Assembly (NCBI RefSeq): GCF_963931595.1
Contig: NZ_OZ007030.1
Location: 1,294,481 to 1,358,480, forward strand
Length of the DNA stretch: 64,000 nucleotides
DNA from: an uncultured Subdoligranulum sp.
GTDB lineage: Bacteria > Bacillota > Clostridia > Oscillospirales > Ruminococcaceae
Reading direction: 5' to 3'
The notes under the pieces: model-generated
Told to the model about the DNA's origin: nothing
The model's input: the letters and a program-made list of their open reading frames with translations, nothing else
Database searches by the model: none
Position numbers and translations under genes: made by a program
Shown here: one piece after another, positions 1-64,000 of the stretch
Position numbering within the stretch: position 1 is the stretch's first letter
How the letters are laid out: every line of letters starts with the position of its first letter

Positions 1-914
1 TGGTTCTGACTGAGCCTGGCTGCATGCAATTCCGGATATCCGCCCGGAAGATACAGCCCCGCACAGCCGGACGGCAAGTCTGTGTCCCGCAAAGGACTGA
101 AAAAGACCGGCTTGGCTCCCGCTTGCCTCAAGGCATCCAGCGTTTCCGCATAACAGAAACAAAATGCCTCGTCCTGCGCCACTGCAATGGGTACCGCGGA
201 GGTCATCGGGGGGGTTGGTTCTTCTGTCCGACGGGGCCGCGCACACAGTTCTTCAAGCCGAGGCAGGTCCAATGTCTTGCAGGCCTGCTGCGCCAGGGCG
301 TGGATTCTTTCCTGAAGATCCTCGATTTCTCCCGCCGTATAAAGGCCCAGATGTCTGCTTTCCAGCTGCGCTTCTTCCATGGGCGGCAGATATCCCAGCA
401 CCGGCAACCCCGTTTCCCGCTCCAGCATGGGCGCCAGCATCTGGTAAAGCATCGGCTTGCAGTCGTTGAGCAGGATTCCCACCAAATGACTGTGGGTACG
501 GAATTCATTCAATCCACGCACCGTCGCTGCCAGCGTCAGGCTGGCCCCTTTGGGACGAAGTACCAACAGCACAGGCAGATCCAGCACATCCGCAAGATGC
601 CAGGCGCTGGCGCGGGTCGTGGTGCCGCCCACTCCGTCGTACAATCCCATGACCCCTTCGCAGACCGCGGCATCGCAGCCTTGCGTGTAGCGCCCGTAAA
701 GGTGCTGAACCGTTGTCTCGTCAGAGAGGAAAAGATCGAGATTGTGACTTTGGATGCCCAGCACGGCACGGTGAAACATCGGATCAATATAATCCGGCCC
801 GCACTTGAACGCGCAGACAGTATGCCCCCGTTGTTTCAGTGCCGCCAGCAGCGCACAGGTCATCACTGTTTTGCCGCCTCCCGACTGCGGGGCGGCCACC
901 ATACATTCAATCAT
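1..914 (-). CDS. cbiA: Cobyrinate a,c-diamide synthase CbiA (3' end beyond window)
   Basis: ATP- and glutamine-dependent amidation of the a and c side chains of cobyrinate in the anaerobic B12 pathway. The protein starts MIECMVAAPQSGGGKT, a P-loop typical of the CbiA/CobQ dethiobiotin-synthetase-like domain, followed by FKCGPDYIDPMFH, a family-typical substrate/Mg motif. Near the window edge it reads LYLPGGYPELHAARLSQN, the start of the class I glutamine amidotransferase half. About 304 residues are visible and the catalytic Cys region lies outside. The ATG at 914 overlaps the end of cbiET by 8 bases, so it is the last visible gene of a translationally coupled operon. Confidence 0.93.
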   Translation of the reverse strand, partial: MIECMVAAPQSGGGKTVMTCALLAALKQRGHTVCAFKCGPDYIDPMFHRAVLGIQSHNLDLFLSDETTVQHLYGRYTQGCDAAVCEGVMGLYDGVGGTTTRASAWHLADVLDLPVLLVLRPKGASLTLAATVRGLNEFRTHSHLVGILLNDCKPMLYQMLAPMLERETGLPVLGYLPPMEEAQLESRHLGLYTAGEIEDLQERIHALAQQACKTLDLPRLEELCARPRRTEEPTPPMTSAVPIAVAQDEAFCFCYAETLDALRQAGAKPVFFSPLRDTDLPSGCAGLYLPGGYPELHAARLSQN

Positions 915-2109
915 CGCACTGTACCGTCGCAAGGAAAATGGGATTCTGGGCCATCATAAGGTGCAGCCTGCCCACCGGCTGCGCTTCACTGACTGCAAGC
1001 TGCGTCACCATCGGCGTCAGGCCCTGCTCACGGCAAAATGCCAGGACTGTTTCCAGCGTTTCCAGGGCAATGCAGCTCACACATAACCGAACGGCGGGAT
1101 TTTTTTTCAGCGCAAGGCGTAGAATTTCTTCCATTTTGCCTTTGCTGCCCCCCACAAAAACCGCATCCGGCGCCGGCAGATCTTCCAGCGCCCGGGGCGC
1201 ACGGCCGGGTATCGCCCGTACATTCCAGACATGGAACTTTTCCCGGTTCTGCCGGATCAATTCCAGCGCCGATTCTTCGCACTCCACTGCATATACGGTC
1301 CCACCCTGCGATGCAGCCGCCAGCTCCACGCTGACACTGCCCGTCCCGGCGCCCACGTCCCAGAAAACCTCCTCCGGCCCGGGATTCAGCGCAGCCAGAA
1401 TCGCCGCACGCACCTGACGCTTCGTCATAGGGACTTTACCGCGTATAAACCAGGCATCCGGCCATCCCGGCATCCGGCGCGGCGGCTGCGGTGCCGCTTC
1501 GGCCAGCAGCACACACAGCGGCGCGAAGGTTTCCCTTTGCATCTGGGCCGCCGTTCCTTCCACAATACGCTGGTCAGGATAGCTCAGATTTTCCCCCACC
1601 GTTACCGGCAGATCGCCCAGCCCGGCATCCGTCAGCTGTGAGCAGAGTTCCGGGACCCCCAGGCTGCCTCCCGTGAGGAAAAAGGCTGGTTTTCCCTGCA
1701 TGACCGCCGCCACTGCATCACACTGTACGCCATGGGCCGAGACGAGCAGCCAGTCCTGCCAGGGGCGATGCAGTGCAGCAGCCATCAGTTGTACACTGGA
1801 AATTCCCGGACAGACAACATACGGAATATCCTGTGCTTGCAGCAGCGGAACAAGATTCCGGCAGCCCGAATAAAATCCCGTGTCCCCGCTGTAGACGACA
1901 GCGGCTTCATCACATTCCGCCCCCTGCAGCGCTTCCAGAATTTTCTGCGGTTTGGTTGCCGCCACGCGGCGCTGTGTGCAGCCGTCCGGGAGATTTTCCA
2001 GCAGCCGGGCCGCACCCACAATGCACTGTGCCCGCAAAAGGCTTTGCTTGCATTGCTCCGTCCAGGTAGCCTGCGTACCGCCACCCAGTGCCAGTAAACT
2101 CACCCGCAT
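907..2109 (-). CDS. cbiET: Precorrin-6Y C5,15-methyltransferase (decarboxylating), CbiE-CbiT fusion
   Basis: Methylates C-5 and C-15 and decarboxylates the C-12 acetate of the corrin precursor. The first ~200 residues are a tetrapyrrole methylase (CbiE; VVYSGDTGFYSG, VCPGISSVQLMAA). The second half is a Rossmann methyltransferase (CbiT; FWDVGAGTGSVSVELA). This is the CobL-type fusion of two genes that are separate in Salmonella. I chose the ATG at 2109 because AAGGAG lies 11 bases upstream. A TTG at 2130 would start upstream of that Shine-Dalgarno sequence. It overlaps cbiJ by 10 bases and cbiA by 8. Confidence 0.93.
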   Translation of the reverse strand: MRVSLLALGGGTQATWTEQCKQSLLRAQCIVGAARLLENLPDGCTQRRVAATKPQKILEALQGAECDEAAVVYSGDTGFYSGCRNLVPLLQAQDIPYVVCPGISSVQLMAAALHRPWQDWLLVSAHGVQCDAVAAVMQGKPAFFLTGGSLGVPELCSQLTDAGLGDLPVTVGENLSYPDQRIVEGTAAQMQRETFAPLCVLLAEAAPQPPRRMPGWPDAWFIRGKVPMTKRQVRAAILAALNPGPEEVFWDVGAGTGSVSVELAAASQGGTVYAVECEESALELIRQNREKFHVWNVRAIPGRAPRALEDLPAPDAVFVGGSKGKMEEILRLALKKNPAVRLCVSCIALETLETVLAFCREQGLTPMVTQLAVSEAQPVGRLHLMMAQNPIFLATVQCDD

Positions 2110-2846
2110 GGTGTGATCCACTCCTTGCAAAAATCAAGAATCGCTTCGTAGGATTCGCCCTGATCGGCAGGGCGCCGGATGACAATGCTTCTGACGCCGC
2201 AAACCTGGGCCGCTTCCAGTTTTTCCGCAAAACCGCCCGGATTCCCACCATCCTTGGTCACAAGCCAACGGATGGCGAACTGGTGCATCAGAGCGATATT
2301 GAGTTCTTTTCCAAAGGGGCCCTGCATGGCAATGATATGGGAAGCCTGGATTCCGGCCTTCCGGCAGACAGACAGGCTGGACTCCACCGGCAGCACCCGC
2401 GCATACAGCCGTTCGGGCCCCAACGCCGCAAAAGCTGCCACTTCCTTGGCGCCGGTGGTGAGCAATACAGGGCCTGCCGTTTTCTGCAACAGCGACACCG
2501 CCGCCGGGGTATCCTCCGCCACAAGACAGTTTTCCGGCAGCGTACTGGCAGGCCGCAGCAACCGCTTATAGACGGCCCCTGTGCGCTGTGCCGCCTGCCT
2601 GATATTGCGGGTCACCTGCTCGGCATACGGATGGGTTGCGTCAATGCACAAAGTATCGGGGCCCAGCAGCTCTGCGATACCTTCACAATCCCGGCGTCCG
2701 GTCAGCACCGTGACGCCGGGCACTTCCCCCTGGTCCACTCTGCCATACTCGGTGGCCACGCAGACCCATACCGGGACGCCCAGAGATACCAGGGCCCGGG
2801 AGAGTCTTCTGCCCTCCGTCGTGCCAGAAAAAATGACGATTTTCAT
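2100..2846 (-). CDS. cbiJ: Precorrin-6A / cobalt-precorrin-6A reductase
   Basis: NAD(P)H-dependent reduction of the corrin macrocycle one step before CbiE/T. The 248-residue protein begins MKIVIFSGTTEGRRLS, the nucleotide-binding N-terminus of the CbiJ/CobK family. It contains CIDATHPYAEQVTRNI, the conserved DATHPYA motif of this reductase. Its length is normal. The ATG overlaps the stop of cbiH by four bases (ATGA), which implies coupled translation. Confidence 0.93.
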   Translation of the reverse strand: MKIVIFSGTTEGRRLSRALVSLGVPVWVCVATEYGRVDQGEVPGVTVLTGRRDCEGIAELLGPDTLCIDATHPYAEQVTRNIRQAAQRTGAVYKRLLRPASTLPENCLVAEDTPAAVSLLQKTAGPVLLTTGAKEVAAFAALGPERLYARVLPVESSLSVCRKAGIQASHIIAMQGPFGKELNIALMHQFAIRWLVTKDGGNPGGFAEKLEAAQVCGVRSIVIRRPADQGESYEAILDFCKEWITPCG

Positions 2847-3583
2847 ATTTTTTTATACCCGCGCGGCGTAATCAGCCAGGCACCCTCCTGCCAGGTGGTA
2901 CTGTTCCCGATGTAGACCGTCGTAAACATATCCACCGGAGCAGTACGCAATGCTTCCAGCGTATAGAATTGTACCTCCTGCCCGGGGCGGGCAATATTGC
3001 GTACGGTGGCGCAGGGCGTACTGCTTTTCATTCCTGCCTCCAGCAGAATATCCACTGCGCGCTGCAGATGGTCCTTGCGGCGATGGGAGGCCGGATTGTA
3101 CATACAAAGGGCAAAATCTCCCTGGGCTGCACAGCGCAGACGTTTTACGATCGTTTCCCAGGGGGTCAGCAGGTCAGACAGCGAGATCACACAAAAATCA
3201 TGGGCCAGCGGAGCGCCCAGCACAGCCGCGCCGGATAGCGCTGCCGTCACGCCGGGCACCACCTCCACAGGCACCTCCGGGAAAGACCTGGCCAGCTCCA
3301 GGACCGGGGACGCCATCCCGTATACGCCGGCATCTCCGCTGCAGACCAGTGCAACCGTTTTTCCCTGTGACGCCGTTTCCAGCGCCCAGCGGCAGCGGTC
3401 CAATTCCCCGCGCATCGGTGTGGTATAGGTCTCTTTTTGGGGAAAAAGCGGTCTTACCAACTCCACATAGACGGTATATCCGCACAGTACATCCGCGTCA
3501 GCCAGTGCATTGCGTGCCTGCCCTGTCAGCATGGCACTGTCGCCCGGTCCCAGCCCGACCACATACAATTTACCACTCATCAT
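2843..3583 (-). CDS. cbiH: Precorrin-3B / cobalt-factor III C17-methyltransferase
   Basis: SAM-dependent methylation at C-17 with ring contraction in the anaerobic route. The protein has 246 residues and opens SGKLYVVGLGPGDSAMLT (tetrapyrrole methylase glycine loop), with CSGDAGVYGMASPVLE and EVVPGVTAALSGAAVLGAP, both typical of CbiH/CobJ. The start could be Met1 or the adjacent Met2 and both overlap the end of cbiG. It sits between cbiG and cbiJ, its usual partners in the ring-contraction steps. Confidence 0.93.
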   Translation of the reverse strand: MMSGKLYVVGLGPGDSAMLTGQARNALADADVLCGYTVYVELVRPLFPQKETYTTPMRGELDRCRWALETASQGKTVALVCSGDAGVYGMASPVLELARSFPEVPVEVVPGVTAALSGAAVLGAPLAHDFCVISLSDLLTPWETIVKRLRCAAQGDFALCMYNPASHRRKDHLQRAVDILLEAGMKSSTPCATVRNIARPGQEVQFYTLEALRTAPVDMFTTVYIGNSTTWQEGAWLITPRGYKKI

Positions 3584-4556
3584 GATATCTCCAATCCAGT
3601 TTGACGGGTTTTACCGCCGCCGCCATGGTCACGCCGTTTCCGGCCATTTTGCGAATGATCAAGGATCCGCCGCTGGCCAGCACTGCTGCCCGTTCGCAAA
3701 CATTATCCACACCGGTTACGCTGCTCACAAAGGCGGAGGCTGTAAAATTTCCCTGCACAGCATTCAGTGCCGCCGCATGGTAGGTTTGCAGAGTCCAGCC
3801 ATGTTGCTGGCAGAATTCCAGCAAACCGGGTTCCGATGCCTTGAGATCGATGCTGGCCACTCCGCAGATTGCCTGTTCCGGCAGCGGCAATCGCTGAAAT
3901 GCTGTTTCCAGTGCCGGGCAGGCCGTACCCTTGCGGCAGCCTATTCCCAGCACCGCAAACCGCGGTATCAGCCAAAGGACATCCGACGGCTGCGGCGCAA
4001 ATCCCACATAAACATCATAAGCATCCCCTGTTTCCAGCGCCACACCTTCCGGCGGCATGCCTTCTATGGGGAATTCTGTTTTGATGCGGATGGTTCTGCC
4101 CGCCAGCAGCGCGCCGGACACCCGGCGGATGCAGGGCACATGCAGCACAGCGCAATGCTGTATGCGTGCCCACGCATCCACGGCAAAAACACCGTTGGCA
4201 TCAGTGGCTGTGGTGATCACCGGCTCTGCTCCGCAGATGCAAGCCACCCGGCGGGCCAGGTCGTTGGCGCCGCCCAGATGGCCGGAGACCAGCGGCACCG
4301 CAAAGCGGGCACACTCATCCACCGCCACGACCGCCGGATCCTGCGTTTTGCCTTGCAGATACGGCGCAATGGCCCGTACAGCAATGCCCACCGCCCCCAC
4401 ATAAATCAGCGCCTTTTCCTGCGGGAAATGCGTCTGCGTCCACTGGTGCAGTGTCAACGGCTGACCGCTCCGCTGTGCTGTGCCGCCCAGTTCCTGTGCC
4501 AGCCGGCAGGCCAGTGCATAGCCTTTTTCGGTAAAGGCAAGGCAGGCCACCTTCAT
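3570..4556 (-). CDS. cbiG: Cobalt-precorrin-5A hydrolase
   Basis: Opens the delta-lactone and releases acetaldehyde from cobalt-precorrin-5A. The presence of cbiG together with cbiD and cbiK marks the oxygen-independent, early-cobalt pathway. The 328-residue protein contains DECARFAVPLVSGHLGGAND, the CbiG central-region signature, and GIGCRKGTACPALETAF at the start of the C-terminal CbiG domain. It overlaps cbiF by 4 bases at its start and cbiH by 14 at its end. Confidence 0.92.
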   Translation of the reverse strand: MKVACLAFTEKGYALACRLAQELGGTAQRSGQPLTLHQWTQTHFPQEKALIYVGAVGIAVRAIAPYLQGKTQDPAVVAVDECARFAVPLVSGHLGGANDLARRVACICGAEPVITTATDANGVFAVDAWARIQHCAVLHVPCIRRVSGALLAGRTIRIKTEFPIEGMPPEGVALETGDAYDVYVGFAPQPSDVLWLIPRFAVLGIGCRKGTACPALETAFQRLPLPEQAICGVASIDLKASEPGLLEFCQQHGWTLQTYHAAALNAVQGNFTASAFVSSVTGVDNVCERAAVLASGGSLIIRKMAGNGVTMAAAVKPVKLDWRYHDEW

Positions 4557-5314
4557 GCTTGCTTCCCCTTTCGGAATTCCGTCGTAAAGGAAGGATCATA
4601 CAGTCTGCTGCGTTCGTACTTTGCCGTGTGCAGAAAATCTCCCACCAGAATCAGCGCCGTTTTGGTGATCTGATGCGCAGCCCCGCAAGCGGCCAGTTCT
4701 CCCAGCGTGCAGCGCACCACCTTTTCCTCCGGCCAGGTTGCCTTGTACACCAGCGCCGCCGGTGTTTTTACGGTATACGCTCCCTGCAGAAGTGCATCCT
4801 GCACGGCCGGCAGCATGCCGGCCGACAGGAAAATCACCATGCTGGCACCATGTGCGGCCAGACTTTCCAGTGCTTCCCGTTCCGGCACCGGCGTCCGGCC
4901 CGCCATCCGCGTGATGATCACCGTCTGGCTGATGCCGGGCAGCGTATATTCGGCCCCCAGTGCCGCAGCAGCGCCGCAGAAGCTGGACACCCCCGGCGTG
5001 TCATCGTAGGCAATGTCCAGGCGATCCAGTGCGTCCATCTGCTCCCGGATGGCACCGTATATGCTGGCATCACCGGTATGCAGACGCACCGTTTCATGGT
5101 GCTGCCGTTCCTGCTCCTGAAAGACCGTGAGCACCTCTTCCAGTGTCATCTCTGCGCTGTTGTAGATCGAGCAACCGTCCTTTGCCAGTGCAAGCAGTGC
5201 CGGATTGACAAGGCTGCCGGCATAGATAATGCAGTCGGCCTGCTGCAGCAGTTGAGCACCGCGCAGCGTAATCAGATCCGGCGCTCCGGGACCGGCCCCC
5301 ACAAAGTGAATCAT
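4553..5314 (-). CDS. cbiF: Precorrin-4 / cobalt-precorrin-4 C11-methyltransferase
   Basis: SAM-dependent C-11 methylation. The 253-residue tetrapyrrole methylase opens MIHFVGAGPGAPDLITLRG, exactly the CbiF/CobM N-terminus. It carries RLHTGDASIYGAIREQM and DTPGVSSFCGAAAALGAEYT, which distinguish CbiF from the other methylases of this operon. The length matches the family. It lies 4 bases after the cbiL stop. Confidence 0.94.
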   Translation of the reverse strand: MIHFVGAGPGAPDLITLRGAQLLQQADCIIYAGSLVNPALLALAKDGCSIYNSAEMTLEEVLTVFQEQERQHHETVRLHTGDASIYGAIREQMDALDRLDIAYDDTPGVSSFCGAAAALGAEYTLPGISQTVIITRMAGRTPVPEREALESLAAHGASMVIFLSAGMLPAVQDALLQGAYTVKTPAALVYKATWPEEKVVRCTLGELAACGAAHQITKTALILVGDFLHTAKYERSRLYDPSFTTEFRKGKQA

Positions 5315-5318
5315 GGTA

Positions 5319-6023
5319 TTACTCCTTCACGAGAATTATGGCAAAATAACCCGCCGGCCGATGTTTGTCATACCGGGACAAATCCGGCCAGACTTCCTCC
5401 TGCGGCAGGCCGCAGTTGCATACCATTGCACTGCGGGACAGCTTTCCGTGGGCTTCCAGCATTTCCAGTGTTTCCGGCAGCTGTCGTCCCGTCTTCATCA
5501 GAACTTTGCTGCCCGGAATTTCGAGGATAGCCTCGGCATTTCCTCCCGGAGCAATGATCAGAGGCTGCTGCATGCCCGCCGTCAGCGGCTGGTTGAGCCG
5601 CGCTGCCGAGGCGCAGAAGCTGGGAACCCCCGCCAGCATGACGGTTTCATATCCCTGCTCCTCCAAAAGGTCCTGCAGGTAGCCAAAGGTTGCGTATACC
5701 GACACATCGCCCAGATTGAGCATGGCCACATCCTCACCGGCATCCAGATACCGCTGCAGTTTCTGTGCTGCTTCCAGATGGGCCGCGTGCAGAGCCTCCT
5801 TGTCCCGCGTCATGGGAAAGCGCAGCGCCACCACCGTCTTGTCTGACAAATCCATGGCACCCTGGGCAATTTCCAGTGCCAGCATCTGTCCGCTTGCAGT
5901 CTGCGGCGCCGCAATCACCGGGCAAGCGCGCAGACACCGTACCGCCTGCAGTGTCATCAGCTCGGGGTCTCCCGGCCCCACACTGACACCATACAGTGTT
6001 CCTTTGTTTGTTGTATCTACCAT
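5319..6023 (-). CDS. cbiL: Precorrin-2 / cobalt-factor II C20-methyltransferase
   Basis: First methylation of the committed corrin branch, at C-20. It reads GTLYGVSVGPGDPELMTLQA near the N-terminus and has LNLGDVSVYATFGYLQDLL and VMLAGVPSFCASAARLNQPL, as expected for CbiL/CobI. The frame stays open upstream, but those residues belong to sequence coding for cbiD in another frame. The ATG at 6023, with AAGGAG upstream, gives a normal 234-residue protein that overlaps the cbiD end by 7 bases. Confidence 0.92.
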   Translation of the reverse strand: MVDTTNKGTLYGVSVGPGDPELMTLQAVRCLRACPVIAAPQTASGQMLALEIAQGAMDLSDKTVVALRFPMTRDKEALHAAHLEAAQKLQRYLDAGEDVAMLNLGDVSVYATFGYLQDLLEEQGYETVMLAGVPSFCASAARLNQPLTAGMQQPLIIAPGGNAEAILEIPGSKVLMKTGRQLPETLEMLEAHGKLSRSAMVCNCGLPQEEVWPDLSRYDKHRPAGYFAIILVKE

Positions 6024-7144
6024 TGTTCCAGCATCTCCTTGGCGGGCGGTGTACTTCCCAGCAGACCGAACTGATTGGAAAACAGCACGGCCCCTACCCG
6101 GCAGCTGTCTCCCAGACGGTGCGTAAGATGGCGCTGCACAGCCTGCAGCAGCGATTGCAGGACCACTTCCCGGAGCCCCGCCTTTTCCAGAATTTCCAGA
6201 CAGGCGTCTGCCGTGGCAGCAGACATCAGCGCCCGGCAGACTTCCGTCCCGGCACCACACAGGGCTGCATGGGCACAGAACAGTTCGGTGCGGCAGTCCG
6301 CATAACGGGAATGGGTATTCATGATGCCACCCGCCACCTTGACCAGTTTTCCGATGTGACCGACCAGCAGCAATTCCCGGATTCCTTCCATGGCCGCACA
6401 GTCCAGGGCCTCCCCCAGGAAATTGGAGCACTTGACCACCGGGACATTCCTGGCGTCCCAGCCTTGTGCGTGCAAAAAATCCATGCCGTAGTTGCCGGGT
6501 GTGAGAATCAGCCGCGAAGTGACCGCCGCATGCTGCCGGATCTCCAGGGCAATGGTATCCACAATGGCCTGCTCGCTCATGGGTTCCACGATGCCTGAAG
6601 TTCCTAGGATGGAAAGCCCGCCTTCCACGCCCAGTTGCGGATTGAATGTCCTTTTTGCCGCCTCTTCGCCGCCCCGGATGCTGATGACCACCGAAATTCC
6701 CCCGGCATACCCGCAGATGCGGCAGATTTCCGTTACCTGCTGCATGATCATCTGCCGTGGCACATGGTTGATGGCTGCAGCCCCCACGGGCTGATCGAGC
6801 CCTGGTTTTGTCACCCGGCCCACCCCTTTGCCGCCGTCGATGGTCACACCCGGCACAGCGGATTTTTGTACCGTAGCCACAATCGACATGCCGTCCGTCA
6901 CATCCGCGTCATCCCCTGCATCCTTGACGACGCTGCATACGGCTACCTCTCTCTGCAAACGGCAGAATTCCGGCTGGACGGTAACCTCCCACCCCTTGGG
7001 GGTGCACAGCGTCAGTTCGTCCGGCACTGTCCCCATCAGCAACAGTCTGGTCGCCCCCTGGGCGGCCAGGGCTGCGCAGGTACCCGTGGTATAGCCACAG
7101 CGCAGCAAGCGCTGACCGCTGCGGACGGTATGATCAAAGGACAT
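6017..7144 (-). CDS. cbiD: Cobalt-precorrin-5B C1-methyltransferase
   Basis: C-1 methylation in the anaerobic pathway, by a family unrelated to the other methylases. The N-terminus LLRCGYTTGTCAALAAQGAT is the CbiD signature. Further on, GDDADVTDGMSIVATV and GLDQPVGAAAINHVPRQMI match the family. The start at 7144 (GGAG seven bases upstream) gives 375 residues, the usual size. A longer open frame upstream overlaps cbiK and is not used. It lies 4 bases after the cbiK stop. Confidence 0.93.
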   Translation of the reverse strand: MSFDHTVRSGQRLLRCGYTTGTCAALAAQGATRLLLMGTVPDELTLCTPKGWEVTVQPEFCRLQREVAVCSVVKDAGDDADVTDGMSIVATVQKSAVPGVTIDGGKGVGRVTKPGLDQPVGAAAINHVPRQMIMQQVTEICRICGYAGGISVVISIRGGEEAAKRTFNPQLGVEGGLSILGTSGIVEPMSEQAIVDTIALEIRQHAAVTSRLILTPGNYGMDFLHAQGWDARNVPVVKCSNFLGEALDCAAMEGIRELLLVGHIGKLVKVAGGIMNTHSRYADCRTELFCAHAALCGAGTEVCRALMSAATADACLEILEKAGLREVVLQSLLQAVQRHLTHRLGDSCRVGAVLFSNQFGLLGSTPPAKEMLEQW

Positions 7145-7148
7145 GACT

Positions 7149-7916
7149 TTACTCCAGAATCTCTTTGAGTTTTTTGCAATAGAGCTGCTGGATACCCGGC
7201 AGTCTTCCCAGGCCTTCCAGCGTGCAGCGCACGGAGAAACCGGCTTCTTCCAGCTGATTTTTCCAGCTTTGAGGATTCTCCCCCGCCATGTCATGGCAGG
7301 CGTGGTCGCCGGCCACCAGCAAAAGGGGCACAAGATGTACTTTCCGGTATCCCGCCTTCACGATGTGGGGCAGAACTTCCGAAAGCCCCGGCCAGCCTTC
7401 CACCGTCGCCACAAAAATGTCTTTACGTTCCTGTAAAGCAAATGCACTTTGCAGCGCAGCATACACCACACCGGCGAAATGTTCAGTTCCATGTCCCATC
7501 AGAATCAGGGCTTCCTCCGGCCGGGTCGGATAAGCCTGCCCCAAAACCTGTGCCACTGCCTGCAGATCCTCTGTGTCGGCCAGAAGAGGACGCCCCAGCG
7601 CGAAGTCGGAAAAACGTTGCCGATACGGGTCAATTTCGGCTCTTATTTTATCGTATTCATACCCGTAAAGCAAGTGCGTTGGCTGTATTGCCACTTGTGT
7701 ACAGCCCGCCGCCAGAAGCTTTTCCAACGCCTCCGGCAGGCTGTCAAACGTCTCTCCCCGGGCAGCCAGACGTTTCCGGATGATTCTGCTGGCCAACGCC
7801 CGTACAAAGGGATACTCCGGCGCCGATTTCTGCAGCGCCTGTTCCACGGCGGACAGATCCACGCGGCCGTTGGCTACCGTTGTGCCAAAGCTGACACATA
7901 CCAGGGCTTTCCTCAT
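7149..7916 (-). CDS. cbiK: Sirohydrochlorin cobaltochelatase
   Basis: Inserts Co(II) into sirohydrochlorin, the entry step of anaerobic cobalamin synthesis. The 255 residues begin RKALVCVSFGTTVANGR, the class II chelatase N-terminus. QPTHLLYGYEYDKI, LMGHGTEHFAG and VAGDHACHDMAGE supply the glutamate and histidines expected for metal binding in CbiK. It overlaps the importer ATPase by 4 bases, so uptake and synthesis are one transcript. Confidence 0.93.
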   Translation of the reverse strand: MRKALVCVSFGTTVANGRVDLSAVEQALQKSAPEYPFVRALASRIIRKRLAARGETFDSLPEALEKLLAAGCTQVAIQPTHLLYGYEYDKIRAEIDPYRQRFSDFALGRPLLADTEDLQAVAQVLGQAYPTRPEEALILMGHGTEHFAGVVYAALQSAFALQERKDIFVATVEGWPGLSEVLPHIVKAGYRKVHLVPLLLVAGDHACHDMAGENPQSWKNQLEEAGFSVRCTLEGLGRLPGIQQLYCKKLKEILE

Positions 7917-8689
7917 GCTTGTTTCTCCTTTCCCATCGGGCGATACAAAATATATGGCCGCCCCTCCTCGTCGGTTCCAACCCGCGCACGTACATGGTAT
8001 ACTTTCTCGATAAACGCCGGTGTCAGCAATTCCTGCGGGGTACCGCTTCCCACCAGTTTCCCGCCTTGCAGTGCAAAGAGCCTGTCACAGTATACAGCCG
8101 CAAGGTTGAGATCGTGTACCGCCAGCAAGACCGTTTTATCCAGTGAGCGGATCAGTTCCATGATCTGCAGCTGGTGCTGGATATCCAGATGGTTGGTGGG
8201 CTCATCCAGAATCAGGCAGGGAGTCTGCTGGGCCAGGGCCCGGGCAAGCACCACGCGCTGCTGCTCTCCGCCGGAGAGTGTGGAAAAAATCTGGTTTTCC
8301 CTGCCTGCCATTCCCACCGTTTCCAGTGACTTGTGTACGATCCGCTCATCCTCCGCGTTGTCCCGTTCCAGTGCTCTCTTATGAGGCGAACGCCCCATAA
8401 GGACAATTTCACGCACCGTAAAATCAAAGCTGTAATGATGATGCTGGGCCACAATGGCCATTTTTTGCGCGCTTTGACGCACGCTGTACCTATAAAGATT
8501 TTGTCCGTCGATCAGCACAGCGCCACAAGTAGGAGGCAGCACCCGATAGACACATTTGAGCAGCGTACTTTTACCGCTTCCGTTGGGACCAATCAAGCCG
8601 ACAATCTGTTTTTTGCCAACCGACATACGGACCGAATCCAGGATCTGCTGACCGCCCAGCACAACGCTGAGATTTTCCGTTTGAATCAC
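7913..8689 (-). CDS. btuD: Corrinoid/siderophore-type ABC importer ATPase (BtuD-like)
   Basis: Cytoplasmic ATPase of a FecCD/BtuCD-type importer. It has Walker A GPNGSGKST near residue 35, the signature LSGGEQQRVVLARALAQ, and the Walker B region CLILDEPTNHLD. At 258 residues it is standard size. Position alone cannot separate cobalamin from siderophore uptake. The upstream B12 riboswitch and downstream cbi genes make corrinoid import the best reading. It overlaps the permease and cbiK by 4 bases on each side. Confidence 0.88.
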   Translation of the reverse strand: MIQTENLSVVLGGQQILDSVRMSVGKKQIVGLIGPNGSGKSTLLKCVYRVLPPTCGAVLIDGQNLYRYSVRQSAQKMAIVAQHHHYSFDFTVREIVLMGRSPHKRALERDNAEDERIVHKSLETVGMAGRENQIFSTLSGGEQQRVVLARALAQQTPCLILDEPTNHLDIQHQLQIMELIRSLDKTVLLAVHDLNLAAVYCDRLFALQGGKLVGSGTPQELLTPAFIEKVYHVRARVGTDEEGRPYILYRPMGKEKQA

Positions 8690-9780
8690 TGGCTCTCACC
8701 TCCGAAGCCATAGCGATACCGTACCATAAGATACAGAAACACAGGCGCGCCGAGCACAGAGGTAAGAATCCCAATGGGAACCTCGTTGCCGGGCAGAATG
8801 GTCCGGCAGGCCACATCCGCCCAGACCAGGAAAATACCGCCTGCCAGCGCCGCCGCAGGCACCAGCCGTCGGTGATCTGTTCCCAGCAAAAGTCTTGTGC
8901 CGTGGGGAACAATCAGCCCCACAAAGCCGATGATGCCCGCATTGTATACGGCCAATCCGATGAGCAGGGATGTGACCAGAAGATATGCAATTCTTCGGAC
9001 ATTCAAATCCATGCCCAGCGTGACGGCACTCTCATCGCCCAGCAACATCAGATTGAGGGCACGGCTTTGGGTGAGGAAAAAAAGGCATCCCGCCAGAACC
9101 GCTGCCGCCAGGATGGCATTGTCCGTCCAGTTGGCCGCTCCCAGCCCGCCCATCGTCCACCGGATAATCTGTGTGGGGGCATGTTCATTGTTGCGAAGAT
9201 AAATGGCGAAGTTGGAAAAAGCACCGCATACCGCTGAAAGTGCCGAGCCGGCGAGCAGCAGTTTCACCGCCGTGGCCCTTCCTCCCAGATTGGCAAGAAA
9301 GACCACCGCCAGTGAGACAAACATAGCCCCTGCAAAGGCCACCACACCAACCGAACGTGCGCCCAGCGCCATTCCTACACCAAACAGCGAAGCCAACGTT
9401 GCGCCGAGAGAGGCTCCCGAGGAGACGCCCAGGATATACGGATCAGCCAGCGGATTTTTTACGATGGCCTGCATGACGACACCACAGACCGCCAGCGCTG
9501 CCCCCACGGCCGCTGCCAGCACCAGCCGCGGCAGACGAATCAGCCACACCACATCATGCAGCGCAGCCCCCGCCGCCCATTCCGAAGGAACCGCAACGTC
9601 AAACAGCCCATGAACCAATTGACAGTACAGAACGCCGTACACGTCGGTTATGGGCAAGCGGACGGTCCCAAACGTAACAGCTGCTATCACGGAAGCCGGC
9701 AGTAAAACCACCAGCGCCAGGATCAGGCCATTTCCCGCCGCCCGTCTGTGAAGCAGACTGCCGTTTTCCTGTGCACTCAT
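8686..9780 (-). CDS. btuC: Corrinoid ABC importer permease (BtuC/FecD family)
   Basis: Multi-pass inner-membrane permease of 364 residues with the hydrophobic pattern of the ten-helix FecCD family. It contains VKNPLADPYILGVSSGASLG and GFVGLIVPHGTRLLLGTDHR, both strongly conserved in BtuC/FhuB/FecD. The first ~25 residues are polar and cytosolic. It is coupled on both sides by 4-base overlaps. The substrate is inferred from the riboswitch and the cbi genes. Confidence 0.88.
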   Translation of the reverse strand: MSAQENGSLLHRRAAGNGLILALVVLLPASVIAAVTFGTVRLPITDVYGVLYCQLVHGLFDVAVPSEWAAGAALHDVVWLIRLPRLVLAAAVGAALAVCGVVMQAIVKNPLADPYILGVSSGASLGATLASLFGVGMALGARSVGVVAFAGAMFVSLAVVFLANLGGRATAVKLLLAGSALSAVCGAFSNFAIYLRNNEHAPTQIIRWTMGGLGAANWTDNAILAAAVLAGCLFFLTQSRALNLMLLGDESAVTLGMDLNVRRIAYLLVTSLLIGLAVYNAGIIGFVGLIVPHGTRLLLGTDHRRLVPAAALAGGIFLVWADVACRTILPGNEVPIGILTSVLGAPVFLYLMVRYRYGFGGESQ

Positions 9781-10820
9781 GAGGCAAGCTCCGGATACAT
9801 CCCGGCCGCCAGCGTCCGGATACCGTCCATGGAGCGGGGGCCTGCCGCATAGATATCCCCCAGCATGACAGGATACACCCGCCCGCGCTGCACCGCGGAA
9901 AGGCTCCCCAGCGCCGGATCATCCTGGATGACGGCAAGCTGGTTTTCGATCACGCTCTGCGGGTCGTCCCCGGAATAGGCCATATACACCACAAAAATCA
10001 CATCCGGGTCACAGGCAAGCAAATCTTCTTTGCCCATTTCCTTTCCGTCCGGGCGGGCAAGCTGCCCGCCCAGCTGTGTTACCATATCACCGGCCAGCGT
10101 ATCGGCACCATAGTTGCTGATACTGCCGCCCAGCGGTTCCACCACCGCCACACGTACAGGTTCTTCTCCTGCCACGGCGGAAAGCGTATCGGCAATCTCC
10201 GATTTCATTTCCGCCACGAGCGCCCGGGCCCTATCCTCCACGTCAAAGACGGTCCCCAGATTGAGGATATCGGTGTATTCATTTTCCAGGGTACGCGGGT
10301 GATCTCCCGGTCGGGTGTTGGAGTTCATATAGGTAGCCACGCCTTTTCCCTGCCAGCCCGATACGCCTCCCAGCATCTTGTCACTGAACAGCGATCCCCA
10401 GGACAAAATCATATCGGGCTGCAAAAACGTGACGGTCTCCTTATCGGGGGCAAACACATCGTCATGATAGTGCATTTGGGAAAAGCCTTCCTGCCATTCC
10501 TCCTTGACCGCATTGTCCAGCCCGTAGCTGGCCACCACGTGATCCTCCAGCCCCAGCGCGATCATTGTCTCGATGGATCCCTGATAGACGGCCACCACCC
10601 GCTCCGGCGCCTTCGTGTAGATGCAGCTTACTTCCCGGCCCGCTTCGTCGTAGTTGATGACCGTGACAGGATAGTGTCCCTGCTCTGCGCTTTCCTCTGC
10701 GGTCGCCGCAGAGGGTTGGGATGCCGGCTGTGGCATTGTGCTTACCTGGGCGCAGGCAGTCAGAAACAGGGCACACACAGTGCTCAGGGCCGCCGCACGA
10801 TGCAGCATTGTTGTACGCAT
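9777..10820 (-). CDS. btuF: Corrinoid-binding lipoprotein (BtuF-like substrate-binding protein)
   Basis: Extracellular substrate-binding lipoprotein feeding the BtuCD-like importer. The start at 10820 is preceded by AGGAGG. The first 20 residues form a signal peptide ending in a lipobox (ALFLTAC). The mature part contains VVAVYQGSIETMIALGLEDH and ETVTFLQPDMILSWGSLF, typical of the type III helical-backbone binding proteins used for B12 and siderophores. It has 347 residues. An open frame continues upstream through the leader RNA but would skip the Shine-Dalgarno sequence and the signal peptide. It is the first gene of the riboswitch-controlled operon. Confidence 0.87.
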   Translation of the reverse strand: MRTTMLHRAAALSTVCALFLTACAQVSTMPQPASQPSAATAEESAEQGHYPVTVINYDEAGREVSCIYTKAPERVVAVYQGSIETMIALGLEDHVVASYGLDNAVKEEWQEGFSQMHYHDDVFAPDKETVTFLQPDMILSWGSLFSDKMLGGVSGWQGKGVATYMNSNTRPGDHPRTLENEYTDILNLGTVFDVEDRARALVAEMKSEIADTLSAVAGEEPVRVAVVEPLGGSISNYGADTLAGDMVTQLGGQLARPDGKEMGKEDLLACDPDVIFVVYMAYSGDDPQSVIENQLAVIQDDPALGSLSAVQRGRVYPVMLGDIYAAGPRSMDGIRTLAAGMYPELAS

Positions 10821-10859
10821 AGAACCTCCTGAAAGTAGCACAAACCGATTTCTGCACCG

Positions 10860-10902
10860 CAAAAACAAAGGGTCTGTTCCGCCATAAAAGCCGAACAGAC
10901 CC
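10860..10902 (-). terminator. Riboswitch-associated intrinsic terminator hairpin
   Basis: On the minus strand a 10-bp stem (GGGTCTGTTC / GAACAGACCC, outer ends 10902 and 10870) is followed by TTTGTTTTTG. It sits between the cobalamin aptamer and the btuF start, which fits a transcription-terminating expression platform that is 'off' when B12 is bound. The switching partner strand was not resolved. Confidence 0.75.
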
Positions 10903-10990
10903 ACACAGAAACAAAGCGTCCACCAAAACACGATGCACTTTTGTTTTCCACGCCAACGTTTGGTCCGTCCGCCGCGCGGGTCCTGTTCCT

Positions 10991-11020
10991 GGCAAAGCAG
11001 CGGTTTGCATCTGCTTTGCC
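10991..11020 (-). other. Perfect 10-bp hairpin in the B12 leader
   Basis: GGCAAAGCAG at 10991-11000 is perfectly complementary to CTGCTTTGCC at 11011-11020 with a 10-base loop. It is not followed by a U tract, so it is not itself a terminator. Lying between the aptamer and the terminator hairpin, it may be part of the expression platform. Confidence 0.55.
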
Positions 11021-11036
11021 TCGCAGTATGAATCCC

Positions 11037-11205
11037 AAGGCAGGTCTTCCGGCTCTGGCGTCAACGCCCGGACCCGTGTCTTCCCACACAAACGTGCAGT
11101 GACATGGAGTCGGGTTCAGGCTCAGCCATTACGGCGGCGGTCCCGCGCAGGTTTTGCACCTGCTTCCCTATTCTCCCGGCCAACCTGAAAGGGTCCCGGG
11201 CACCT
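11037..11205 (-). ncRNA. Cobalamin riboswitch (AdoCbl type)
   Basis: Read on the minus strand, the leader contains the conserved cobalamin-aptamer blocks in order: an opening GGTGCC, AATAGGGAA-GCAGGTG followed by AAACCTGCGCGG, the B12-box-like TGTCACTGCACG, GTGGGAAGACACGG, and the closing GCCGGAAGACCTGCC. These are in the order and spacing of the Rfam cobalamin family as I know it. It precedes btuF-C-D and the cbi genes and would repress the whole operon when cobalamin is plentiful. Confidence 0.93.
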
Positions 11206-11232
11206 TCGGATGCTTTGTCGTTCAAGAATACC

Positions 11233-11263
11233 ATAAAAACCGCCGTCCCGCAAGGGGCGGCGT
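11233..11263 (-). terminator. Intrinsic terminator downstream of metH
   Basis: On the minus strand, CGCCGCCCC-TTG-CGGGACGGCGG forms a GC-rich stem with one bulge and is followed by TTTTTATGG. It lies 20 bases past the metH stop and upstream of the riboswitch, so metH and the btu-cbi transcript are separate units. Confidence 0.8.
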
Positions 11264-11284
11264 TCACTTTTGTCTGACAGGTTT

Positions 11285-13690
11285 TCAGCCGAGAATCTGC
11301 TTGGCCAGATCCGCACTGGCCTTGGCGTCCTTGCAATAGAAATCCGCACCGATTTCCTTGGCATAGCCGGGCGTCAGCACAGCACCGCCTACCCAGACCT
11401 GACAGTCAAGATTGGCCTCGTGCAGCGCGTCGATGGTTGCTTTCATATTGGGCACGGTGGTAGTCATCAGCGCCGACAATCCCACCAGCTTGGCGCCGGT
11501 GTTGCGCACTGCCTCCACCACCCGTTCCGGCGGCACATCCCGCCCCAGATCCAGCACATCATACCCGTAGTTTTCGAGAATGACCCGCACGATGTTCTTG
11601 CCGATATCGTGCACATCGCCCTTGACGGTGGCTACCACGATTTTGCCCTTGCCGGTTGTCTGCGGTTTTCCCTGGGCGGCAATCTTTGCCTTGACCACTT
11701 CGAACGCTGCCTGGGCCGCCGTGGCCGCCTGGAGCAGCTGCGGCAGGAAGATGGTTCCTTTTTCAAAGCCGTCTCCCACAACGTCCAGCGCAGGAATCAG
11801 CGAAGCATTCACCACATCCAGCGGATCCCTGTTTGCCAGCGCTGCCTGGGCCGCCTCATGGGCCTCTGCCTTGAGCCCGCGCCGGACTGCATCAAAGAGC
11901 GGATCCTGTCCGTTTGTTTCTTCCGGCAACGCTGCGGCGTTCTTGCTGATCTGCTGGGTCTGAATCTGCACATCTGCGTAGGCTTCCACATATGCCGTGC
12001 TCTGCTCGTCCTGCGCCGTCAGCACACGATAAGCACGCACAGCCGCCATCATCTCCGGGGTGTTGGGATTCATGATGGCAAGATCCAGTCCTGCCGTCAT
12101 GGCCATGGTCAGGAAGGTAGTATTCAGGTATCCTCGGCAGGGCAGGCCAAAACTGATGTTGGAGACCCCCAGTATGGTGCGGACGCCCAGTTCCTGCTTG
12201 CAGCGCGTCAGAGCCTCCAGCGTCTGCACGGCCCCTTCCTGCTGCGCGCTGGCTGTCAGCGTGAGACAGTCGATGTAAATATCCTCCCGGGGAATGCCTT
12301 CCGCTTCAGCGGCCTGCACGATTTTGCGGGCAATGGCCAGACGGCCTTCGGCGCTGCCGGGAATCCCCTGCTCGTCCATTGTCAGCCCCACCACCGCCGC
12401 GCCATACTTTTTGCACAGCGGCAAAATGGCCTTCAGCGTCCGTTCTTCTCCGTTGACCGAGTTGACGATGGGTTTGCCATTGTAAATACGAAGTGCCCGG
12501 GCCAGCGCTTCGGGATTGGAGGAATCCAGCTGCAAGGGCAGATCCGTCACCGCCTGCAGATCCCGGACCAGCCGTTCCAGCGTGGCCACTTCATCAATTA
12601 CGGGCAGTCCCGCATTTACATCGAGGACTTCCGCCCCGGCCTCGGCCTGCGCCACAGCCTGGGTGCAGGGGTACGCGCTGTCCCCCTCCCGCAGCGCCTG
12701 CTGCAGCCGTTTTTTGCCGGTGGGATTGATCCGTTCGCCCACCACTGTGATCCCGTTCACTTCCACAAAACGCACCGGCGTGCACAGGCAGCTGCGGCGC
12801 AGCGGGATTTTCTGTGCCGGCGTCAGCGGCGCGAACACTTCCCGCAGGCGAGCGATGTAATCCGGCGTGGTACCGCAGCATCCGCCCACCATGGAAACGC
12901 CAAGGGAGGCGTAGGCCTGCATTTCCCGGGCGAACTCCTCAGCGTCCAGATTATAGCTGCCGTCCGGGTTGGGCAACCCCGCGTTGGGCTTGACAAACAC
13001 CGGTATGCCGGCGGGCACCGTGCGGCAAAGACGCCGGGCAAAGGGCAGGATCTCTGCCGGTCCCAGTGAGCAGTTGATGCCGATGGCATCAGCCCCCAGC
13101 CCGGCTGCGGTCACGCCATAGCTTTCCACCGTGCATCCCGTAAAGGTGCGGCCCCGGCTTTCAAAGCTCATGGAGACAAATACCGGCAGACTGCTGTGCT
13201 CCTTGGCCGCCAGAATGGCTGCTTTGAGCTCATACAGGTCGGTCATCGTCTCCAGAAAAACAAAGTCTGCACCAGCCTGCACTCCCGCACGCACAATCTC
13301 GGCAAACGCGGCATAGGCATCCTCAAAGGAAAGCGTTCCTGCCGGGGCCAGCAGTTCTCCCAACGGGCCAATATCCAGCCCGACCAGCGCGCCGGTCTTT
13401 TCAGCCGCATCCCGCGCACAGCGCAGTGAAGCCGCCACAACCTCATCCACACCATACCCCGTGCCGGCCAGTTTCCGGGCGTTAGCGCCAAAGGTATTGG
13501 CCAGCAGCAGATCCGCTCCGGCCCGGGCATAAGCAGCGTGGATGGCAGTGACGGTTTCCGGCATCTCCAGGGCAGCCAGTTCCGGCTTCTGACCGGGTTT
13601 CAGGCCATGTTTTTGCAGTTGGGTTCCCATGCCGCCGTCGAGAAACACAAAATGACGGCGATCGAAGATTGATGCAAGCTGCACAGACAT
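11285..13690 (-). CDS. metH: Cobalamin-dependent methionine synthase, lacking the activation domain
   Basis: Transfers methyl from methyltetrahydrofolate to homocysteine through methylcobalamin. Domains: homocysteine-binding barrel (residues ~1-285; Zn ligands in GINCS near 206 and GGCCGTTPDYI near 270), pterin-binding barrel (~300-560; VGERINPTGKKR), B12 cap (~590-680) and B12-binding Rossmann domain (~685-801) with GDVHDIGKN near 692, whose His is the lower cobalt ligand. The protein ends at residue 801. The SAM-binding reactivation domain of E. coli-type MetH is absent and is encoded by the neighbouring gene 13700-14371. B12 dependence matches the adjacent biosynthesis operon. Confidence 0.95.
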   Translation of the reverse strand: MSVQLASIFDRRHFVFLDGGMGTQLQKHGLKPGQKPELAALEMPETVTAIHAAYARAGADLLLANTFGANARKLAGTGYGVDEVVAASLRCARDAAEKTGALVGLDIGPLGELLAPAGTLSFEDAYAAFAEIVRAGVQAGADFVFLETMTDLYELKAAILAAKEHSSLPVFVSMSFESRGRTFTGCTVESYGVTAAGLGADAIGINCSLGPAEILPFARRLCRTVPAGIPVFVKPNAGLPNPDGSYNLDAEEFAREMQAYASLGVSMVGGCCGTTPDYIARLREVFAPLTPAQKIPLRRSCLCTPVRFVEVNGITVVGERINPTGKKRLQQALREGDSAYPCTQAVAQAEAGAEVLDVNAGLPVIDEVATLERLVRDLQAVTDLPLQLDSSNPEALARALRIYNGKPIVNSVNGEERTLKAILPLCKKYGAAVVGLTMDEQGIPGSAEGRLAIARKIVQAAEAEGIPREDIYIDCLTLTASAQQEGAVQTLEALTRCKQELGVRTILGVSNISFGLPCRGYLNTTFLTMAMTAGLDLAIMNPNTPEMMAAVRAYRVLTAQDEQSTAYVEAYADVQIQTQQISKNAAALPEETNGQDPLFDAVRRGLKAEAHEAAQAALANRDPLDVVNASLIPALDVVGDGFEKGTIFLPQLLQAATAAQAAFEVVKAKIAAQGKPQTTGKGKIVVATVKGDVHDIGKNIVRVILENYGYDVLDLGRDVPPERVVEAVRNTGAKLVGLSALMTTTVPNMKATIDALHEANLDCQVWVGGAVLTPGYAKEIGADFYCKDAKASADLAKQILG

Positions 13691-13699
13691 CTTCCTCCC

Positions 13700-14371
13700 T
13701 TATTCTCCGTTTCGGGAAAAGCATGTGGTCCCCCTTTTGCGGAAGACACAGGTTTCCCGCAGATGGCAGGTGGTGCATCCTGCCATCGCACCTTTGACCG
13801 GATGATCGGCCACACCCAGCAACGCGGTGGTGCTTTTGCGCGGCGCCAGCAAATGCTGTTCCGTCACAGCAATGCCACAGCCCCGCGCCGAGTCCGTGGC
13901 ACGGCAGATCTCATCATTGAGTTCCAGCGGGCAGTCGCCATAGCCCGGCGCAAAACGCCCCGTCAGGTAACGACCCTCTGCCTGCTGTGCAGTGCGCAGT
14001 TCCGCTTCCAGCGCGTCACACACCTGCTCCAGCAGCACCGAAGCCATGGCGTCCGCCGTGGCTGCCAGGGCAATATCCGTCAGTTCCATCCGACGCAGAA
14101 GGGTATCCACTTCACTGCCCAGCGTGGCGGCCATCATCAGGACTTCATCGCATCCCTGCAGATGCCGCTCCAGATCCCGACCGCCTTCCTGCGATGCGCA
14201 CACCGTCCGCGGCACAATACGCCACACCGCGCGGGGCACGGCGGTCGTCAGAAGCTTTTGTTCGGCGCGGTCCAGCAATGCCCCGGTGGCAGCATCCGGC
14301 TCCCACCCTGCGGCCCCCATATACCGCAGCGCCGTCCTGCGGTCGATGGTCAAGGGCTTTGGCCGGAGCAT
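13700..14371 (-). CDS. Stand-alone methionine synthase activation-domain protein
   Basis: Probably reactivates oxidised cob(II)alamin in MetH by supplying the SAM-binding domain that MetH lacks here. The 223-residue protein contains RFAPGYGDCPLELNDEI and GIAVTEQHLLAPRKSTTALL, which correspond to the RxxPGY and LTES..MxPxxS blocks of the MetH activation domain. The C-terminus adds a cysteine cluster (CTTCHLRETC, then KRGTTC) of unknown role, possibly metal binding. It lies between metF (one-base overlap, TAATG) and metH (9-base gap), so all three are one methionine operon. Confidence 0.85.
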   Translation of the reverse strand: MLRPKPLTIDRRTALRYMGAAGWEPDAATGALLDRAEQKLLTTAVPRAVWRIVPRTVCASQEGGRDLERHLQGCDEVLMMAATLGSEVDTLLRRMELTDIALAATADAMASVLLEQVCDALEAELRTAQQAEGRYLTGRFAPGYGDCPLELNDEICRATDSARGCGIAVTEQHLLAPRKSTTALLGVADHPVKGAMAGCTTCHLRETCVFRKRGTTCFSRNGE

Positions 14372-15234
14372 TACAGAAGATCCCGGATGCCGTCATACAC
14401 CTTCCGGGCCACAACGGCATCATTCATCGCATACAGGTGTACACCGTCTGCCCCGCCCTCGATCAGGTCGCGGAGCTGGCGCACCGCATACTCGATTCCT
14501 GCGTCATACAGGGCCGCCGGATCGTCCTGCCAGTGGGAGATCATACGGGTAAAGTCGGAAGGCAGGCTGGCCGAGGAAAGTGCCACGGTGCGCTCAATCT
14601 GGCTGCGCTTGACAATGGGCATGACCCCCGCCGAAACCGGCAGCGTGATGCCGGCGCGCCGTGCCAGATTGAGAAAGCGGTAAAAATGCATGTTGTCAAA
14701 GAACAGCTGGGTCACCAGATGTTCCGCACCAGCCGCCTGTTTGATGCAGAGATTTTCCACATCCTGGCGCAGCGTGTCCGCTTCCGGATGGCCTTCGGGA
14801 TAGCAGGCGCCATGCACCGAAAAGTCCGGTTTATACGCTTTGATAAAAGCTGTCAGGTCACTTGCATGCACAAAATCCGGGCTGGCCGGACGGGAAGGCG
14901 TACGGTCACCGCGCAGTGCCAGAACGTCATGGACACCCACCTGTTCCAGTTCATCCAGAATTCTGGATGCGCTTGCCTTATCGTTGCCCATACAAATCAG
15001 ATGCGCCAGCGCAGGAATTCCTACCTCGTTCTGGATCAGGTTGGCCACCTCCACTGTGGAGATTCCGCCCGCAGATCCGCCGGCCCCGAAAGTCACGCTG
15101 ATGAAATCCGGCGCAAGGTCTTTCATTGCAAACAGCGTGGCGCGCAGTTTATCCATCTGTGTCGTCTGCTTGGGCGGAAAACACTCTATGGAAAACACGC
15201 AGCGCTTGGCTTTGAACTGATCAACAATCTTCAT
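14371..15234 (-). CDS. metF: 5,10-methylenetetrahydrofolate reductase
   Basis: Makes 5-methyltetrahydrofolate, the methyl donor for MetH. The 287-residue flavoprotein has the N-terminal SIECFPPKQ block (Glu is the conserved acid), FISVTFGAGGSAGGIST, LALRGDRTP, and LVTQLFFDNMHFYRFLN, all family hallmarks. It is the first gene of the metF / activation-domain / metH operon. Confidence 0.95.
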   Translation of the reverse strand: MKIVDQFKAKRCVFSIECFPPKQTTQMDKLRATLFAMKDLAPDFISVTFGAGGSAGGISTVEVANLIQNEVGIPALAHLICMGNDKASASRILDELEQVGVHDVLALRGDRTPSRPASPDFVHASDLTAFIKAYKPDFSVHGACYPEGHPEADTLRQDVENLCIKQAAGAEHLVTQLFFDNMHFYRFLNLARRAGITLPVSAGVMPIVKRSQIERTVALSSASLPSDFTRMISHWQDDPAALYDAGIEYAVRQLRDLIEGGADGVHLYAMNDAVVARKVYDGIRDLL

Positions 15235-15268
15235 ATTTTTTCTCCCGCTGTCTTTTTATGGCAGTCCG

Positions 15269-16276
15269 TCAGGCAGCAGCTTCCTGCTCATCCTGTGATG
15301 TCACTGCAGTCAACGTGCCATGCTCATAGGTAAATGTAATGGTTCCCATCAGGTCGGTACGGTATATCTCCGCGCCCACGTCCTCCATCCGGCGAAGTGC
15401 TTCCGCATGGGGATGACCATATTCGTTGTCCAGCCCGCAGCTTATGGCAACAGCCTGCGGCTGCACGACCGACAGGAGCGCTTCTGTGCTGGAAGTGGAC
15501 GAACCATGGTGCCCTGCCTTGTACAGGGTTGCATGCAATTCCGTCCCATAACGGTCCACCAGTGCCTGCTCTGACTCTTCCTCCGCATCCCCGGTGGAAA
15601 GATACCGGAAGCTGCCTGCCTCAAACAGAATACACAGCGAACCGTTGTTGGCATCATCCTCATCCGTCATCCAGGCACTTCCGCCCTGCAGCACCTGCAA
15701 GGTGCCCGCGCCCAGACTGTAGGCATCGCCTTCCGCCGTCTCGCAGACTTCCGTTCCCGAAACAGCCGCCTGCTCCCGCAGTCCCTTCGGCCAGGGATCT
15801 TCCCCGTCCTCAGTTTCCCATACCGGCAGCAGCAGTTCTTCCACCTGCAGATTTTCCAGCACCGCCATCGCCCCGCCGGTGTGATCCGCATGGGGATGGG
15901 TAAGGATCAGATACTGAAGATCGGTCACGCCGGCCTGGCGCAGGCTGCGCACCAACGCATCCTGGGAATCCGATGTACCGGTGTCAATCAGGCAATAGGC
16001 TCCGTCCTGGCCGATCAGTACCGAATCCCCCTGCCCCACATCCAGAACCGTAACCGTGGTCTGCGTATCTGCCAGCAGCTGGGCATCGGGTCCGTCGGTC
16101 GATATTCCCAGCGTGGTGTAAATCTCACTCCAGGTGGGTATGCCATAACGGCCGCCATGCCGGTCGATCACAAAGGCAACCGCCGCCAGCAGCAGCGCGG
16201 CAACAATCCCTATCGTTCGCCGCCAGCCGGTTTTACTCCGGCGGCGTCTTCTTTTACGTCTCTTCATATTGGCCAT
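15269..16276 (-). CDS. Membrane-anchored metallo-beta-lactamase-fold hydrolase (ComEC C-domain-like)
   Basis: Family member of the MBL-fold proteins related to the C-terminal domain of ComEC/Rec2. The N-terminus is very basic (KRRKRRRRRSK), followed by one membrane segment (~21-38), so the enzyme domain is probably extracellular. The core shows LDVGQGDSVLIG, LTHPHADHTGG (metal-binding HxHxDH), STGDAEEESE and GHHGSSTSS. There is no ComEC channel domain, so this is not ComEC itself. The substrate is unknown. The start overlaps the end of ftsK by 23 bases. Confidence 0.8.
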   Translation of the reverse strand: MANMKRRKRRRRRSKTGWRRTIGIVAALLLAAVAFVIDRHGGRYGIPTWSEIYTTLGISTDGPDAQLLADTQTTVTVLDVGQGDSVLIGQDGAYCLIDTGTSDSQDALVRSLRQAGVTDLQYLILTHPHADHTGGAMAVLENLQVEELLLPVWETEDGEDPWPKGLREQAAVSGTEVCETAEGDAYSLGAGTLQVLQGGSAWMTDEDDANNGSLCILFEAGSFRYLSTGDAEEESEQALVDRYGTELHATLYKAGHHGSSTSSTEALLSVVQPQAVAISCGLDNEYGHPHAEALRRMEDVGAEIYRTDLMGTITFTYEHGTLTAVTSQDEQEAAA

Positions 16277-19200
16277 TCAATTTACGTTCCTGCCACTGCG
16301 CCCGGGTCACAAGCACCGCACGGGGTTTGGCGCCCTCATAGGGGCCAATGACCTTTTCCTGTTCCATCTGGTCCATAATACGGGCAGCCCGGGCATACCC
16401 CAGCTTGCAGCGGCGCTGCAAAAGGCTGGTGGATGCCTGTCCCGCATCGATGACACACTCCACTGCCTGTTCGAACATGGGATCCAGCGAACCGCCGTCT
16501 GCGTCATCGTCGCCTTTCTTGCTGCCCTTCTCGGCCACCGCGCGGCGTTCCATCTCCGCAATCATCTCCTCATCATACTGGGAGGAGGAAGTGGACTTGA
16601 TGAAACTCAGCACGGCGCCGATCTCCTCGTCGGTCACAAAGGTGCCCTGCACACGCACCGGCTTGGCAGCGCCCACCGGCAGGAAGAGCATATCGCCGTT
16701 GCCCAGCAGTTTTTCCGCGCCGGAGGAATCCAGAATCGTGCGCGAGTCGATCTGACTGGAGACCGCAAAGGCGATACGGCTGGGAATATTGGCTTTGATC
16801 AGACCGGTGATGACATCCACGCTGGGACGCTGGGTCGCCACGATCAGATGAATGCCCGCGGCACGCGCCTTCTGGGCAATACGGCAGATGTAATCTTCCA
16901 CTTCCTTGCCGGCAACCATCATCAGGTCCGCCAGCTCATCGATGATGATGGCGATATACGGCAGATGTTCCAGCCCTGTCTGTGCAGCCAGCTTGTTGTA
17001 CGCCTTGATTTCACGCACATTGTTTTCCGCAAAGAGTTTGTACCGGCGCTCCATCTCCGCCACGCTGGCGCCCAGGGCGCCGGCCGCCTTGCGGGGTTCG
17101 GTCACAACGGGCATCAGCAGATGGGGAATGCCGTTGTACTCCGCCAGTTCCACCACCTTGGGGTCAATCAGGATCAGCTTGACATCCTCCGGTCCCGAAC
17201 GGAACAGGAAGCTGATGATGATGGAGTTCACGCAGACCGATTTACCGCTGCCGGTGGAACCTGCAATCAGAAGGTGGGGCATCTTGCACAGGTCGGCCAC
17301 CTGCGCCGCACCGGCAATATCCTTGCCCAGAGCCATCGTCAGCGGGCTACGCATATTGATATAATTCTGGGATTCGAACACCGTGCGGATATTCACCGTC
17401 GAACGGATCTTGTTGGGCACTTCGATGCCGACCGCCGGCTTGCCGGGGATGGGTGCCTCAATACGGACGCCCGCCGTGGCCAGATTCAGTGCAATATCGT
17501 CGGCCAGGCTGGTGATCCGGCTGACCTTGATGCCTGCCTGCGGCTGCAGTTCGTACCGCGTCACAGAGGGGCCGCGGCAGATGTCCAGGATCTTTGTCTT
17601 GACGCCGAAGCTTTCCAGCGTGTTGACCAGGGTGTCGGCATTCTTCTTCATTTCCCGTGCTGCGCCCGCCTCATCCTCGGGACGCGTTGCGTTGAAAAGA
17701 TTCAGCGACGGGTAACAATAGGGTTTGGGCGGTTCCTTGGCCGCCCTTGCAAGATTCATGGCGTCCGGATCGGCCTTGGCGGCAGAAGGCGGGGTGTGAA
17801 TCGGCGCAGAAGCTGAATTGCCCACCGCCGTGCTGACCTGCAGCTGTGCGGCTTCCCCGCCTTTGGGCACGATGAAGGAGTTTTCGGTGCCTGTGGGCTG
17901 CGATTTTGCAGCCGACTGGTTGTCCAGCAATTCCGACAACGGCCGGCCGCTCTGCCAGGCCGTGCTGGCAGCCCGCCCTACGTCAAAGCTGCCGTTCAGC
18001 GTAGGAATGCCCCTGGCGGGTGTGCGCTGCAGGTCTTCCGGCGAAAATGCCATGGTATCCCCCGGCACACGGGCCGCCGGTTCCGGCTGCACAGGCACAA
18101 GCGGCGTATCGAAGCCTTCCGCCTGCGGTTCCGGCTGCAGCGGCACCGAGAAGCTTTCCTCCGCTTCCTGCGGCTGGTAGTCCTGCTGCCCGTAATACGG
18201 TGCATGGCCGCTGACGGCGCGGTTGATGAGGGAGTCCAGTTCATCCCCTCCGGCCGGCTGCGGTGCCGGTTCGGCATCCAGTTTCAGTTCAAAATCTTCC
18301 TGCGGAGCCGCCGGCGCCGGGGCGGGTTCCGCCTTCGGCGCATGGAAGCGCTGCGAATCGGACAGATGGGACAGCGGGTCCATGCCGAACGTACCGCCCG
18401 GCCCGATATTCACGGGCTCCAGCGGGTCATGCTCCACCGCCTGCTTCAGTGCCTGGCTTTCAGGTGCAGGCCCAAGATCCACATCGAAGGAAGCGCGGGA
18501 ATTTCCGCCCAGGGCTGACAGACCCGCCAATGTAGCGGCCGCTGCAGGATTGCCGGCCGACGGTGCGGCTGACGGCTTCGGGATCCTGCCGGTATCGGCA
18601 ATCACGTCATAGGCAGGATGGTGCCGGCGCGGTGCATCCGGCAGGGTTTCTGTCAGATTCTCAATGGGTTCCTCCTCCGGCTCACCGCTGAAGAGCTGCG
18701 TGTCGTAGGCGGATTCCGCCGCTTCCCGCTCGGCACGGACCTGCTGTACCTTATGATATTGCCCGTTCAGGAAGTCCACCACATCCACCGGTGTGATGGC
18801 AAAGAATACCATCAATCCCAGGGCAAAAACAAGGAGCATGACGAAGTTGGAAGCGGGACGGCCAAACAGCGCCAGCAGGCTGGCCCCGATGGGAGCACCC
18901 AGCACGCCGCCTTCCCAGAAGCCGGACTGTCCCCGCATGAACAGCATCTTGATGACTTCCCAGACGTTGGCTTCACTGACCGACACCTTGGAAAATACCA
19001 CCGGCACACTGGCACACAGGATCCCCATAAGGACCACCTTGCCTGCGAACAGAGCCACCCGGTACCCGGAGGCCAGCAGATAGGCCAGGTACAGAAGAAA
19101 CGGTCCCACCAGATAAGTCATGATGCCGAAGATGCCGAACAGCCCCCCGCGCATGGTTTTCCAGAAATTCTGGCCCGGAACCAGCACCATCGCCACGCAG

Positions 19201-19397
19201 AGAAGTCCCAATCCCGCCAGCAGAACACTGGGAAGCAGGTTGGGTGTTTCGGCGCGGCGCTGTGCACGCCGGGATGGTGTTTTTTTACCGCGCGAGGCAG
19301 ACGAGCGTGTGCCCGTGCTGCGGGAGCGGGAGGAAGAACTGCGGCCGGTCGAAGATTTTCGCCTGTTGCTGCTCTTTCCGGAACGAGATTGTGCCAT
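16254..19397 (-). CDS. ftsK: DNA translocase FtsK/SpoIIIE
   Basis: Septal DNA pump that clears chromosomes from the division plane, and in endospore formers also the forespore pump. Architecture: basic Ser/Arg-rich N-terminus, four or more membrane helices (~55-190), a long Pro/Glu/Ala linker (~215-560), and the hexameric motor with Walker A AGSTGSGKSVCVNS near residue 711 and LILIDPKVVELAEYNG. The C-terminal gamma winged-helix domain (~970-1035; EQAVECVIDAGQASTSLLQR) reads polar DNA motifs. 1047 residues is at the long end, mostly because of the linker. Confidence 0.95.
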   Translation of the reverse strand: MAQSRSGKSSNRRKSSTGRSSSSRSRSTGTRSSASRGKKTPSRRAQRRAETPNLLPSVLLAGLGLLCVAMVLVPGQNFWKTMRGGLFGIFGIMTYLVGPFLLYLAYLLASGYRVALFAGKVVLMGILCASVPVVFSKVSVSEANVWEVIKMLFMRGQSGFWEGGVLGAPIGASLLALFGRPASNFVMLLVFALGLMVFFAITPVDVVDFLNGQYHKVQQVRAEREAAESAYDTQLFSGEPEEEPIENLTETLPDAPRRHHPAYDVIADTGRIPKPSAAPSAGNPAAAATLAGLSALGGNSRASFDVDLGPAPESQALKQAVEHDPLEPVNIGPGGTFGMDPLSHLSDSQRFHAPKAEPAPAPAAPQEDFELKLDAEPAPQPAGGDELDSLINRAVSGHAPYYGQQDYQPQEAEESFSVPLQPEPQAEGFDTPLVPVQPEPAARVPGDTMAFSPEDLQRTPARGIPTLNGSFDVGRAASTAWQSGRPLSELLDNQSAAKSQPTGTENSFIVPKGGEAAQLQVSTAVGNSASAPIHTPPSAAKADPDAMNLARAAKEPPKPYCYPSLNLFNATRPEDEAGAAREMKKNADTLVNTLESFGVKTKILDICRGPSVTRYELQPQAGIKVSRITSLADDIALNLATAGVRIEAPIPGKPAVGIEVPNKIRSTVNIRTVFESQNYINMRSPLTMALGKDIAGAAQVADLCKMPHLLIAGSTGSGKSVCVNSIIISFLFRSGPEDVKLILIDPKVVELAEYNGIPHLLMPVVTEPRKAAGALGASVAEMERRYKLFAENNVREIKAYNKLAAQTGLEHLPYIAIIIDELADLMMVAGKEVEDYICRIAQKARAAGIHLIVATQRPSVDVITGLIKANIPSRIAFAVSSQIDSRTILDSSGAEKLLGNGDMLFLPVGAAKPVRVQGTFVTDEEIGAVLSFIKSTSSSQYDEEMIAEMERRAVAEKGSKKGDDDADGGSLDPMFEQAVECVIDAGQASTSLLQRRCKLGYARAARIMDQMEQEKVIGPYEGAKPRAVLVTRAQWQERKLNGQYEET

Positions 19398-19470
19398 AGT
19401 GCGTAGTACCTTTCTGAATCGAAACTCTATACATAAACGGGCTCATAAGCCCAACGGGTATTCGCATTCT

Positions 19471-19499
19471 ATTTTATCACGAATGGCGGGGGTTGTAAA
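19471..19499 (-). promoter_or_regulatory. Sigma-A-type promoter for ftsK
   Basis: Minus strand TTTACA (19499-19494), 17-base spacer, TAAAAT (19476-19471), about 75 bases upstream of the ftsK ATG. It overlaps the T tract of the preceding terminator. Confidence 0.6.
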
Positions 19500-19531
19500 T
19501 GAAAAATGCGGAACTGGTGATCGTTCCGCAT
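19497..19531 (-). terminator. Terminator downstream of the TepA-like gene
   Basis: Minus strand ATGCGGAAC / GTTCCGCAT (9 bp, 8-base loop) followed by TTTTTCATTT. It lies 13 bases past the stop at 19544. Confidence 0.75.
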
Positions 19532-19543
19532 GAATCCTTTTGC

Positions 19544-20269
19544 TTATTTTTTTCGTTCGATTTCTCCGTACAGATAGCGCAATGCGTCCGATAAGCCGCC
19601 CAGTTCATCGATCAGTCCCTCTTCCACGGCCTGATGTCCGTCCAGGACGGTGCCCATGTCCATGACCAGTTCCCCGGTGTTGTGCATCAGGGTGGTAAAG
19701 CGCCGCGCCGTGATCCCGGAATGACCTGCCACAAATCCCACAATGCGTTCCTGCATCTGTTCGAAGTATCGCAGCGTCTGAGGGACGCCCAACACCATGC
19801 CGGAATGCCGTACCGGATGTACGGTCATGGTGGCTGTGGGCACAATGAAACTGCGGCGGGCCGATACCGCCAGCGGAATGCCGATGGAATGCCCTCCTCC
19901 CAGCACCAGGGTAGCACTGGGCTTGCTGACACCGGCAATCAGTTCGGCCAGCGCCAGCCCCGCTTCCACATCCCCGCCCACTGTGTTGAGGATGACCAGC
20001 AGTCCTTCGATCTCCGGGTCCTCCTCAATATCCACAAGCTGGGGGATCACATGCTCGTATTTGGTTGTTTTCTGACTGTCCGGCGCCAGCGTATGCCCTT
20101 CGATGGTGCCGATGACCGTCAGGCAGTGGATGGCATGCCGCCCTTTGGTCGCCGGCACAATGCCGTCCTCGGTGATCAGATCATGTTCCAGCCGTTTGAG
20201 CGCAGCGCTCTCCGTCGGATTAAACGCGGACTTTCCCTTTGTTTTCTTGGCAGTCGGTTCCAATTGCAA
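19544..20269 (-). CDS. TepA-like ClpP/SppA-fold serine protease
   Basis: Belongs to the ClpP/crotonase-fold proteases related to Bacillus TepA (translocation-enhancing protein). Features: [54 protein letters not shown] (the catalytic nucleophile position of this clan), then [15 protein letters not shown] and a C-terminal helix. The start is uncertain. The frame is open to a GTG at 20392, but I prefer the TTG at 20269, which has GGGG upstream and gives about 241 residues, close to TepA. It is divergent from rex. Confidence 0.75.
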
Positions 20270-20441
20270 TACAGCCCCTTTCCCGTGACCATTTCTCCAG
20301 CAGTATGTCTCCGAATCAGCCTTCCTATGCACACCCGGCGCATAGAAACTGCTGCTTTTCTCTCGTTTTTCCCGCCATACCAAAAAGACCACGACAATTC
20401 GTCATTGAAAAACAAGGCTTGCAAAAAACTTAGATAAAAAA

Positions 20442-20470
20442 TTGACAATTTCGCGGATAGTATTTATAAT
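20442..20470 (+). promoter_or_regulatory. Consensus sigma-A promoter for rex
   Basis: TTGACA (20442-20447), exactly 17 bases, TATAAT (20465-20470). Both boxes are perfect consensus, so rex transcription is probably strong and held down by a repressor. Confidence 0.85.
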
Positions 20471-20525
20471 AAATTATAAAAATTCTATTGTTAAATTTGC
20501 CGTGCAGCAATCAGACTGCCGGCGT

Positions 20526-20543
20526 ATTGTGAGGTATTTTCAT
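20526..20543 (+). promoter_or_regulatory. Possible Rex operator over the rex start region
   Basis: TTGTGAGGTATTTTCATC resembles the Gram-positive Rex site TTGTGA-n6-TCACAA in its left half and in part of the right half. It lies directly before the ATG. Autoregulation is common in this family, but the match is imperfect. Confidence 0.35.
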
Positions 20544-20544
20544 C

Positions 20545-21183
20545 ATGGGGGTTCAAAACAAGGTTTCCCTGCCGGTCATCAAGCGGTTGCCTAAATACTA
20601 CCGCTATCTCACCAATCTGTCCGCCGACGGAAAGGAAAAAATCTCTTCCAGCGAACTGGCGCATATGATGGGCACAACCGCCAGCCAGGTCCGCCAGGAC
20701 TTCAACTGTTTCGGCGGATTCGGCCAGCAGGGCATCGGCTACAAAGTGGACGTGCTGCGCGTCGAAATCGGCAAACTGCTTTTCGGTGACGGAGAGCGCC
20801 TGCCCACCATTCTGATCGGTGCCGGCCATCTGGGTTCTGCAGTGTCCAGTTTCATCAGCCGGGATACCAATGGATATCGCCTGATCGGGGTATTTGACAT
20901 CAATCCGGATCTTTTCGGCAAAGAAATGTCCGGCGTTCCCATCCTGCCGCTGACTTCCCTGTCGGAATTCTGTGCGCAGCACCACCCGGAGGTTGCCGTT
21001 CTGTGTGTGCCGCGGCAGAGCGCCATCGATCTGGCGGCGGATCTCGTTTCTTACGGCATTCAGGGTGTGTGGAATTTCAGTCATTATGACCTGTCGGTAG
21101 AATATCCCCAACTGACGGTGGAAAACGTACATCTTGGCGACAGTCTGATGAGCCTTGGCTACCGGCTGCGAAATAAAGAGTGA
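20545..21183 (+). CDS. rex: Redox-sensing transcriptional repressor Rex
   Basis: NADH/NAD+-sensing repressor of fermentation and respiration genes. The 212 residues begin with a winged helix (LPVIKRLPKYYRYLTNL, then SSSELAHMMGTTASQVRQDF), followed by the Rossmann domain with GAGHLGSAVSSF, and a C-terminal swapped helix. FGGFGQQGIGYKVDVL is the family-specific linker. It is followed 18 bases later by tdk. Confidence 0.96.
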   Translation: MGVQNKVSLPVIKRLPKYYRYLTNLSADGKEKISSSELAHMMGTTASQVRQDFNCFGGFGQQGIGYKVDVLRVEIGKLLFGDGERLPTILIGAGHLGSAVSSFISRDTNGYRLIGVFDINPDLFGKEMSGVPILPLTSLSEFCAQHHPEVAVLCVPRQSAIDLAADLVSYGIQGVWNFSHYDLSVEYPQLTVENVHLGDSLMSLGYRLRNKE

Positions 21184-21201
21184 CGGAGGAGCTGTCCCCC
21201 T

Positions 21202-21816
21202 ATGGCAAAATTATACTTTCGCTATGGTGCGATGAACAGCGGCAAAACCACCGCTCTCATGCAGGTAGCCTACAATTATAAAGAGCGCGGCATGCGGGTT
21301 CTGATTCTCAAGCCGGCTATCGATACCAAGGGGCAGGATTCCATCGTTTCCCGCCTCGGCATCAGCTGTAAAGTGGATAAGCTTGTCACGCCTGAGATGG
21401 ATATTGTGGCGCTTGTCCGGGAGGATACCGCTGCCCACGGCGCCCCCGCCTGTGTGCTCTGTGACGAGAGCCAGTTCTTTACGCCCGCCCAGGCGGAACA
21501 GCTCTTCCTGGTCACGGTGGATCTGGGCATACCGGTGATCTGCTATGGGCTGCGCGCCGATTTCATGATGCGGGGCTTTCCCGGGTCCACCCGTCTTCTG
21601 GAACTGGCCCACACCATTGAGGAACTCAAAACGATCTGCGCCTGCGGGCGGAAAGCCATCTGCAACGGGCGCAAAGTCAACGGTGAATTTGTATTTGAAG
21701 GCGCACAAGTCGCCATTGATACCGTGGACAACGTGGAATACCAAAGCCTGTGTCCGCAATGCTGGTACCGCGAATACCGCGCTTTTCTGAAGCGCCACGG
21801 AAAACAGAAAATGTAA
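21202..21816 (+). CDS. tdk: Thymidine kinase
   Basis: Phosphorylates thymidine for salvage (type II TK). The P-loop is RYGAMNSGKTTALMQ near residue 10, CDESQFFTPAQAEQLF is the Walker B/lasso region, and CACGRKA plus CPQCWYREY provide the four zinc cysteines. 204 residues is normal. It follows rex, probably on the same transcript, and ends at a strong hairpin. Confidence 0.95.
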   Translation: MAKLYFRYGAMNSGKTTALMQVAYNYKERGMRVLILKPAIDTKGQDSIVSRLGISCKVDKLVTPEMDIVALVREDTAAHGAPACVLCDESQFFTPAQAEQLFLVTVDLGIPVICYGLRADFMMRGFPGSTRLLELAHTIEELKTICACGRKAICNGRKVNGEFVFEGAQVAIDTVDNVEYQSLCPQCWYREYRAFLKRHGKQKM

Positions 21817-21856
21817 ACGAACACCCCCGGATGGAAGACATCCGGGGGTGTTCGTT
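21816..21856. terminator. Bidirectional terminator between tdk and the AraC-type gene
   Basis: Perfect 18-bp inverted repeat (arms 21816-21833 and 21839-21856) with a 5-base loop, overlapping both the tdk stop and the last bases of the convergent regulator gene. Confidence 0.85.
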
Positions 21857-22718
21857 ATGGTTGAAGCCGTTTGTACTGCTGACGGTACTGCTGCGGAGAC
21901 AGTCCTGTGGCGTCCTTGAAAACACGGCGGAAGTGTGCGGTCGTCATAAATCCGGTTTTCCCTGCCACCGAAGAAATGCTCTCGGCGGTTTGTTCAATCA
22001 GATGCTGCGCCGCTTTAATGCGCACGCCATTGATGTATTCAATCAGGCTCAGGTTTGTGGACTTTTTGAACAGACGGCTCAGGTAGTAAGGACTGATATA
22101 AAACTGGCTGGCGATGCCGGTCAGGGTCAGCTTTTCCGCGTAGTGCTGGGCAATATAGGCCTGAATCTGCTCCACAATGTGGTTGCTCACACGTCCTTTT
22201 TCTCCGCCTTGCTGTTGCTGCTGCAGGCACATTTTTTTCAGTTCCAGCAACAGGGTTGTCAGCAGCATGGCACGCAGCACCTGCCCTTCAGGAGAAGTCT
22301 CCCCTTCCAGGTCCAGCATCTGCTGCAGGATATTCTGAATGTGATTTTGCTGTTTGACCGTGATGGAGGACAGCAGATGATTCTGCGGATCCGCCAGGAA
22401 AGAGAAAAAATCCACATCCGGGAACGCCGCAACCACTTTCTGCAGAAATTCCCGGCTGAAATTCAGCGCGATATGACTGGAGGGTGCCTCCCCCAGGGAT
22501 GCCGTCTTGTGAATCTGGTTTTCGCCGATCAGCACCACACTGCCCGCATTGACGATATACGCTGCCCCTTCCACGAAATAGCGCCGGGTGCCGGCGATTT
22601 CGTAATATATTTCAAAATTGTGATGGATATGAAAGCTCGGCATATCAAGACCGGTATCCCGGTCCACCCGCTCAATATAAAAATCCATCTGGGGACAGTA
22701 GGTGTATTCCGAAATCAT
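21855..22718 (-). CDS. AraC-family transcriptional regulator
   Basis: Cupin-like sensor domain (~residues 20-150; MPSFHIHHNFEIYYEIAG) and a C-terminal double helix-turn-helix (~190-285; LTGIASQFYISPYYLSRLFK and SISSVAGKTGFMTTAHFRRV). The start at 22718 has AGAGGG five bases upstream and gives 287 residues. The open frame continues to 22898, but that stretch crosses a promoter and the htpG terminator. The ligand is unknown. FxxxxHxHxxxE/YY sensor domains often bind small sugars or metabolites. Confidence 0.88.
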   Translation of the reverse strand: MISEYTYCPQMDFYIERVDRDTGLDMPSFHIHHNFEIYYEIAGTRRYFVEGAAYIVNAGSVVLIGENQIHKTASLGEAPSSHIALNFSREFLQKVVAAFPDVDFFSFLADPQNHLLSSITVKQQNHIQNILQQMLDLEGETSPEGQVLRAMLLTTLLLELKKMCLQQQQQGGEKGRVSNHIVEQIQAYIAQHYAEKLTLTGIASQFYISPYYLSRLFKKSTNLSLIEYINGVRIKAAQHLIEQTAESISSVAGKTGFMTTAHFRRVFKDATGLSPQQYRQQYKRLQP

Positions 22719-22779
22719 TGCAACCCTCTTTTGCCGGATGGTTTGCGCCATACAAGGCAACTTTTTTGCTATATTGTCT

Positions 22780-22808
22780 AGAATAGCACATTTTTTGTCT
22801 GCTTTCAA
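22780..22808 (-). promoter_or_regulatory. Promoter for the AraC-type regulator
   Basis: Minus strand TTGAAA (22808-22803), 17 bases, TATTCT (22785-22780). The -10 box overlaps an imperfect palindrome GCTATTCTAGACAATATAGC (22769-22788), a possible operator. Confidence 0.5.
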
Positions 22809-22845
22809 ATCCTTTTTCTTGCTGTAATTCTTGCTGTAAACAAAG

Positions 22846-22878
22846 AGAAGGAGCCGGGACAAACTCCCGGCTCCTTCT
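22846..22878 (-). terminator. Terminator downstream of htpG
   Basis: Perfect 14-bp stem AGAAGGAGCCGGGA / TCCCGGCTCCTTCT with a 5-base loop, followed on the minus strand by CTTTGTTT, 16 bases past the htpG stop. Confidence 0.82.
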
Positions 22879-22894
22879 GCAAAGAAAGAGAAAA

Positions 22895-24796
22895 TCACTT
22901 CATAAGGCCACAGACCAGCTGGGCATACGCCACAGGATCTTCAATGGGCAAACCGGCAATCAGCAGGGCCTGATCATAGAGCAGTTCGGCGTACTTGCCG
23001 ACCTTCTCGGTATCGCCGGCTTCATGGGCAGCCTTGAGGGCTGCAAACACGCTGTGCGTGGGATTGAGTTCCAGCACCTTCGTGCTCTCAACACCTTCAC
23101 TGTTGGGCATCTTGCGCAGCACCTTCTCCATCTCCATGGAAATACCGCCCTCGCTGGACAGCGTCACAGGATGCTCTTTCAAAGTCGGATTGACCTTGAC
23201 TTCCTTGACCTTGCCGTTCAGGGCCTTCTTGATTTCTTCAAACAGGTCCTTGTTCTCGTTGGCGGTCTCCTCGGCTTCCTTCTTTTCTTCCTCGGTCTCC
23301 AGCCCCAGGTCACCGGAATTGATGTTCTTGAATTCCTTTTCCTTGTAATCATGCATCATCTGCAGGCAGAACTCATCCACATCCTCGGTGCAGAGCAGCA
23401 GGTCGTAACCCTTGCTCAGGACCAGCTGTGCATTGGGCAGCTTGCCCAGGCGGTCGGTATCGTCGCCGGCAGCATAGTAGATGCACTTCTGGCCTTCCGG
23501 CATCTTCTCGATGTACTCATCGAGGGTGACCAGTTTCTGCTCCTTGGCAGAGTAGAACAGCAGCAGATCCGCCAGCAGATCCTTGTGCATGCCGTAATCG
23601 CCGTAGATGCCGAACTTAATCTGACGGCCAAAGGCTTTCCAGAACGTCTCGTACTTGTCACGGTCATTCACGAGCATGGCATGCAGCTCGTTCTTGATCT
23701 TCTTCTCCAGGCTGTTGCGCATCAGCTTGAGCTGGCTGTCCTTCTGCAGCGTCTCACGGCTGATATTCAGGCTCAGGTCTTCACTGTCCACCACGCCTTT
23801 GACGAAGCTGAAGTAGTCCGGCAGAAGGTCGGCGCACTTTTCCATGATCATCACGCCGGATGCGTACAGGGCCAGGCCCTTCTCGTATTCCTTGGTGTAG
23901 TAGTCATAGGGCGTGCGGCCGGGAATGAACAGCAGCGCCGTATAGGTGGCCGTGCCCTCGGTGCGGCTGGTGATGACCCGCAGCGGGTCTGAGTAGTCCA
24001 TGAACTTGCTCTTGTAGAACTCGTTATAGTCCTCATCCTTGACTTCACTCTTGGGACGTTTCCAGATGGGCACCATGCTGTTCAGCGTTTCCAGCTCGGT
24101 GTAGGTCTCGTATTCCGGCTTGTAGTCATCGCCGGCATCCTCCGGCTTGGGTTTCTGGCGGGATTTTTCACGATACATCGTGATGGGGAAATGAATGTAA
24201 TCGCTGTACTTCTTGACAAGGCCCGCCAGCGTATACTCGTCCAGATATTCGCTGTACTTTTCGTTGTCGGTGTCTTCCTTGAGCACCAGGATGATGTCCG
24301 TGCCGACTTCATCCTTCTCGGCCTCGGTCAGCGTATAGCCTTCCACGCCCTTGGACTCCCATTTCCAGGCGGTATCCTCACCCTGGGCACGGGAAATGAC
24401 CGTCACCTTGCTGGCCACCATGAACGCAGAATAGAAACCGACACCAAACTGACCGATGATGTCGATGTTGTCGCTCTGGTTCTCCGTCTTGAAATCCAGC
24501 GAACCGGACTTGGCAATGGTGCCCAGGTTCTTTTCCAGTTCGTCCTTGGTCATGCCGATACCATTATCACTGATCGTGAGGGTGCGGCTGTCCTTGTCCG
24601 GCTGAATATGAATCTTCAGGTCATCCTTGGTAATTCCGATGGACGTGTCCGTCAGGCTCTTGAAATAACGTTTGTCGCAGGCATCCGACGCGTTGGAAAT
24701 CAGTTCACGCAGGAAGATCTCACGGTTGGTATAGATAGAGTTGATCATCAGGTCGAGCAGCTTCTTGCTTTCGGCCTTAAACTGACGCATTGCCAT
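22895..24796 (-). CDS. htpG: Molecular chaperone HtpG (Hsp90)
   Basis: ATP-dependent cytosolic chaperone. 633 residues. The N-terminal GHKL ATPase has RELISNASDACDK (Mg/ATP Asn), LTISDNGIGMTKDEL and GQFGVGFYSAFMVA. The middle domain carries LNISRETLQKDSQLKLM, and a C-terminal dimerisation domain follows. The start is MAMRQF at 24796 with GAGG upstream. It is transcribed alone, from a promoter overlapped by two CIRCE-like sites. Confidence 0.96.
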   Translation of the reverse strand: MAMRQFKAESKKLLDLMINSIYTNREIFLRELISNASDACDKRYFKSLTDTSIGITKDDLKIHIQPDKDSRTLTISDNGIGMTKDELEKNLGTIAKSGSLDFKTENQSDNIDIIGQFGVGFYSAFMVASKVTVISRAQGEDTAWKWESKGVEGYTLTEAEKDEVGTDIILVLKEDTDNEKYSEYLDEYTLAGLVKKYSDYIHFPITMYREKSRQKPKPEDAGDDYKPEYETYTELETLNSMVPIWKRPKSEVKDEDYNEFYKSKFMDYSDPLRVITSRTEGTATYTALLFIPGRTPYDYYTKEYEKGLALYASGVMIMEKCADLLPDYFSFVKGVVDSEDLSLNISRETLQKDSQLKLMRNSLEKKIKNELHAMLVNDRDKYETFWKAFGRQIKFGIYGDYGMHKDLLADLLLFYSAKEQKLVTLDEYIEKMPEGQKCIYYAAGDDTDRLGKLPNAQLVLSKGYDLLLCTEDVDEFCLQMMHDYKEKEFKNINSGDLGLETEEEKKEAEETANENKDLFEEIKKALNGKVKEVKVNPTLKEHPVTLSSEGGISMEMEKVLRKMPNSEGVESTKVLELNPTHSVFAALKAAHEAGDTEKVGKYAELLYDQALLIAGLPIEDPVAYAQLVCGLMK

Positions 24797-24821
24797 AAAA
24801 TATGACCTCGCTTTGTATGAA

Positions 24822-24882
24822 TTAGCACTCTTTGTTTTTAATTGCTAACGGTAGTTTAGCACTCTTTTTGATAAAGTGCAAG
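24822..24882 (-). promoter_or_regulatory. htpG promoter with two tandem CIRCE-like operators
   Basis: A minus-strand promoter TTGCAC (24881-24876), 17 bases, TAAACT (24858-24853) is overlapped by two inverted repeats of the HrcA type (TTAGCACTC-N9-GAGTGCTAA). Site 1 at 24822-24848 has a perfect left arm and 7/9 in the right. Site 2 at 24856-24882 has a perfect left arm and 6/9 in the right. Both keep the N9 spacing, which suggests HrcA heat-shock control of htpG. Confidence 0.7.
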
Positions 24883-25013
24883 TGTTTGGCCGTCATTTAA
24901 CAAAAATTTTAAATTCCCTGACGGAAAAAATCCATTTTCCTCTTTTCAAATCGTACGAATCGGAGTATTCTGTACATAGATTTGCAATCAAACAAAAAGG
25001 ATGTGATACAGCC

Positions 25014-25478
25014 ATGTCGATCTATGGAGACAAGGCCTACGAGGCATTTTTCAAGGGGTATAACTGCAGCCAGTGCGTTGCACTGGCCTTTGCTTCCGAA
25101 ATGGGACTGACCGAAGAGCAGGCGCTGAAGCTGGCCTCCGGCTTTGGCGGGGGTTTTGGCCGTATGCGGGAAGTGTGCGGCGCCTTTTCCGGCATCACCA
25201 TGGTATTGGGCGCCCTGTACGGCAATACCGATCCGGCCAAGAAGACCCAGACGTACACCGAAATCCAGGCACTGGCGGAACAGTACCGGCAGCGCAATGG
25301 CGGCGGGAGCATCATCTGCCGGGAACTGCTGGGGTTGAAGCAGGCGGAAGGAACGCCCGTTGCCAGCGCCCGGACCCCGGAATACTACAAAAAGCGGCCC
25401 TGCCCCGAACTGGTGCGCCTGGCCGCCGATCTGATGGCCGAATATATCGAACAGCATCCTCTGGGAGCTCAGGAATAA
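25014..25478 (+). CDS. C_GCAxxG_C_C family protein
   Basis: Small (154 residues) cysteine-containing family, possibly redox-related, with no assigned reaction. Family motifs visible: GYNCSQCVALAFA (residues ~15-27), SGFGGGFGRMREVCGAFSG (the GCAxxG-like core) and KRPCPELVRLAADLM near the C-terminus. The start at 25014 has AAGGATG ten bases upstream. The upstream in-frame extension overlaps the htpG promoter. A co-oriented run of four genes follows with short gaps. Confidence 0.85.
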   Translation: MSIYGDKAYEAFFKGYNCSQCVALAFASEMGLTEEQALKLASGFGGGFGRMREVCGAFSGITMVLGALYGNTDPAKKTQTYTEIQALAEQYRQRNGGGSIICRELLGLKQAEGTPVASARTPEYYKKRPCPELVRLAADLMAEYIEQHPLGAQE

Positions 25479-25499
25479 ACCAGGAAGGAAGGATTCGGG

Positions 25500-26300
25500 A
25501 TGCAAATTTATCACGACACATTGCCCGGCGGCGCGACGCTGACGGGCTATCTTCGGGATGCTACAGAGTCCATTCCCGACTATCCTGTCCGCCCGGCGGT
25601 CCTGATTCTTCCGGGCGGCGGGTATGAAGAGTGCAGTCCGCGCGAAGCCGATCCTGTTGCCGTGCAGTTTTTGCAGGCAGGATATCAGGTTTTTATTCTG
25701 GATTACACCGTAAAACCCGCTCCTCTGCGCTGGCAGCCGGCCATCGATGCCGCCGGAGCCGTCCTGCATCTGCGGCGCAATGCCGAAATGCTGCAGGTGG
25801 ACCCTGACCGGATCGCGGTCTGCGGCTTTTCGGCCGGCGGACATCTGGCCGGCACAACAGCCATTCTCTGGAATGCGCCCGCGGTGCAGCAGGCGCTGGG
25901 CATCACCGGAACGGAAGCTCGTCCCAACGCCGTGGTGCTCGCCTATCCCGTTGTCACCGCCGGCGCCTTTGCCCACCAGGGCAGTTTTGATAATCTGGCC
26001 GGCTCTGACCTCGAACTGCGGGCCATGTTCAGCCTGGAGAATCACGTTCAGGAAGGGCTGCCTCCGTTTTTCCTGTGGCATACGGTGGACGACACCACCG
26101 TTCCCGTCCAGAATTCCCTGCTGCTTGCGCAGGCCCTGACCGAACACCACGTCCCCTATGAACTGCACCTCTTCGCCCATGGCAAGCACGGATCCAGTAC
26201 CTGCACAGCCGAGGTCAACGCTTCCAACCCGCACACTGCTTCCTGGGTCGCGCTTTGTACCGAGTGGCTGGCGGAAGTTTTTCATTATTCCTTGCAATAA
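25500..26300 (+). CDS. Alpha/beta hydrolase, acetyl-esterase-like
   Basis: 266-residue serine hydrolase of the BD-FAE/acetyl-xylan-esterase-like group. It has the oxyanion region ILPGGGYEECSPREA, nucleophile elbow GFSAGGH (Ser near 113), a likely Asp in HTVDDTTVPV and His in FAHGKHGSST. No signal peptide is seen, so it is probably cytoplasmic, acting on acetylated sugars taken up from the gut. The substrate is inferred only. Confidence 0.82.
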   Translation: MQIYHDTLPGGATLTGYLRDATESIPDYPVRPAVLILPGGGYEECSPREADPVAVQFLQAGYQVFILDYTVKPAPLRWQPAIDAAGAVLHLRRNAEMLQVDPDRIAVCGFSAGGHLAGTTAILWNAPAVQQALGITGTEARPNAVVLAYPVVTAGAFAHQGSFDNLAGSDLELRAMFSLENHVQEGLPPFFLWHTVDDTTVPVQNSLLLAQALTEHHVPYELHLFAHGKHGSSTCTAEVNASNPHTASWVALCTEWLAEVFHYSLQ

Positions 26301-26319
26301 AATCAGGAGATGATTGTTT

Positions 26320-27306
26320 ATGAAGATCCTTTTTTATGCGCTGCGTCCCTTTGACGAACTGCAGTACTGTGAACCCAATCGGGAAAAATACGGCATCGAC
26401 TACAAGTGGACTGAAGAGGTACCCACCCCCGACAATCTGAAACTGGCGGAGGGTTGTGACGCTGTCAGTACAAACCCCTGCGAGGTGCGCCCGGAATACC
26501 TGGAAGCCTTTGCCAAAATGGGCGTCAAGTATCTGCCCTGCCGCAGCATCGGATACGATCATATCCCGCTGGAGACAGCCAAACAGCTGGGCCTGCGCGT
26601 GAGCCACAGCCACTATCCCCCGGATGGCGTGGCCAATTACACCATTATGCTCATGCTGATGGCCACCCGCAAGATGAATCAGATCATGGTGCGTGCCGCT
26701 GCGCAGGATTACTCCCTGCCCGGCAAGATGGGCCACGATCTTTCCAGCTGCACCGTGGGCGTGATCGGCACCGGCAAAATCGGAAGCACAGTCATCCGGC
26801 ATCTGTCCGGCTTCGGATGCAAAATTCTGGCCTACGACCTTTATCCTTCCGACGCGGTTCGCCCCTATGCCGAGTATGTGCCGCTGGATGAATTGTACGC
26901 CCGCAGCGACGTGATCACACTGCACCTGAATGCCACGCCGGAAAACCATCACCTGGTTGACGCCGGTGCCATCGCCAAGATGAAAGACGGTGTCCTGCTG
27001 ATCAATACCGCCCGCGGCACCCTGATTGATCCCGAATCGCTGCTGCAGGGGCTGGAGAGCGGCAAAATCGGTGGTGCCGGGCTGGACGTTGTGGAAGACG
27101 AAAACGGCATTTGCTACTACAACCGCCATGACGAGGCACTCCCCAACCGGGAACTGAACCTGCTGCGCAGCTATCCCAACGTGATTCTCAGCCCCCATAC
27201 TGCCTTCTACACCGATGTCAATGTGGCCAGCATGGTACAAAGTGCCTTCGAGGCGGTTTCCGATTTTGCAGCCGGACGGGAGAATCCCTGTGAGGTCCGC
27301 CTGTGA
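26320..27306 (+). CDS. D-2-hydroxyacid dehydrogenase (D-lactate dehydrogenase-like)
   Basis: NAD-dependent reduction of a 2-keto acid, probably pyruvate to D-lactate. 328 residues. The N-terminal catalytic domain has CRSIGYDHIPLETAKQLGL, the Rossmann loop is GVIGTGKIGSTVIRHL, LINTARGTLIDPESLL holds the active Arg, and LSPHTAFYTDVN holds the catalytic His. The sequence resembles LdhA/VanH. No vanA/vanX neighbours exist, so fermentative LDH is preferred. The ATG at 26320 has AGGAG ten bases upstream. Confidence 0.87.
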   Translation: MKILFYALRPFDELQYCEPNREKYGIDYKWTEEVPTPDNLKLAEGCDAVSTNPCEVRPEYLEAFAKMGVKYLPCRSIGYDHIPLETAKQLGLRVSHSHYPPDGVANYTIMLMLMATRKMNQIMVRAAAQDYSLPGKMGHDLSSCTVGVIGTGKIGSTVIRHLSGFGCKILAYDLYPSDAVRPYAEYVPLDELYARSDVITLHLNATPENHHLVDAGAIAKMKDGVLLINTARGTLIDPESLLQGLESGKIGGAGLDVVEDENGICYYNRHDEALPNRELNLLRSYPNVILSPHTAFYTDVNVASMVQSAFEAVSDFAAGRENPCEVRL

Positions 27307-28013
27307 TGGTAGAGCCCGGCCGCACCGGAGAGATCTTGGATGCCGGCCCGGCGCTGTCGCCCGGTGATCCCTTCTGTTTTGTCTGTGCCGGGTGTGGGGA
27401 TTGCTGCCGCAAACGGCGGGATCTTGTCCTTTCGGGGTATGATCTGTACCGCATTGCGCGCCGGCTTCGCCTTTCGCCGCGGATTGTAGCCAACGCCTTC
27501 TGTAAAAGCTATGTGGCACCGCAAAGCTGCCTGCCCACCCTCCTGCTCACGCCGGATCCCAAAACCGGGAACTGCCGCTTCTTTGAGGCAAATTTCTGCG
27601 TGATCCACGAGGCCCGACCGCTGGCCTGTGCCCTGTATCCGCTGGGGCAGAGCATCGATCCGACCACCGCCCACACGGAATACTTTCCGCAATTGCCACT
27701 GTGCGGTGTCTGTGTGGAAGGGCGCACCTTGCAGGATTATCTGGAAGATGTCGCCATCCCGGAACGCGCCGGAATCGACGCCCGATGGGCAGTCCTTTGT
27801 ACACAGATCTCCGGGCAGCTCCTCGACGCGGGCGGCAAAGGCAATCCCCATTTTTCCGTCGCTGCGCGCCGGATCGAGCGTGCCCTGTATCTGGACTATG
27901 ACCTGGGCGATGAGTATTATCCCCAGTTCCAGCGCAACATGGAAACACTGCTGCCACTGCTGCAGCGTATTCTTGCCGCCCCTGCTGCAGGTTTATCGGA
28001 GTGCATTGAATGA
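27306..28013 (+). CDS. YkgJ-type cysteine-cluster protein
   Basis: 235 residues with CAGCGDCCRKRRDL near residue 30 and CRFFEANFCVIHEARPLAC, the Zn/Fe-S binding cysteine pattern of the YkgJ (CxxCxxCC) family. Function is unknown. The start ATG overlaps the dehydrogenase stop (TGATG), so the two are coupled. An adjacent GTG at 27303 is less likely. Confidence 0.82.
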   Translation: MVEPGRTGEILDAGPALSPGDPFCFVCAGCGDCCRKRRDLVLSGYDLYRIARRLRLSPRIVANAFCKSYVAPQSCLPTLLLTPDPKTGNCRFFEANFCVIHEARPLACALYPLGQSIDPTTAHTEYFPQLPLCGVCVEGRTLQDYLEDVAIPERAGIDARWAVLCTQISGQLLDAGGKGNPHFSVAARRIERALYLDYDLGDEYYPQFQRNMETLLPLLQRILAAPAAGLSECIE

Positions 28014-28094
28014 ACCTGTTGCCCCTCGTGCGGATTCCGTTACAGGGCATCTGCTCTGTTTCCCTCAGAATTCATTCCCGCATTATGAATTGAC

Positions 28095-28125
28095 AAATGC
28101 CCGCCTGGTGATCAGGCGGGCATTT
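28095..28125. terminator. Bidirectional terminator between the cysteine-cluster and histidine kinase genes
   Basis: AAATGCCCGCCTG / CAGGCGGGCATTT, a 13-bp perfect stem with a 5-base loop and flanking A/T tracts. Confidence 0.85.
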
Positions 28126-28126
28126 G

Positions 28127-29494
28127 CTATGCAATGGGAAGACGCATCTCCACTCGGCTCCCTCTGGGTTCATTCTGGCTGAAAAGCACTGTTCCACCAT
28201 GGGCCCGCAGTATCTGCTCCACCACATGCAGCCCCAGGATATGGGGCGTGTTTTCCTCCACGCGGCCGGTCTGCAATGCTTCCAGGACCCGGTCCGGGAA
28301 ACCGGTGCCGTCGTCCGTGATCGCTATGCAAAGAGACCTATCCGTCACAGAAACCGCAACCCGGCATCGCACAGTGCCCGGATTGTGCCGCACGCTGTTG
28401 CCCAGGATATTCTCTACGGCGCGTGCCAACAAGGCCTCGTCCACCTGAAGGGCGGCGGTTTCTGCCTCCCGGGAGATTACCAATTCCACCTCGCTGTCGC
28501 CTGCCAATGGGCCATTGCAGAAATCTGCCACCATCTGACGCAGCAACGGGCCGGCATGCACCGCTTTCCGCCGCAGGGGCTGCGCACCATATTGCAGTTT
28601 GCTGGTCAGATTGAGATCTTCCACCAGTGCCCGGATTTTTTCACTCTGCTGACAGATTCCTTCCGCCTTGCGGCGGGTCTCCTCGGGCAGAGCATCATTT
28701 TTCTGGAGTTGTTCCGCCCACCCCAGAATCAGAGAAAGCGGTGTGCGGATGTCATGGCTGACCCCAGCGATCCAGTTGGTTCTTGCCGTGTCCCGCCGCT
28801 GGATAATCTCATTGCGAGAACGGATCTGGGCACTGGTGCGGTTGAGTTTTTCTGCCAGTTCCCCGGCAAAGCCCTTTGTTGACAAATTCACGGTACCTCC
28901 CTCGGCCAGCGTATCCAGTCCGTCCGCTACTACACCCAGGGATTTGGCGCCGCGCCAGCTGAACAACAGGCACAGCACCAGAATCAGTACGAGGACACCG
29001 CCCATCACGGTTGTGCCGCGATAAAACAGCCAATTGATCAGTTCCGGATAGGTCCAGAAGCTGTACTTCCAGATACTGTCCCGGGGCATACCCAGCACCA
29101 GCAGACCATAATCCCGCACCTGACAGAATACCGGGTAATCATCCAGATACCAGCGGGAAAAGACCGCAATTTCAGGTGCTGTATAGCGGCGGTCCAGTTC
29201 CTGGGGAAGCTGGTATCCCCAGATAACCTCTCCATCATCATCCAGCACCATCGCCCACGCATAGCCATTCAGCCAGTAGGATGCATCCTTCTCCCCGAAG
29301 GACAGCGAACCTGAGTCATCCTGCTGCAGCTGGTCTGCAATTTCCATGTAGGAATAACGGAACTGTTCCTGCCAGACCAGACCGAAACGGATTCCCACCC
29401 AGATGATCAGGGCGAGCCCCAACACAATGAGCAGCAGGGACAGCCCTACTGCCAGCAGTACATACCGCCGGATCAACCTCACCAAAGTTTTCAT
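28127..29494 (-). CDS. Two-component sensor histidine kinase
   Basis: 455 residues. Membrane helix ~12-38, extracytoplasmic sensor loop ~40-160, helix ~162-180, then a HAMP-like linker. The H-box is GVSHDIRTPLSLILGWAEQL with phospho-acceptor His at 247. The N box is AVENILGNSVRHN and the G boxes are ITDDGTGFPD and GLHVVEQILRAHGG. Together with the 29491 regulator and the divergent ABC transporter it forms a peptide-stress sensing and resistance unit. It overlaps the regulator gene by 4 bases. Confidence 0.93.
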   Translation of the reverse strand: MKTLVRLIRRYVLLAVGLSLLLIVLGLALIIWVGIRFGLVWQEQFRYSYMEIADQLQQDDSGSLSFGEKDASYWLNGYAWAMVLDDDGEVIWGYQLPQELDRRYTAPEIAVFSRWYLDDYPVFCQVRDYGLLVLGMPRDSIWKYSFWTYPELINWLFYRGTTVMGGVLVLILVLCLLFSWRGAKSLGVVADGLDTLAEGGTVNLSTKGFAGELAEKLNRTSAQIRSRNEIIQRRDTARTNWIAGVSHDIRTPLSLILGWAEQLQKNDALPEETRRKAEGICQQSEKIRALVEDLNLTSKLQYGAQPLRRKAVHAGPLLRQMVADFCNGPLAGDSEVELVISREAETAALQVDEALLARAVENILGNSVRHNPGTVRCRVAVSVTDRSLCIAITDDGTGFPDRVLEALQTGRVEENTPHILGLHVVEQILRAHGGTVLFSQNEPRGSRVEMRLPIA

Positions 29495-30207
29495 GGCCTT
29501 TCCCCTGCCAGTTTATATCCGATTCCGCGCACCGTGATCAGCCAGCGGGGCTTGCCCGGCGTACCCTCCAGCTTTTCGCGCAGATGGCGTATATGGACGT
29601 TCAGGCTATTCTCGTAGCTGTAATAATCCTGGCCCCACACAGCTTCACAAAGGGCATCATAGGTAATGATGTGGCCACGGTTTTCGGCCAGTTTTTGCAG
29701 GATCGTCCGTTCGGTAGCCGTCAGAGGCAAGGTATCGCCTCCCGGCAGGTATACCAGAGCATCCGCCAGTTCCACCGTCCGGTCTCCCAGCTTCAAAATA
29801 CCCGCATCCCCGCGCTGCAGTTCCGCCCGATAGGCTCTTTGCAGAATATGCTGCACGCGAAGCAGCAGTTCCTGCATCAGAAACGGTTTGGTGAGATAAT
29901 CGTCTGCCCCCAGCCCCAGCCCGAACAGACGGTCGGCGTCGGCATCCCGGGCTGACAGAAAGAGCGCAGGAATATCCGCCCGGGCACGAAGCTGCCGGAA
30001 CAGCGCAAAGCCATCCCCGTCCGGCAGGTTGATATCCAATATCATCAGTTCGGGCCGCTGTCGTTCGAAGGCCTCACGGGCCGAAGCACAGTTTTCCGCC
30101 GTCGCAATGGACTGATACCCCGCAGCCCGCAGATGTTCGCAGAGCAGGTTCAGCAGTTCCGGCGTATCGTCCACCAGCAACAGTTTCGCATCATAGATCG
30201 TCCGCAT
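29491..30207 (-). CDS. OmpR/PhoB-family response regulator
   Basis: 238 residues. Receiver domain with acidic pocket LLVDDTPELL, phospho-acceptor Asp58 (ILDINLPDGDG) and Lys107 (GADDYLTKPF). The C-terminal winged helix includes LTATERTILQKLAE and ENSLNVHIRHLREKLEG. It is the first gene of the TCS pair, divergent from the ABC operon, whose promoter carries phased TTAAG repeats. Confidence 0.94.
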   Translation of the reverse strand: MRTIYDAKLLLVDDTPELLNLLCEHLRAAGYQSIATAENCASAREAFERQRPELMILDINLPDGDGFALFRQLRARADIPALFLSARDADADRLFGLGLGADDYLTKPFLMQELLLRVQHILQRAYRAELQRGDAGILKLGDRTVELADALVYLPGGDTLPLTATERTILQKLAENRGHIITYDALCEAVWGQDYYSYENSLNVHIRHLREKLEGTPGKPRWLITVRGIGYKLAGERP

Positions 30208-30268
30208 GATCTCACCTCCCTTGTATTATACCGCACCATCCAAACAGTGGCCACGCTCTTTCCGAAAA

Positions 30269-30310
30269 CTTAAGGTAATCTTAAGCTGTAATTTCACAGG
30301 AATTAAGCTG
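30269..30310 (+). promoter_or_regulatory. Phased TTAAG direct repeats, probable response-regulator site
   Basis: TTAAGGT at 30270, TTAAGCTGT at 30281 and TTAAGCTGT at 30303 are spaced 11 and 22 bases apart, one and two helical turns, as expected for an OmpR-type regulator. A candidate -10 TAAGAT is at 30318-30323. The repeats lie 54-95 bases before the ABC ATPase start. Confidence 0.6.
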
Positions 30311-30363
30311 TCTGCGGTAAGATGCAGATGAAATTTCATCATCTGCACAAAGGAGCGTATACC

Positions 30364-31281
30364 ATGCAAACTGTGATAGAAACCCGTGATCTCTGCAAAT
30401 TTTACGGACAGCAAAAGGCTGTGGACCATCTGAGCCTGCATGTGCCGCAGGCTTCCGTCTATGGGTTCATTGGCCCCAACGGCGCCGGGAAAAGCACCAC
30501 CATGAAGATGCTGCTGGGACTGATTCACCCCACAGCCGGGCAGGTATTTCTGCTGGGCAAGGAACTTACCCAATCCAACCGCCTGCAGCTGCTGCGGAAA
30601 ACCGGCAGCCTGATTGAATTCCCTTCCGGTTATCTTCACCTCACAGCTGAAGAAAACCTGAAAATCGTAGCGGACCTCAAAGGCGTTTCCCGCAAGGAAA
30701 TCGGCCGGGTGCTTGATATCGTCCACCTGACCCGAGACCGCAACCGCAAGGTGGGGCAGTATTCTCTGGGCATGAAGCAGCGCCTTGGCATTGCAATGGC
30801 GCTGCTGGGCAATCCGCCGCTGCTGATTCTGGATGAACCCACCAATGGCCTGGACCCTGCCGGCATTCAGGAGATGCGGGCGTTGCTGGCGGAAATGCCC
30901 CAGTCCACCGGCGCCACCATTCTGATTTCCAGCCACCTTCTGGGAGAAATGGAGCAATTGGTGGAACAGGTCGGCATTCTCAACCATGGACGGATGCTGT
31001 TTGAGGGCCCGCTGCACGACCTGCAGCGGCACAGCCGCGGTGCACTGACCATGCGGCTTCTGCGTCCTCAAAAGGCTCTCCCGGTGTTGCGTTCCCAAGG
31101 CATCAGGCCGAAGCAGAAGGCTGACACATTGACCATTCCGCCCCTGCGGGATGAACTGCTGGCCGGTCTGGTGCAGACCATCGCCGACAGCGGGGCCGGT
31201 ATCGTGGAACTGACGCGGCAGACCAAATCCCTGGAAGAAATCTTTCTGAGCCTGACCGACGCTGACAAGGAGGTGAAGTAA
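30364..31281 (+). CDS. Bacitracin/lantibiotic-type ABC transporter ATPase
   Basis: 305-residue ATPase with Walker A GPNGAGKSTTMKML (residues 37-50), signature YSLGMKQRLGIAMALLG and Walker B LLILDEPTNGLDPAG. The C-terminal ~75 residues (MFEGPLHDLQRHS onward) are typical of BcrA/lantibiotic immunity ATPases. The start at 30364 follows AAAGGAG. It partners the next two permeases. It probably exports or displaces a cell-envelope-active peptide. Confidence 0.9.
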   Translation: MQTVIETRDLCKFYGQQKAVDHLSLHVPQASVYGFIGPNGAGKSTTMKMLLGLIHPTAGQVFLLGKELTQSNRLQLLRKTGSLIEFPSGYLHLTAEENLKIVADLKGVSRKEIGRVLDIVHLTRDRNRKVGQYSLGMKQRLGIAMALLGNPPLLILDEPTNGLDPAGIQEMRALLAEMPQSTGATILISSHLLGEMEQLVEQVGILNHGRMLFEGPLHDLQRHSRGALTMRLLRPQKALPVLRSQGIRPKQKADTLTIPPLRDELLAGLVQTIADSGAGIVELTRQTKSLEEIFLSLTDADKEVK

Positions 31282-31282
31282 A

Positions 31283-32035
31283 ATGATGCGCAGCCTTCGC
31301 GCCGAATGGCAAAAAGCAAAGCGGCGGCACGATCTGCTGGCCTGCCTGCTTCTTCCGCTGGCGGTGCTGCTCTGGGCCTGGTATGCGGCTCCCGACGGCA
31401 GCGATTCCATGGCCAGCGGCTACCACGCCCTGCTGTATTCCGTCCCCATCATGAACACCGTGTTATTGCCCATTGGTATGGCCATGCTGGCCAGCTGTCT
31501 GTGGGATGTAGAGGTCAAAGGCAATTTTCCCAAACTGCTTTATACGTTGCAGAGCCGGCAAAGCCTGTTTGCCGCCAAATCGCTGCTTGGCGCCGGGGAG
31601 ATTTTTCTGATTGTGCTGCTGGAACTGCTGGGTATCGTTTGCCTTGGCCTCCGCAACGGCTATCAGGACACACCCTCTGCCGGCCAGCTCCTGTATCTGT
31701 TCCTCTGCACCGGCACGGTCAGCCTGATGCTGTTCTTTTCGGAGTTGATGCTGACCGTACTGCTTGCCAATCCCCTGCCTGCACTCTGTACGGGCATTGC
31801 CGGTGCCCTGATCGGACTGTTTGCCGCTTTCATGCCCCCGGTTTTCTGCTATTTTATCCCCTGGAGTTACTGTATTCCGCTGGGCAGTTACCGCCTCGCC
31901 TCCTGGGATCCCGACACCCGAATTGTGGTCTATGACATCCGCGGTTTCAACATTCCGCTGCTGGTATGGTGTATTTTTCTGGGTTTTCTCTTTTTCCGGA
32001 TAACCTGGCACGCCATTCGTACAAAGGAGGTATAA
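31283..32035 (+). CDS. Lantibiotic-immunity-type ABC permease (first subunit)
   Basis: 250 residues with six predicted membrane helices, of the ABC-2 permease type found in MutE/EpiE/SpaE-like immunity systems. It opens with a short charged cytosolic segment (RSLRAEWQKAKRRHD) typical of this family. It starts one base after the ATPase stop and ends 4 bases before the second permease. Confidence 0.82.
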   Translation: MMRSLRAEWQKAKRRHDLLACLLLPLAVLLWAWYAAPDGSDSMASGYHALLYSVPIMNTVLLPIGMAMLASCLWDVEVKGNFPKLLYTLQSRQSLFAAKSLLGAGEIFLIVLLELLGIVCLGLRNGYQDTPSAGQLLYLFLCTGTVSLMLFFSELMLTVLLANPLPALCTGIAGALIGLFAAFMPPVFCYFIPWSYCIPLGSYRLASWDPDTRIVVYDIRGFNIPLLVWCIFLGFLFFRITWHAIRTKEV

Positions 32036-32039
32036 CATC

Positions 32040-32774
32040 ATGTTTCTTCGCTGCATCCGAGCGGAAAACCGAAAACTGCACGCCTCTCCCATCTGGTTTC
32101 TCTTTTTTCTGCTGCCGGTTCTGTCCGCTGCCTACGGCACCGTAAACTACCTGGGCAACCTCGGCATCCTCAGCGTAAGCTGGTACGCTCTGTGGACACA
32201 GCACACCCTTTTCTACTCCCTTTTCTTTTTCCCGGCCATGGTGGCAATCTATGCCTCCTATCTTTGGCGCCTGGAGCATCTGGGGCACAACTGGAATCTC
32301 ATTATGGCCGTGCCGGTACGCCCTTTTGCCCTGTTTTTCTCCAAATTCGTCATTGTCTTCAAGCTGGTTGTACTGACCCAACTTTTCATTTTCTTTCTGT
32401 ATTGCTTCTGTGGAAAAGTCTTTGCCTCCCTGCCCGGTTGGCCGCCGATAGAAACACTGGTGTTCCTGCTGCGCGGCGCCCTGGGTGGGCTCAGTGTCAT
32501 CGCACTGCAGCTGCTGTTGTCCATGATGATCCGCAGCTTTGCCGTTCCGGTTTTTCTCTCCCTGTTCGGCGGGATCATCGGTATGCTGGCGGTCAGCCAG
32601 GGCCACGGACTGTACTGGCCCTACGCGCTGATGCAGTATGGTATGAATTCCAACCGAAGTGAGGACCTTCTGGCAGGAAATTATCTCCCGTTTTTCGCCT
32701 CCTGCCTGGTCTGGCTTTTGCTTATTTTCACGATTGCCAATATGCTGCTGACGCGGCGGGATGTGAAAGGTTAA
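32040..32774 (+). CDS. Lantibiotic-immunity-type ABC permease (second subunit)
   Basis: 244 residues, six predicted helices, N-terminus FLRCIRAENRKLHASPIWFL, resembling the MutG/EpiG-like second permease of lantibiotic immunity transporters. The two dissimilar permeases plus one ATPase give the EFG-type architecture. No lantibiotic precursor or modification gene is seen nearby, so this is probably resistance rather than self-immunity. Confidence 0.8.
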   Translation: MFLRCIRAENRKLHASPIWFLFFLLPVLSAAYGTVNYLGNLGILSVSWYALWTQHTLFYSLFFFPAMVAIYASYLWRLEHLGHNWNLIMAVPVRPFALFFSKFVIVFKLVVLTQLFIFFLYCFCGKVFASLPGWPPIETLVFLLRGALGGLSVIALQLLLSMMIRSFAVPVFLSLFGGIIGMLAVSQGHGLYWPYALMQYGMNSNRSEDLLAGNYLPFFASCLVWLLLIFTIANMLLTRRDVKG

Positions 32775-32786
32775 ACCGTCATCGGG

Positions 32787-32815
32787 TTGCCAGATCCGGG
32801 CCCAGGCGGTATAAT
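32787..32815 (+). promoter_or_regulatory. Sigma-A promoter for the 32846 gene
   Basis: TTGCCA (32787-32792), 17 bases, TATAAT (32810-32815), 31 bases before the ATG. Confidence 0.7.
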
Positions 32816-32845
32816 ACCAGTAAACATACACTGGGAGGGATCACC

Positions 32846-33235
32846 ATGACTGCCAACGCCGCCGATTTTGCCGGTACCCGCTGCGGGAGCCGCTACGAGA
32901 AGGAGCTGGAGACCCATTTCCGGGATTGTCTGCTCTTTTACCTCGACGGCCGGATCCGCTTTGAGCGGTACTGTTATGGGGAAGCAGCCTGCCTGGTATT
33001 CAGTGCCTGGGCCCATGGATTCGATGCAGATGGGAAAATCCTCTGGGACCGGGAACCCGAGTTTGAAAGTCAGCGCACAGCGCTTCCCCGCCTGCTGACC
33101 GATATCCAGGAAAGCGGAAATGCTTTACAGTTTGACGGTCTGCGGAAGCGCTACGTAAAAACGCAGGAGTTTTCCGTGGACAAGCCGAACGGTTACGGAA
33201 AACTGAAGGTATGGTTTCTGCGCCACCGAAAATAA
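32846..33235 (+). CDS. Small hypothetical protein
   Basis: 129 residues, family not recognised. No signal peptide or membrane helix. It is rich in aromatic and charged residues (ETHFRDCLLFYLDGRIRFER) with a basic C-terminus. GGGAGGG lies upstream of the ATG, a good promoter precedes it and a terminator follows, so it is a monocistronic real gene. Its place directly after the ABC operon says little about function. Confidence 0.7.
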   Translation: MTANAADFAGTRCGSRYEKELETHFRDCLLFYLDGRIRFERYCYGEAACLVFSAWAHGFDADGKILWDREPEFESQRTALPRLLTDIQESGNALQFDGLRKRYVKTQEFSVDKPNGYGKLKVWFLRHRK

Positions 33236-33238
33236 GCA

Positions 33239-33280
33239 ACCCGCCCCTTTGCGTACAGGCAAAAGGGCGGGTTTTGTTTT
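33239..33280. terminator. Terminator between the hypothetical gene and pdp
   Basis: ACCCGCCCCTTTGC / GCAAAAGGGCGGGT stem (one bulge) followed by TTTTGTTTTC on the plus strand. The pdp stop is at 33301 on the other strand, so it may serve both genes. Confidence 0.78.
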
Positions 33281-33300
33281 CTGTAAAACAGGCGGAATAC

Positions 33301-34623
33301 TCAGAACCGTTCCACGCCGTCCGGCGTTACACGCGCATAGATCAGCGGCGGAAGTTTCGGCGGTTCGTCCCGGATGACCAGCCCGCCGCGGTACATTTCT
33401 TCAGCGGCCGCAAACAGGGTTTCCTCGTCCGCATAGAAGGTGCAGATGCTCTCTCCCTTATGGACATAGTCCCCCAGTTTCTTATGCATCGTAATGCCGG
33501 CGGCGAAGTCTATATCATCCTCTTTCTTGATGCGGCCCGCGCCCAGCAGCACACTGGCGTTGCCGATCTTTTCCACATCATTTTTATAAATGTACCCGTC
33601 ACTTGGCGCCACCAGCTCGTAGCTGTACTTTGCCTTGCGGAACCGCTCCGGATCCCGAAGCACCGATACATCTCCGCCCTGTGCAGCAAACATCTGGCAG
33701 CACTTTTCGAAAGCGGAACCGTCCGCAATCACCTGCTCCGCCATGGCACGGCAGGTTTCAGTATTTCCCTTGCCCGCCAGAATCAGCATGTTGGTGGCCA
33801 GCTGCAGACATACCTCGGTGAGGTCTGCAGGGCCCTTGCCCTGCAGAACCGCCATACTTTCGGCGACTTCCAGCGAATTGCCGATATTCCGGCCCAGCGG
33901 TTTATCCATATCGGTGATGAGGGCAGCCACTTTGCGCCCATGGGTTGTGCCGATGGCCACCATCTGGCGGGCTAATTCAATGGCGCTGTCCAGATCTTTC
34001 ATGAAGGCGCCGTCCCCCATGGTCACATCCAGCAGGATGGCATCCGACCCCGCCGCCAGTTTCTTGCTCATGATGGAGGAAGCGATCAACGGAATGCACC
34101 CCACCGTGGCGGTCACATCCCGCAGGGCGTACATTTTTTTATCCGCCACTGCAATGTGGCCGCTCTGGCCGATCACCGCAATGCCGGTCTCATTGACCTG
34201 CCGGAAGAATTCCTCCTGGGTCAGGCTGGTCCGCGTGCCGGGCACCGCCTCCATCTTATCGATGGTACCACCGGTGTGTCCCAGCCCGCGGCCGCTCATC
34301 TTGGCAATCTTGACACCGCAGGCCGCCACAATGGGGGCAATGACCAGGGTGGTCTTGTCGCCCACACCGCCGGTGGAGTGCTTGTCCGCCTTCACGCCCT
34401 GAATGGCTGACAGGTCAACCATATCCCCCGAGTGGGCCATCACATCGGTAAGAACTGCGGTCTCGTCATCCGTCATACCCCGCAGATAGATGGCCATCAG
34501 CAACGCCGACATCTGGTAATCCGGCACATCCCTGGACACATACCCATTGACCGCAAAGGCCAGTTCCTCCCGGTTCAGTGTGCCTCCGTCGCGCTTTTTG
34601 GCGATGATATCGTACATTCGCAT
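33301..34623 (-). CDS. pdp: Pyrimidine-nucleoside (thymidine) phosphorylase
   Basis: Phosphorolysis of thymidine/uridine/deoxyuridine to base and (deoxy)ribose-1-phosphate. 440 residues with KADKHSTGGVGDKTTLV (phosphate-binding signature), KMSGRGLGHTGGTIDKMEA and a C-terminal MHKKLGDYVHKGESICT domain. The start at 34623 has AGGAGG nine bases upstream. It is the last gene of the nucleoside-salvage block. Symbol pdp or deoA depends on nomenclature. Confidence 0.94.
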   Translation of the reverse strand: MRMYDIIAKKRDGGTLNREELAFAVNGYVSRDVPDYQMSALLMAIYLRGMTDDETAVLTDVMAHSGDMVDLSAIQGVKADKHSTGGVGDKTTLVIAPIVAACGVKIAKMSGRGLGHTGGTIDKMEAVPGTRTSLTQEEFFRQVNETGIAVIGQSGHIAVADKKMYALRDVTATVGCIPLIASSIMSKKLAAGSDAILLDVTMGDGAFMKDLDSAIELARQMVAIGTTHGRKVAALITDMDKPLGRNIGNSLEVAESMAVLQGKGPADLTEVCLQLATNMLILAGKGNTETCRAMAEQVIADGSAFEKCCQMFAAQGGDVSVLRDPERFRKAKYSYELVAPSDGYIYKNDVEKIGNASVLLGAGRIKKEDDIDFAAGITMHKKLGDYVHKGESICTFYADEETLFAAAEEMYRGGLVIRDEPPKLPPLIYARVTPDGVERF

Positions 34624-34706
34624 ACAGTGCAGCCTCCTTTCAGGCAGAAACAGAGAAATGCCGCCTAGAGACGGCATTTCGGATTGTGTGGTAAAAAGTG
34701 AGATAC

Positions 34707-35699
34707 TTAACGGCTTCCCTTGTCGTAGGGGATACCTTCCGCCTTAGGTGCCTGCGAATTCTTGGACGTAAAGATCAGAACGATCATCGTAACGATATAC
34801 GGAAGCATCTGATAGAAGTTGGAAACCTCCTTGACGCCTTCGAACTTGGGCAGGAAAGACAGCGAAGAGCTGTATGCTGCAATGACCTTGAACAGCGCAA
34901 AGAAGAAGGAAGACGCCAGAATCGGGAACGGTTTCCAGTTACCGAAGATCATGACCGCCAAAGCCAGGAAGCCGTAACCGCCCACGTCCGAGTTGAAACC
35001 CGACCCGGCAGCCACCGTGTAGGCCAGGCCGCCGATGCCACCGAGGAAACCGGAAATCAGCACACCGGCATACCGCATCTTGTATACATTGATGCCTACC
35101 GAGTCTGCCGCCTGGGGATGTTCCCCACAAGCACGCAGCCGCAGGCCGAACCGTGTCTTGTACATCAGCACGTAGGCCACAATAAACAGAACCACGGCAA
35201 TGGGGGTCGTAAGGTAGAAATACTTAAAAATCAGGTTGTTCCAGAAACTGGGGCCATCCACCGGTGCCAGCCCAAAGGTTTCCCGCGTGATGCGGACCCA
35301 GCTGGGGATCTGGATCGTCGTAAGGCCCTGCCCCTGGATGGCCCAGGTCATGACCACGGCAAAAGCCGGCGCGAACTGGTTCAATGCCGTGCCGCCGATG
35401 GTCTGGTCCGCCTTCAGGTTGATGGCGGCAAATCCCAGAAAGAAGGAGAAAATCATGCCGGTAGCACCCGCAACCAGGATGGCAATCAGCATGGAAAGCT
35501 GCGGATTTGCCGCGCCGAATCCACTCTGATCCAATGCCTGGAGGGTGAAGCAGGCGAACAGCGCACCGATGATCATCATACCTTCCAGTGCAATGTTGAT
35601 GACGCCGGAATGTTCACTGAACATACCACCCAGTGCCACAAGCAGCAGCGGAACCGCAAACAAAACAGTGAGGCTGATAATATTGGCAGCGATCATCAT
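34707..35699 (-). CDS. nupQ: Nucleoside ABC transporter permease (NupQ/YufQ-like)
   Basis: 330-residue branched-chain-amino-acid-type permease with about nine helices. LGGMFSEHSGVINIALEGMM is the hallmark of the BmpA/NupOPQ nucleoside importers. It overlaps nupP by 4 bases. Substrate specificity is inferred from cdd, deoD and pdp in the same block. Confidence 0.88.
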   Translation of the reverse strand: MMIAANIISLTVLFAVPLLLVALGGMFSEHSGVINIALEGMMIIGALFACFTLQALDQSGFGAANPQLSMLIAILVAGATGMIFSFFLGFAAINLKADQTIGGTALNQFAPAFAVVMTWAIQGQGLTTIQIPSWVRITRETFGLAPVDGPSFWNNLIFKYFYLTTPIAVVLFIVAYVLMYKTRFGLRLRACGEHPQAADSVGINVYKMRYAGVLISGFLGGIGGLAYTVAAGSGFNSDVGGYGFLALAVMIFGNWKPFPILASSFFFALFKVIAAYSSSLSFLPKFEGVKEVSNFYQMLPYIVTMIVLIFTSKNSQAPKAEGIPYDKGSR

Positions 35700-36811
35700 T
35701 TGGCAGCGCCTCCTTTCTCTTTACGGCCGGACACCGCTTTTGCAATCACACCGCGCATAAGCAGCGCAAACGCTGCCAGATAAATGATAACTGCAATGAC
35801 GATGTCGATGGTTTCGGAGGAGTACGCCGGCTGCATGGCCGCACCGCCCACCTGGATATAGCTGATGAACAGCGCCGAGAAGATGGTGCCCACAGGATTG
35901 GAACTTGCCAGCAGTGCCACGGGAATGCCGTTGAAGCCCATGCTCAGGATGGCTTTTTCCAGAACGTACTGACCGGTGCCGGCAAGATAGTAGATACCGC
36001 CGCCGATGCCGGACAGCGCACCGGAAATGACCATGGAGAGCACAATGTTGCGTTTGGCATTGATGCCGGCGTACTGCGCTGCGTCGCGGCTGAGACCGCA
36101 GGCCTTGAGTTCATAGCCAAAGGTGGTCTTTTCCAGAACGATCCAGATGACGATGGCAAAGACGATCGTGATCCAGATGCTGATATTGATCCAGCTGGAA
36201 TTGCCGAAGATGGGCGCCAGGAATCCTTTAGGCAGAATGGCACCGGGATTGGCCGCCGACAGGGCGGCGGTACGGTCGGAGTTGGAAGCGCCCCAGGCGG
36301 AAGCCAGCATATTCGTCGTATTGGCCAGAATCAGGTTGACCAGATACATACCGATCCAGTTAAACATGATCGCGGTAATGACCTCATTCACATTGAAATA
36401 GGCCTTGAAGAGGCCGGGGAAAATTCCCCAGATCGCACCGCCGACCGCCGCGCCCAGCAGGCACAGGTACCAGGGCATCTGGAACTGAATGGCAAACAGC
36501 AGTGCAAAGAAGGCGCCCATGGTATACTGACCGGAAGCACCGATATTGAACAGGCCGGTCTTGAAGGCAAAGCCTACCGACAGACCGCACATCATGAGCG
36601 GCGCCGCCTGATACAGCACTTTGCCGAACTTGTCCATACTGCCGAAGCCGGTGGTCATCATGGCCACCATGCCTTCCAGCGAAGCTCCGGGATTCAAGAC
36701 CACCAGCAGCAGGAAGCCGAGGATCAGGCCGATGACAATGGACAGCAGGCTGGCCAGGACACCCACTACGGCCGGGTTCTGCAAAAGCTGCCGTTTCTGA
36801 TTCTTTTTCAT
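35696..36811 (-). CDS. nupP: Nucleoside ABC transporter permease (NupP/YufP-like)
   Basis: 371-residue partner permease. It has a cytosolic KKNQKRQ start, a helix at ~12-40, and AAPLMMCGLSVGFAFKTGLF and NIGASGQYTMGAFFALLFA, typical of YufP. It overlaps both neighbours by 4 bases. Confidence 0.88.
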   Translation of the reverse strand: MKKNQKRQLLQNPAVVGVLASLLSIVIGLILGFLLLVVLNPGASLEGMVAMMTTGFGSMDKFGKVLYQAAPLMMCGLSVGFAFKTGLFNIGASGQYTMGAFFALLFAIQFQMPWYLCLLGAAVGGAIWGIFPGLFKAYFNVNEVITAIMFNWIGMYLVNLILANTTNMLASAWGASNSDRTAALSAANPGAILPKGFLAPIFGNSSWINISIWITIVFAIVIWIVLEKTTFGYELKACGLSRDAAQYAGINAKRNIVLSMVISGALSGIGGGIYYLAGTGQYVLEKAILSMGFNGIPVALLASSNPVGTIFSALFISYIQVGGAAMQPAYSSETIDIVIAVIIYLAAFALLMRGVIAKAVSGRKEKGGAAK

Positions 36812-38346
36812 GCTTTCGCCTCCCCCTGCTTCTTCGCGCCTGCCATATACAGGCCCAGTTCTTCGACAGATGTCTTGTGCGGATCAAACTCGCCCACAAT
36901 CTGACCCTCATACATTACCAGAATGCGGTCAGAAAGATTCATTACTTCGTCCAGTTCCAGACTGATGAGCAGAACGGCCTTTCCTTTGTCACGCTCTGCC
37001 ACGATCTGTTTGTGGATATACTCGATGGCACCTACGTCCAGTCCGCGGGTCGGCTGCACAGCCACCAGCAGGTCCGGGTCCTTGTCGACCTCGCGGGCGA
37101 TGATGGCTTTCTGCTGGTTGCCGCCCGACATGCTGCGGGCGATGGTCTGCGCGCCCTGGCCGCTGCGCACATCGTACTGCTCGATCAGGCGATTGGCATA
37201 GGAAATGACTTCGTTCTTTTTGATGAAGCCGTGATTCTGGAACTGCGGTTCCCAGTAGCGCTGCAGGACCAGATTGTTGGCCAGCGTATAGTCCAGTACC
37301 AGTCCATGTTTGTGGCGGTCCTCCGGGATGTGGCTCATACCATCCTTGGACCTGGTACGGATGGGCGCATTGGTGATGTCCTGCCCGTTGAGCTTGATGG
37401 TGCCGGAAACCACTTTTTCCAGGCCGGTCAGACCATACACCAGTTCACTCTGGCCATTGCCCTCAATACCGGCCACACAGACAATCTCGCCGGCGTGTAC
37501 CGCAAAGGATACGCCCTTCACAGCGTTGTTCTTGTGGACCTTGCTGGCTACCACCAGATCATCCACTTCCAGGATGGTCCGGCCCGGTTCGCTAGGCTTC
37601 TTCTCCACAGCAAACTCCACATCCCGGCCCACCATCATGCGGGAGAGCTCTTCCTTGGTGGTGTTTGCAATTTCCACCGTGCCGATCCCGCGGCCCTTCT
37701 GCAGGACCGTGCAGCGATCCGCCACTTCCATGATCTCATTGAGCTTATGGGTGATGAAGAGGATGCTTTTTCCTTCCTGCTTGAAGCCGCGCATGATCTC
37801 CATCAGTTCTTCGATCTCCTGCGGGGTCAGCACCGCCGTGGGCTCATCGAAAATCAGGATATCGTTGTCGCGGTAGAGCATTTTCAGAATCTCAACACGC
37901 TGCTGCATGCCAACCGAAATATCGCTGACCAGCGCATCGGGATCCACACGCAGGCCATACTTTTCGCTCAGCGCCATAACCTTTTTGCGCGCCGCATCCT
38001 TGCGCAAAAATCCATGCCGGGTATCTTCCACGCCCAGAATGATGTTATCCAGTACGGTGAAGCATTCCACCAGTTTGAAGTGCTGATGCACCATACCGAT
38101 CCCCAATGCATTGGCATCGTTGGGATTGTTGATCTTGACTTCCTGGCCGTTCTTTTTGATAACACCTTTTTCCGGCTGGTACAAACCGAACAGCACACTC
38201 ATCAACGTGGATTTTCCGGCACCGTTCTCACCCAAAAGAGCATGGATTTCGCCCTTGCGAAGTTGCAAACTAACGTCATCATTTGCTTTGATACCGGGAA
38301 ATTCCTTGGTGATGTGCAGCATCTCGATCACATACTGATCTGCCAA
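36808..38346 (-). CDS. nupO: Nucleoside ABC transporter ATPase with two nucleotide-binding domains (NupO/YufO-like)
   Basis: 512 residues (TTG start at 38346, GGGG upstream). NBD1 has Walker [19 protein letters not shown] and [20 protein letters not shown]2 has a degenerate P-loop [14 protein letters not shown] and [15 protein letters not shown]. This double-NBD layout is that of sugar/nucleoside importers (YufO, RbsA). The frame is open further upstream to 38418, but there is no good ribosome site there. Confidence 0.88.
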
Positions 38347-38480
38347 ATCGTTGCACGCCCCTTTCCAAAAGCACAGTTTCTTACTTCGTATTATATAGAA
38401 AAAACACCCGATGTACAAGAGAATTTGAACAAAAAGTGCAAGAATAGCTTTGTTTTTTTCTGGTGTTTTATACCATCAGA

Positions 38481-38516
38481 AAAGGCCGCCCCGCAAGCCT
38501 GTGCGGGGCGGCCTTT
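38481..38516 (-). terminator. Intergenic terminator/attenuator after bmpA
   Basis: Perfect 15-bp stem AAAGGCCGCCCCGCA / TGCGGGGCGGCCTTT with a 6-base loop and T-rich flank, between the bmpA stop and nupO. Partial read-through would give more binding protein than transporter, a common arrangement. Confidence 0.8.
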
Positions 38517-38536
38517 ATGAACCACGAAAGATCCTA

Positions 38537-39676
38537 TTAGCCCTGGTAGTCCACGTTCACATTGGTCACAGCCGGGGTCGAAGCGGTGTCGAAGCTGTCG
38601 TCCACGACGAGGGTGCCGTCGACGATTTCCTGGTACAGCTTGTCGTACTGCTCCTGGGTGAACTTGGTGAACTTGCTGGTTTCCATCGGCAGGCCGACGC
38701 AGTCCTCAGCGGCGCCCAGAACGGTCTGCTTGGCGGCGTAGGCATCGGTGAACTTCCAGCCATTGTCCATGGCATCGGTCAGGGCCACGTTGACGGAGTT
38801 GGCAAGGGCCTTCATGGCAGAGGTGATGACGGTGTCAAACTGGCCGGACTGGTCAACGTCAACGCCGATCATCTTGCCGCCGTTGGCCTGCGCAGCCGCG
38901 TCACAGCTCTGACAGACAGGGCCGCCGCAAGCGAAGACCACTTCAGTACCCTCGGAGTACCAACCATCCATCTTGTTCTTGACCTCATCGGTAGCAGCAA
39001 AGCCGCCGGAGTACCAGTACTTGATGTTGACATCCGTCTCGCCCAGTTCCTTGGCAGCGGCGTCAGCGCCCTGCACAAAGCCGTAGCCGTAACGGATGAC
39101 GGCGGGAACAGCCATGCCGCCCAGGAAGCCCAGCTCCTTGTAACCGTCGTACACAGCGGCGTAGCCAGCCAGGTAACCGGCCTGCTCTTCCTTGTAGGTG
39201 ATCAGCGCGGTGTTGGCGGCGGGCTGCGCACTGCCGTCAGCACTCAGGTCGGTGGTAGCAACGTCCAGCGCGAGGAACTGCACATCGGGATACTTGGCCT
39301 GCGCCTCGGCAATGGAGGTGCCGAACAGATAACCGGCCACAACGATCGCCTTGGCGCCGTCATTCACCGCATTGTCCATCTGTTCCAGGCGGGCAGCGTC
39401 GGAGTCCTCGGTGGGACGGTAGTAGTTGGCATTCAGACCGTTGGCTGCGCAGAAATCCTGCACACCCTGCCAGGTATACTGGTTGAAGGACTGGTCATCG
39501 ATGTTGCCGACATCCGTGACGAAAGCCACATCGGTCTTGCTGCCGCTGCTGCTTTCCGCCGTAGCTTCGGTGCTGGCGCCTTCAGAAGCGGCCGCGGAGG
39601 AGGCAGAAGCCCCGCCGCAGGCAGCCAGAGAGAGTGCCATGCAACCGGCCAGAACCAATGCAAGGAACTTTTTCAT
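38537..39676 (-). CDS. bmpA: BmpA/Med-family nucleoside-binding lipoprotein
   Basis: 379 residues. Signal peptide with lipobox LSLAACG (residues ~15-21), a Ser/Ala-rich tether, then the type I periplasmic-binding fold of the BMP (PnrA/Med) family: DVGNIDDQSFNQYTWQGVQD, EEQAGYLAGYAAVYDGYKEL and GVDVDQSGQFD. It delivers nucleosides to NupOPQ. It has its own promoter and is followed by a strong hairpin. Confidence 0.92.
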   Translation of the reverse strand: MKKFLALVLAGCMALSLAACGGASASSAAASEGASTEATAESSSGSKTDVAFVTDVGNIDDQSFNQYTWQGVQDFCAANGLNANYYRPTEDSDAARLEQMDNAVNDGAKAIVVAGYLFGTSIAEAQAKYPDVQFLALDVATTDLSADGSAQPAANTALITYKEEQAGYLAGYAAVYDGYKELGFLGGMAVPAVIRYGYGFVQGADAAAKELGETDVNIKYWYSGGFAATDEVKNKMDGWYSEGTEVVFACGGPVCQSCDAAAQANGGKMIGVDVDQSGQFDTVITSAMKALANSVNVALTDAMDNGWKFTDAYAAKQTVLGAAEDCVGLPMETSKFTKFTQEQYDKLYQEIVDGTLVVDDSFDTASTPAVTNVNVDYQG

Positions 39677-39739
39677 GCTTTTGATCTCCTTATTTTCTGT
39701 TGAACTTCGGGCGGAGCGTCTCCCCGCCTCAATACCATC

Positions 39740-39768
39740 AGTATACCGGATTCCCGACGTTTTTGCAA
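39740..39768 (-). promoter_or_regulatory. Promoter for bmpA
   Basis: Minus strand TTGCAA (39768-39763), 17 bases, TATACT (39745-39740), about 64 bases before the bmpA ATG, just after the second lipoprotein gene ends. Confidence 0.7.
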
Positions 39769-39818
39769 TGGAAAAACCACCGGAAATGCATTACAAATAT
39801 TTAACAAAATGTCTAAAC

Positions 39819-40973
39819 TCAGTTCTGGACTTCCAACGTGACGGAGGGCGTTTCCGGCAAGGTATCCATGTCGGAATAGGTCTCTACCTTTCGGTCACTG
39901 TTGCGCAGTTCTTCATATACGCGCTCATAGTCCTGCTGGGTAAAGGTATTGAACCGCCAGGTGGAACCGGCCAGCGCGACGCTGCCATCGGTGTAGCCGA
40001 GTTTTTCGGTCTGCCCGGCTGCTTCCTGGCTCCAGGTGCTGTTGGAAGTAAAGAATGCATACAGCTGCCGCTGTACCGCCGCATTGTAGCATTTGACCGC
40101 ACTGTCCAGCACACGCTCTCCCAGTGCATTCTGATCCCAGTCTGTGGCAAATACCCGGCCGCCGGTCTGGTTGGCCGCATCCACAGCACGCTGTACCAGA
40201 TCATCTCCATTGGCCAGGATCAACCCGGTACCGTTATTGAACCAGTCGGTCAGACGGGAAACCACCAGGTTCTGGTCGTCGATGTCGCCGGTATACCACA
40301 CACGCATGGACACTTCTTCGCCCTGCTCTTCGGCTGCCGCCTCGGCGCCCTGGAGATACCCGGTGCAATAGCGCACCACATCCGGCAGTTCATCGCTTCC
40401 CACGAAGCCCAGCGTCGTGTAGCCTTCCGTCACTGCCGCATAACCGGCCAGATAGCCGGCCTGCTCCTCCTGGAACTGAACACAATGCACGTTGGACTCT
40501 GTGGTGTATACCGTGTAATCCTCATTGTGTGGCTCTCCGTCAAACAACAGGTAATGCACGCCGGGGAAGTTGGCCTGAATCTGGAACAGAGCCTTCGCCA
40601 TCTCCTCCCCGCGGCAAACCACCAGCGTTGCGCCACTCTGGGCAGCGTTGCGCAGCGCATCCTCTGCCGTATTGGTCTCGCCGTCTCCGTAGGTAAAGGA
40701 CTGCGCTGTATAGCCGAAATTGGATGCAAAGGTCTGGATACCTTTCCAGAGCAGTGCCTCGGCACCGGATTCCAGACTGCTGCTCTCCGCAGCCAGCGCA
40801 ATGACGGAACCGCCAGGCAGCGGCGCCGCCTCGGGATTCGCCTGAAACACGTAGGAATCATCATCCAGAGGCACCGTGAACTGAGGCTCCTCCCGGGTAT
40901 TTTCCCCCGCGGTGCAGGCGGCCAGAGACAAAAGCATCAGAACAGAAAGAAACAGGGCAACAACTTTTTTCAT
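39819..40973 (-). CDS. Second BmpA-family lipoprotein (paralogue)
   Basis: 384 residues from the ATG at 40973 (lipobox LSLAACT near residues 14-20). It keeps the BMP motif EEQAGYLAGYAAVTEGYTTL and ATDWDQNALGERV but is divergent from 38537-39676 elsewhere. It shares the deoD-cdd operon rather than the nupOPQ promoter, so it may offer a second specificity to the same transporter or act as a sensor. Confidence 0.85.
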   Translation of the reverse strand: MKKVVALFLSVLMLLSLAACTAGENTREEPQFTVPLDDDSYVFQANPEAAPLPGGSVIALAAESSSLESGAEALLWKGIQTFASNFGYTAQSFTYGDGETNTAEDALRNAAQSGATLVVCRGEEMAKALFQIQANFPGVHYLLFDGEPHNEDYTVYTTESNVHCVQFQEEQAGYLAGYAAVTEGYTTLGFVGSDELPDVVRYCTGYLQGAEAAAEEQGEEVSMRVWYTGDIDDQNLVVSRLTDWFNNGTGLILANGDDLVQRAVDAANQTGGRVFATDWDQNALGERVLDSAVKCYNAAVQRQLYAFFTSNSTWSQEAAGQTEKLGYTDGSVALAGSTWRFNTFTQQDYERVYEELRNSDRKVETYSDMDTLPETPSVTLEVQN

Positions 40974-40989
40974 GAACAATGGGAACTCC

Positions 40990-41436
40990 TTACATCGAGG
41001 ATTGGGAGGCGGGATTTGTCTCCAGGTTGGCCGGGCCGAATCCATAGGGCAGCAACTCCCCCAGTGTCGTCACAATGTAATCCTCCTCCGAGCGGGCCAT
41101 GATCACCGTAAGGGAAGGACCGCCAAACTCAAACAGTGCCTGCCGGCAGACGCCGCAGGGACCGGTGACCAGCGTGTTGACCTTTCCCTCCAGGCTGCCC
41201 ACAATGGCAATGGCGGAAAACGCCCGCTCGCCTTCACTGACTGCTTTGAACAGAGCGGTGCGCTCCGCGCAGTTTGTGGGGGTATAGCCGGCATTCTCGA
41301 TATTGCAGCCGGTGTATACCTTGCCGTCCCGGGTCAGCAGGGCCGCCCCCACCTGAAAATGGGAGTACGGCGTATAGGCAAATTTACGTGCGGCGAAAGC
41401 CTGTCGGATCAGCGACTGAATCTGTGCTTTTTCCAT
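40990..41436 (-). CDS. cdd: Cytidine deaminase
   Basis: Zn-dependent deamination of (deoxy)cytidine. 148 residues with YSHFQVGAALLTRDGKVYTG, GCNIENAGYTPTNCAERTA (catalytic Glu and one Zn Cys) and TGPCGVCRQALFEF (the two other Zn Cys). It lies 3 bases after the deoD stop and 16 before the BMP paralogue. Confidence 0.95.
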   Translation of the reverse strand: MEKAQIQSLIRQAFAARKFAYTPYSHFQVGAALLTRDGKVYTGCNIENAGYTPTNCAERTALFKAVSEGERAFSAIAIVGSLEGKVNTLVTGPCGVCRQALFEFGGPSLTVIMARSEEDYIVTTLGELLPYGFGPANLETNPASQSSM

Positions 41437-41439
41437 TCC

Positions 41440-42171
41440 TTACTTCTCCAGATAGGCATCCACGCCCAGCGCCACCTTCATCATGGCGGTGAAGCTGGTC
41501 TGCCGCTGCTCCGCAGTGGTGATTTCAGGCGACACAAAGCTGTCCGAGATGGTCAGCAGGCAGGCCGCCCGCTTGCCCAGCACCTTGGCGTTGTGGAACA
41601 GGGCAAAGCTCTCCATCTCCACAGCCAGACAGCCTTTCTCGTCGCGCAGACGCTCCCAGTAAGCAGGCTTTTCATCGCTGGGCTCCCGGTAAAAGACATC
41701 GGCAGAATGGATATTGCCCTCGATCAAGGCAATGCCCTGTGCCGCTGCGCTGGCCTTCAGCGCGGCATTCAGTTCAGCGCTGGGCTTCTGAATGTCGTCG
41801 GTGTCACCGCTCTGAGTGACGGCGTAGTTGCTTTCCGAATAGGCTCCATCCGCCAGCACCACATCAAAGAGCTTGGCCTTGTCGGTATAGGAACCGGCCG
41901 AACCGATGCGGATAATGTTTTCCACGCCGTACTGGCTGTACAGTTCATAGGAATAGATGCCGATGGAGGGCATTCCCATACCGCTGCCCATTACGCTGAT
42001 GGGGCGGCCCTGGTAGGTACCGGTGTAGCCGAGCATTCCGCGGACATCGGTGACGAGGCGGGGATTTTCCAGGAAGGTCTCCGCAATAAACTTGGCACGC
42101 AGCGGATCGCCGGGCATCAGAACGGTTTTGGCAAAATCGCCTTTTTCAGCACGGTTATGTGGGGTAGACAT
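41440..42171 (-). CDS. deoD: Purine-nucleoside phosphorylase (DeoD type)
   Basis: Phosphorolysis of purine (deoxy)nucleosides. 243 residues, hexameric DeoD family: VLMPGDPLRAKFIAETFLEN, SVMGSGMGMPSIGIYSYEL, IRIGSAGSY, and AVEMESFALFHNA with LLTISDSF near the C-terminus (active Asp). It is the first gene of the salvage operon. Confidence 0.96.
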   Translation of the reverse strand: MSTPHNRAEKGDFAKTVLMPGDPLRAKFIAETFLENPRLVTDVRGMLGYTGTYQGRPISVMGSGMGMPSIGIYSYELYSQYGVENIIRIGSAGSYTDKAKLFDVVLADGAYSESNYAVTQSGDTDDIQKPSAELNAALKASAAAQGIALIEGNIHSADVFYREPSDEKPAYWERLRDEKGCLAVEMESFALFHNAKVLGKRAACLLTISDSFVSPEITTAEQRQTSFTAMMKVALGVDAYLEK

Positions 42172-42208
42172 GATCGCACACTCCTTTGTTTTTAAGATTG
42201 GTCCTTAT

Positions 42209-42238
42209 AGTATACCACATTTGGTGCGTTTGTGGTAA
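42209..42238 (-). promoter_or_regulatory. deoD promoter with an inverted repeat between -35 and -10
   Basis: Minus strand TTACCA, 18 bases, TATACT (42214-42209). ACCACA (42214-42219) and TGTGGT (42231-42236) form an inverted repeat across the spacer, a candidate operator for a nucleoside-responsive repressor. The radical SAM gene diverges from the same gap. Confidence 0.5.
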
Positions 42239-42274
42239 AATGAAACGGAAAAAATTGTGAAAGTGGGAGAAACC

Positions 42275-43189
42275 ATGTCCTTACCCCATCACTGCCGTCT
42301 CTGTCCCCGCGCCTGCGGTGCAGACCGGGCCGCGGGCCAGACCGGCTATTGCGGCGCCGATGACCGCCTTATGGTGGCACGTGCCGCCCTTCACCACTGG
42401 GAGGAACCCTGCCTGAGCGGTGCGCCGGACGACACCCGCGGCAGCGGCACGGTCTTCTTCAGCGGCTGTGCGCTGCGCTGCTGCTATTGCCAGAATTACC
42501 CCATCAGCCAGGAAGGAGTGGGGAAAGCCATCACGGTGGAACGGCTGGCCGAAATATTTCTGCGTCTGCAGCGTGACGGTGCCCGCAACATCAACCTGGT
42601 CACCGCCACGCAGTATCTGCCCCAGGTGCGCCGGGCATTGGATCTTGCCCGTGCAGACGGGCTGGTGCTGCCCATCGTCTACAATACCGGCGGATATGAA
42701 ACCGTGGCCGCCGTCAAGGCGCTGACCGGATATGTGGACATCTGGCTGACCGATTTCAAATATGCCGATCCTGCACTGGCCGACCGTCTTTCCGCGGCGC
42801 CGGACTATCCCGCCGTGGCAGAGGCCGCCCTGCGCCAGATGCTTCTGCAGACCGGTGCGCCTGTCTATGACAAGGAAGGCTTTTTGCAGCGCGGTGTCAT
42901 CGTCCGTCACCTGGCACTGCCGGGCTGCGTGCAGGACAGCCGCGCCGTTCTCGCCACGCTGGCCCACCTACAGCAGGAGACCGGTATTCCCTTTGTGCCC
43001 AGCCTGATGAGCCAGTTCACACCTTTTTATAAGGCAGCGGAACACGGTCTTGGCCGGCGCATCACCACCTACGAATACCGGCAGGTCATCGATGAAGCCA
43101 TCCGTCTGGGACTCACCGACGGTTACATGCAGGAAAAAAGCAGCGCCCGGGAGGAATACACACCGCCCTTTGATCTGGAGGGGGTATGA
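42275..43189 (+). CDS. Radical SAM protein, PflA-like (COG1313 type)
   Basis: 304 residues from the ATG at 42275 (GGGAG five bases upstream; a GTG 18 bases earlier is less likely). The N-terminal CRLCPRACGADRAAGQTGYC is a cysteine module specific to this subgroup. SGCALRCCYCQNYPIS carries the CX3CX2C iron-sulfur motif. The role is unknown. The group resembles pyruvate-formate-lyase activases but has no glycyl-radical partner here. The stop overlaps the next start (ATGA). Confidence 0.88.
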   Translation: MSLPHHCRLCPRACGADRAAGQTGYCGADDRLMVARAALHHWEEPCLSGAPDDTRGSGTVFFSGCALRCCYCQNYPISQEGVGKAITVERLAEIFLRLQRDGARNINLVTATQYLPQVRRALDLARADGLVLPIVYNTGGYETVAAVKALTGYVDIWLTDFKYADPALADRLSAAPDYPAVAEAALRQMLLQTGAPVYDKEGFLQRGVIVRHLALPGCVQDSRAVLATLAHLQQETGIPFVPSLMSQFTPFYKAAEHGLGRRITTYEYRQVIDEAIRLGLTDGYMQEKSSAREEYTPPFDLEGV

Positions 43190-45069
43190 TGGTCATCAGC
43201 ATTGCGTATCTGTTGCTGTTTCTGTTCACAGGGATATTGACCGCCAGACGCATTTTTCCTAATGTGACCGCGGCGCTTCTGCTGCCGCTGGGCAGTGGTT
43301 ACGGCCTGGCGATGCTGGCCGCCTTCCCTGCCCTGCTTGCTCTTCCGTTCGGGTTCGGCCGCCTGGCCGCGGCAGGTGCAGCCCTTCTGGCGCTGGGCGT
43401 ATGTCTCTTTGCACTGTATGGCAGCAGGACATTTCACAACAGGCCGCACGATGCCGACCACGGCGCCATGTGGCTTTGCCTGGCGCCTCTTCTGGTTATG
43501 ACCTTCTATCTGCTGCACACCCACATCCTGCACGCGGTGGACGGAACACTGCACACCGGGCAAAGCTGCTACGGCGACCTGCCCATGCATCTGGGCTTTA
43601 TTGAATACATTGCGCAAAGCGGACAGTTCCCGCCGGTCTATCCCCTGCTGGGTGGCGACCATCGGTTCGGGTATCCCTTTTTGTGCGAAACAGTCTCCAG
43701 CATTTTCCGTGTTCTGGGGGCAGACCGCCGCACCGCCTACATGCTGCCCATGATTCCTGTCGTGTTCACGGTATTCGGCATGTTCTGGCAGCTGGCCCGC
43801 CGGGTCCTGGGCAGCGTGGCCAAGGCAAGCCTTGCCTTCTATCTGTTTTTTCTGGGCAGCGGATTTGGTTTTTTCTATTTTCTGGACAGCCCGGAACATT
43901 TCCAGAGCATTTTCACTGGCTTTTACACAACACCCACCAACTACACCGTCGAGAATATTGTATGGGTCAATCCCATCGTGGACCTGATGATCCCCCAGCG
44001 CGCCACTCTCTTCGGGTGGTCTCTGTTGCTGCCGGCGCTCTATCTCTTGTGGCGCTTCTGCTACGAGGAGGAACGCCGTTTGTGGTTGCCGCTGGCTCTT
44101 CTGGTTTTGCCCCTGCCCCTCATGCACACCCACAGCGCCCTGGCACTGGTATTGCTGTGCCTAGTAGGCGGCCTATACACACTGCGCCGCTCGGGGCACT
44201 CCCGCGCAGTGCTTCTCCCCTGGGCCGGACTGGCTGCGATATGCGGCATTGCCTGGCTGGTGCAGATGCTCCCCACCGTGCTGGCGCAAAGTGTGGACGG
44301 GCAGAATATGCTGCGCTTGCACTTCAACTGGGTGAACAATGCCGGGGATGGAACGCTCAAAGACAATTACTTCTGGTTCTATATCAAAAACATCGGTATT
44401 GTCTATCTGTTCCTGATTCCTGCCTGGCTGCACGCTTCCCATAAACAGCGCTGGCTGTATGGCGGCGGGTTGCTCATCTGGGCGCTGGCGGAAGTTGTGG
44501 TCTTCCAGCCCAATACCTACGACAACAACAAACTCCTGTATGTGTGGCACATGCTGGGCTGTATGCTGGTGGCGCAATTCTTCGTGGATCTGTTCGCCCG
44601 TATACGCCGTATTCCCGTCCGTGGTGCAGCAGCATGCATCCTTTGTTTTCTGGGCATGTTCGGCAGTGTGCTCACCGTAGGCAGGGAAATCGTCAGCGAC
44701 TACCAGCACTGGAGTGCTGACGAAATTGCACTGGCAGAGTTTGTATCCCGGAATGCCGCACCGGACGCCCTGTTCCTGACCAGTGATCGACACACCACCC
44801 CGGTGTTCGCCCTGGCCGGCAGGCGTATCCTGTGCGGTTCCGGCAGTTATGTCTACTATCACGGCATGGACTATGCTGATGAATACCAGGCCATGCGCAT
44901 ATTATATGAAAACCCCGATGAGAGCACGCTGGCCGCCTGGGGCATTGGCTATGTCGTCTTTGACGCATCCACGGCCTCCGAATTTGCCACCCGGGAAGAC
45001 TGGTATGCCGCCCGTTATCCCCTCTGGTACCAGAACGACAGCTGCCGCGTCTATCAAATTTCTTCCTAG
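43186..45069 (+). CDS. Multi-pass membrane protein, GT-C glycosyltransferase-like
   Basis: 627 residues with about 11-13 membrane helices. A large soluble loop after the early helices contains YGDLPMHLGFIEYIAQSGQF, where an acidic pair after a helix is reminiscent of lipid-linked GT-C enzymes. The last ~100 residues form a soluble domain (EIALAEFVSRNAAPDALFLT, then GIGYVVFDASTASEFA) as in PMT/ArnT-like proteins. The exact family is not certain. It is translationally coupled to the radical SAM gene by 4 bases with GGAGGGG upstream. Confidence 0.7.
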   Translation: MMVISIAYLLLFLFTGILTARRIFPNVTAALLLPLGSGYGLAMLAAFPALLALPFGFGRLAAAGAALLALGVCLFALYGSRTFHNRPHDADHGAMWLCLAPLLVMTFYLLHTHILHAVDGTLHTGQSCYGDLPMHLGFIEYIAQSGQFPPVYPLLGGDHRFGYPFLCETVSSIFRVLGADRRTAYMLPMIPVVFTVFGMFWQLARRVLGSVAKASLAFYLFFLGSGFGFFYFLDSPEHFQSIFTGFYTTPTNYTVENIVWVNPIVDLMIPQRATLFGWSLLLPALYLLWRFCYEEERRLWLPLALLVLPLPLMHTHSALALVLLCLVGGLYTLRRSGHSRAVLLPWAGLAAICGIAWLVQMLPTVLAQSVDGQNMLRLHFNWVNNAGDGTLKDNYFWFYIKNIGIVYLFLIPAWLHASHKQRWLYGGGLLIWALAEVVVFQPNTYDNNKLLYVWHMLGCMLVAQFFVDLFARIRRIPVRGAAACILCFLGMFGSVLTVGREIVSDYQHWSADEIALAEFVSRNAAPDALFLTSDRHTTPVFALAGRRILCGSGSYVYYHGMDYADEYQAMRILYENPDESTLAAWGIGYVVFDASTASEFATREDWYAARYPLWYQNDSCRVYQISS

Positions 45070-45071
45070 CA

Positions 45072-45122
45072 CCTTTCCCTCTCCCTGCCGCATAATATGC
45101 AGCAAAGGGAGGGGGCTTTTTT
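45072..45122 (+). terminator. Hairpin that is terminator-like and contains the GH25 ribosome site
   Basis: CCCTCTCCCTGC pairs with GCAAAGGGAGGGGG (one bulge) around a TATGC-rich loop and is followed by CTTTTTT and then directly by the ATG at 45123. The 3' arm is also the only Shine-Dalgarno sequence (GGGAGGGG). Confidence 0.6.
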
Positions 45123-45995
45123 ATGGCTGTGTTTCAGAACGGCATTGACGTTTCCCGTTATCAGGGCAATGTCAACTGGTCCAAAGTGGCCGCTGCCGGA
45201 AAAGATTTTGCGATTGTGCGTCTCGGTTCCAGCAACAGCGGCGGTCTGTATGTGGACCCCTATTTTCTGCAGAATGTCAACGGCGCCCACGCGGCCGGTC
45301 TGCGTGTTGGTGCCTACTATTATACCTATGCCCGTACCCAAAGCGCCGTGGCGAATGAACTATCACTTTTCATGAACGCGCTGCAGGGGCTGCAGCTGGA
45401 GTACCCCGTCTTCGTGGACGTGGAGGATTCCAGCCTGACCAGCCTGGGCCGCACCCAGCTGACCAGCCTGGTGCGTTACGCCATGGATATCCTGTACCAG
45501 CGCAAATGGTACGCCGGCTGGTACAGCTATACCAATTATATAAACAACTACCTCAATGCCGCAGAACTCAGCGCCTACCCCCTGTGGGTTGCCGACTACC
45601 GCTCCACGCTGGGCTACAGCGGCCCTTATGCCATGTGGCAGTATTCCGGCAGCGGCACGGTAAACGGCATTTCCGGCGCCTGCGACCTCAACCGAAGCTA
45701 CCGGGATTTCCTGCCCGTCATTCAGTCCGGCGGATACAACAACTACGGCCCCACCGGTCCTCTGATGCAGAATGTCAGCGGATATACGCTGGTCGTTTTC
45801 AATGCACGCACCGAATACTTCTATACCCCCAATTTCAACGACGTGGTCGGGTATCTGCCTCTGGGCCGCTACAATGTCACCCAGCGCAGCACACAAAAGT
45901 ACAACGGCTATGACTGGGTGATCTTCGACTACAACGGAGGCTCCTACTGGACAGCCGTGCTGGGTGATCGGAACCGTCTGGAGAGAACCGGTTGA
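45123..45995 (+). CDS. GH25 (lysozyme-like) muramidase with C-terminal extension
   Basis: 290 residues. The GH25 barrel (1-~200) is marked by QNGIDVSRYQGNVNWSKV, YPVFVDVEDSSLTSLG (catalytic acid region) and PLWVADYRSTLGYSGPYAMW. The remaining ~85 residues are a Tyr/Asn-rich domain of unknown type. No signal peptide is visible, so export is unexplained (prophage remnant or non-classical). It is distinct from the prophage endolysin at 54168-55094. Confidence 0.85.
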   Translation: MAVFQNGIDVSRYQGNVNWSKVAAAGKDFAIVRLGSSNSGGLYVDPYFLQNVNGAHAAGLRVGAYYYTYARTQSAVANELSLFMNALQGLQLEYPVFVDVEDSSLTSLGRTQLTSLVRYAMDILYQRKWYAGWYSYTNYINNYLNAAELSAYPLWVADYRSTLGYSGPYAMWQYSGSGTVNGISGACDLNRSYRDFLPVIQSGGYNNYGPTGPLMQNVSGYTLVVFNARTEYFYTPNFNDVVGYLPLGRYNVTQRSTQKYNGYDWVIFDYNGGSYWTAVLGDRNRLERTG

Positions 45996-46012
45996 CACAT
46001 CGATAAAGCCCC

Positions 46013-46042
46013 TTGTGTAACAACCGTAGGTTGTGTTATAAT
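46013..46042 (+). promoter_or_regulatory. parE promoter with internal palindrome
   Basis: TTGTGT (46013-46018), 18 bases, extended -10 TGTTATAAT (46034-46042). ACAACC-GTA-GGTTGT (46020-46034) is a perfect palindrome inside the spacer, a candidate repressor site. A second possible -35 (TTGACA) follows at 46055. Confidence 0.5.
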
Positions 46043-46141
46043 GGTATTGCTTATTTGACAAAGCTTTCCAATTTGTGGTTTAATAATTTTATATGCGCAA
46101 AATACAGTTACGTGTTATGTTACCGCAGGGGGATCCAACGC

Positions 46142-48121
46142 ATGGCAAAAAAACAACAGGAATACGGCAATGACAGCATCCGTCAGTTGAAAGGTGCCGA
46201 CCGTGTGCGCAAGCGCCCGGCCGTCATCTTTGGTTCTGACGGCGTGGAAGGCTGCGCCCATTCCATTTTTGAAATCATTTCCAACTCCATCGACGAAGCG
46301 CGCGACGGCTACGGCAACCGCATCAATGTGACGCTGTTTCCCGACCACGTGGTGGAAGTCGAAGACTTCGGCCGCGGCATCCCGGTGGATTACAACAAGG
46401 CCGAGCAGCGCTGGAACTGGGATCTTGTTTTCTGTGAACTGTACGCCGGCGGCAAGTACGCCGAAGGCGGCGGCAACTATGACTTCAGCCTGGGCCTGAA
46501 TGGTCTGGGCCTTTGTGCCACCCAGTATGCCAGTGAATGGATGACCGCCGATATCTACCGCGACGGGTTCCACTATCACCTGGACTTCAAAAAGGGCGAA
46601 AACGTGGGCGGGCTTCAGAAAGAGGAATACAAGGGCCGGCGCACCGGTTCGGTCATCCGCTGGAAGCCCGATACTGAAGTTTTCACCGACATTGCTGTGC
46701 CGGCCGAAACGTTTCAGGACATGCTGCGTCGTCAGGCCGTCGTCAACGATGGTGTCACCCTTGTGTTCACCGACAAGACCGGCAAAGAAGTCCAGAAGTA
46801 TGAGTATCTCTACGAGCACGGCATCACCGACTATGCCAATGAGATTGTGGGCGACAAGGGCCTGACCCCGGTACACTTCTGTTCCGGCTCCGCCACCGGC
46901 CGTGACCGTGCCGATCAGCCGGAATACCAGGTCAAGATGAATGTGGCCTTTGCCTTCTCCAACACCGTGCAGGCACTGGAATACTACCACAACTCCAGCT
47001 GGCTGGAGCACGGCGGCAGCCCTGACCGGGCTGTGCGCAGCGCCTTCGTCAGCCAGATCAATGCCTGGCTGAAAAGCAAGGGGCTTTACAAGAAAAACGA
47101 GAGTGCCATCACCTTCTCCGACGTGCAGGATTGCCTGGTGCTGGTTTCCTCCAGCTTCTCCACCCGGACCAGCTACGAGAACCAGACCAAAAAGGCCATC
47201 ACCAACAAGTTTGTGGCCCAGGCCATGACCGAATTTCTCAAACACCAGCTGGAAGTCTATTTCATCGAGCATCCCGACGAGGCCGAAAAAGCCTGCAAGC
47301 AGGTCCTCATCAACAAGCAGAGCCGGGAGCACGCCGAAAAGGCCCGCATCACCATCAAGAAGACGATGACCCAGCAGATGGACCTGGCCAACCGGGTGCA
47401 GAAGTTTGTGGACTGCCGCACCAAGGACGCCTCCCGCCGTGAGCTGTACATCGTGGAGGGCGATTCGGCCATGGGCGCCGTCAAGCAGAGCCGGGATTCC
47501 GAATTCCAGGCCATCATGCCCATCCGCGGCAAGATTCTGAACTGTCTGAAGGCCGACTATGCCCGCATCTTCAAGTCCGATATCATCACCGACCTGATCC
47601 GCGTCATGGGCTGCGGCGTGGAACTGGGCGGCAGCCACAACAAGGATCTGGCCAGCTTCAATCTGGACAATCTTCGGTTCAACAAGGTCGTGATCTGTAC
47701 CGATGCCGATGTGGACGGTTACCAGATCCGCACGCTGGTACTGACCATGCTCTACCGGCTGACGCCCACCCTGATCAATAAGGGCTATGTCTATATTGCG
47801 GAGTCGCCTCTGTACGAGATCAACACCAAAAACAAAACCTACTTTGCCTATACCGAGCCGGAAAAGGCCGATATTCTGCGCCGCATCGAGGGCGAAAAGT
47901 ATACGATCCAGCGCTCCAAAGGTCTGGGCGAGAACGATCCCGAAATGATGTGGCTGACCACCATGAGCCCGGAGAGCCGCCGCCTGATCAAGGTGCTGCC
48001 TACCGACGCGGAGCGCACCGCGCAGGTCTTTGACCTGCTGCTGGGAGACAATCTCCAGGGCCGCAAAGAACATATTGCCGAGCATGGCGCCGAATACCTG
48101 GACGATCTGGATGTAAGCTGA
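46142..48121 (+). CDS. parE: Type IIA topoisomerase subunit B (ParE/GyrB-like)
   Basis: 659 residues. GHKL ATPase (EIISNSIDEARDGYGN, VEDFGRGIPVDYNKAE, FSLGLNGLGLCATQYASEW), transducer, and a Toprim domain with LYIVEGDSAMGAVKQSRD and CTDADVDGYQIRTL. The start at 46142 has GGGGG upstream. A second gyrB is expected elsewhere in the genome, so this pair is called topoisomerase IV-like, but gyrase cannot be excluded. Confidence 0.88.
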   Translation: MAKKQQEYGNDSIRQLKGADRVRKRPAVIFGSDGVEGCAHSIFEIISNSIDEARDGYGNRINVTLFPDHVVEVEDFGRGIPVDYNKAEQRWNWDLVFCELYAGGKYAEGGGNYDFSLGLNGLGLCATQYASEWMTADIYRDGFHYHLDFKKGENVGGLQKEEYKGRRTGSVIRWKPDTEVFTDIAVPAETFQDMLRRQAVVNDGVTLVFTDKTGKEVQKYEYLYEHGITDYANEIVGDKGLTPVHFCSGSATGRDRADQPEYQVKMNVAFAFSNTVQALEYYHNSSWLEHGGSPDRAVRSAFVSQINAWLKSKGLYKKNESAITFSDVQDCLVLVSSSFSTRTSYENQTKKAITNKFVAQAMTEFLKHQLEVYFIEHPDEAEKACKQVLINKQSREHAEKARITIKKTMTQQMDLANRVQKFVDCRTKDASRRELYIVEGDSAMGAVKQSRDSEFQAIMPIRGKILNCLKADYARIFKSDIITDLIRVMGCGVELGGSHNKDLASFNLDNLRFNKVVICTDADVDGYQIRTLVLTMLYRLTPTLINKGYVYIAESPLYEINTKNKTYFAYTEPEKADILRRIEGEKYTIQRSKGLGENDPEMMWLTTMSPESRRLIKVLPTDAERTAQVFDLLLGDNLQGRKEHIAEHGAEYLDDLDVS

Positions 48122-48134
48122 TACGAGGAACACT

Positions 48135-50378
48135 ATGGCAAAAAAACGCGAAAAGAAAATCACACCGGCGCGCCCCCAGCTTGGCGACAATGTGGAGATT
48201 CTCTCGGCCGGTGAAATTATCGAGAGCCCCATTACGGAAACGCTGGAAACCAACTACATGCCCTATGCGATGAGTGTCATCGTCTCCCGCGCGCTGCCCG
48301 AGATCGACGGTTTCAAGCCGGCTCACCGCAAACTGCTCTACACCATGTATGAGATGGGCCTGCTGAAGGGCGCCCGCACCAAGAGTGCCAACATCGTAGG
48401 CAGCACCATGCATCTGAACCCCCACGGTGACGCTGCCATCTATGACACCATGGTGCGCATGGGCCGTTCCAACGAGAGCCTGCTGGTCCCCTTCGTGGAT
48501 TCCAAGGGTAACTTCGGCAAGGCCTACAGCCGCGACATGGCCTACGCAGCCGCCCGTTATACCGAAGCGAAGCTGGAGCCTGTCTGCGAGGAGCTGTTCC
48601 GGGACATCGACAAAGATACCGTGGATTTTGTGCCCAACTATGACGGCACCACCACCGAACCCACGCTGCTGCCGGTCACCTTCCCCACCATTCTGGCCAA
48701 CAACACGCTGGGCATCGCCGTGGGCATGGCGTCCAACATCTGCTCCTTCAATCTGGAAGAGCTCTGCAACGCCACCATAGCCCTGATGAAGGACGACAAG
48801 GCAGACCTCAGGGAGATCATCCCCGCTCCCGATTTTGTGGGCGGCGGCACAATCCTGTATGACGCCGCCGAGATGGAAAATGTGCTGGAAAACGGCCGCG
48901 GCAGTGTGCGGGTCCGGGCCCAGTGGAGTTATGACAAAGCCAACAACTGCATTGATGTCACCCATATTCCCCCCACCACCACGGTGGAGGCCATCATGGA
49001 CAAGATCACCGAGCTGGTCAAGCTGGGCAAGATCCGGGAGATCAGCGACATGCGGGATGAGACCGATCTGAACGGTCTGAAACTGACCATCGACCTCAAG
49101 CGCGGGCAGGATCCCGACAAGCTGATGGCCCGCCTGTTCAAAGCCACACCGCTGGAGGACAGCTTTGCCTGCAACTTCAACGTCCTGATCGCTGGCCAGC
49201 CCAAGGTGCTGGGTGTGCGGGATATTTTGCTGGAATGGATCGCCTTCCGCGCCGAATGCGTGCGGCGCCGCACCTACTACGATCTGCAGGGCAAGCAGAA
49301 GCGTCTGCATCTGCTGCGCGGCCTGGAAGCCATCTTGCTGGACATCGACAAGGCCATTGAAATCGTGCGCAACACCGCGGAGGAAGCGGAAGTTGTGCCG
49401 AACCTGATGATCGGTTTCGGCATCGACGAGGTGCAGGCGGAATATGTGGCCGAGATCAAGCTGCGTCATCTGAACCGGGAGTACATCCTCAAGCGCACGG
49501 CGGAAATCGAGGAGCTGGAAGCGGCCATCGAGGATCTGCAGGATGTGCTGAAGCGTCCGGCGCGTATCAACAAAATCATCATGAACGAGCTGGCCGACGT
49601 TGCCAAGAAATACGGCAAGCCGCGCCGCTGTGAGATTCTGTACGAAGTCCCCGTCAGCGAGGCCGAGGAGCCCAAGGAGCAGATTCCCGACTACCCGGTG
49701 CACCTGTTCTTCACCCGGGACGGCTACTTCAAAAAAATCACACCGCAAAGCCTGCGCATGAGCGGCGACCAGAAGCTGAAAGACGGGGACGAGGTGCTCT
49801 TCACCTGCGAGAGCACCAACACGGTGGAGTTGCTCTTCTTCACCAATCATCACCAGGTGTACAAGTCCCACGCCTATGACTTTGCCGACAGCAAAGCCAG
49901 CGTACTGGGTGACTACGTCGCCTCCTCCCTGGGTATGGAGGAGGGCGAAGTGCCCCTGTACATGGTGGTCACGCCGGACTACAAGGGCTGGATGCTCTTC
50001 TTCTTCCAGAACGGCAAGTGTGCCAAGGTGCCGCTGAGCAGCTACGAGACCAAACAGAACCGCCGCAAACTGCTGAAAGCCTACAGCGATAAGGCGGAGC
50101 TGGCCTGCATGCGGTATCTGCCCGAGGAGACGGAACTGGCAATCTTTACCACCAACAACCGACTGCTGTTGGCCGGCAGTGCCCTGATTCCCGAGAAAGC
50201 CACCCGCGACACCGCCGGCGTCAATGTGGTGTCGCTCAAAAAGAACGCCCGCATTGCCCGGGTCACCCTGGCCGAAGGACTGGAGCTGGCCGAAGCCCAT
50301 CGGTATCGCGTGCGCACCCTGCCCGCCGCCGGCGCCATCCTGCGTGCCGACGACAGTGTGGAGCAGTTGACCCTGTAA
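48135..50378 (+). CDS. parC: Type IIA topoisomerase subunit A (ParC/GyrA-like)
   Basis: 747 residues. The breakage-reunion domain begins ETNYMPYAMSVIVSRALPE and has MYEMGLLKGARTKSANIVG, HLNPHGDAAIYDTMVRM and AAARYTEAKLEP with the catalytic Tyr. A coiled-coil gate and a C-terminal domain follow. Thirteen bases separate it from subunit B. The C-terminal part lacks an obvious GyrA box, which favours ParC. Confidence 0.88.
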   Translation: MAKKREKKITPARPQLGDNVEILSAGEIIESPITETLETNYMPYAMSVIVSRALPEIDGFKPAHRKLLYTMYEMGLLKGARTKSANIVGSTMHLNPHGDAAIYDTMVRMGRSNESLLVPFVDSKGNFGKAYSRDMAYAAARYTEAKLEPVCEELFRDIDKDTVDFVPNYDGTTTEPTLLPVTFPTILANNTLGIAVGMASNICSFNLEELCNATIALMKDDKADLREIIPAPDFVGGGTILYDAAEMENVLENGRGSVRVRAQWSYDKANNCIDVTHIPPTTTVEAIMDKITELVKLGKIREISDMRDETDLNGLKLTIDLKRGQDPDKLMARLFKATPLEDSFACNFNVLIAGQPKVLGVRDILLEWIAFRAECVRRRTYYDLQGKQKRLHLLRGLEAILLDIDKAIEIVRNTAEEAEVVPNLMIGFGIDEVQAEYVAEIKLRHLNREYILKRTAEIEELEAAIEDLQDVLKRPARINKIIMNELADVAKKYGKPRRCEILYEVPVSEAEEPKEQIPDYPVHLFFTRDGYFKKITPQSLRMSGDQKLKDGDEVLFTCESTNTVELLFFTNHHQVYKSHAYDFADSKASVLGDYVASSLGMEEGEVPLYMVVTPDYKGWMLFFFQNGKCAKVPLSSYETKQNRRKLLKAYSDKAELACMRYLPEETELAIFTTNNRLLLAGSALIPEKATRDTAGVNVVSLKKNARIARVTLAEGLELAEAHRYRVRTLPAAGAILRADDSVEQLTL

Positions 50379-50383
50379 TTTCT

Positions 50384-50450
50384 ATAACACGAAAAGCCCC
50401 CGCGGGGTTCAGGTACTTTCTGAACGTCCGCGAGGGCTTATTTTTGTTAT
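50384..50450. terminator. Bidirectional terminator between parC and pgm
   Basis: AAGCCCCCGCGGGGTTCAG pairs with CTGAACGTCCGCGAGGGCTT (two mismatches) and outer arms ATAACA / TGTTAT extend it. It is T-rich on both sides, between convergent genes. Confidence 0.8.
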
Positions 50451-50460
50451 AGAAGGAAGA

Positions 50461-52143
50461 TCAGGCCAGCAGCGGCTTGCAGGCGGCGGCCAGCTTGTCT
50501 TTCTGGGCCTGGGCCTCAGCCAGATCCTTGCCCTTGGTGGTGAAGTAAGTCTTGATCTTGGGCTCGGTGCCGGAGGGACGCACCACCACCGTGGAACCGC
50601 TCTCCAGCGTATAGATCAGCACGTTGGCGGCGGGCAGCCCGGTCTCTTCAGGCTTCTTGTAGTCCACAACCTTGACCACCTTGTCGCCGTCAAAGTCCTT
50701 CGGCGGGTTGGCGCGCAGCTTGGCCATGATCTCGGCCATCTTGTCCATGCCGGACAGACCCGGGAATTCAAAGCTGTCCACCTTGTTCAGGTAACGGCCG
50801 TACTCGCTGTAGATGCGATCCAGTTCTTCCTTGATGGAGCTGCCCTTGGCACGATAGTAGGCGGCCATCTCGCAGATGAGCATCGAGCCGATGATGGCGT
50901 CCTTGTCGCGCACGTAGGGACCGGCCAGATAACCGTAGCTTTCCTCAAAGCCGAAGATGAAGCGGTCCACCTCACCGGCGGCCTCCAGCTTGGCAATCTG
51001 ATCACCGATCCACTTGAAGCCGGTCAGCACATTGCGGCATTCCACACCATAGTGCTCCGCCACCTTGTCAGCCAGCGGCGTGGAGACGATGGACTTGCAC
51101 ATAACGGCATTCTTGGGCATGGTTCCCTGCTCAATACGGCCGGCGCAGATGTAATCCAGCAGCAGCACGCCCACCTCATTGCCGGACAGCAGCTCATAGC
51201 TGCCATCCTTGCACTTGACGGCAATGCCCACACGGTCGGCATCGGGGTCGGTGGCCAGCATCAGGTCAGCGCCGGACTTTTCGGCCAGCTCCAAACCCAG
51301 ACGCAGCGCCTCGAAAATTTCAGGGTTGGGATACGGGCAGGTCGGGAAGTTGCCGTCCGGGTCCTTCTGTTCGGGCACAATGGTAATGTCGGTGATGCCG
51401 ATGTCCTTCAGAACATGGGTGACAGGCACCAGACCGGAACCGTTCAGCGGGCTGTATACCAGTTTCAGGCCGGCAGTCTTGCAGATGCCGGGACGGATGG
51501 AGCGGGCTTCGATCGCCGCATACAGAGCGTTGATGCAGTCCTCCCCCACATACTCAATGAGGCCCTGCGCCATGCCGTCCTCAAAGGAAACCAGCTTGGC
51601 ACCGGTCAGGATATCGGTCTTCTGGATCTCGGCGTAGACGATATCGGCCGCCTCATCGGTCATCTGGCAGCCGTCCGGGCCGTAGGCCTTATAGCCGTTG
51701 TACTTGGCGGGGTTGTGGCTGGCCGTGACCATAATGCCGGCATTGCAGTGATAATACCGGGTGGCAAAGGAAAGGGCAGGGACAGGCATCAATGCCTTGT
51801 AAATGCGGACCTTGATGCCGTTGGCCGCCAGCACCTGCGCCGCCGTGCGGGCAAACAGGTCGCTCTTGATGCGGCTGTCGTAGCTGATGGCCACCGTCTG
51901 GGTGCCGCCCTGCGTCTTGACCCAGTTGGCAAGACCCTGGGTAGCCTGACGAACCACATAAATATTCATACGGTTGGTTCCGGCGCCGATGACACCGCGC
52001 AGACCCGCCGTGCCGAACTTCAGGGCCACGGCAAAACGATCCTGGATTGCCGCATCGTCCCCCTGGATGCTCTGCAGTTCGGGTTTCAGGTCGGGGTCGT
52101 CCAGATCGGCGGCCAGCCAACGCTCATACATATCCTGATACAT
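50461..52143 (-). CDS. pgcA: Phosphoglucomutase/phosphomannomutase
   Basis: Interconverts hexose-1- and 6-phosphates. 560 residues of the alpha-D-phosphohexomutase family: LKFGTAGLRGVIGAGTNRMN, catalytic phosphoserine loop GIMVTASHNPAKYNGYK, metal loop LATDPDADRVGIA, FGFEESYGYL, and phosphate-binding VRPSGTEPKIK. Length fits the PgcA/PGM2-like subgroup. Gene symbol by similarity only. Confidence 0.92.
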   Translation of the reverse strand: MYQDMYERWLAADLDDPDLKPELQSIQGDDAAIQDRFAVALKFGTAGLRGVIGAGTNRMNIYVVRQATQGLANWVKTQGGTQTVAISYDSRIKSDLFARTAAQVLAANGIKVRIYKALMPVPALSFATRYYHCNAGIMVTASHNPAKYNGYKAYGPDGCQMTDEAADIVYAEIQKTDILTGAKLVSFEDGMAQGLIEYVGEDCINALYAAIEARSIRPGICKTAGLKLVYSPLNGSGLVPVTHVLKDIGITDITIVPEQKDPDGNFPTCPYPNPEIFEALRLGLELAEKSGADLMLATDPDADRVGIAVKCKDGSYELLSGNEVGVLLLDYICAGRIEQGTMPKNAVMCKSIVSTPLADKVAEHYGVECRNVLTGFKWIGDQIAKLEAAGEVDRFIFGFEESYGYLAGPYVRDKDAIIGSMLICEMAAYYRAKGSSIKEELDRIYSEYGRYLNKVDSFEFPGLSGMDKMAEIMAKLRANPPKDFDGDKVVKVVDYKKPEETGLPAANVLIYTLESGSTVVVRPSGTEPKIKTYFTTKGKDLAEAQAQKDKLAAACKPLLA

Positions 52144-52189
52144 AAGTATACACCTACACTTTCCATATAAATGCTATAAGCATATACTA

Positions 52190-52218
52190 AATATAACAAC
52201 TTTAGCCGATGCTGTCAA
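52190..52218 (-). promoter_or_regulatory. pgcA promoter
   Basis: Minus strand TTGACA (52218-52213), 17 bases, TATATT (52195-52190), 47 bases before the ATG. Confidence 0.75.
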
Positions 52219-52259
52219 TGAATTTTTAGTCAAAATAGCCTGTTTACCCGCCGATCCGC

Positions 52260-52288
52260 TTGTGAAATTGGCCAATTCGCGCTATACT
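52260..52288 (+). promoter_or_regulatory. comM promoter
   Basis: TTGTGA (52260-52265), 17 bases, TATACT (52283-52288), 33 bases before the comM ATG. It is divergent from pgcA. Confidence 0.65.
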
Positions 52289-52320
52289 GTTGCTAGATCG
52301 ACAAGATGGGAGGGCCGTGT

Positions 52321-52995
52321 ATGTATGCAAAGGTGACAAGCCTCGGTGTCACAGGCTTGGCCGGATACCTGGTCCAGGTGGAGGCGGATCTGTCCGGAGG
52401 GTTACCTCAGTTCAACCTTGTCGGGCTGCCCGATTCCGCTGTCAAGGAGAGCAGCGAGCGAGTGCGCAGTGCTGTCAAGAATCTTCACTATCCCTGGCCG
52501 GCCAGCCGGATCACCATCAACCTGGCCCCCGCCGATGTGCGGAAAACCGGCCCCGTATATGACCTTCCTGTTTTTATCGGCATTCTGGCAGCCCAGGGAA
52601 AGCTGCCCGTTCCCGGTACGGATTGCGCCTTCCTCGGCGAGCTGGGCCTGGACGGCACACTGCGCCCCGTGACCGGCGTTCTGCCCATGGCCCTGGCAGC
52701 CGTCCGGCAGGGCGTCAAAACATTGTTTCTCCCTGCCGAGAACGCCGCAGAGGCCGCCGTGGCAGAAGGGCTCACCGTCTATCCGGCCCGGAACGCTCAG
52801 CAAGTGGTACAGCACCTGTGCGGTGCGGAACCTCTTTCCGCTGCCAAAGCGGATGGATACGACGAAAACGGCGTCTGGCTGGGACCTGATATGGCCGATG
52901 TGCGCGGACAGAGCGAAGCACGCCGTGCGCTGGAGATCGCCGCGGCCGGCGGGCACAATCTGCTGCTGGTGGGGCCTCCGGGTGCAATGTGTTAA
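52321..52995 (+). pseudogene. comM: comM (YifB-type AAA+ protein), 5' fragment disrupted by prophage
   Basis: ComM is an AAA+ helicase promoting branch migration in natural transformation, usually ~500 residues. Here the N-terminal domain is intact (YAKVTSLGVTGLAGYLVQVE, FNLVGLPDSAVKESSERV) and so is the start of the Mg-chelatase AAA+ domain, but the frame runs LLLVGPPGAMC then stop. The expected Walker A GPPGxGKT is cut after GPPG. The ATG at 52321 follows GGGAGGG. The 3' part of comM should be at the far prophage end. Confidence 0.92.
52978..52990. other. Probable attachment-site junction inside comM
   Basis: The host reading frame is normal through CCTCCGGGTG (GPPG of Walker A) and becomes unrelated afterwards (CAATGTGTTAATAG). 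The crossover core therefore lies in or next to these bases. Its exact length cannot be fixed without the other end. Confidence 0.65.
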
Positions 52996-53015
52996 TAGTA
53001 TGTTTCCACAAAACC

Positions 53016-53056
53016 AAAAGCCCAGCCTGTAAACTTCTCTTACAGGTTGGGCTTTT
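53016..53056. terminator. Bidirectional terminator at the prophage left end
   Basis: 17-bp stem AAAAGCCCAGCCTGTAA / TTACAGGTTGGGCTTTT (one G-T pair) with a 7-base loop and T tracts on both sides. It ends the prophage late transcript and would also stop the truncated comM transcript. Confidence 0.82.
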
Positions 53057-53068
53057 TCGTTTTTGGGT

Positions 53069-53668
53069 TTACTCCCCGTACTTGGTCACGTCGGGATCGT
53101 CCACGATGTACAAGCCAGACAGCAGTTTGAACCAGGGCTTTCCGTCTTTGCCCTTCACGCGCGCCACGACTTCCAGCCGCTTGCCGCTTTCAACCAGCTG
53201 CGCCACGTTGTCGCCGGTCTTTTCCGCCGTGCGCCGCAGGTTCGTGTAGCCGTGATGGACCGTCACCACGTAGCCGGTCAGCTTTTCTTCATCCTGCGCC
53301 TCCTCTGCGCCGCTCTCCTGGCCGTCCTCGCTTTCCCCGGTGTCCTTGTTGGCCTCCTCGTTTTCGCTCTCTGCGGCCCCTCTCTGCTTCTCCAGAAGGG
53401 CGTCCGCTTCCTCTCCGTCAACCGTGTGTGCTTCGATTTCCGCATCCAGCGCGGCGACGATCTGGGCCTTGCTGGCGTTCTTGCTGACCTTCACGCCCAG
53501 CTGCTCCGCAATCTCCAGCAGCTTCTCCTTGCTGTCCTCCACGCTATATTCCGGCACGGCCTGCACGCCTTCCGGCGGCTCCTGCTCCAGTTCTTCCAGG
53601 CTGACTTCCTCGCCCTTCATTCGTGCCTCCACCGCCGCCTGGATCGCGTCGTTTACCTTCTTCGCCAC
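53069..53668 (-). CDS. Phage protein with SAP/HeH-like and SH3-like segments
   Basis: 199 residues. The middle segment SKEKLLEIAEQLGVKVSKNA followed by KAQIVAALDAEIEA resembles the SAP/HeH helix-extended-loop-helix fold. An acidic linker (~95-130) follows. The last ~65 residues (TGYVVTVHHGYTNLRRTAEK onward, ending YIVDDPDVTKYGE) look like a bacterial SH3 domain. It sits after the holin, so a cell-wall-related lysis role is possible but not shown. Confidence 0.7.
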   Translation of the reverse strand: MAKKVNDAIQAAVEARMKGEEVSLEELEQEPPEGVQAVPEYSVEDSKEKLLEIAEQLGVKVSKNASKAQIVAALDAEIEAHTVDGEEADALLEKQRGAAESENEEANKDTGESEDGQESGAEEAQDEEKLTGYVVTVHHGYTNLRRTAEKTGDNVAQLVESGKRLEVVARVKGKDGKPWFKLLSGLYIVDDPDVTKYGE

Positions 53669-53671
53669 GTT

Positions 53672-54151
53672 TTATTCCTCCTTATCGTCTCCCAGCCCTG
53701 CGGCGGGGTTCTTCGCTTCAATCAGTTTCTGAGTAACCGCCAGGCCATCCACAAGGAACTGCGGAACGTCGTACCCCAGCTCCACAAGATTCTCCAGGAT
53801 GGACCGGGCTTCGTTGATGATCAGCGACGCCAGTACCCACCAGCCCAGCAGGTAGAGCCAGTCCAGCTCCACCCCCAGCATATCCACGCAAAGCGCCTGG
53901 AGGACCCCGGCAAGCTCAAACGCCACCGCGATAATGGCCCAGTAGCCCAACTTTTTCAGCGCCCCTACAAGCCCCACTTTGGAGCTTTCAACGTGCAGCT
54001 TGTAGGACTTGTGCCAGCCCGTCAGCCAGTCGATCACGTTCAGCGCCAGGAAGGCGGCAAACAGATACCAGTGGTCGCCCAAAATCGCCGCCGCGATAGC
54101 GACGATCCCGCCCACAATCATGTTGTAGCTGTCAATAAACTTAGTCACCAT
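53672..54151 (-). CDS. Phage holin
   Basis: 159 residues with three or four hydrophobic segments (~10-40, ~75-95, ~98-118), including FLALNVIDWLTGWHKSYKLH and GLVGALKKLGYWAIIAVAFE, as in the toxin-secretion/phage-lysis holin family. It lies directly after the endolysin gene (16-base gap). It would form the membrane lesion releasing the endolysin. Confidence 0.88.
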   Translation of the reverse strand: MVTKFIDSYNMIVGGIVAIAAAILGDHWYLFAAFLALNVIDWLTGWHKSYKLHVESSKVGLVGALKKLGYWAIIAVAFELAGVLQALCVDMLGVELDWLYLLGWWVLASLIINEARSILENLVELGYDVPQFLVDGLAVTQKLIEAKNPAAGLGDDKEE

Positions 54152-54167
54152 GAACCCCTCCTTTTGT

Positions 54168-55094
54168 TTAGGCCCATTCGCTCTTGTACTTGACGTTCAG
54201 CTCCTTTGCGGTTGCCTGGAGCTTCGACGCGGTGGCGGTTGTCATTGCTTCAAATCGGACGGTGTACTCCATCGGGGCCTTGCCCAGCGCCGCCGCCTGG
54301 TTCACAACGCGGTCAAAGTCCCCCCGGCTCATGGGGCCAATGGTCGGTGTCTGCTGCTGTTCCTGGCCTTCCTCTGTCTCCTGATCCGCCGGGGTTTCCT
54401 GGCTCTCGTAGCCGTTCAGGCCATTCTGCCGCATAATCGTGGGGTAGTCCTTGTAGGCCACGTCACAGTCCAGGCTTTTGCCAAACCCCGCGATCCCCAG
54501 CGCGTTGGAGCTGCTGTACTGCCACAGGCCGTTCTGCACGGCGCTTGTGTCGCTGGAGGTGTAGGCGGCTTCCCACTTGTCGAAATCCGCCAGCTGTCCC
54601 AGGTTGGTGTAGTTGAGGAAAAAGTCCCGCGAACAGTAGACGGCGGCGTAATACCCCGCCTTTTCCAGCTCTTCCAGGGCCGCCTGGATGAGCGCTGTAT
54701 TGTTGGCCCGGTTCGCGGTGCTGTTGTACTTGTACCCGCTGGCGCTGCCGTCGTTGGTGCCGTACTCCACATCGAAATAGATCGGATAGTCGAACTTATG
54801 GCCGGACAGCATCTTGATAACCTGCCGGGCCGTGATCCGGGCAGCCTCTGCGGTGGTGTCGTAGCAGTACCAGTACACGCCCATGGGCACGCCGTACTTT
54901 TTACAGCCCGCCACATTGTTGAGGAACTGCCCATCCGTGTACAGGCCGCCTTTCCCATGCCGCGCAGAGTAACCGACACGCAGGATGGCAAAGCCGGGGC
55001 TGTTGCCCCCGTTCACGCGCCGCAGTTCGCTTGCCGTCTTTTCCCAGTTGATCGTCCCCTGGTGGTGCGAAACGTCGATACCGTAGATTTTCAT
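54168..55094 (-). CDS. Phage endolysin, GH25 muramidase
   Basis: 308 residues. The GH25 domain (~1-205) carries KIYGIDVSHHQGTINWEKTA, YPIYFDVEYGTNDGS (catalytic Asp-Glu pair) and GLWQYSSSNALGIAG. A Gln/Glu-rich linker (~225-250) leads to a C-terminal ~55-residue domain (MSRGDFDRVVNQAAALGKAP), probably wall-binding. It cuts host peptidoglycan at lysis. Confidence 0.92.
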   Translation of the reverse strand: MKIYGIDVSHHQGTINWEKTASELRRVNGGNSPGFAILRVGYSARHGKGGLYTDGQFLNNVAGCKKYGVPMGVYWYCYDTTAEAARITARQVIKMLSGHKFDYPIYFDVEYGTNDGSASGYKYNSTANRANNTALIQAALEELEKAGYYAAVYCSRDFFLNYTNLGQLADFDKWEAAYTSSDTSAVQNGLWQYSSSNALGIAGFGKSLDCDVAYKDYPTIMRQNGLNGYESQETPADQETEEGQEQQQTPTIGPMSRGDFDRVVNQAAALGKAPMEYTVRFEAMTTATASKLQATAKELNVKYKSEWA

Positions 55095-55112
55095 TTTCCT
55101 TTTCTCCTTTCT

Positions 55113-55289
55113 TTATCCTGTGATCCCGTACTTTGCCAGGATCGCGCCGCAGGTTTCATCTTTCAGCAGGTTTTTCACCTGGCCGGGAGGCAATGCCCCC
55201 AAAAGCGTCAGCAGGTCGTCCGCCTTCTCCTTGTTGGCTGCCACCTGCTTGTTGTAGGCGATAATTTTATCTCGCAGTTCTTTTTTCAT
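55113..55289 (-). CDS. Small phage protein (58 residues)
   Basis: An ATG at 55289 overlapping the upstream stop (ATGA) opens a 58-codon frame, MKKELRDKIIAYNKQVAANK through AILAKYGITG, ending at 55113. It is helical and charged, with a central ALPPGQVKNLL segment. Function is unknown. The position just before the endolysin resembles the small conserved genes downstream of phage fibre genes. Confidence 0.72.
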   Translation of the reverse strand: MKKELRDKIIAYNKQVAANKEKADDLLTLLGALPPGQVKNLLKDETCGAILAKYGITG

Positions 55290-55660
55290 TCCGTGGCCCC
55301 CGTCAGAATCATGTTCAGCGCTTCGTTCAGCTTTTCCACGTCCACCTTGTCCGCCTTTCCCTGTTCAAGCGCGACCAGCCGTTCGTGGTCCGTCAGCTCT
55401 TCCGGCGATACCGTGGGCCAGTTTTCCCCCACATTCCAGTAGTCGTCCCAGCGCTCCCGGATCGCCTCCTCCGTCAGCGTTTCACCGAAACGTGCATACA
55501 CTTCATCGGCCACCCACTGGGTCACCGTTCCGCCGCTCTCGGTATCGGCCACCGGCTCTTCTTTGATGTTTTTCCGCATCCATACATCAGTTGCCCCGCT
55601 CTCCAGCACATAGAGCATAATTTCAGCGGGTTTTTCTGTGTAGTGTGCCGTCTGTCTCAC
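55286..55660 (-). CDS. Phage hypothetical protein downstream of the RT
   Basis: 124 residues from the GTG at 55660 (AAAGGAG eight bases upstream), overlapping the reverse transcriptase stop (GTGA). It is acidic with many Trp/Glu and a helical end (LVALEQGKADKVDVEKLNEA). Similar proteins occur downstream of phage tail fibres. It is not basic and not a four-helix Avd-like protein, so I do not assign it as the DGR accessory protein. Confidence 0.68.
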   Translation of the reverse strand: MRQTAHYTEKPAEIMLYVLESGATDVWMRKNIKEEPVADTESGGTVTQWVADEVYARFGETLTEEAIRERWDDYWNVGENWPTVSPEELTDHERLVALEQGKADKVDVEKLNEALNMILTGATE

Positions 55661-56855
55661 GCTTTTGTCTCCTTTCTTCTTTGTGCTTCCAGCCTGTCCA
55701 CGCGGCTGATTGACTTTTGCGCGGCGCGGCATATCGCCCGCGCGTCAAGCCGTTTCGTGGCCGTCCTGGTGTTGGTGTGTTTGAAATATCCTTTGTAGCT
55801 GCTGATCTTCCGCGCTCGCCAGTGTGGGATATATCCCAGCGTGCGCAAATTCCTTGCCGCTCTCAAAAATTGACGCCGTATTCTGCGGTAAATCCTTCGG
55901 CGTATCTTTGTGCCTTTATATCCTACCACAAAGCCCATTATGTCGACCGAACCTTGCTTTAGGTCTATCTTCCCCCACCTCTCTTTTATCCTGATTCCCA
56001 GGTTATCCAGCGCCCAGGCTTCCACCATTTTCATGGCCTTTTCCACGTCCGCCTCTCGTGACCCGATCATCACAAAATCGTCCATATAGAACAGCACGTG
56101 GCGCACCAGCTTCTGCCTTTGCACTTCCCCGTTTCTTTTTCTCCTTACCTTCTCCAGGCTCTCTATGTATCGGTACATATACGACAGCGCATAGTTGCAA
56201 AGCCATTGCGAAAGATAGGAGCCTATAGCAAGGCCAGGCGTTACAGTCTCGTGCGTCCGCAGCAGTGCCTGCACAAACCACAGCAGCGTTTCATTTTTGT
56301 GTATGTCTCTTTGCAGCAGCTTTAGGATCGTGGCCGGTTTCAGGCTTGCGTAACACTTCTGTATGTCCCCTTCCTGACATACCGGGCCTTTTTGTCTCTT
56401 CTGATCCACTTCTCCAGGTGCTTCTTTCCGTACTCCTGCCCGCGTCCCACAATGCTTGCGCACTGGAAAACGCCGATCTTGGCGTCGAACAGCTCCCCCA
56501 TGGCACCCACTGCAACGTAGTCCATGCACTGCTGCATTGCCGTCGCCTGGCACAGATCGCGGATTTTTCCGCTTAGTCCGTCCCGCCTCTTAAATGTGCG
56601 CAGCGGGCGCAGCTCCAGGCGTTTCTCCCTGATCCGCCGCGCCACTTCCTCCGCTATGCCTTGTGTGGCTTTCAGCAGTCTGTTATAGTCCTGTGCCGCC
56701 GCATCTTGCAGGACTTGCTCCTTTGTCATTCCTCCGTACAGCTCCAAAAGTTCTACGAAACCATTTTCTTTCCACCTCCTGCTCATGCACTGAAATATAA
56801 ATCCGCCTATCTGTTCGGGATCGGTTATGTCTATCTTTTTGCAATAGGTTTTCAT
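55657..56855 (-). pseudogene. DGR reverse transcriptase, interrupted by a one-base frameshift
   Basis: Copies the template RNA into adenine-mutagenised cDNA for retrohoming into the fibre gene. Two overlapping frames (56855-56340 and 56553-55657) join into one ~398-residue RT if a single G is added to the GGGG run at 56367-56370. The junction then reads KARYVRKGDIQKCYASL, the first catalytic Asp motif. Other motifs: IGSYLSQWLCNYALS (the IGxxxSQ motif typical of DGR RTs, ~215) and VLFYMDDFVMIGS (YMDD catalytic box, ~258). The start follows GGGGAG. It lies directly downstream of the template repeat. As sequenced, translation stops at 56340. Confidence 0.9.
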
Positions 56856-56859
56856 TGCC

Positions 56860-57091
56860 CGCTCCCCTTTATAGTCTTTTGGTTGAGCGCAACGGCGTTC
56901 GGTTTCGGTTTCCCTATTCTACTAGCCCCCAGCGCGGTCTTTCCGCGCCGCCAGCCCTTTGTTTTTTTCCTCCAGGCTGGTGCCGGTTTCACTCGATTTT
57001 TGCAGGTTTCCCTGCACGGTTCACGCTGTGCAATCACAGCGCAGGCCCATCTTTGGGCACGGTATGCAACGCAATATTTTTACTCATTCAA
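56860..57091 (-). other. Non-coding region between template repeat and RT, with RNA hairpins
   Basis: About 230 bases without a convincing gene. On the minus strand it holds CGCTGTG-ATTG-CACAGCG, TGCAGG-GAAA-CCTGCA and CGCGG-AAAGA-CCGCG stem-loops. In studied DGRs the sequence 3' of the template is part of the template RNA used to prime cDNA synthesis, so structure here is expected. Its role here is inferred. Confidence 0.55.
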
Positions 57092-57248
57092 CCAAATGCG
57101 CCCGCCAGGCCGTTCCAGTTCGCGTTGCCGCAGGAATTGTTCGCGTTGCCGCAGGACAAGCCACAATTGCCCCCGTTGTTCAAATTGGCCCAGGCCCACC
57201 ACGCATAGACGCGGGAGCCAGCCGCCGGAACATAGACGGCAGCCCGGT
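57092..57248 (-). repeat. DGR template repeat (TR)
   Basis: Non-coding copy of the 3' end of the fibre gene, aligned base for base with 57333-57489 at an offset of 241. Read on the minus strand it has twelve adenine-bearing sense codons, ten of them Asn (AAC/AAT), the classic substrate for adenine mutagenesis, and it ends with a stop-like GGT TGA. Within 57096-57247 every mismatch with the VR falls on a coding-strand adenine of the TR (14 of 23). Confidence 0.96.
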
Positions 57249-57264
57249 GACACGCTGCATACCC

Positions 57265-57289
57265 CATAAAAAGGGGACGCTGTCCCCTC
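57265..57289 (-). terminator. Terminator downstream of the fibre gene
   Basis: Minus strand AGGGGAC-AGC-GTCCCCT followed by TTTTTATGG. It separates the fibre transcript from the template repeat, 10 bases past the fibre stop codon. Confidence 0.78.
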
Positions 57290-57310
57290 TATGCCGGATT
57301 AACCGGCATA
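57290..57310 (-). other. 8-bp inverted repeat just past the VR, across the fibre stop codon
   Basis: TATGCCGG (minus strand, 57310-57303) and CCGGCATA (57297-57290) form a perfect 8-bp stem with loop TTAAT, which contains the TAA stop. A hairpin/cruciform with an 8-bp stem just downstream of the VR is a known DGR target-recognition element in Bordetella phage BPP-1. The equivalence here is inferred. Confidence 0.7.
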
Positions 57311-59977
57311 TTCACCCCTGTTTGACCCGGACCCACAAGCGCCCGCCAGGCCGTGCCAGCTCGCGAAGCCGCAGGAACTGATCGCGTTGCCGCAGGACAA
57401 GCCACAAGCGCCCCCGTAGAACAAACTGGCCCAGGCCCACCACGCATAGACGCGGGAGCCAGCCGCCGGAACAAAGACGGCAGCCCGGCAGCCGGTCGTG
57501 GACCCCGCCGGGCTTCCGGCGGCGACGGCGTACATATTGCCGTCTGCGTCGATCTCCACGTCCTTCTGGTACAGCCAGGCTGCAGCCTGGTTTGTCGGCA
57601 TGGTCAGCACGACATGAGAGCGCACGGCGTTGGAAGTAATGGACGTTGCGATCTGCGCAGCCTGGCGGAAACACACAAGCCGGTGCGTGTAGGCGTCCGC
57701 CGTCAGCACCTGCTCCGTCAGCTGGTCCGCGCTGATCGCATACCCGCCGGGCTGGCACTCCAGCAGCTGGAGTACAAACGGCTCCTTGCCGGACGTGCAG
57801 CTGGTCGGGCTTCCGTCTGCTCCCTTCACGTTGTCACAGCTTCCGCTGTGCCAGGGCATGGTAGAAATATAGGTTTCACCGGCCACCGTGTTGAACGCGG
57901 CGGGCGCGTCCAGGTTCAAAGCCTTGTAGCTCGTTCCGTTCACCTGCACGTCCTCAATGCTCAAAATACGCACCTTGTCGGCCAGCGCACGCATGGAGGC
58001 CACGCCGCGATCCGTAGACGTTCCCGTGCCCTTGTCTCCCACGGACACGGTGCTGCCCACCAAATACCCGGACGCATCCGACGCCGTCAGCAGCACCCGC
58101 TTTACGCCGCTTTCGGAAACCTTTGCAATTTTCTGGTAGTTGTAATTGCTGCATCCCTCCAGAGTGCCGGAGTTCCCCTTTTTGCCGTACTTCATCCAGA
58201 ACATTCTCATGCGGAAAGAAAGATCACACCCGCAAATTCCGCAGTAGTCTGCGCCGCGTTTGCGCCACTCCGTTGCCTGGCTCTGCATGCTGATGAAGTT
58301 TACGGCGGCCAGGCCAGACGCGCTGGTCAGCTTCCCGTCCGCTCCACGTCCGGCCATGTACTTTGCGTGTACCACATAGGGCCGGACGCTGCCATCCAGT
58401 GCCACGCCTTCCGGCAGCGGTCTGTAGGCGTTTGCATCCGTCACAAAGTTGGCGGGTGCGGCGCGGTAGTAGTGGTAGTAGTAGCTGTCGTCCTCGGTAT
58501 CGGCATACCACCCGGTTTTCTGCGCCACGCCTACCATGCCATACTGGCCGGACAGCAGAGCTGCGCGGGTTACGCCGTTTACCCCTGCCACAGCCTTGAT
58601 TGCCACCTCTTTGTCCTCGATCTCGTAGGCCACCTCAACAGCCCAGAACGCGCCGTGCTCAAAGTAGGGGTCCTGCGCCTCTGTCGTGTTGGTTCCAGGC
58701 GTCGCCGCGCCCAGTTCGGCAGAGGACTGGATCAGTTCGCCGTCCGACGTAGCGCTGGTGTCGAACTTATAGAACTTTACGCCGTAGGTATTGTCATCCC
58801 ACAGCAGGGTGAACCAGCGGCGCAAAATGTTACCCACGGCAACCCCCTGGGCTGCCAGGGCGGCGGCATACTGCTGGAAAATCTCGCTTGTGTTCTCTCC
58901 ATTCAGCCGTGCCGCCCAAATGGAGTCCACGGCTCCGTCTGTTGTCCATCCCTCCACCGCCTTTGCAATCTCTTCCGCTTTCTCTCTTTCCTGGCTTGCC
59001 AGCTGTGCCTGTTTTTCTGCTTCCTGCTGGTTTCCTTCCGCGTTTTCCTGGGCTGTTTCCGCTGCCGCTTTCGCGGCCTCTGCGGCAGCTTTCGCGGCCT
59101 CTGCGGCGGTCTTTTCCTGCCCCGCCTGGTTCTTTGCCGCTTCGGCTGCGTCAGCCTCTGTCGCGGCGTTTTGGGCCTCCTGGGCGGCCTGGTTTTTCAG
59201 CTCCTGGCACTGCGCCAGCGTCTGCTCCAGCTGCTCCTGGTTCTCCAGCGCATCCTCCGCCCGCTTTGCTGCATTGTTTGCCGCCTCCGTTGCGGCTTCC
59301 GTTTCCCTGATCGCGGCCTGTGTGTCAGTCTGCCTCTTTGTCTCCGCTGCGGCTCTGGCGCTCTCTGCCTTTGCTCTGGCGCTCTCTGCTGACTTTCTGG
59401 AGCTTTCCGCCGCTGCCCTGGAGTTTTCGGCTGCTGCTCTGGCGCTCTCTGCCTCTTCCCGGGCTGTCTCTGCCTTCGCGCGGGCTTTCTCCGCCTCCAC
59501 GCGCATTCTTTCGACGGTTGCCCATTCCTCCATGTCCGCATTGATCTGCGCCCACTTTTCGTCGAACGCCGTCATTTCGTTGGAGGACAAGATCGCGCTT
59601 TCGTCCCGGTTGTTCTTTCCCACCTTGATCGTGAAAGCGCAAGAGGTCAAAATCTGGCTGCTGTCTTTCGCTCTGATCTCTACCTCGCAGGTCACTTCCC
59701 CGGGCACCGCAAGTACCTGGTTTGTCAGCTCAACCAAAATGCGGTTGCCTTCGTCGATCTTCGCGGCGTTGAAAGCAAATTTCCCGTCCGGCTTTGTGAA
59801 GTTTGCGATCAGGTCCGCATCCTCTGGCGGCTCATACTCTTTCCCATCGTCCACGATCAGCACCGAAACAAAACGGGTCGCTTTATCCCCCTGTTTTGCT
59901 TGCACCAGGTAGTCCTTTGTTTCTGCGGACGCGTCAATGTCGATCCGTGTAATCAGCACGGGCAATTTGTTTGCCAT
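57299..59977 (-). CDS. Phage fibre/baseplate protein, DGR-diversified receptor-binding candidate
   Basis: 892 residues. N-terminal ~130 residues (ITRIDIDASAETKDYLVQAK, FVSVLIVDDGKEYEPPEDAD) resemble BppU-like baseplate upper proteins. A long Ala/Glu coiled coil (~150-345) follows. Then comes a large folded C-terminal region with repeated Cys and aromatic residues (YCGICGCDLSFRMRMFW) that ends in the variable segment, where RVYAWWAWA precedes the diversified positions. It closes with GSGSNRGEYAG. It is probably the host-binding tip whose last ~50 residues vary. A C-type-lectin-like fold is usual for DGR targets but was not verified. Confidence 0.9.
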   Translation of the reverse strand: MANKLPVLITRIDIDASAETKDYLVQAKQGDKATRFVSVLIVDDGKEYEPPEDADLIANFTKPDGKFAFNAAKIDEGNRILVELTNQVLAVPGEVTCEVEIRAKDSSQILTSCAFTIKVGKNNRDESAILSSNEMTAFDEKWAQINADMEEWATVERMRVEAEKARAKAETAREEAESARAAAENSRAAAESSRKSAESARAKAESARAAAETKRQTDTQAAIRETEAATEAANNAAKRAEDALENQEQLEQTLAQCQELKNQAAQEAQNAATEADAAEAAKNQAGQEKTAAEAAKAAAEAAKAAAETAQENAEGNQQEAEKQAQLASQEREKAEEIAKAVEGWTTDGAVDSIWAARLNGENTSEIFQQYAAALAAQGVAVGNILRRWFTLLWDDNTYGVKFYKFDTSATSDGELIQSSAELGAATPGTNTTEAQDPYFEHGAFWAVEVAYEIEDKEVAIKAVAGVNGVTRAALLSGQYGMVGVAQKTGWYADTEDDSYYYHYYRAAPANFVTDANAYRPLPEGVALDGSVRPYVVHAKYMAGRGADGKLTSASGLAAVNFISMQSQATEWRKRGADYCGICGCDLSFRMRMFWMKYGKKGNSGTLEGCSNYNYQKIAKVSESGVKRVLLTASDASGYLVGSTVSVGDKGTGTSTDRGVASMRALADKVRILSIEDVQVNGTSYKALNLDAPAAFNTVAGETYISTMPWHSGSCDNVKGADGSPTSCTSGKEPFVLQLLECQPGGYAISADQLTEQVLTADAYTHRLVCFRQAAQIATSITSNAVRSHVVLTMPTNQAAAWLYQKDVEIDADGNMYAVAAGSPAGSTTGCRAAVFVPAAGSRVYAWWAWASLFYGGACGLSCGNAISSCGFASWHGLAGACGSGSNRGEYAG
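57333..57489 (-). repeat. DGR variable repeat (VR) in the fibre gene
   Basis: 3' end of the fibre coding sequence. Compared with the TR the codon changes are Tyr to Phe, Asn to Ser (three), Asn to Phe (two), and Asn to Tyr, Ala, Ile and His, plus one silent GCA to GCT. One Asn is unchanged. The coding 3' edge contains GGCCTGGCGGGCGC (57352-57339), a GC-rich block like the initiation-of-mutagenic-homing (IMH) sequence of known DGRs. Confidence 0.96.
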
Positions 59978-60214
59978 TTAGTCCTCCTTTTCGCTTGCCG
60001 TCGGTGTTTCCGCCGGGGTTTCCTTTTCCGCTTCAAGTTCTTTCTGGAGAAGGGCCTTTTCCCGTTCCACTTCCTGCGCCTCCCATTCCCTCACTGCTTG
60101 CAGCTCCTGCTCCATCACCGCGCGTACCACAACCGCCGGGCAGGCGCTGGCCTGGATCAGCTCGTGAATATTCCTTTGCAACGTCTTTGCTGCAAGGTTG
60201 ATCCCCATTTTCAT
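59978..60214 (-). CDS. Small phage protein upstream of the fibre gene
   Basis: 78 residues, helical, Glu-rich C-terminal half (EREKALLQKELEAEKETPAE). It directly abuts the fibre start (next base) and has AGGAGG upstream of its ATG. It is probably a structural or chaperone-like accessory of the tail tip. No family recognised. Confidence 0.7.
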   Translation of the reverse strand: MKMGINLAAKTLQRNIHELIQASACPAVVVRAVMEQELQAVREWEAQEVEREKALLQKELEAEKETPAETPTASEKED

Positions 60215-60227
60215 GTCTTTGTCCTCC

Positions 60228-62912
60228 TTATGTTCCCGGGTAGCTGCTGAACCCGCACAGCGCCCAGTATGTGTTCCCGTCCAATCCCTTCACCGCTACC
60301 CAGTTGCAGTAAAGGGCGTTTTGCCCGCCGCACGGTTGCAGTTTCGACCTTCTCATCCACAGGGTTCCGTCGTAGTTTTCACCCATAGATAAGTTTTTTG
60401 TCCACACATTTTCTTTTACCGAGGCGTCTTTTATCGTCACATCCCCATTTCCTAGTAACGTAAGTTGCTGCGCCCCGTTTTGGTCAAACATAAAAATTCC
60501 GCTGCCTTCTCCTTTTCTTGCTTGCAGCGTTATCGCGTCTTTGTTTCCGGGTCCGCACAGGTGCATATTTGCGTATCCGTTTCCCTCTGTGGTTCTTGTA
60601 AAATACAAATTCGTTTCTCCGTCGTATTTTATAACAAGCGTTCCATCTTTTATTGCGGCAAACCCTTTACTGTTTTCGTCGCCTGATTCAAACCTCCCTT
60701 TTGCTTGCACATTTCCATTTTCATCCAATTTGAAGTTTGTCGAATTTATCACGATCGTGTTGCTGTTGAATGTCAGTTTTCCCGTGTCGATTGTCACGCT
60801 GCTGGCGTCCATTGCGAACTTTGAGCGCACGTTCCCCGCCTGCACCGGCGGGGAGACTGTCAGGCTCCAATCCTTCCACAAGATTTCCCCGTCTGTTTCT
60901 GCCTTCTGTGGCTCTATGTTCAAAAACATATACAGACTTGCCAGCTCTTCGTCCAGCAGCTCCGCCGTGTATATCTTTTCGTAATACACCCATTCGTCGC
61001 TTGCTGTGTCTGTTTTAATTGGCGCGTTTTGCGTAAAATACAGGCTCTGTCCCGTTCCCGCCGTGTAATTCCATCCCATGCATAATGCAACAGCCGCAGC
61101 ATTGAACGGCTTCACCACTTTGTAGTAGCCGCTCACTTTCATTGCCTTCCCCTGCGCCAACTTCCACAGTGCCGGGTCTGCCTTTTCCTGGATGGAAAAC
61201 GCTGTCGTTTCGGACGCCGAAAAGAATACCCGCATTTCTCCGTTTTCCACTTCACAATGCTGCGTATTCTCTCGATCTTCAAAGTCTTTGTACAGCAGCA
61301 TATTCTCTTCTTTTGTGGTCACGGACACCTCCAGCGAAATCTGGTCCGCCGTTTGCTTGATTTCGCTTTTCATTTCCTGTGTGGTGCTGTACTCTGTCAG
61401 GCGTTCGTCCGTGTACTCTTTCGCCGCTGTCTGCGCCGCGTTCGCCTTCTCTGTGGCATCTTTCGCGGCCTCTGCTTTCGCGTTGGCCTCCGCCTGGGCA
61501 GCCTTTGCGGCGGCATCTGCGGCGGCAGCTTCTTCCGCTGCCTTGCGGGCTGCCTCCGCCTTCTCCGTGGCGTCTGCGGCGGCGTTTGCTTCCGCCTCTG
61601 CGGCAGCCTGGGCGGCGGCCTCTGCCTTCTCGTGGGCCGTCGCAGCGTTCTGTGTGGCCGTATCGGCGGCATCCTGGGCGGCGGCTGCCTCCCGGGCGGC
61701 CTGCTCTGCCTGGGCGGCGGCCTGGGCGGCGGCGTCTTGGATCGGCTTCACCGATTCATCCACGGTTGTCTGTGTCACATAGGTTTTTGACACTTCCAGC
61801 AGGATGGATTCCTCCAGCGCGCTGATCGCTACCCGTGTTTCTTCCGACGTCATGTAGTTGTCTTGCAGGACTTTCTTCATTCTGGTGGAGGATATGTTGA
61901 CGGCTTCCTGTGTCGCCAGTTCGTCCTCCGTTTTTTGTAACTGCGCAAACGTCTGCTTTACGTTCGACAACTCCGCCTTGTTTTGCGTCGGATCGTCCGG
62001 GTATTCATCCAGCTTCACGATCCGCTGCTTTTCCCGCTCTTCTGCTGTTTCGGAAATCAACAGCACAGTGTCTCCCAGGTCATACTCCAGCACGCTGTAC
62101 TTTTCGCTTTGCGCCGCCAGGTTGACTAGCTCCGCCGTGTATGCTCTTGCGGGGCGGCTCGCTTCATCCAGTCTCGCCAGCGCATCCTCCTGCAGCGCAG
62201 CTGTGACCGTGTACCGTTCATCCCTCCAAATCTGCGTTATCACCTTATCGCTGTATTGGTGGTTGTCCAGGTAGTTGATCCCGTCCTGCCACAGGTGCAG
62301 CCCGTCCTTTCCGATCGGGATCAGCCGGGTATAAAAACCGTAGCTGCTTGTTTTTACCCCCAGACTGCGCAGGTTTAGCCGTTCGATGAAATACGCCCCT
62401 TTGTCCATTCCCCGCCGGGTGCGGAAAATCAGGCGCTTTCTGATTGCGTCGATCTCCATCTCTACCCGGTATGTGCTTACGGCCTGCTTCATCACCTCCC
62501 ACGCCGTTGTGTCGTCCTCTTTTCGGATCGTTCTTCGCTTCGTAATATCTTCTGCCGTCTCTACTGTCCACCCTGTTCCCTCCAGCGCAAACTCCGCAGC
62601 GTCTTGCAGCGTCTGCTCTACGCTCTCGAAACCTTCAAACGGGGTTCCTTCCAGCTCCTCAATATTCAGCGAACAGGAAACCTTCCTCCACTGGCTCGTG
62701 GTGGTTTTCTCTACAGCCTTAATAACATACTCCTGGCGATCTGTGCGCACATAGCACTCTGCCTGGAGACTTTGCAGCCAGGGGCCGCTGGTCGGATAGC
62801 TAAAGTCCAGCGTTTCGTCTCCGTATTCCAGCGTGCGCTGGATGTGCGGCGACTTGATCCCCGTAAGGCTTCCCAGCTTTTTATGGCTTTTGTCGTACAG
62901 CTCCAGCAGCAC
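60228..62912 (-). CDS. Phage tail protein, Tal / minor structural protein type
   Basis: 894 residues. The N-terminal third (LLELYDKSHKKLGSLTGIKS, ETLDFSYPTSGPWLQ, YVIKAVEKTTTSQWRKVSCS) matches the phage minor structural / prophage endopeptidase tail family. An Ala-rich coiled coil (~390-510) follows, then carbohydrate-binding-like beta domains and a Trp-rich C-terminus (NWVAVKGLDGNTYWALCGFS). It is positioned between distal tail protein and fibre, as expected for the tail-tip hub. Confidence 0.82.
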   Translation of the reverse strand: MLLELYDKSHKKLGSLTGIKSPHIQRTLEYGDETLDFSYPTSGPWLQSLQAECYVRTDRQEYVIKAVEKTTTSQWRKVSCSLNIEELEGTPFEGFESVEQTLQDAAEFALEGTGWTVETAEDITKRRTIRKEDDTTAWEVMKQAVSTYRVEMEIDAIRKRLIFRTRRGMDKGAYFIERLNLRSLGVKTSSYGFYTRLIPIGKDGLHLWQDGINYLDNHQYSDKVITQIWRDERYTVTAALQEDALARLDEASRPARAYTAELVNLAAQSEKYSVLEYDLGDTVLLISETAEEREKQRIVKLDEYPDDPTQNKAELSNVKQTFAQLQKTEDELATQEAVNISSTRMKKVLQDNYMTSEETRVAISALEESILLEVSKTYVTQTTVDESVKPIQDAAAQAAAQAEQAAREAAAAQDAADTATQNAATAHEKAEAAAQAAAEAEANAAADATEKAEAARKAAEEAAAADAAAKAAQAEANAKAEAAKDATEKANAAQTAAKEYTDERLTEYSTTQEMKSEIKQTADQISLEVSVTTKEENMLLYKDFEDRENTQHCEVENGEMRVFFSASETTAFSIQEKADPALWKLAQGKAMKVSGYYKVVKPFNAAAVALCMGWNYTAGTGQSLYFTQNAPIKTDTASDEWVYYEKIYTAELLDEELASLYMFLNIEPQKAETDGEILWKDWSLTVSPPVQAGNVRSKFAMDASSVTIDTGKLTFNSNTIVINSTNFKLDENGNVQAKGRFESGDENSKGFAAIKDGTLVIKYDGETNLYFTRTTEGNGYANMHLCGPGNKDAITLQARKGEGSGIFMFDQNGAQQLTLLGNGDVTIKDASVKENVWTKNLSMGENYDGTLWMRRSKLQPCGGQNALYCNWVAVKGLDGNTYWALCGFSSYPGT

Positions 62913-62927
62913 CCGTTTTACCTCCCT

Positions 62928-63629
62928 TTACAGCCATAGCGGCGTGTACTCCACCACTATGTCGCAGCTTTCGTTGTCCCACGTGATCGTCTTTTGCGTT
63001 TCGTCCATAGCAGGGAGCGCCCACAGCGTTACGTCCTGCGCCTTGTTCTCCCCGTCCTGTGTGATCAGCCCGGTTTTCCCGTCTATCACGACAGCGTGGC
63101 CTGCTGTCATATTTTCCACGGTCACGTCGTGATTTCCCCACCCCTTCATTGTGAGTTTTTCAATGTTGGTTTGTGGTTTAATCGTCAGCACGCACGCTGT
63201 CGGACGCGATCCCACCCGGTGCAGGGTTGCCTGTGTCTGCCCTATGTATTCCAGTTTCACGGGCGTGTCCTTCATCCACCCGGAAAACACCGCCTGCACC
63301 TTGTACGATTTCGGCGTGATCGTTTTCTCCGGCTTGAATTCTTTCAAGAATCCGGTGTAAGTACCTTTGTACCCATCCAGCGTCAGCTCCACCGGTCCGG
63401 GGAGGCAAAGGCCGTGCAGCGTGGACGAATTCCTCGTGATTTCATTTCTGTTCTCGCCTCTCAGCAGCAGCACAACTGTACATTTCCCGCATTTCTGTAC
63501 CGTTTGGCTCTCTATGGGCATCAGCATCCCCTCCGGCCATTCGTACCCGCTCCCATCCTGCGGCGGTTCAAATTCCACGGTGAGCTGCTTTGCTTTGTAT
63601 CTCCCTATATCCTCGCCGTTGATCTTCAT
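62928..63629 (-). CDS. Phage distal tail protein-like
   Basis: 233 residues. N-terminus MKINGEDIGRYKAKQLTVEF, central ITPKSYKVQAVFSGWMKDTP, and a C-terminal beta-rich half. Size and position between tape measure and Tal-like genes fit the Dit protein that links tail tube to baseplate. The family assignment is by context as much as by sequence. The ATG immediately follows the tape measure stop codon. Confidence 0.7.
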   Translation of the reverse strand: MKINGEDIGRYKAKQLTVEFEPPQDGSGYEWPEGMLMPIESQTVQKCGKCTVVLLLRGENRNEITRNSSTLHGLCLPGPVELTLDGYKGTYTGFLKEFKPEKTITPKSYKVQAVFSGWMKDTPVKLEYIGQTQATLHRVGSRPTACVLTIKPQTNIEKLTMKGWGNHDVTVENMTAGHAVVIDGKTGLITQDGENKAQDVTLWALPAMDETQKTITWDNESCDIVVEYTPLWL

Positions 63630-64000
63630 TTATCTGATCCTTTCCGCTTCATCGGCCAGCGCAGAGGAAACCCGCGACGTTACTTTTGCGCTCAGGTCGT
63701 CCCCGTCCAGCTGATTCACCACGTACACCTCTACACGCATTGCTCTAAGCGCCGCTGTCACTTTGTCGTCCAGCATCTGCTCCAGCTGCGCATAGAACGG
63801 GGCCAGCGGCAGGATTGCCTCCGCTCCCGCTTCTCCGCCAACCATGAGCCGCGATCCGTTTATGCCAAACGCCGTCGGCTTTTGCATGATTCCGCCCGTT
63901 GCATACCAGTCTATACCAAAAGACGGTACACTCGGCGGATTTAGGGAAAAGCTGCCCCGTACATACGGGTGCGGCATTGCCAGGTGTGGTAGGCTCCACG
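63630..64000 (-). CDS. Phage tape measure protein, C-terminal end (partial)
   Basis: The frame is open to the right edge, so only the last ~123 residues are seen. It contains ATGGIMQKPTAFGINGSRLM and VGGEAGAEAILPLAPFYAQL, the characteristic C-terminal motif of tail tape measure proteins. An internal Met at 63977 is not the true start. Confidence 0.85.
   Translation of the reverse strand, partial: WSLPHLAMPHPYVRGSFSLNPPSVPSFGIDWYATGGIMQKPTAFGINGSRLMVGGEAGAEAILPLAPFYAQLEQMLDDKVTAALRAMRVEVYVVNQLDGDDLSAKVTSRVSSALADEAERIR

Follow-up and report, generated by a model that had tools for sequence, protein, structure and literature searches.

A prophage diversity-generating retroelement with a split reverse transcriptase and a conserved element beside its variable repeat

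Diversity-generating retroelements (DGRs) are natural targeted-mutation engines, and one of phage type was found in a prophage in the window, the whole 64,000 nt stretch of DNA that was analysed. It is best read, with a probability of about 0.77, as a phage DGR from a lineage with no recognisable Avd, recently active, with its reverse transcriptase (RT) now split and the cassette probably silent. Activity is taken to be recent because there is no non-adenine drift between the template repeat (TR) and the variable repeat (VR), and we infer that the cassette is now probably silent because the RT is split just before the motif-A aspartate. The DGR class itself is already known; the new part is the element on the VR side, a short box followed by two hairpins, which is conserved in relatives. 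The features are listed in Table 1.

Table 1. Features of the cassette, with positions in the window
Feature	Position	Strand	Basis or remark
Target gene, 892-aa tail/baseplate protein	57299..59977	-	ORF; PF10651 E 9.9e-11; phrog_17147 E 8.9e-94
Variable repeat (VR)	57333..57489	-	Last part of target gene; gapless match to TR with changes at adenines only
AGGGGTGAAT box, VR side only	57310..57319	-	In 63/74 nonidentical target 3' regions vs 1.45 expected by shuffling
Hairpin 1, 8-bp stem, 5-nt loop TTAAT, overlaps target stop codon	57290..57310	-	DNA fold z -3.42 (whole element)
Hairpin 2, 7-bp stem, 3-nt loop, GAGGGG/CCCC type, followed here by T5	57272..57288	-	Layout kept in relatives
Template repeat (TR)	57092..57248	-	Between target gene and RT; ungapped match to VR
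RT, N-terminal piece, 171 aa, no catalytic residues	56340..56855	-	Start-codon frame; phrog_1423 E 2.4e-12
RT frame-break site, run of four G, just before motif-A Asp	56367..56370	-	ORF frames
RT, C-terminal piece, other frame, with GDIQKCY (motif A), AIGSYLSQ and YMDD	55657..56385	-	RVT_1 over cut-off; phrog_1423 E 1.1e-39
Small ORF, 148 aa, overlaps RT end	55286..55732	-	Homologues after RT in part of clade

The repeat pair and the target gene

Re-alignment of the TR and VR gave a gapless match at a constant offset of 241, as first described. In the core (57096–57247) there were 14 differences, exactly at the positions originally listed and all on the 23 coding-strand (minus-strand) adenines of the TR, and none of the 129 other bases was mismatched. 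For 14 positions drawn at random, the hypergeometric probability that all fall on TR adenines is 3.8e-14. The TR to VR spectrum consisted of eight A to T, four A to G and two A to C changes. One of these bases, 57097, is A in the TR and C in the VR in nearly all relatives and, on this alignment, is probably a fixed IMH/IMH* boundary difference that leaves 13 mutagenised adenines. The positions behind the original tally of 14 adenines were therefore correct, and 13 of 22 is the safer count because 57097 lies at the IMH/IMH* junction. The core was also as clean as had been claimed, with a non-adenine difference just beyond it at 57095, inside the outer range that had been given. The codon counts of the original prediction fared unevenly: it had found 12 adenine-bearing sense codons in the TR, which the recount raised to 13 (ten Asn, two Tyr and one Ala, GCA), and had correctly found nine of the ten Asn codons changed. 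The codons altered in the VR are these nine and one Tyr codon. An IMH/IMH* is present at the 3' end of the VR and TR as a GC-rich tract common to both, where homology stops at the same point as in the relatives. A search of the element's own genome detected no third copy of the repeat.

The target gene encodes a protein with an N-terminal BppU_N domain, an Ala-rich linker and a C-terminal variable domain (residues 344–892), and the VR corresponds to about the last 60 residues. Residues 344–892 were modelled with a mean pLDDT of 90.7 (AlphaFold2, 43 sequences), and the best solved fold for the C-terminal domain was TaqVP, the Thermus aquaticus DGR variable protein (5vf4; PMC6328139), with a Foldseek E of 2.6e-6 and a Z of 20.6 over 290 residues. 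PvdO (Z 9.8) came next, then Mtd (Z 8.1–8.5), whose band unrelated folds reach too. The variable domain is thus predicted to have a TaqVP-like CLec fold, with the VR at the extreme C terminus as in TaqVP, whereas identity to TaqVP is 12% and a BppU_N tail-anchor domain and linker precede the variable domain only in the window's protein. Judging from the predicted fold and from BPP-1, the CLec-type domain likely binds a host receptor or surface ligand.

The reverse transcriptase and its frame break

The cassette had been called a complete phage DGR, and this could not be upheld. The RT consists of two ORFs in different frames, split just before the first catalytic aspartate, and no intact translatable RT gene is present in this prophage copy. 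The IGxxxSQ and YMDD motifs reported earlier are there (the former as AIGSYLSQ), but both are out of the start-codon frame, which stops a few codons past the break at the G4 run. The split counts against a working DGR and leaves a DGR by descent standing. The RTs of the seven closest relatives, L005/L015 among them, are intact (404–455 aa), as are nearly all of those in about 80 further viral relatives. A possible exception is L129, in which the RT match covers 1.1 kb (15–1103) and the best open frame is short; this DGR RT may be broken too.

Past adenine-specific mutagenic retrohoming is nevertheless well supported, by the A-only differences, the DGR-type RT motifs, the predicted TaqVP-like CLec target, the IMH/IMH* and the VR-side hairpins. 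An ordinary duplication that diverged through general mutation or recombination would explain the existence of a repeat, and nothing else speaks for it; the A-only difference spectrum (p 3.8e-14) rules it out, and dozens of relatives whose RT is of the DGR type show the same pattern, so the chance of this explanation is negligible. A sequencing or assembly error in the RT, with the DGR intact and able to work, would fit a break within a short G run, a second apparent shift in the prophage at a G7 run and a TR and VR that show no decay. Neither reads nor a second isolate of the prophage were found, and the frame break thus rests on one assembly. However, when 172.8 kb were compared with a same-species genome (G026), 18 indels were seen, 15 of them non-triplet. 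Judged from the surrounding ORFs, none of the indels clearly disrupts a gene of the prophage-bearing genome, which makes an assembly error improbable; a G4 run is also not especially error-prone. Alternatively, ribosomes may shift by -1 on GGGG, or the two fragments may complement each other, so that RT is still made and the DGR has weak activity. Slippage of a single tRNA on the G run would bring the ribosome into the downstream frame, and a GTG at 56553 could serve as a start for the downstream ORF. Against this, the sequence contains no canonical slippery heptamer and the RTs of the relatives are encoded in one frame and need no shift; a programmed shift is therefore unlikely, and we give production from the split gene very little credence.

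Under the preferred reading of a once active and now probably silent DGR, an active RT would have copied TR RNA into cDNA, misincorporating opposite adenines, and the mutated cDNA would have replaced the VR at the 3' end of the baseplate/tail protein gene, altering ten codons of the CLec-type domain, nine for Asn and one for Tyr. Homing would probably have proceeded via the VR-side box and hairpins. A frameshift would then have split the RT in this prophage copy and probably silenced the cassette. A textbook TR/VR signature does not prove a working cassette and the RT frame needs checking, so surveys that tally TR/VR pairs may overcount live elements.

The box and hairpins on the VR side

The box, GGGGTGA(AT), is mostly accompanied by two hairpins after the VR, and the usual order of the element is GGGGTGAAT, a variable hairpin and GAGGGG-loop-CCCC. 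GGGGTGA followed the VR in most of the nonidentical target 3' regions, against a shuffling expectation below two (Table 1), and was found in none of the TR-side stretches. A protein-level cause of the box was rejected, as the stop codon precedes the box in many relatives. The hairpin/cruciform downstream of the VR takes the form of two hairpins that covary in relatives, the first of them strongly. For hairpin 1, the arms formed 5.55 of 6 pairs, compared with 3.45 +/- 0.09 when arms were permuted among loci (86 distinct segments, 69 distinct left arms), a permutation that ignores relatedness. The hairpin-1 loops had the form G-N(1-2)-A in 45 of 84 relatives, where about 11% would be expected, and recall the GRNA hairpin loops reported in phage DGRs (PMC3240598); the hairpin-2 loops had no such bias. 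The hairpin-1 loop in the window, TTAAT, departs from this pattern.

IMG/VR was also scanned for the pattern of the element blind to the RT. Among at least 42 matches with enough flank, within the matches listed, the family RT was downstream in 36, the target was present in 35 and an A-biased repeat pair in 30. Four of the matches listed were a look-alike element that is also present in Rhodobacterales plasmids, so the same layout can occur without a DGR. The look-alike consists of CTCCGGGGTGAAT, a hairpin with a GNA loop and GAGGGGCAGCGCCCC, and is mostly extragenic and outside DGRs (L141, L149, L154, L179 and the Rhodobacterales plasmids). It may have a shared role with the DGR element or may have arisen by convergence. 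No known RNA family reached its gathering score at the element in ten related loci, and the window gave no credible match either. Among the open-access papers searched, none was found to describe an element made of a box and two hairpins.

The box with two hairpins has the look of an elaborated element for target recognition. A structure that terminates transcription or forms the 3' end of the mRNA, and is no homing signal for the DGR, would fit the T5 that follows hairpin 2 in the window and the occurrence of the look-alike outside DGRs, in Rhodobacterales plasmids and the four scanned viral contigs. However, the T run is absent from most relatives, the element lies between the VR and TR and never after the TR, the family RT accompanies 36 of the 42 testable matches among those listed in the RT-blind scan, and BPP-1 homing needs a hairpin at the equivalent place (PMC3240598). 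We consider a terminator unlikely. A more specific form of the target-recognition reading, in which the GGGGTGAAT box and tandem hairpins would be a recognition module read directly by the complex of RT and TR RNA, such that a lineage with no recognised Avd retrohomes without the accessory protein on which BPP-1 depends, is put forward as a tentative possibility that we favour less than its opposite. The VR-side element of the relatives can be cut and swapped experimentally, and two questions are testable through them: which features a DGR target site requires, and whether and by what Avd is replaced.

Relatives, known systems and the prophage setting

Neither the window RT nor the target matched any viral or genome contig when used as a single-sequence query; only an alignment query succeeded. 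The RT alignment query returned 196 relatives from IMG/VR, of which 80 were kept. The order target-TR-RT was found in most of the kept relatives that extend far enough, and A-only TR/VR pairs in dozens. In the RT tree, the window grouped with L015 (99/94), and the family grouped with Brt of BPP-1 and apart from group II intron RTs, on long branches that make this placement indicative only. In the PDB, the L005 RT matched only one sequence, the 328-aa reverse transcriptase of 8ub7.

The bAvd profile (PF22296) had no match in 38 related records and genomes, the whole of this genome included, while the BPP-1 control was found (E 2.2e-37); such a profile search would miss divergent substitutes. 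PF05635, a weaker test for Avd that misses BPP-1's own, gave one sub-threshold match among 35 records and nothing in this genome; in the same-genus genome G015 it had one true match, outside the DGR contig. The small ORF after the RT was rejected as an Avd equivalent; by similarity it is present in only part of the clade. The relatives thus define a lineage with no detectable bAvd, in which A-only repeats show past homing. Further genes were seen near the DGRs of single relatives. In L016 (7513–9260), the DGR RT is followed downstream by a small helical Avd-like ORF and then by a second RT (352 aa), and in the gut phage contig L011 (4667–5176) the DGR target and RT are separated by an ORF resembling RNase HI. 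Here there is neither an RNase H nor such a pairing of an Avd-like ORF with a second RT. Motif 4 is IGALPSES in the RTs of L016 and L017 and IGSYLSCN, together with YMDN, in those of L013 and L133; their TR/VR differences are still A-only, and the active sites of these four are thus unusual and yet bear signs of earlier activity.

Among the closest systems is the prophage cassette of a genome of the same genus (G015; L005/L015), with a target 49% identical and an RT 43–44% identical (44% for L005/L015). It shares the gene order of the window, including the small ORF, A-only TR/VR differences (13/13) and the box with two hairpins. Its RT, unlike that of the window, is intact (409 aa), the N-terminal part of its target differs, and the other structural genes of the phage had no similarity at the level searched. 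The DGR of the Bordetella phage BPP-1 (mtd-avd-TR-brt) likewise has the order target-TR-RT, A-only TR/VR differences, a VR that ends a tail-protein gene with a CLec fold (predicted here), an RT with IGSxxSQ and YMDD, and a hairpin just after the VR. BPP-1 has Avd and an intact RT, whereas here there is no bAvd match and the RT is split. BPP-1 also lacks the GGGGTGA box and has one hairpin, closed by a GAAA loop, and the single 7–10 bp hairpin with a 4-nt GRNA loop that follows the VR in DGRs of this type (PMC3240598) is replaced here by two hairpins with loops of TTAAT and 3 nt.

DGRs of Faecalibacterium and other gut prophages (PMC11792537) are similarly prophage-borne, in gut bacteria and with tail-type targets, and the absence of read variation in some was ascribed to temporary inactivation. 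That report makes no mention of a frameshifted RT, and its targets have DUF6273, Ig or Mtd-like domains. Nanoarchaeal DUSEL4 DGRs (PMC4372165) have, within the target gene, hairpins whose loops are GRA trinucleotides, and their IMH has a TGGGGT motif, a likeness by description alone; there a single hairpin is described and the hosts are different. The box was absent from the distant DGRs used for contrast, those of Butyrivibrio phage Arawn, ANMV-1, cr55_1 and Versailles. In Arawn (L269), two hairpins stand in tandem at the target stop (~5199) without a GGGGTGA box, and tandem hairpins may therefore reach beyond the clade.

The window sits in a single-contig 2.99-Mb genome. With G026, which lacks the insertion, as the reference for its boundaries, the prophage is ~38.5 kb long and lies inside comM, starting at window position 52983 and ending ~27.5 kb past the window. 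A megablast search of the prophage part against phages gave no match. On the minus strand, tail genes are followed by the 892-aa target (BppU_N), the TR, the RT, the small ORF, an endolysin and a holin. In the prophage gene for an MT-A70-like adenine methyltransferase (G000:C1 ~1373410–1373969, beyond the window), the reading frame changes at the G7 run, which could be decay, phase variation or a local error. The comM (YifB) gene (52306–52995 in the window) is interrupted by the prophage near the Walker A motif, and the remainder of comM resumes ~38.5 kb on, beside a large recombinase-like ORF.

Follow-up and report, generated by a model that had tools for sequence, protein, structure and literature searches.

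A composite box-and-hairpin element just past the variable repeat of a prophage DGR is a probable target site for retrohoming

The prophage DGR studied here carries, just 3' of its variable repeat (VR), a composite element (57318-57272, minus strand) which is probably a target-site element that raises retrohoming into the VR and acts as DNA. Coordinates refer to the window, the whole stretch of 64,000 nucleotides that was analysed. The original prediction had read one hairpin of this region, H1, as a DGR target-recognition hairpin located just past the VR. This reading was right in kind but incomplete, as H1 is probably the central component of a composite, conserved target element. The core idea is well supported by sequence comparison, because the element is found 3' of nearly all relatives' VRs and almost never 3' of their template repeats (TRs), and because the stem covaries.

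The target gene is a prophage tail gene (57299-59977, minus strand) encoding 892 aa with a BppU N-terminal domain, and its 3' end is the VR (57337-57488, minus strand). Aligned to the TR (57096-57247, minus strand), whose 3' flank has neither box nor hairpins, the VR shows 14 mismatches over 152 nt, all 14 at TR adenines, and the two repeats thus differ in the manner of a DGR TR/VR pair. The 152-nt extent counts an A-to-T change at 57338 as a mutagenised adenine; over the VR stretch 57488-57339 the figure is 13 of 13 mismatches at TR adenines. The 14-nt block GGCCTGGCGGGCGC (57339-57352, minus strand), in an IMH-like position, is common to VR and TR with exactly the coordinates and sequence given for it beforehand, and 13 of its 14 bases are G/C, where the IMH of BPP-1 is a 14-bp element of G and C only. 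It was also claimed that the two copies diverge after this block; the exact match does end there, but with the change at 57338 counted the homology extends by another two bases.

Past the VR the order on the minus strand is 18 nt, the box, H1, GAGGGG and another hairpin, H2, which has a CCCC run. The box GGGGTGAA (57311-57318), whose first four bases form G-run 1 (57318-57315), adjoins H1 (TATGCCGG-TTAAT-CCGGCATA, 57290-57310), which has an 8-bp stem and a 5-nt loop. Directly after H1 lies GAGGGG (57284-57289), containing G-run 2 (57287-57284), and H2 (GAGGGGAC-AGC-GTCCCCT, 57272-57288) pairs a G4/C4 stem, with the C-run at 57276-57273, around the loop AGC. H1 was predicted exactly, as a perfect inverted repeat, and so was the in-frame TAA stop codon of the target gene inside its loop (57301-57299). 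The gap of 22 bases to the hairpin proved wrong, as it is 28 nt when counted from the shared block (57338-57311). Both the box before H1 and H2 after it were absent from the prediction. H1 lies 26-28 nt past the VR, and its spacing, correctly noted as longer than in BPP-1, is still inside the 4-34 bp published for the 7-10 bp GC-rich stems of phage DGRs, as far as the accessible text of PMC3240598 states.

Both hairpins are present in the RNAfold centroid of the window element. The fold has a z-score of -1.94 and 10 of 200 shuffles fold equally well, which taken alone is weak evidence. The 64 kb contain 18 distinct sites (27 rows including nested ones) with a perfect inverted repeat of 8 bp or more and a loop of 3-8 nt, and therefore H1 alone is only mildly unusual; it is the comparison with relatives that gives the hairpin its significance. 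Rfam held no family matching at the element, and a DNA search of the phage collection with the window stretch as query gave zero matches.

For this comparison we used a set of loci chosen by reverse transcriptase (RT) similarity, with no DNA pattern involved, comprising 90 loci, 74 of them with TR/VR, and 59 unique VR flanks. This RT-found set includes L003, L015, six human-gut phage scaffolds (L023-L028) and a Clostridiales MAG contig (L151), along with 80 IMG/VR loci that joined via the RT alignment A1. The genus code of L015 is identical to that of the window genome. Near-identical flanks and elements were dropped from the counts, as was L004, which starts inside the RT and has no VR in the contig, while the more distant RT loci, L017-L022 and L410-L424, were analysed separately from the set. 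The order GGGGTGAAT...AGAGGGG was first recognised by eye among the relatives. A box of the form GGGGTGA[AG] was found within 100 nt 3' of the VR in 54 of the 59 unique flanks, and three of the remaining five (L023, L171 and L215) have a near-variant; L025 is of the two-G-run type described below and L227 of neither type. GAGGGG follows the box in all 54 cases, and CCCC follows within 22 nt of GAGGGG in 44 of the 48 unique RT-found elements, against two in a comparison interval further along. Taking all loci, which were partly selected by the pattern, the box is present in 95/105 unique VR flanks versus 1/109 unique TR flanks.

A scan of IMG/VR with GGGGTGAAT, a gap and AGAGGGG matched at least 120 stretches. 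Among the 120 matches listed, an adenine-specific VR ends 7-39 nt upstream in 46, and an RT of this kind is present in 50. A scrambled control pattern of similar make-up, which additionally demands a C-run, gave 0/120 with an adenine-specific VR and 0/120 with an RT among the matches listed. In an RT tree, built by a quick method from 71 of 110 RT rows and with the near-variants L023, L171 and L215 relabelled as box type, one clade of 51 rows with support 100 holds 49 of the box type, one of the two-G-run type and one without. Four box types fall outside this main clade, among the relatives of Butyrivibrio phage Arawn and Faecalibacterium phage FP_Epona, and several more distant DGRs are without the box.

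The prediction had proposed that the stem would be conserved in relatives despite base changes, and this is what we observe. H1 pairs were anchored at the box and at GAGGGG, which leaves no alignment freedom, and the loci were not selected for pairing. In the RT-found set, pairs 1-6 are Watson-Crick in 45/48, 44/46, 37/44, 37/44, 40/44 and 35/42 elements. For the 42 long elements the counts are 42, 42, 36, 36, 39 and 35, against maxima of 42, 27, 25, 20, 26 and 23 when the 3' arms were shuffled among these same elements. Pair 1 is near invariant and uninformative, but pairs 2, 4, 5 and 6 each show all four pair types in the RT-found set, and pair 3 shows three there and the full four among the 84 elements of the larger set; the stem is hence kept by structure rather than by sequence. 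The pairing is lost when the partner is shifted by one or two bases. The inner pair of H2 covaries as well, in 54/63 elements versus 19.9 in shuffles (shuffled maximum 31). Alignment A2 gives a covariation score of 0.556 versus 0.138 shuffled, a value biased by its rows having been chosen for stems of at least 5 bp (29/84). The flanking pairs neither support nor contradict a long-range helix (H3) between G-run 1 and the C-run.

Among 44 perfect H1 hairpins the loops are mostly of 3 and 4 nt, and 30 have G first and A last (GAA 9, GTAA 6, GTA 4), while a GRNA loop occurs in three. Five loops have 5 nt, the TTAAT of the window among them, and the loop of L015 is TTTAC. The stated difference from the BPP-1 loop is accordingly real and extends to most relatives, as neither TTAAT in H1 nor AGC in H2 is a 4-nt GRNA loop; the departure of TTAAT from GRNA is a point against the target-site reading.

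An alternative is that H1 and H2 function in the 3' end of the target mRNA, as RNA signals for termination, stability or the stop of translation, and have no part in homing. In the window H2 is followed by five T (57268-57272, minus strand), the stop codon is inside H1 in 34/48 RT-found elements and 48/81 of the larger set, a clade habit that is not peculiar to the window phage, and the dispersed copies described below sit between genes. However, the terminator-like tail is not general, as only 20/80 elements are T-rich there. H2 as an intrinsic terminator was rejected, the T-run missing in most relatives and a terminator pattern scan not listing H2. Further, the stop precedes the box in 26/81 elements of the larger set and 11/48 of the RT-found set with the box still kept, all flanking ORFs are on the opposite strand in 3/13 dispersed copies (L445, L447 and L453), and VR flanks carry the box at a narrow distance, whereas of the TR flanks only the one noted above has it. 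We regard this explanation as unlikely. The stop codons bear equally on whether the conservation is imposed solely by the encoded protein tail, since the commonest frame reads the box as Arg-Gly-Glu (RGE). Because the box is kept where a stop precedes it, protein coding alone does not explain it, and in two RT-found elements (six in the larger set) the TGA of the box is itself the stop. By BLAST, 78/80 of the target proteins encoded upstream of the VR link up as a single family, and therefore common descent of the target 3' ends is not separated from selection by the RT; stem covariation still needs a nucleic-acid function despite this shared family. This covariation contradicts the protein-tail explanation and equally that of a chance hairpin, which the 18 comparable inverted repeats in the window might otherwise favour, and we give these two hardly any credence.

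It could also be that the element is a mobile or REP-like repeat of host chromosomes, which phages of this group have inherited at a position behind their tail genes and which is linked with the DGR only incidentally. We searched 394 bacterial genomes with R1, a covariance model of the element in which the window is one row. It scores the window site at 52.2 bits and finds three further DGR sites, but also matches copies dispersed between genes, in which the order is unchanged and H2 is longer: 14 in genome G448, three in G077 and one each in G052, G443 (contig C30), G177 and G207. No TR/VR was found at any dispersed copy examined, no RT of the window clade in G077, G052, G177 or G207, and no Rfam family at the six dispersed loci compared. 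The module thus occurs in chromosomes without a DGR and is not exclusive to DGRs, which is a further observation against the target-site reading. On the other hand, the element of DGR loci keeps a narrow spacing from the VR end (mostly 7-39 nt), the best-scoring genome matches are DGR sites with an RT nearby, and the window genome holds a single copy at E up to 1. A REP element with a RAYT transposase was considered and found unsupported: PF01797 (Y1/REP transposase) is present in three of the eight genomes searched for it (G000, G448 and G207) and absent from G077, G443, G052, G177 and G234. An incidental host repeat therefore seems to us very improbable.

In the window the RT is split between two frames, in pieces that overlap, with no intact reading frame. 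The N-terminal part (56340-56855, minus strand) runs in a single frame and covers phrog_1423 profile positions 141-233 and positions 8-177 of the A1 model; the C-terminal part (55657-56553, minus strand), in another frame, matches PF00078, phrog_1423 positions 229-452 and A1 positions 140-403. The latter carries the motifs IGSYLSQ and MDD, as GLAIGSYLSQW and YMDD, and a DGR-type xGxxxSQ is thereby present near the TR. The SQ motif marks DGR RTs. The split may be due to mutation, sequencing error or a programmed frameshift. No further RT above the search threshold was found in the window genome. Because its RT lies in two frames, the DGR copy in the window may be inactive, and the site may at present be without a working enzyme. 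No match named avd was found among eight window proteins searched in Pfam, six in PHROGs and five in NCBIfam, all from the larger ORFs.

Sister contigs show that relatives of this DGR do work. After duplicates of one contig were removed, 14 distinct pairs share the TR and differ in the VR. All VR differences are at TR adenines in 12 of the pairs, for instance 19/19 in L196/L197, 17/17 in L198/L199 and 13/13 in L190/L191, and the element is identical in 13. DGRs with the element are therefore active in nature. Two VRs sharing one TR were seen nowhere in the window clade among the loci analysed.

From these data we infer a role in homing, an element that works as DNA and not as RNA, and a partner that reads the box. 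The element would consist of an invariant GGGGTGAA box, an H1 of variable sequence and a G4/C4 H2, starting 18 nt past the VR. It would act as DNA, extruded in a supercoiled or transiently single-stranded target, and would mark the VR and not the TR for cDNA integration, raising the efficiency of retrohoming, with homology supplied by the GC-rich end common to both repeats. The complement of the box, TTCACCCC, was found within 400 nt after the TR in 0/82 cases.

The closest known system is BPP-1. According to the accessible text of PMC3240598, inverted repeats past the VR are needed there for efficient retrohoming, the stem acts by structure rather than sequence, loop and distance matter, and adding 2 nt to the loop brings activity near background; the same text gives phage DGR hairpins 4-nt GRNA loops. 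The available part of PMC12875486 reports strongly impaired homing in E. coli after deletion of the repeat. The BPP-1 hairpin is GCGGGGCC-GAAA-GGCCCCGC and lies, by the annotation, 4 nt past the VR. Both systems have a GC-rich shared VR end, an inverted repeat just 3' of the VR, an 8-bp stem and a stop codon at the hairpin. The predicted likeness to BPP-1 thus holds for a recognition hairpin just past the VR, but the G4/C4 stem core makes the BPP-1 hairpin closer to H2 than to H1. BPP-1 has one hairpin, a GAAA loop and avd, whereas the window has the box and two hairpins, TTAAT in H1, a divergent RT and no avd match among its proteins tested. By position and covariation we take the element as the probable counterpart of the BPP-1 target site, to which H1 with the box would be an added, clade-specific part.

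The phage DGR hairpins of Guo et al. (2011) are alike in stem type and spacing, as far as their available text goes, but with GRNA loops, which are rare in our set. DUSEL4 nanoarchaeal DGRs have 3-nt G-R-A loops, the commonest H1 loop here being GAA, and a TGGGGT motif at the IMH; however, their hairpin is inside the gene, and the accessible text (PMC4372165) does not describe the order box-H1-GAGGGG-H2. Group IIC introns are likewise retroelements using a terminator-like stem-loop by the target, according to the text available for PMC3240598. They differ in that a ribozyme intron is inserted, with no adenine mutagenesis of a repeat. Our literature search, mostly of open-access text without figures, found no description of the box-hairpin-GAGGGG-hairpin order. 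In the literature surveyed, the experimental basis for target/template discrimination and for the role of the hairpin is one phage. An element that covaries and can be recognised by its pattern would be a second, quite different DGR target site; the pattern should help to locate remote VRs, and the target-site question would divide into parts, namely box, H1, H2 and G-runs. That the module recurs as a dispersed repeat may point to a partner outside the DGR that recognises it.

Related DGRs without the box suggest a broader theme. In 10 of 26 unique flanks of such DGRs, G4-6, a linker, G4-5, a loop and C4-5 follow the VR, the linker being exactly 3 nt in seven, versus 0/26 TR flanks. Among the 394 same-order genomes, the three RTs above 400 bits all have the box, and six of eight lower-scoring RTs with TR/VR carry the two-G-run form, the RT-locus comparison covering 15 of 17 loci with the window's own two pieces left out. 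Two G-runs and one C-run thus appear to be common to boxed and boxless forms. Further, we speculate, as a rather doubtful idea, that this is a portable fold in which G-run 1 keeps the target open to the cDNA, either as the third strand of an intramolecular G*G-C triplex or as a competing partner of the C-run, and that the same signal serves the dispersed repeat. H1 would then bring G-run 1 in GGGGTGAA back onto the G-run 2:C-run stem of H2, and in other DGRs the 3-nt linker would replace H1. If true, one structured DNA signal would serve both DGR targets and a dispersed chromosomal repeat. Matching run lengths hint that G-run 1 touches the C-run or the stem that holds it: G-run 1 and the C-run are equally long in 56/80 elements versus 45.7 in shuffles, and in the two-G-run type in 9/10 versus 5.1, kinship among elements being included in both figures.

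In the sister-contig groups L184/L185, L189/L222/L223, L190/L191, L196/L197, L198/L199/L206, L203/L204, L229/L230 and L048/L124/L132, contigs that have a template repeat (TR) in common carry different variable repeats (VRs), with every difference at a TR adenine: natural activity of the diversity-generating retroelements (DGRs). At the locus L017, two neighbouring adenine-specific VR-like stretches (4511-4625 and 4759-4842, with 15 and 17 A changes) match one TR. The reverse transcriptase (RT) of the window's DGR (55657-56855, minus strand) is read in two frames, a split that may be due to mutation, error or a programmed frameshift.

The loci L192, L194, L203, L204, L212, L219 and L229 form a subgroup that combines the GGGGTGA[AG] box with a very short first hairpin; here an additional inverted repeat separates the VR from the box, and the second hairpin reads, for example, GAGGGGGC-GAAA-GCCCCCTC. 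Among 26 unique flanks of box-less DGRs, ten (L410, L415, L420, L471, L472, L474, L476, L478, L479 and L025) have a G-run, about 3 nt, a second G-run, a loop and a C-run directly past the VR; the pattern was found in 0 of 26 TR flanks. At L227 (3976-4072), an RT that falls inside the box clade has a VR flank with neither the box nor the two G-runs.

The module GGG(G)TGAAT-hairpin-AGAGGG(G)-hairpin-CCC(C) also occurs in chromosomes as an intergenic dispersed repeat, whose examined copies lack TR and VR. One genome, G448, holds 14 matches (copies L428, L443, L447 and L450-L454 among its loci); other copies are L432, L445 and L448 in G077, along with L429, L433, L434 and L444. The window's own genome has eight matches to the Y1 transposase domain PF01797, and the identical score of five of them suggests an IS200-type family of several copies in this host.
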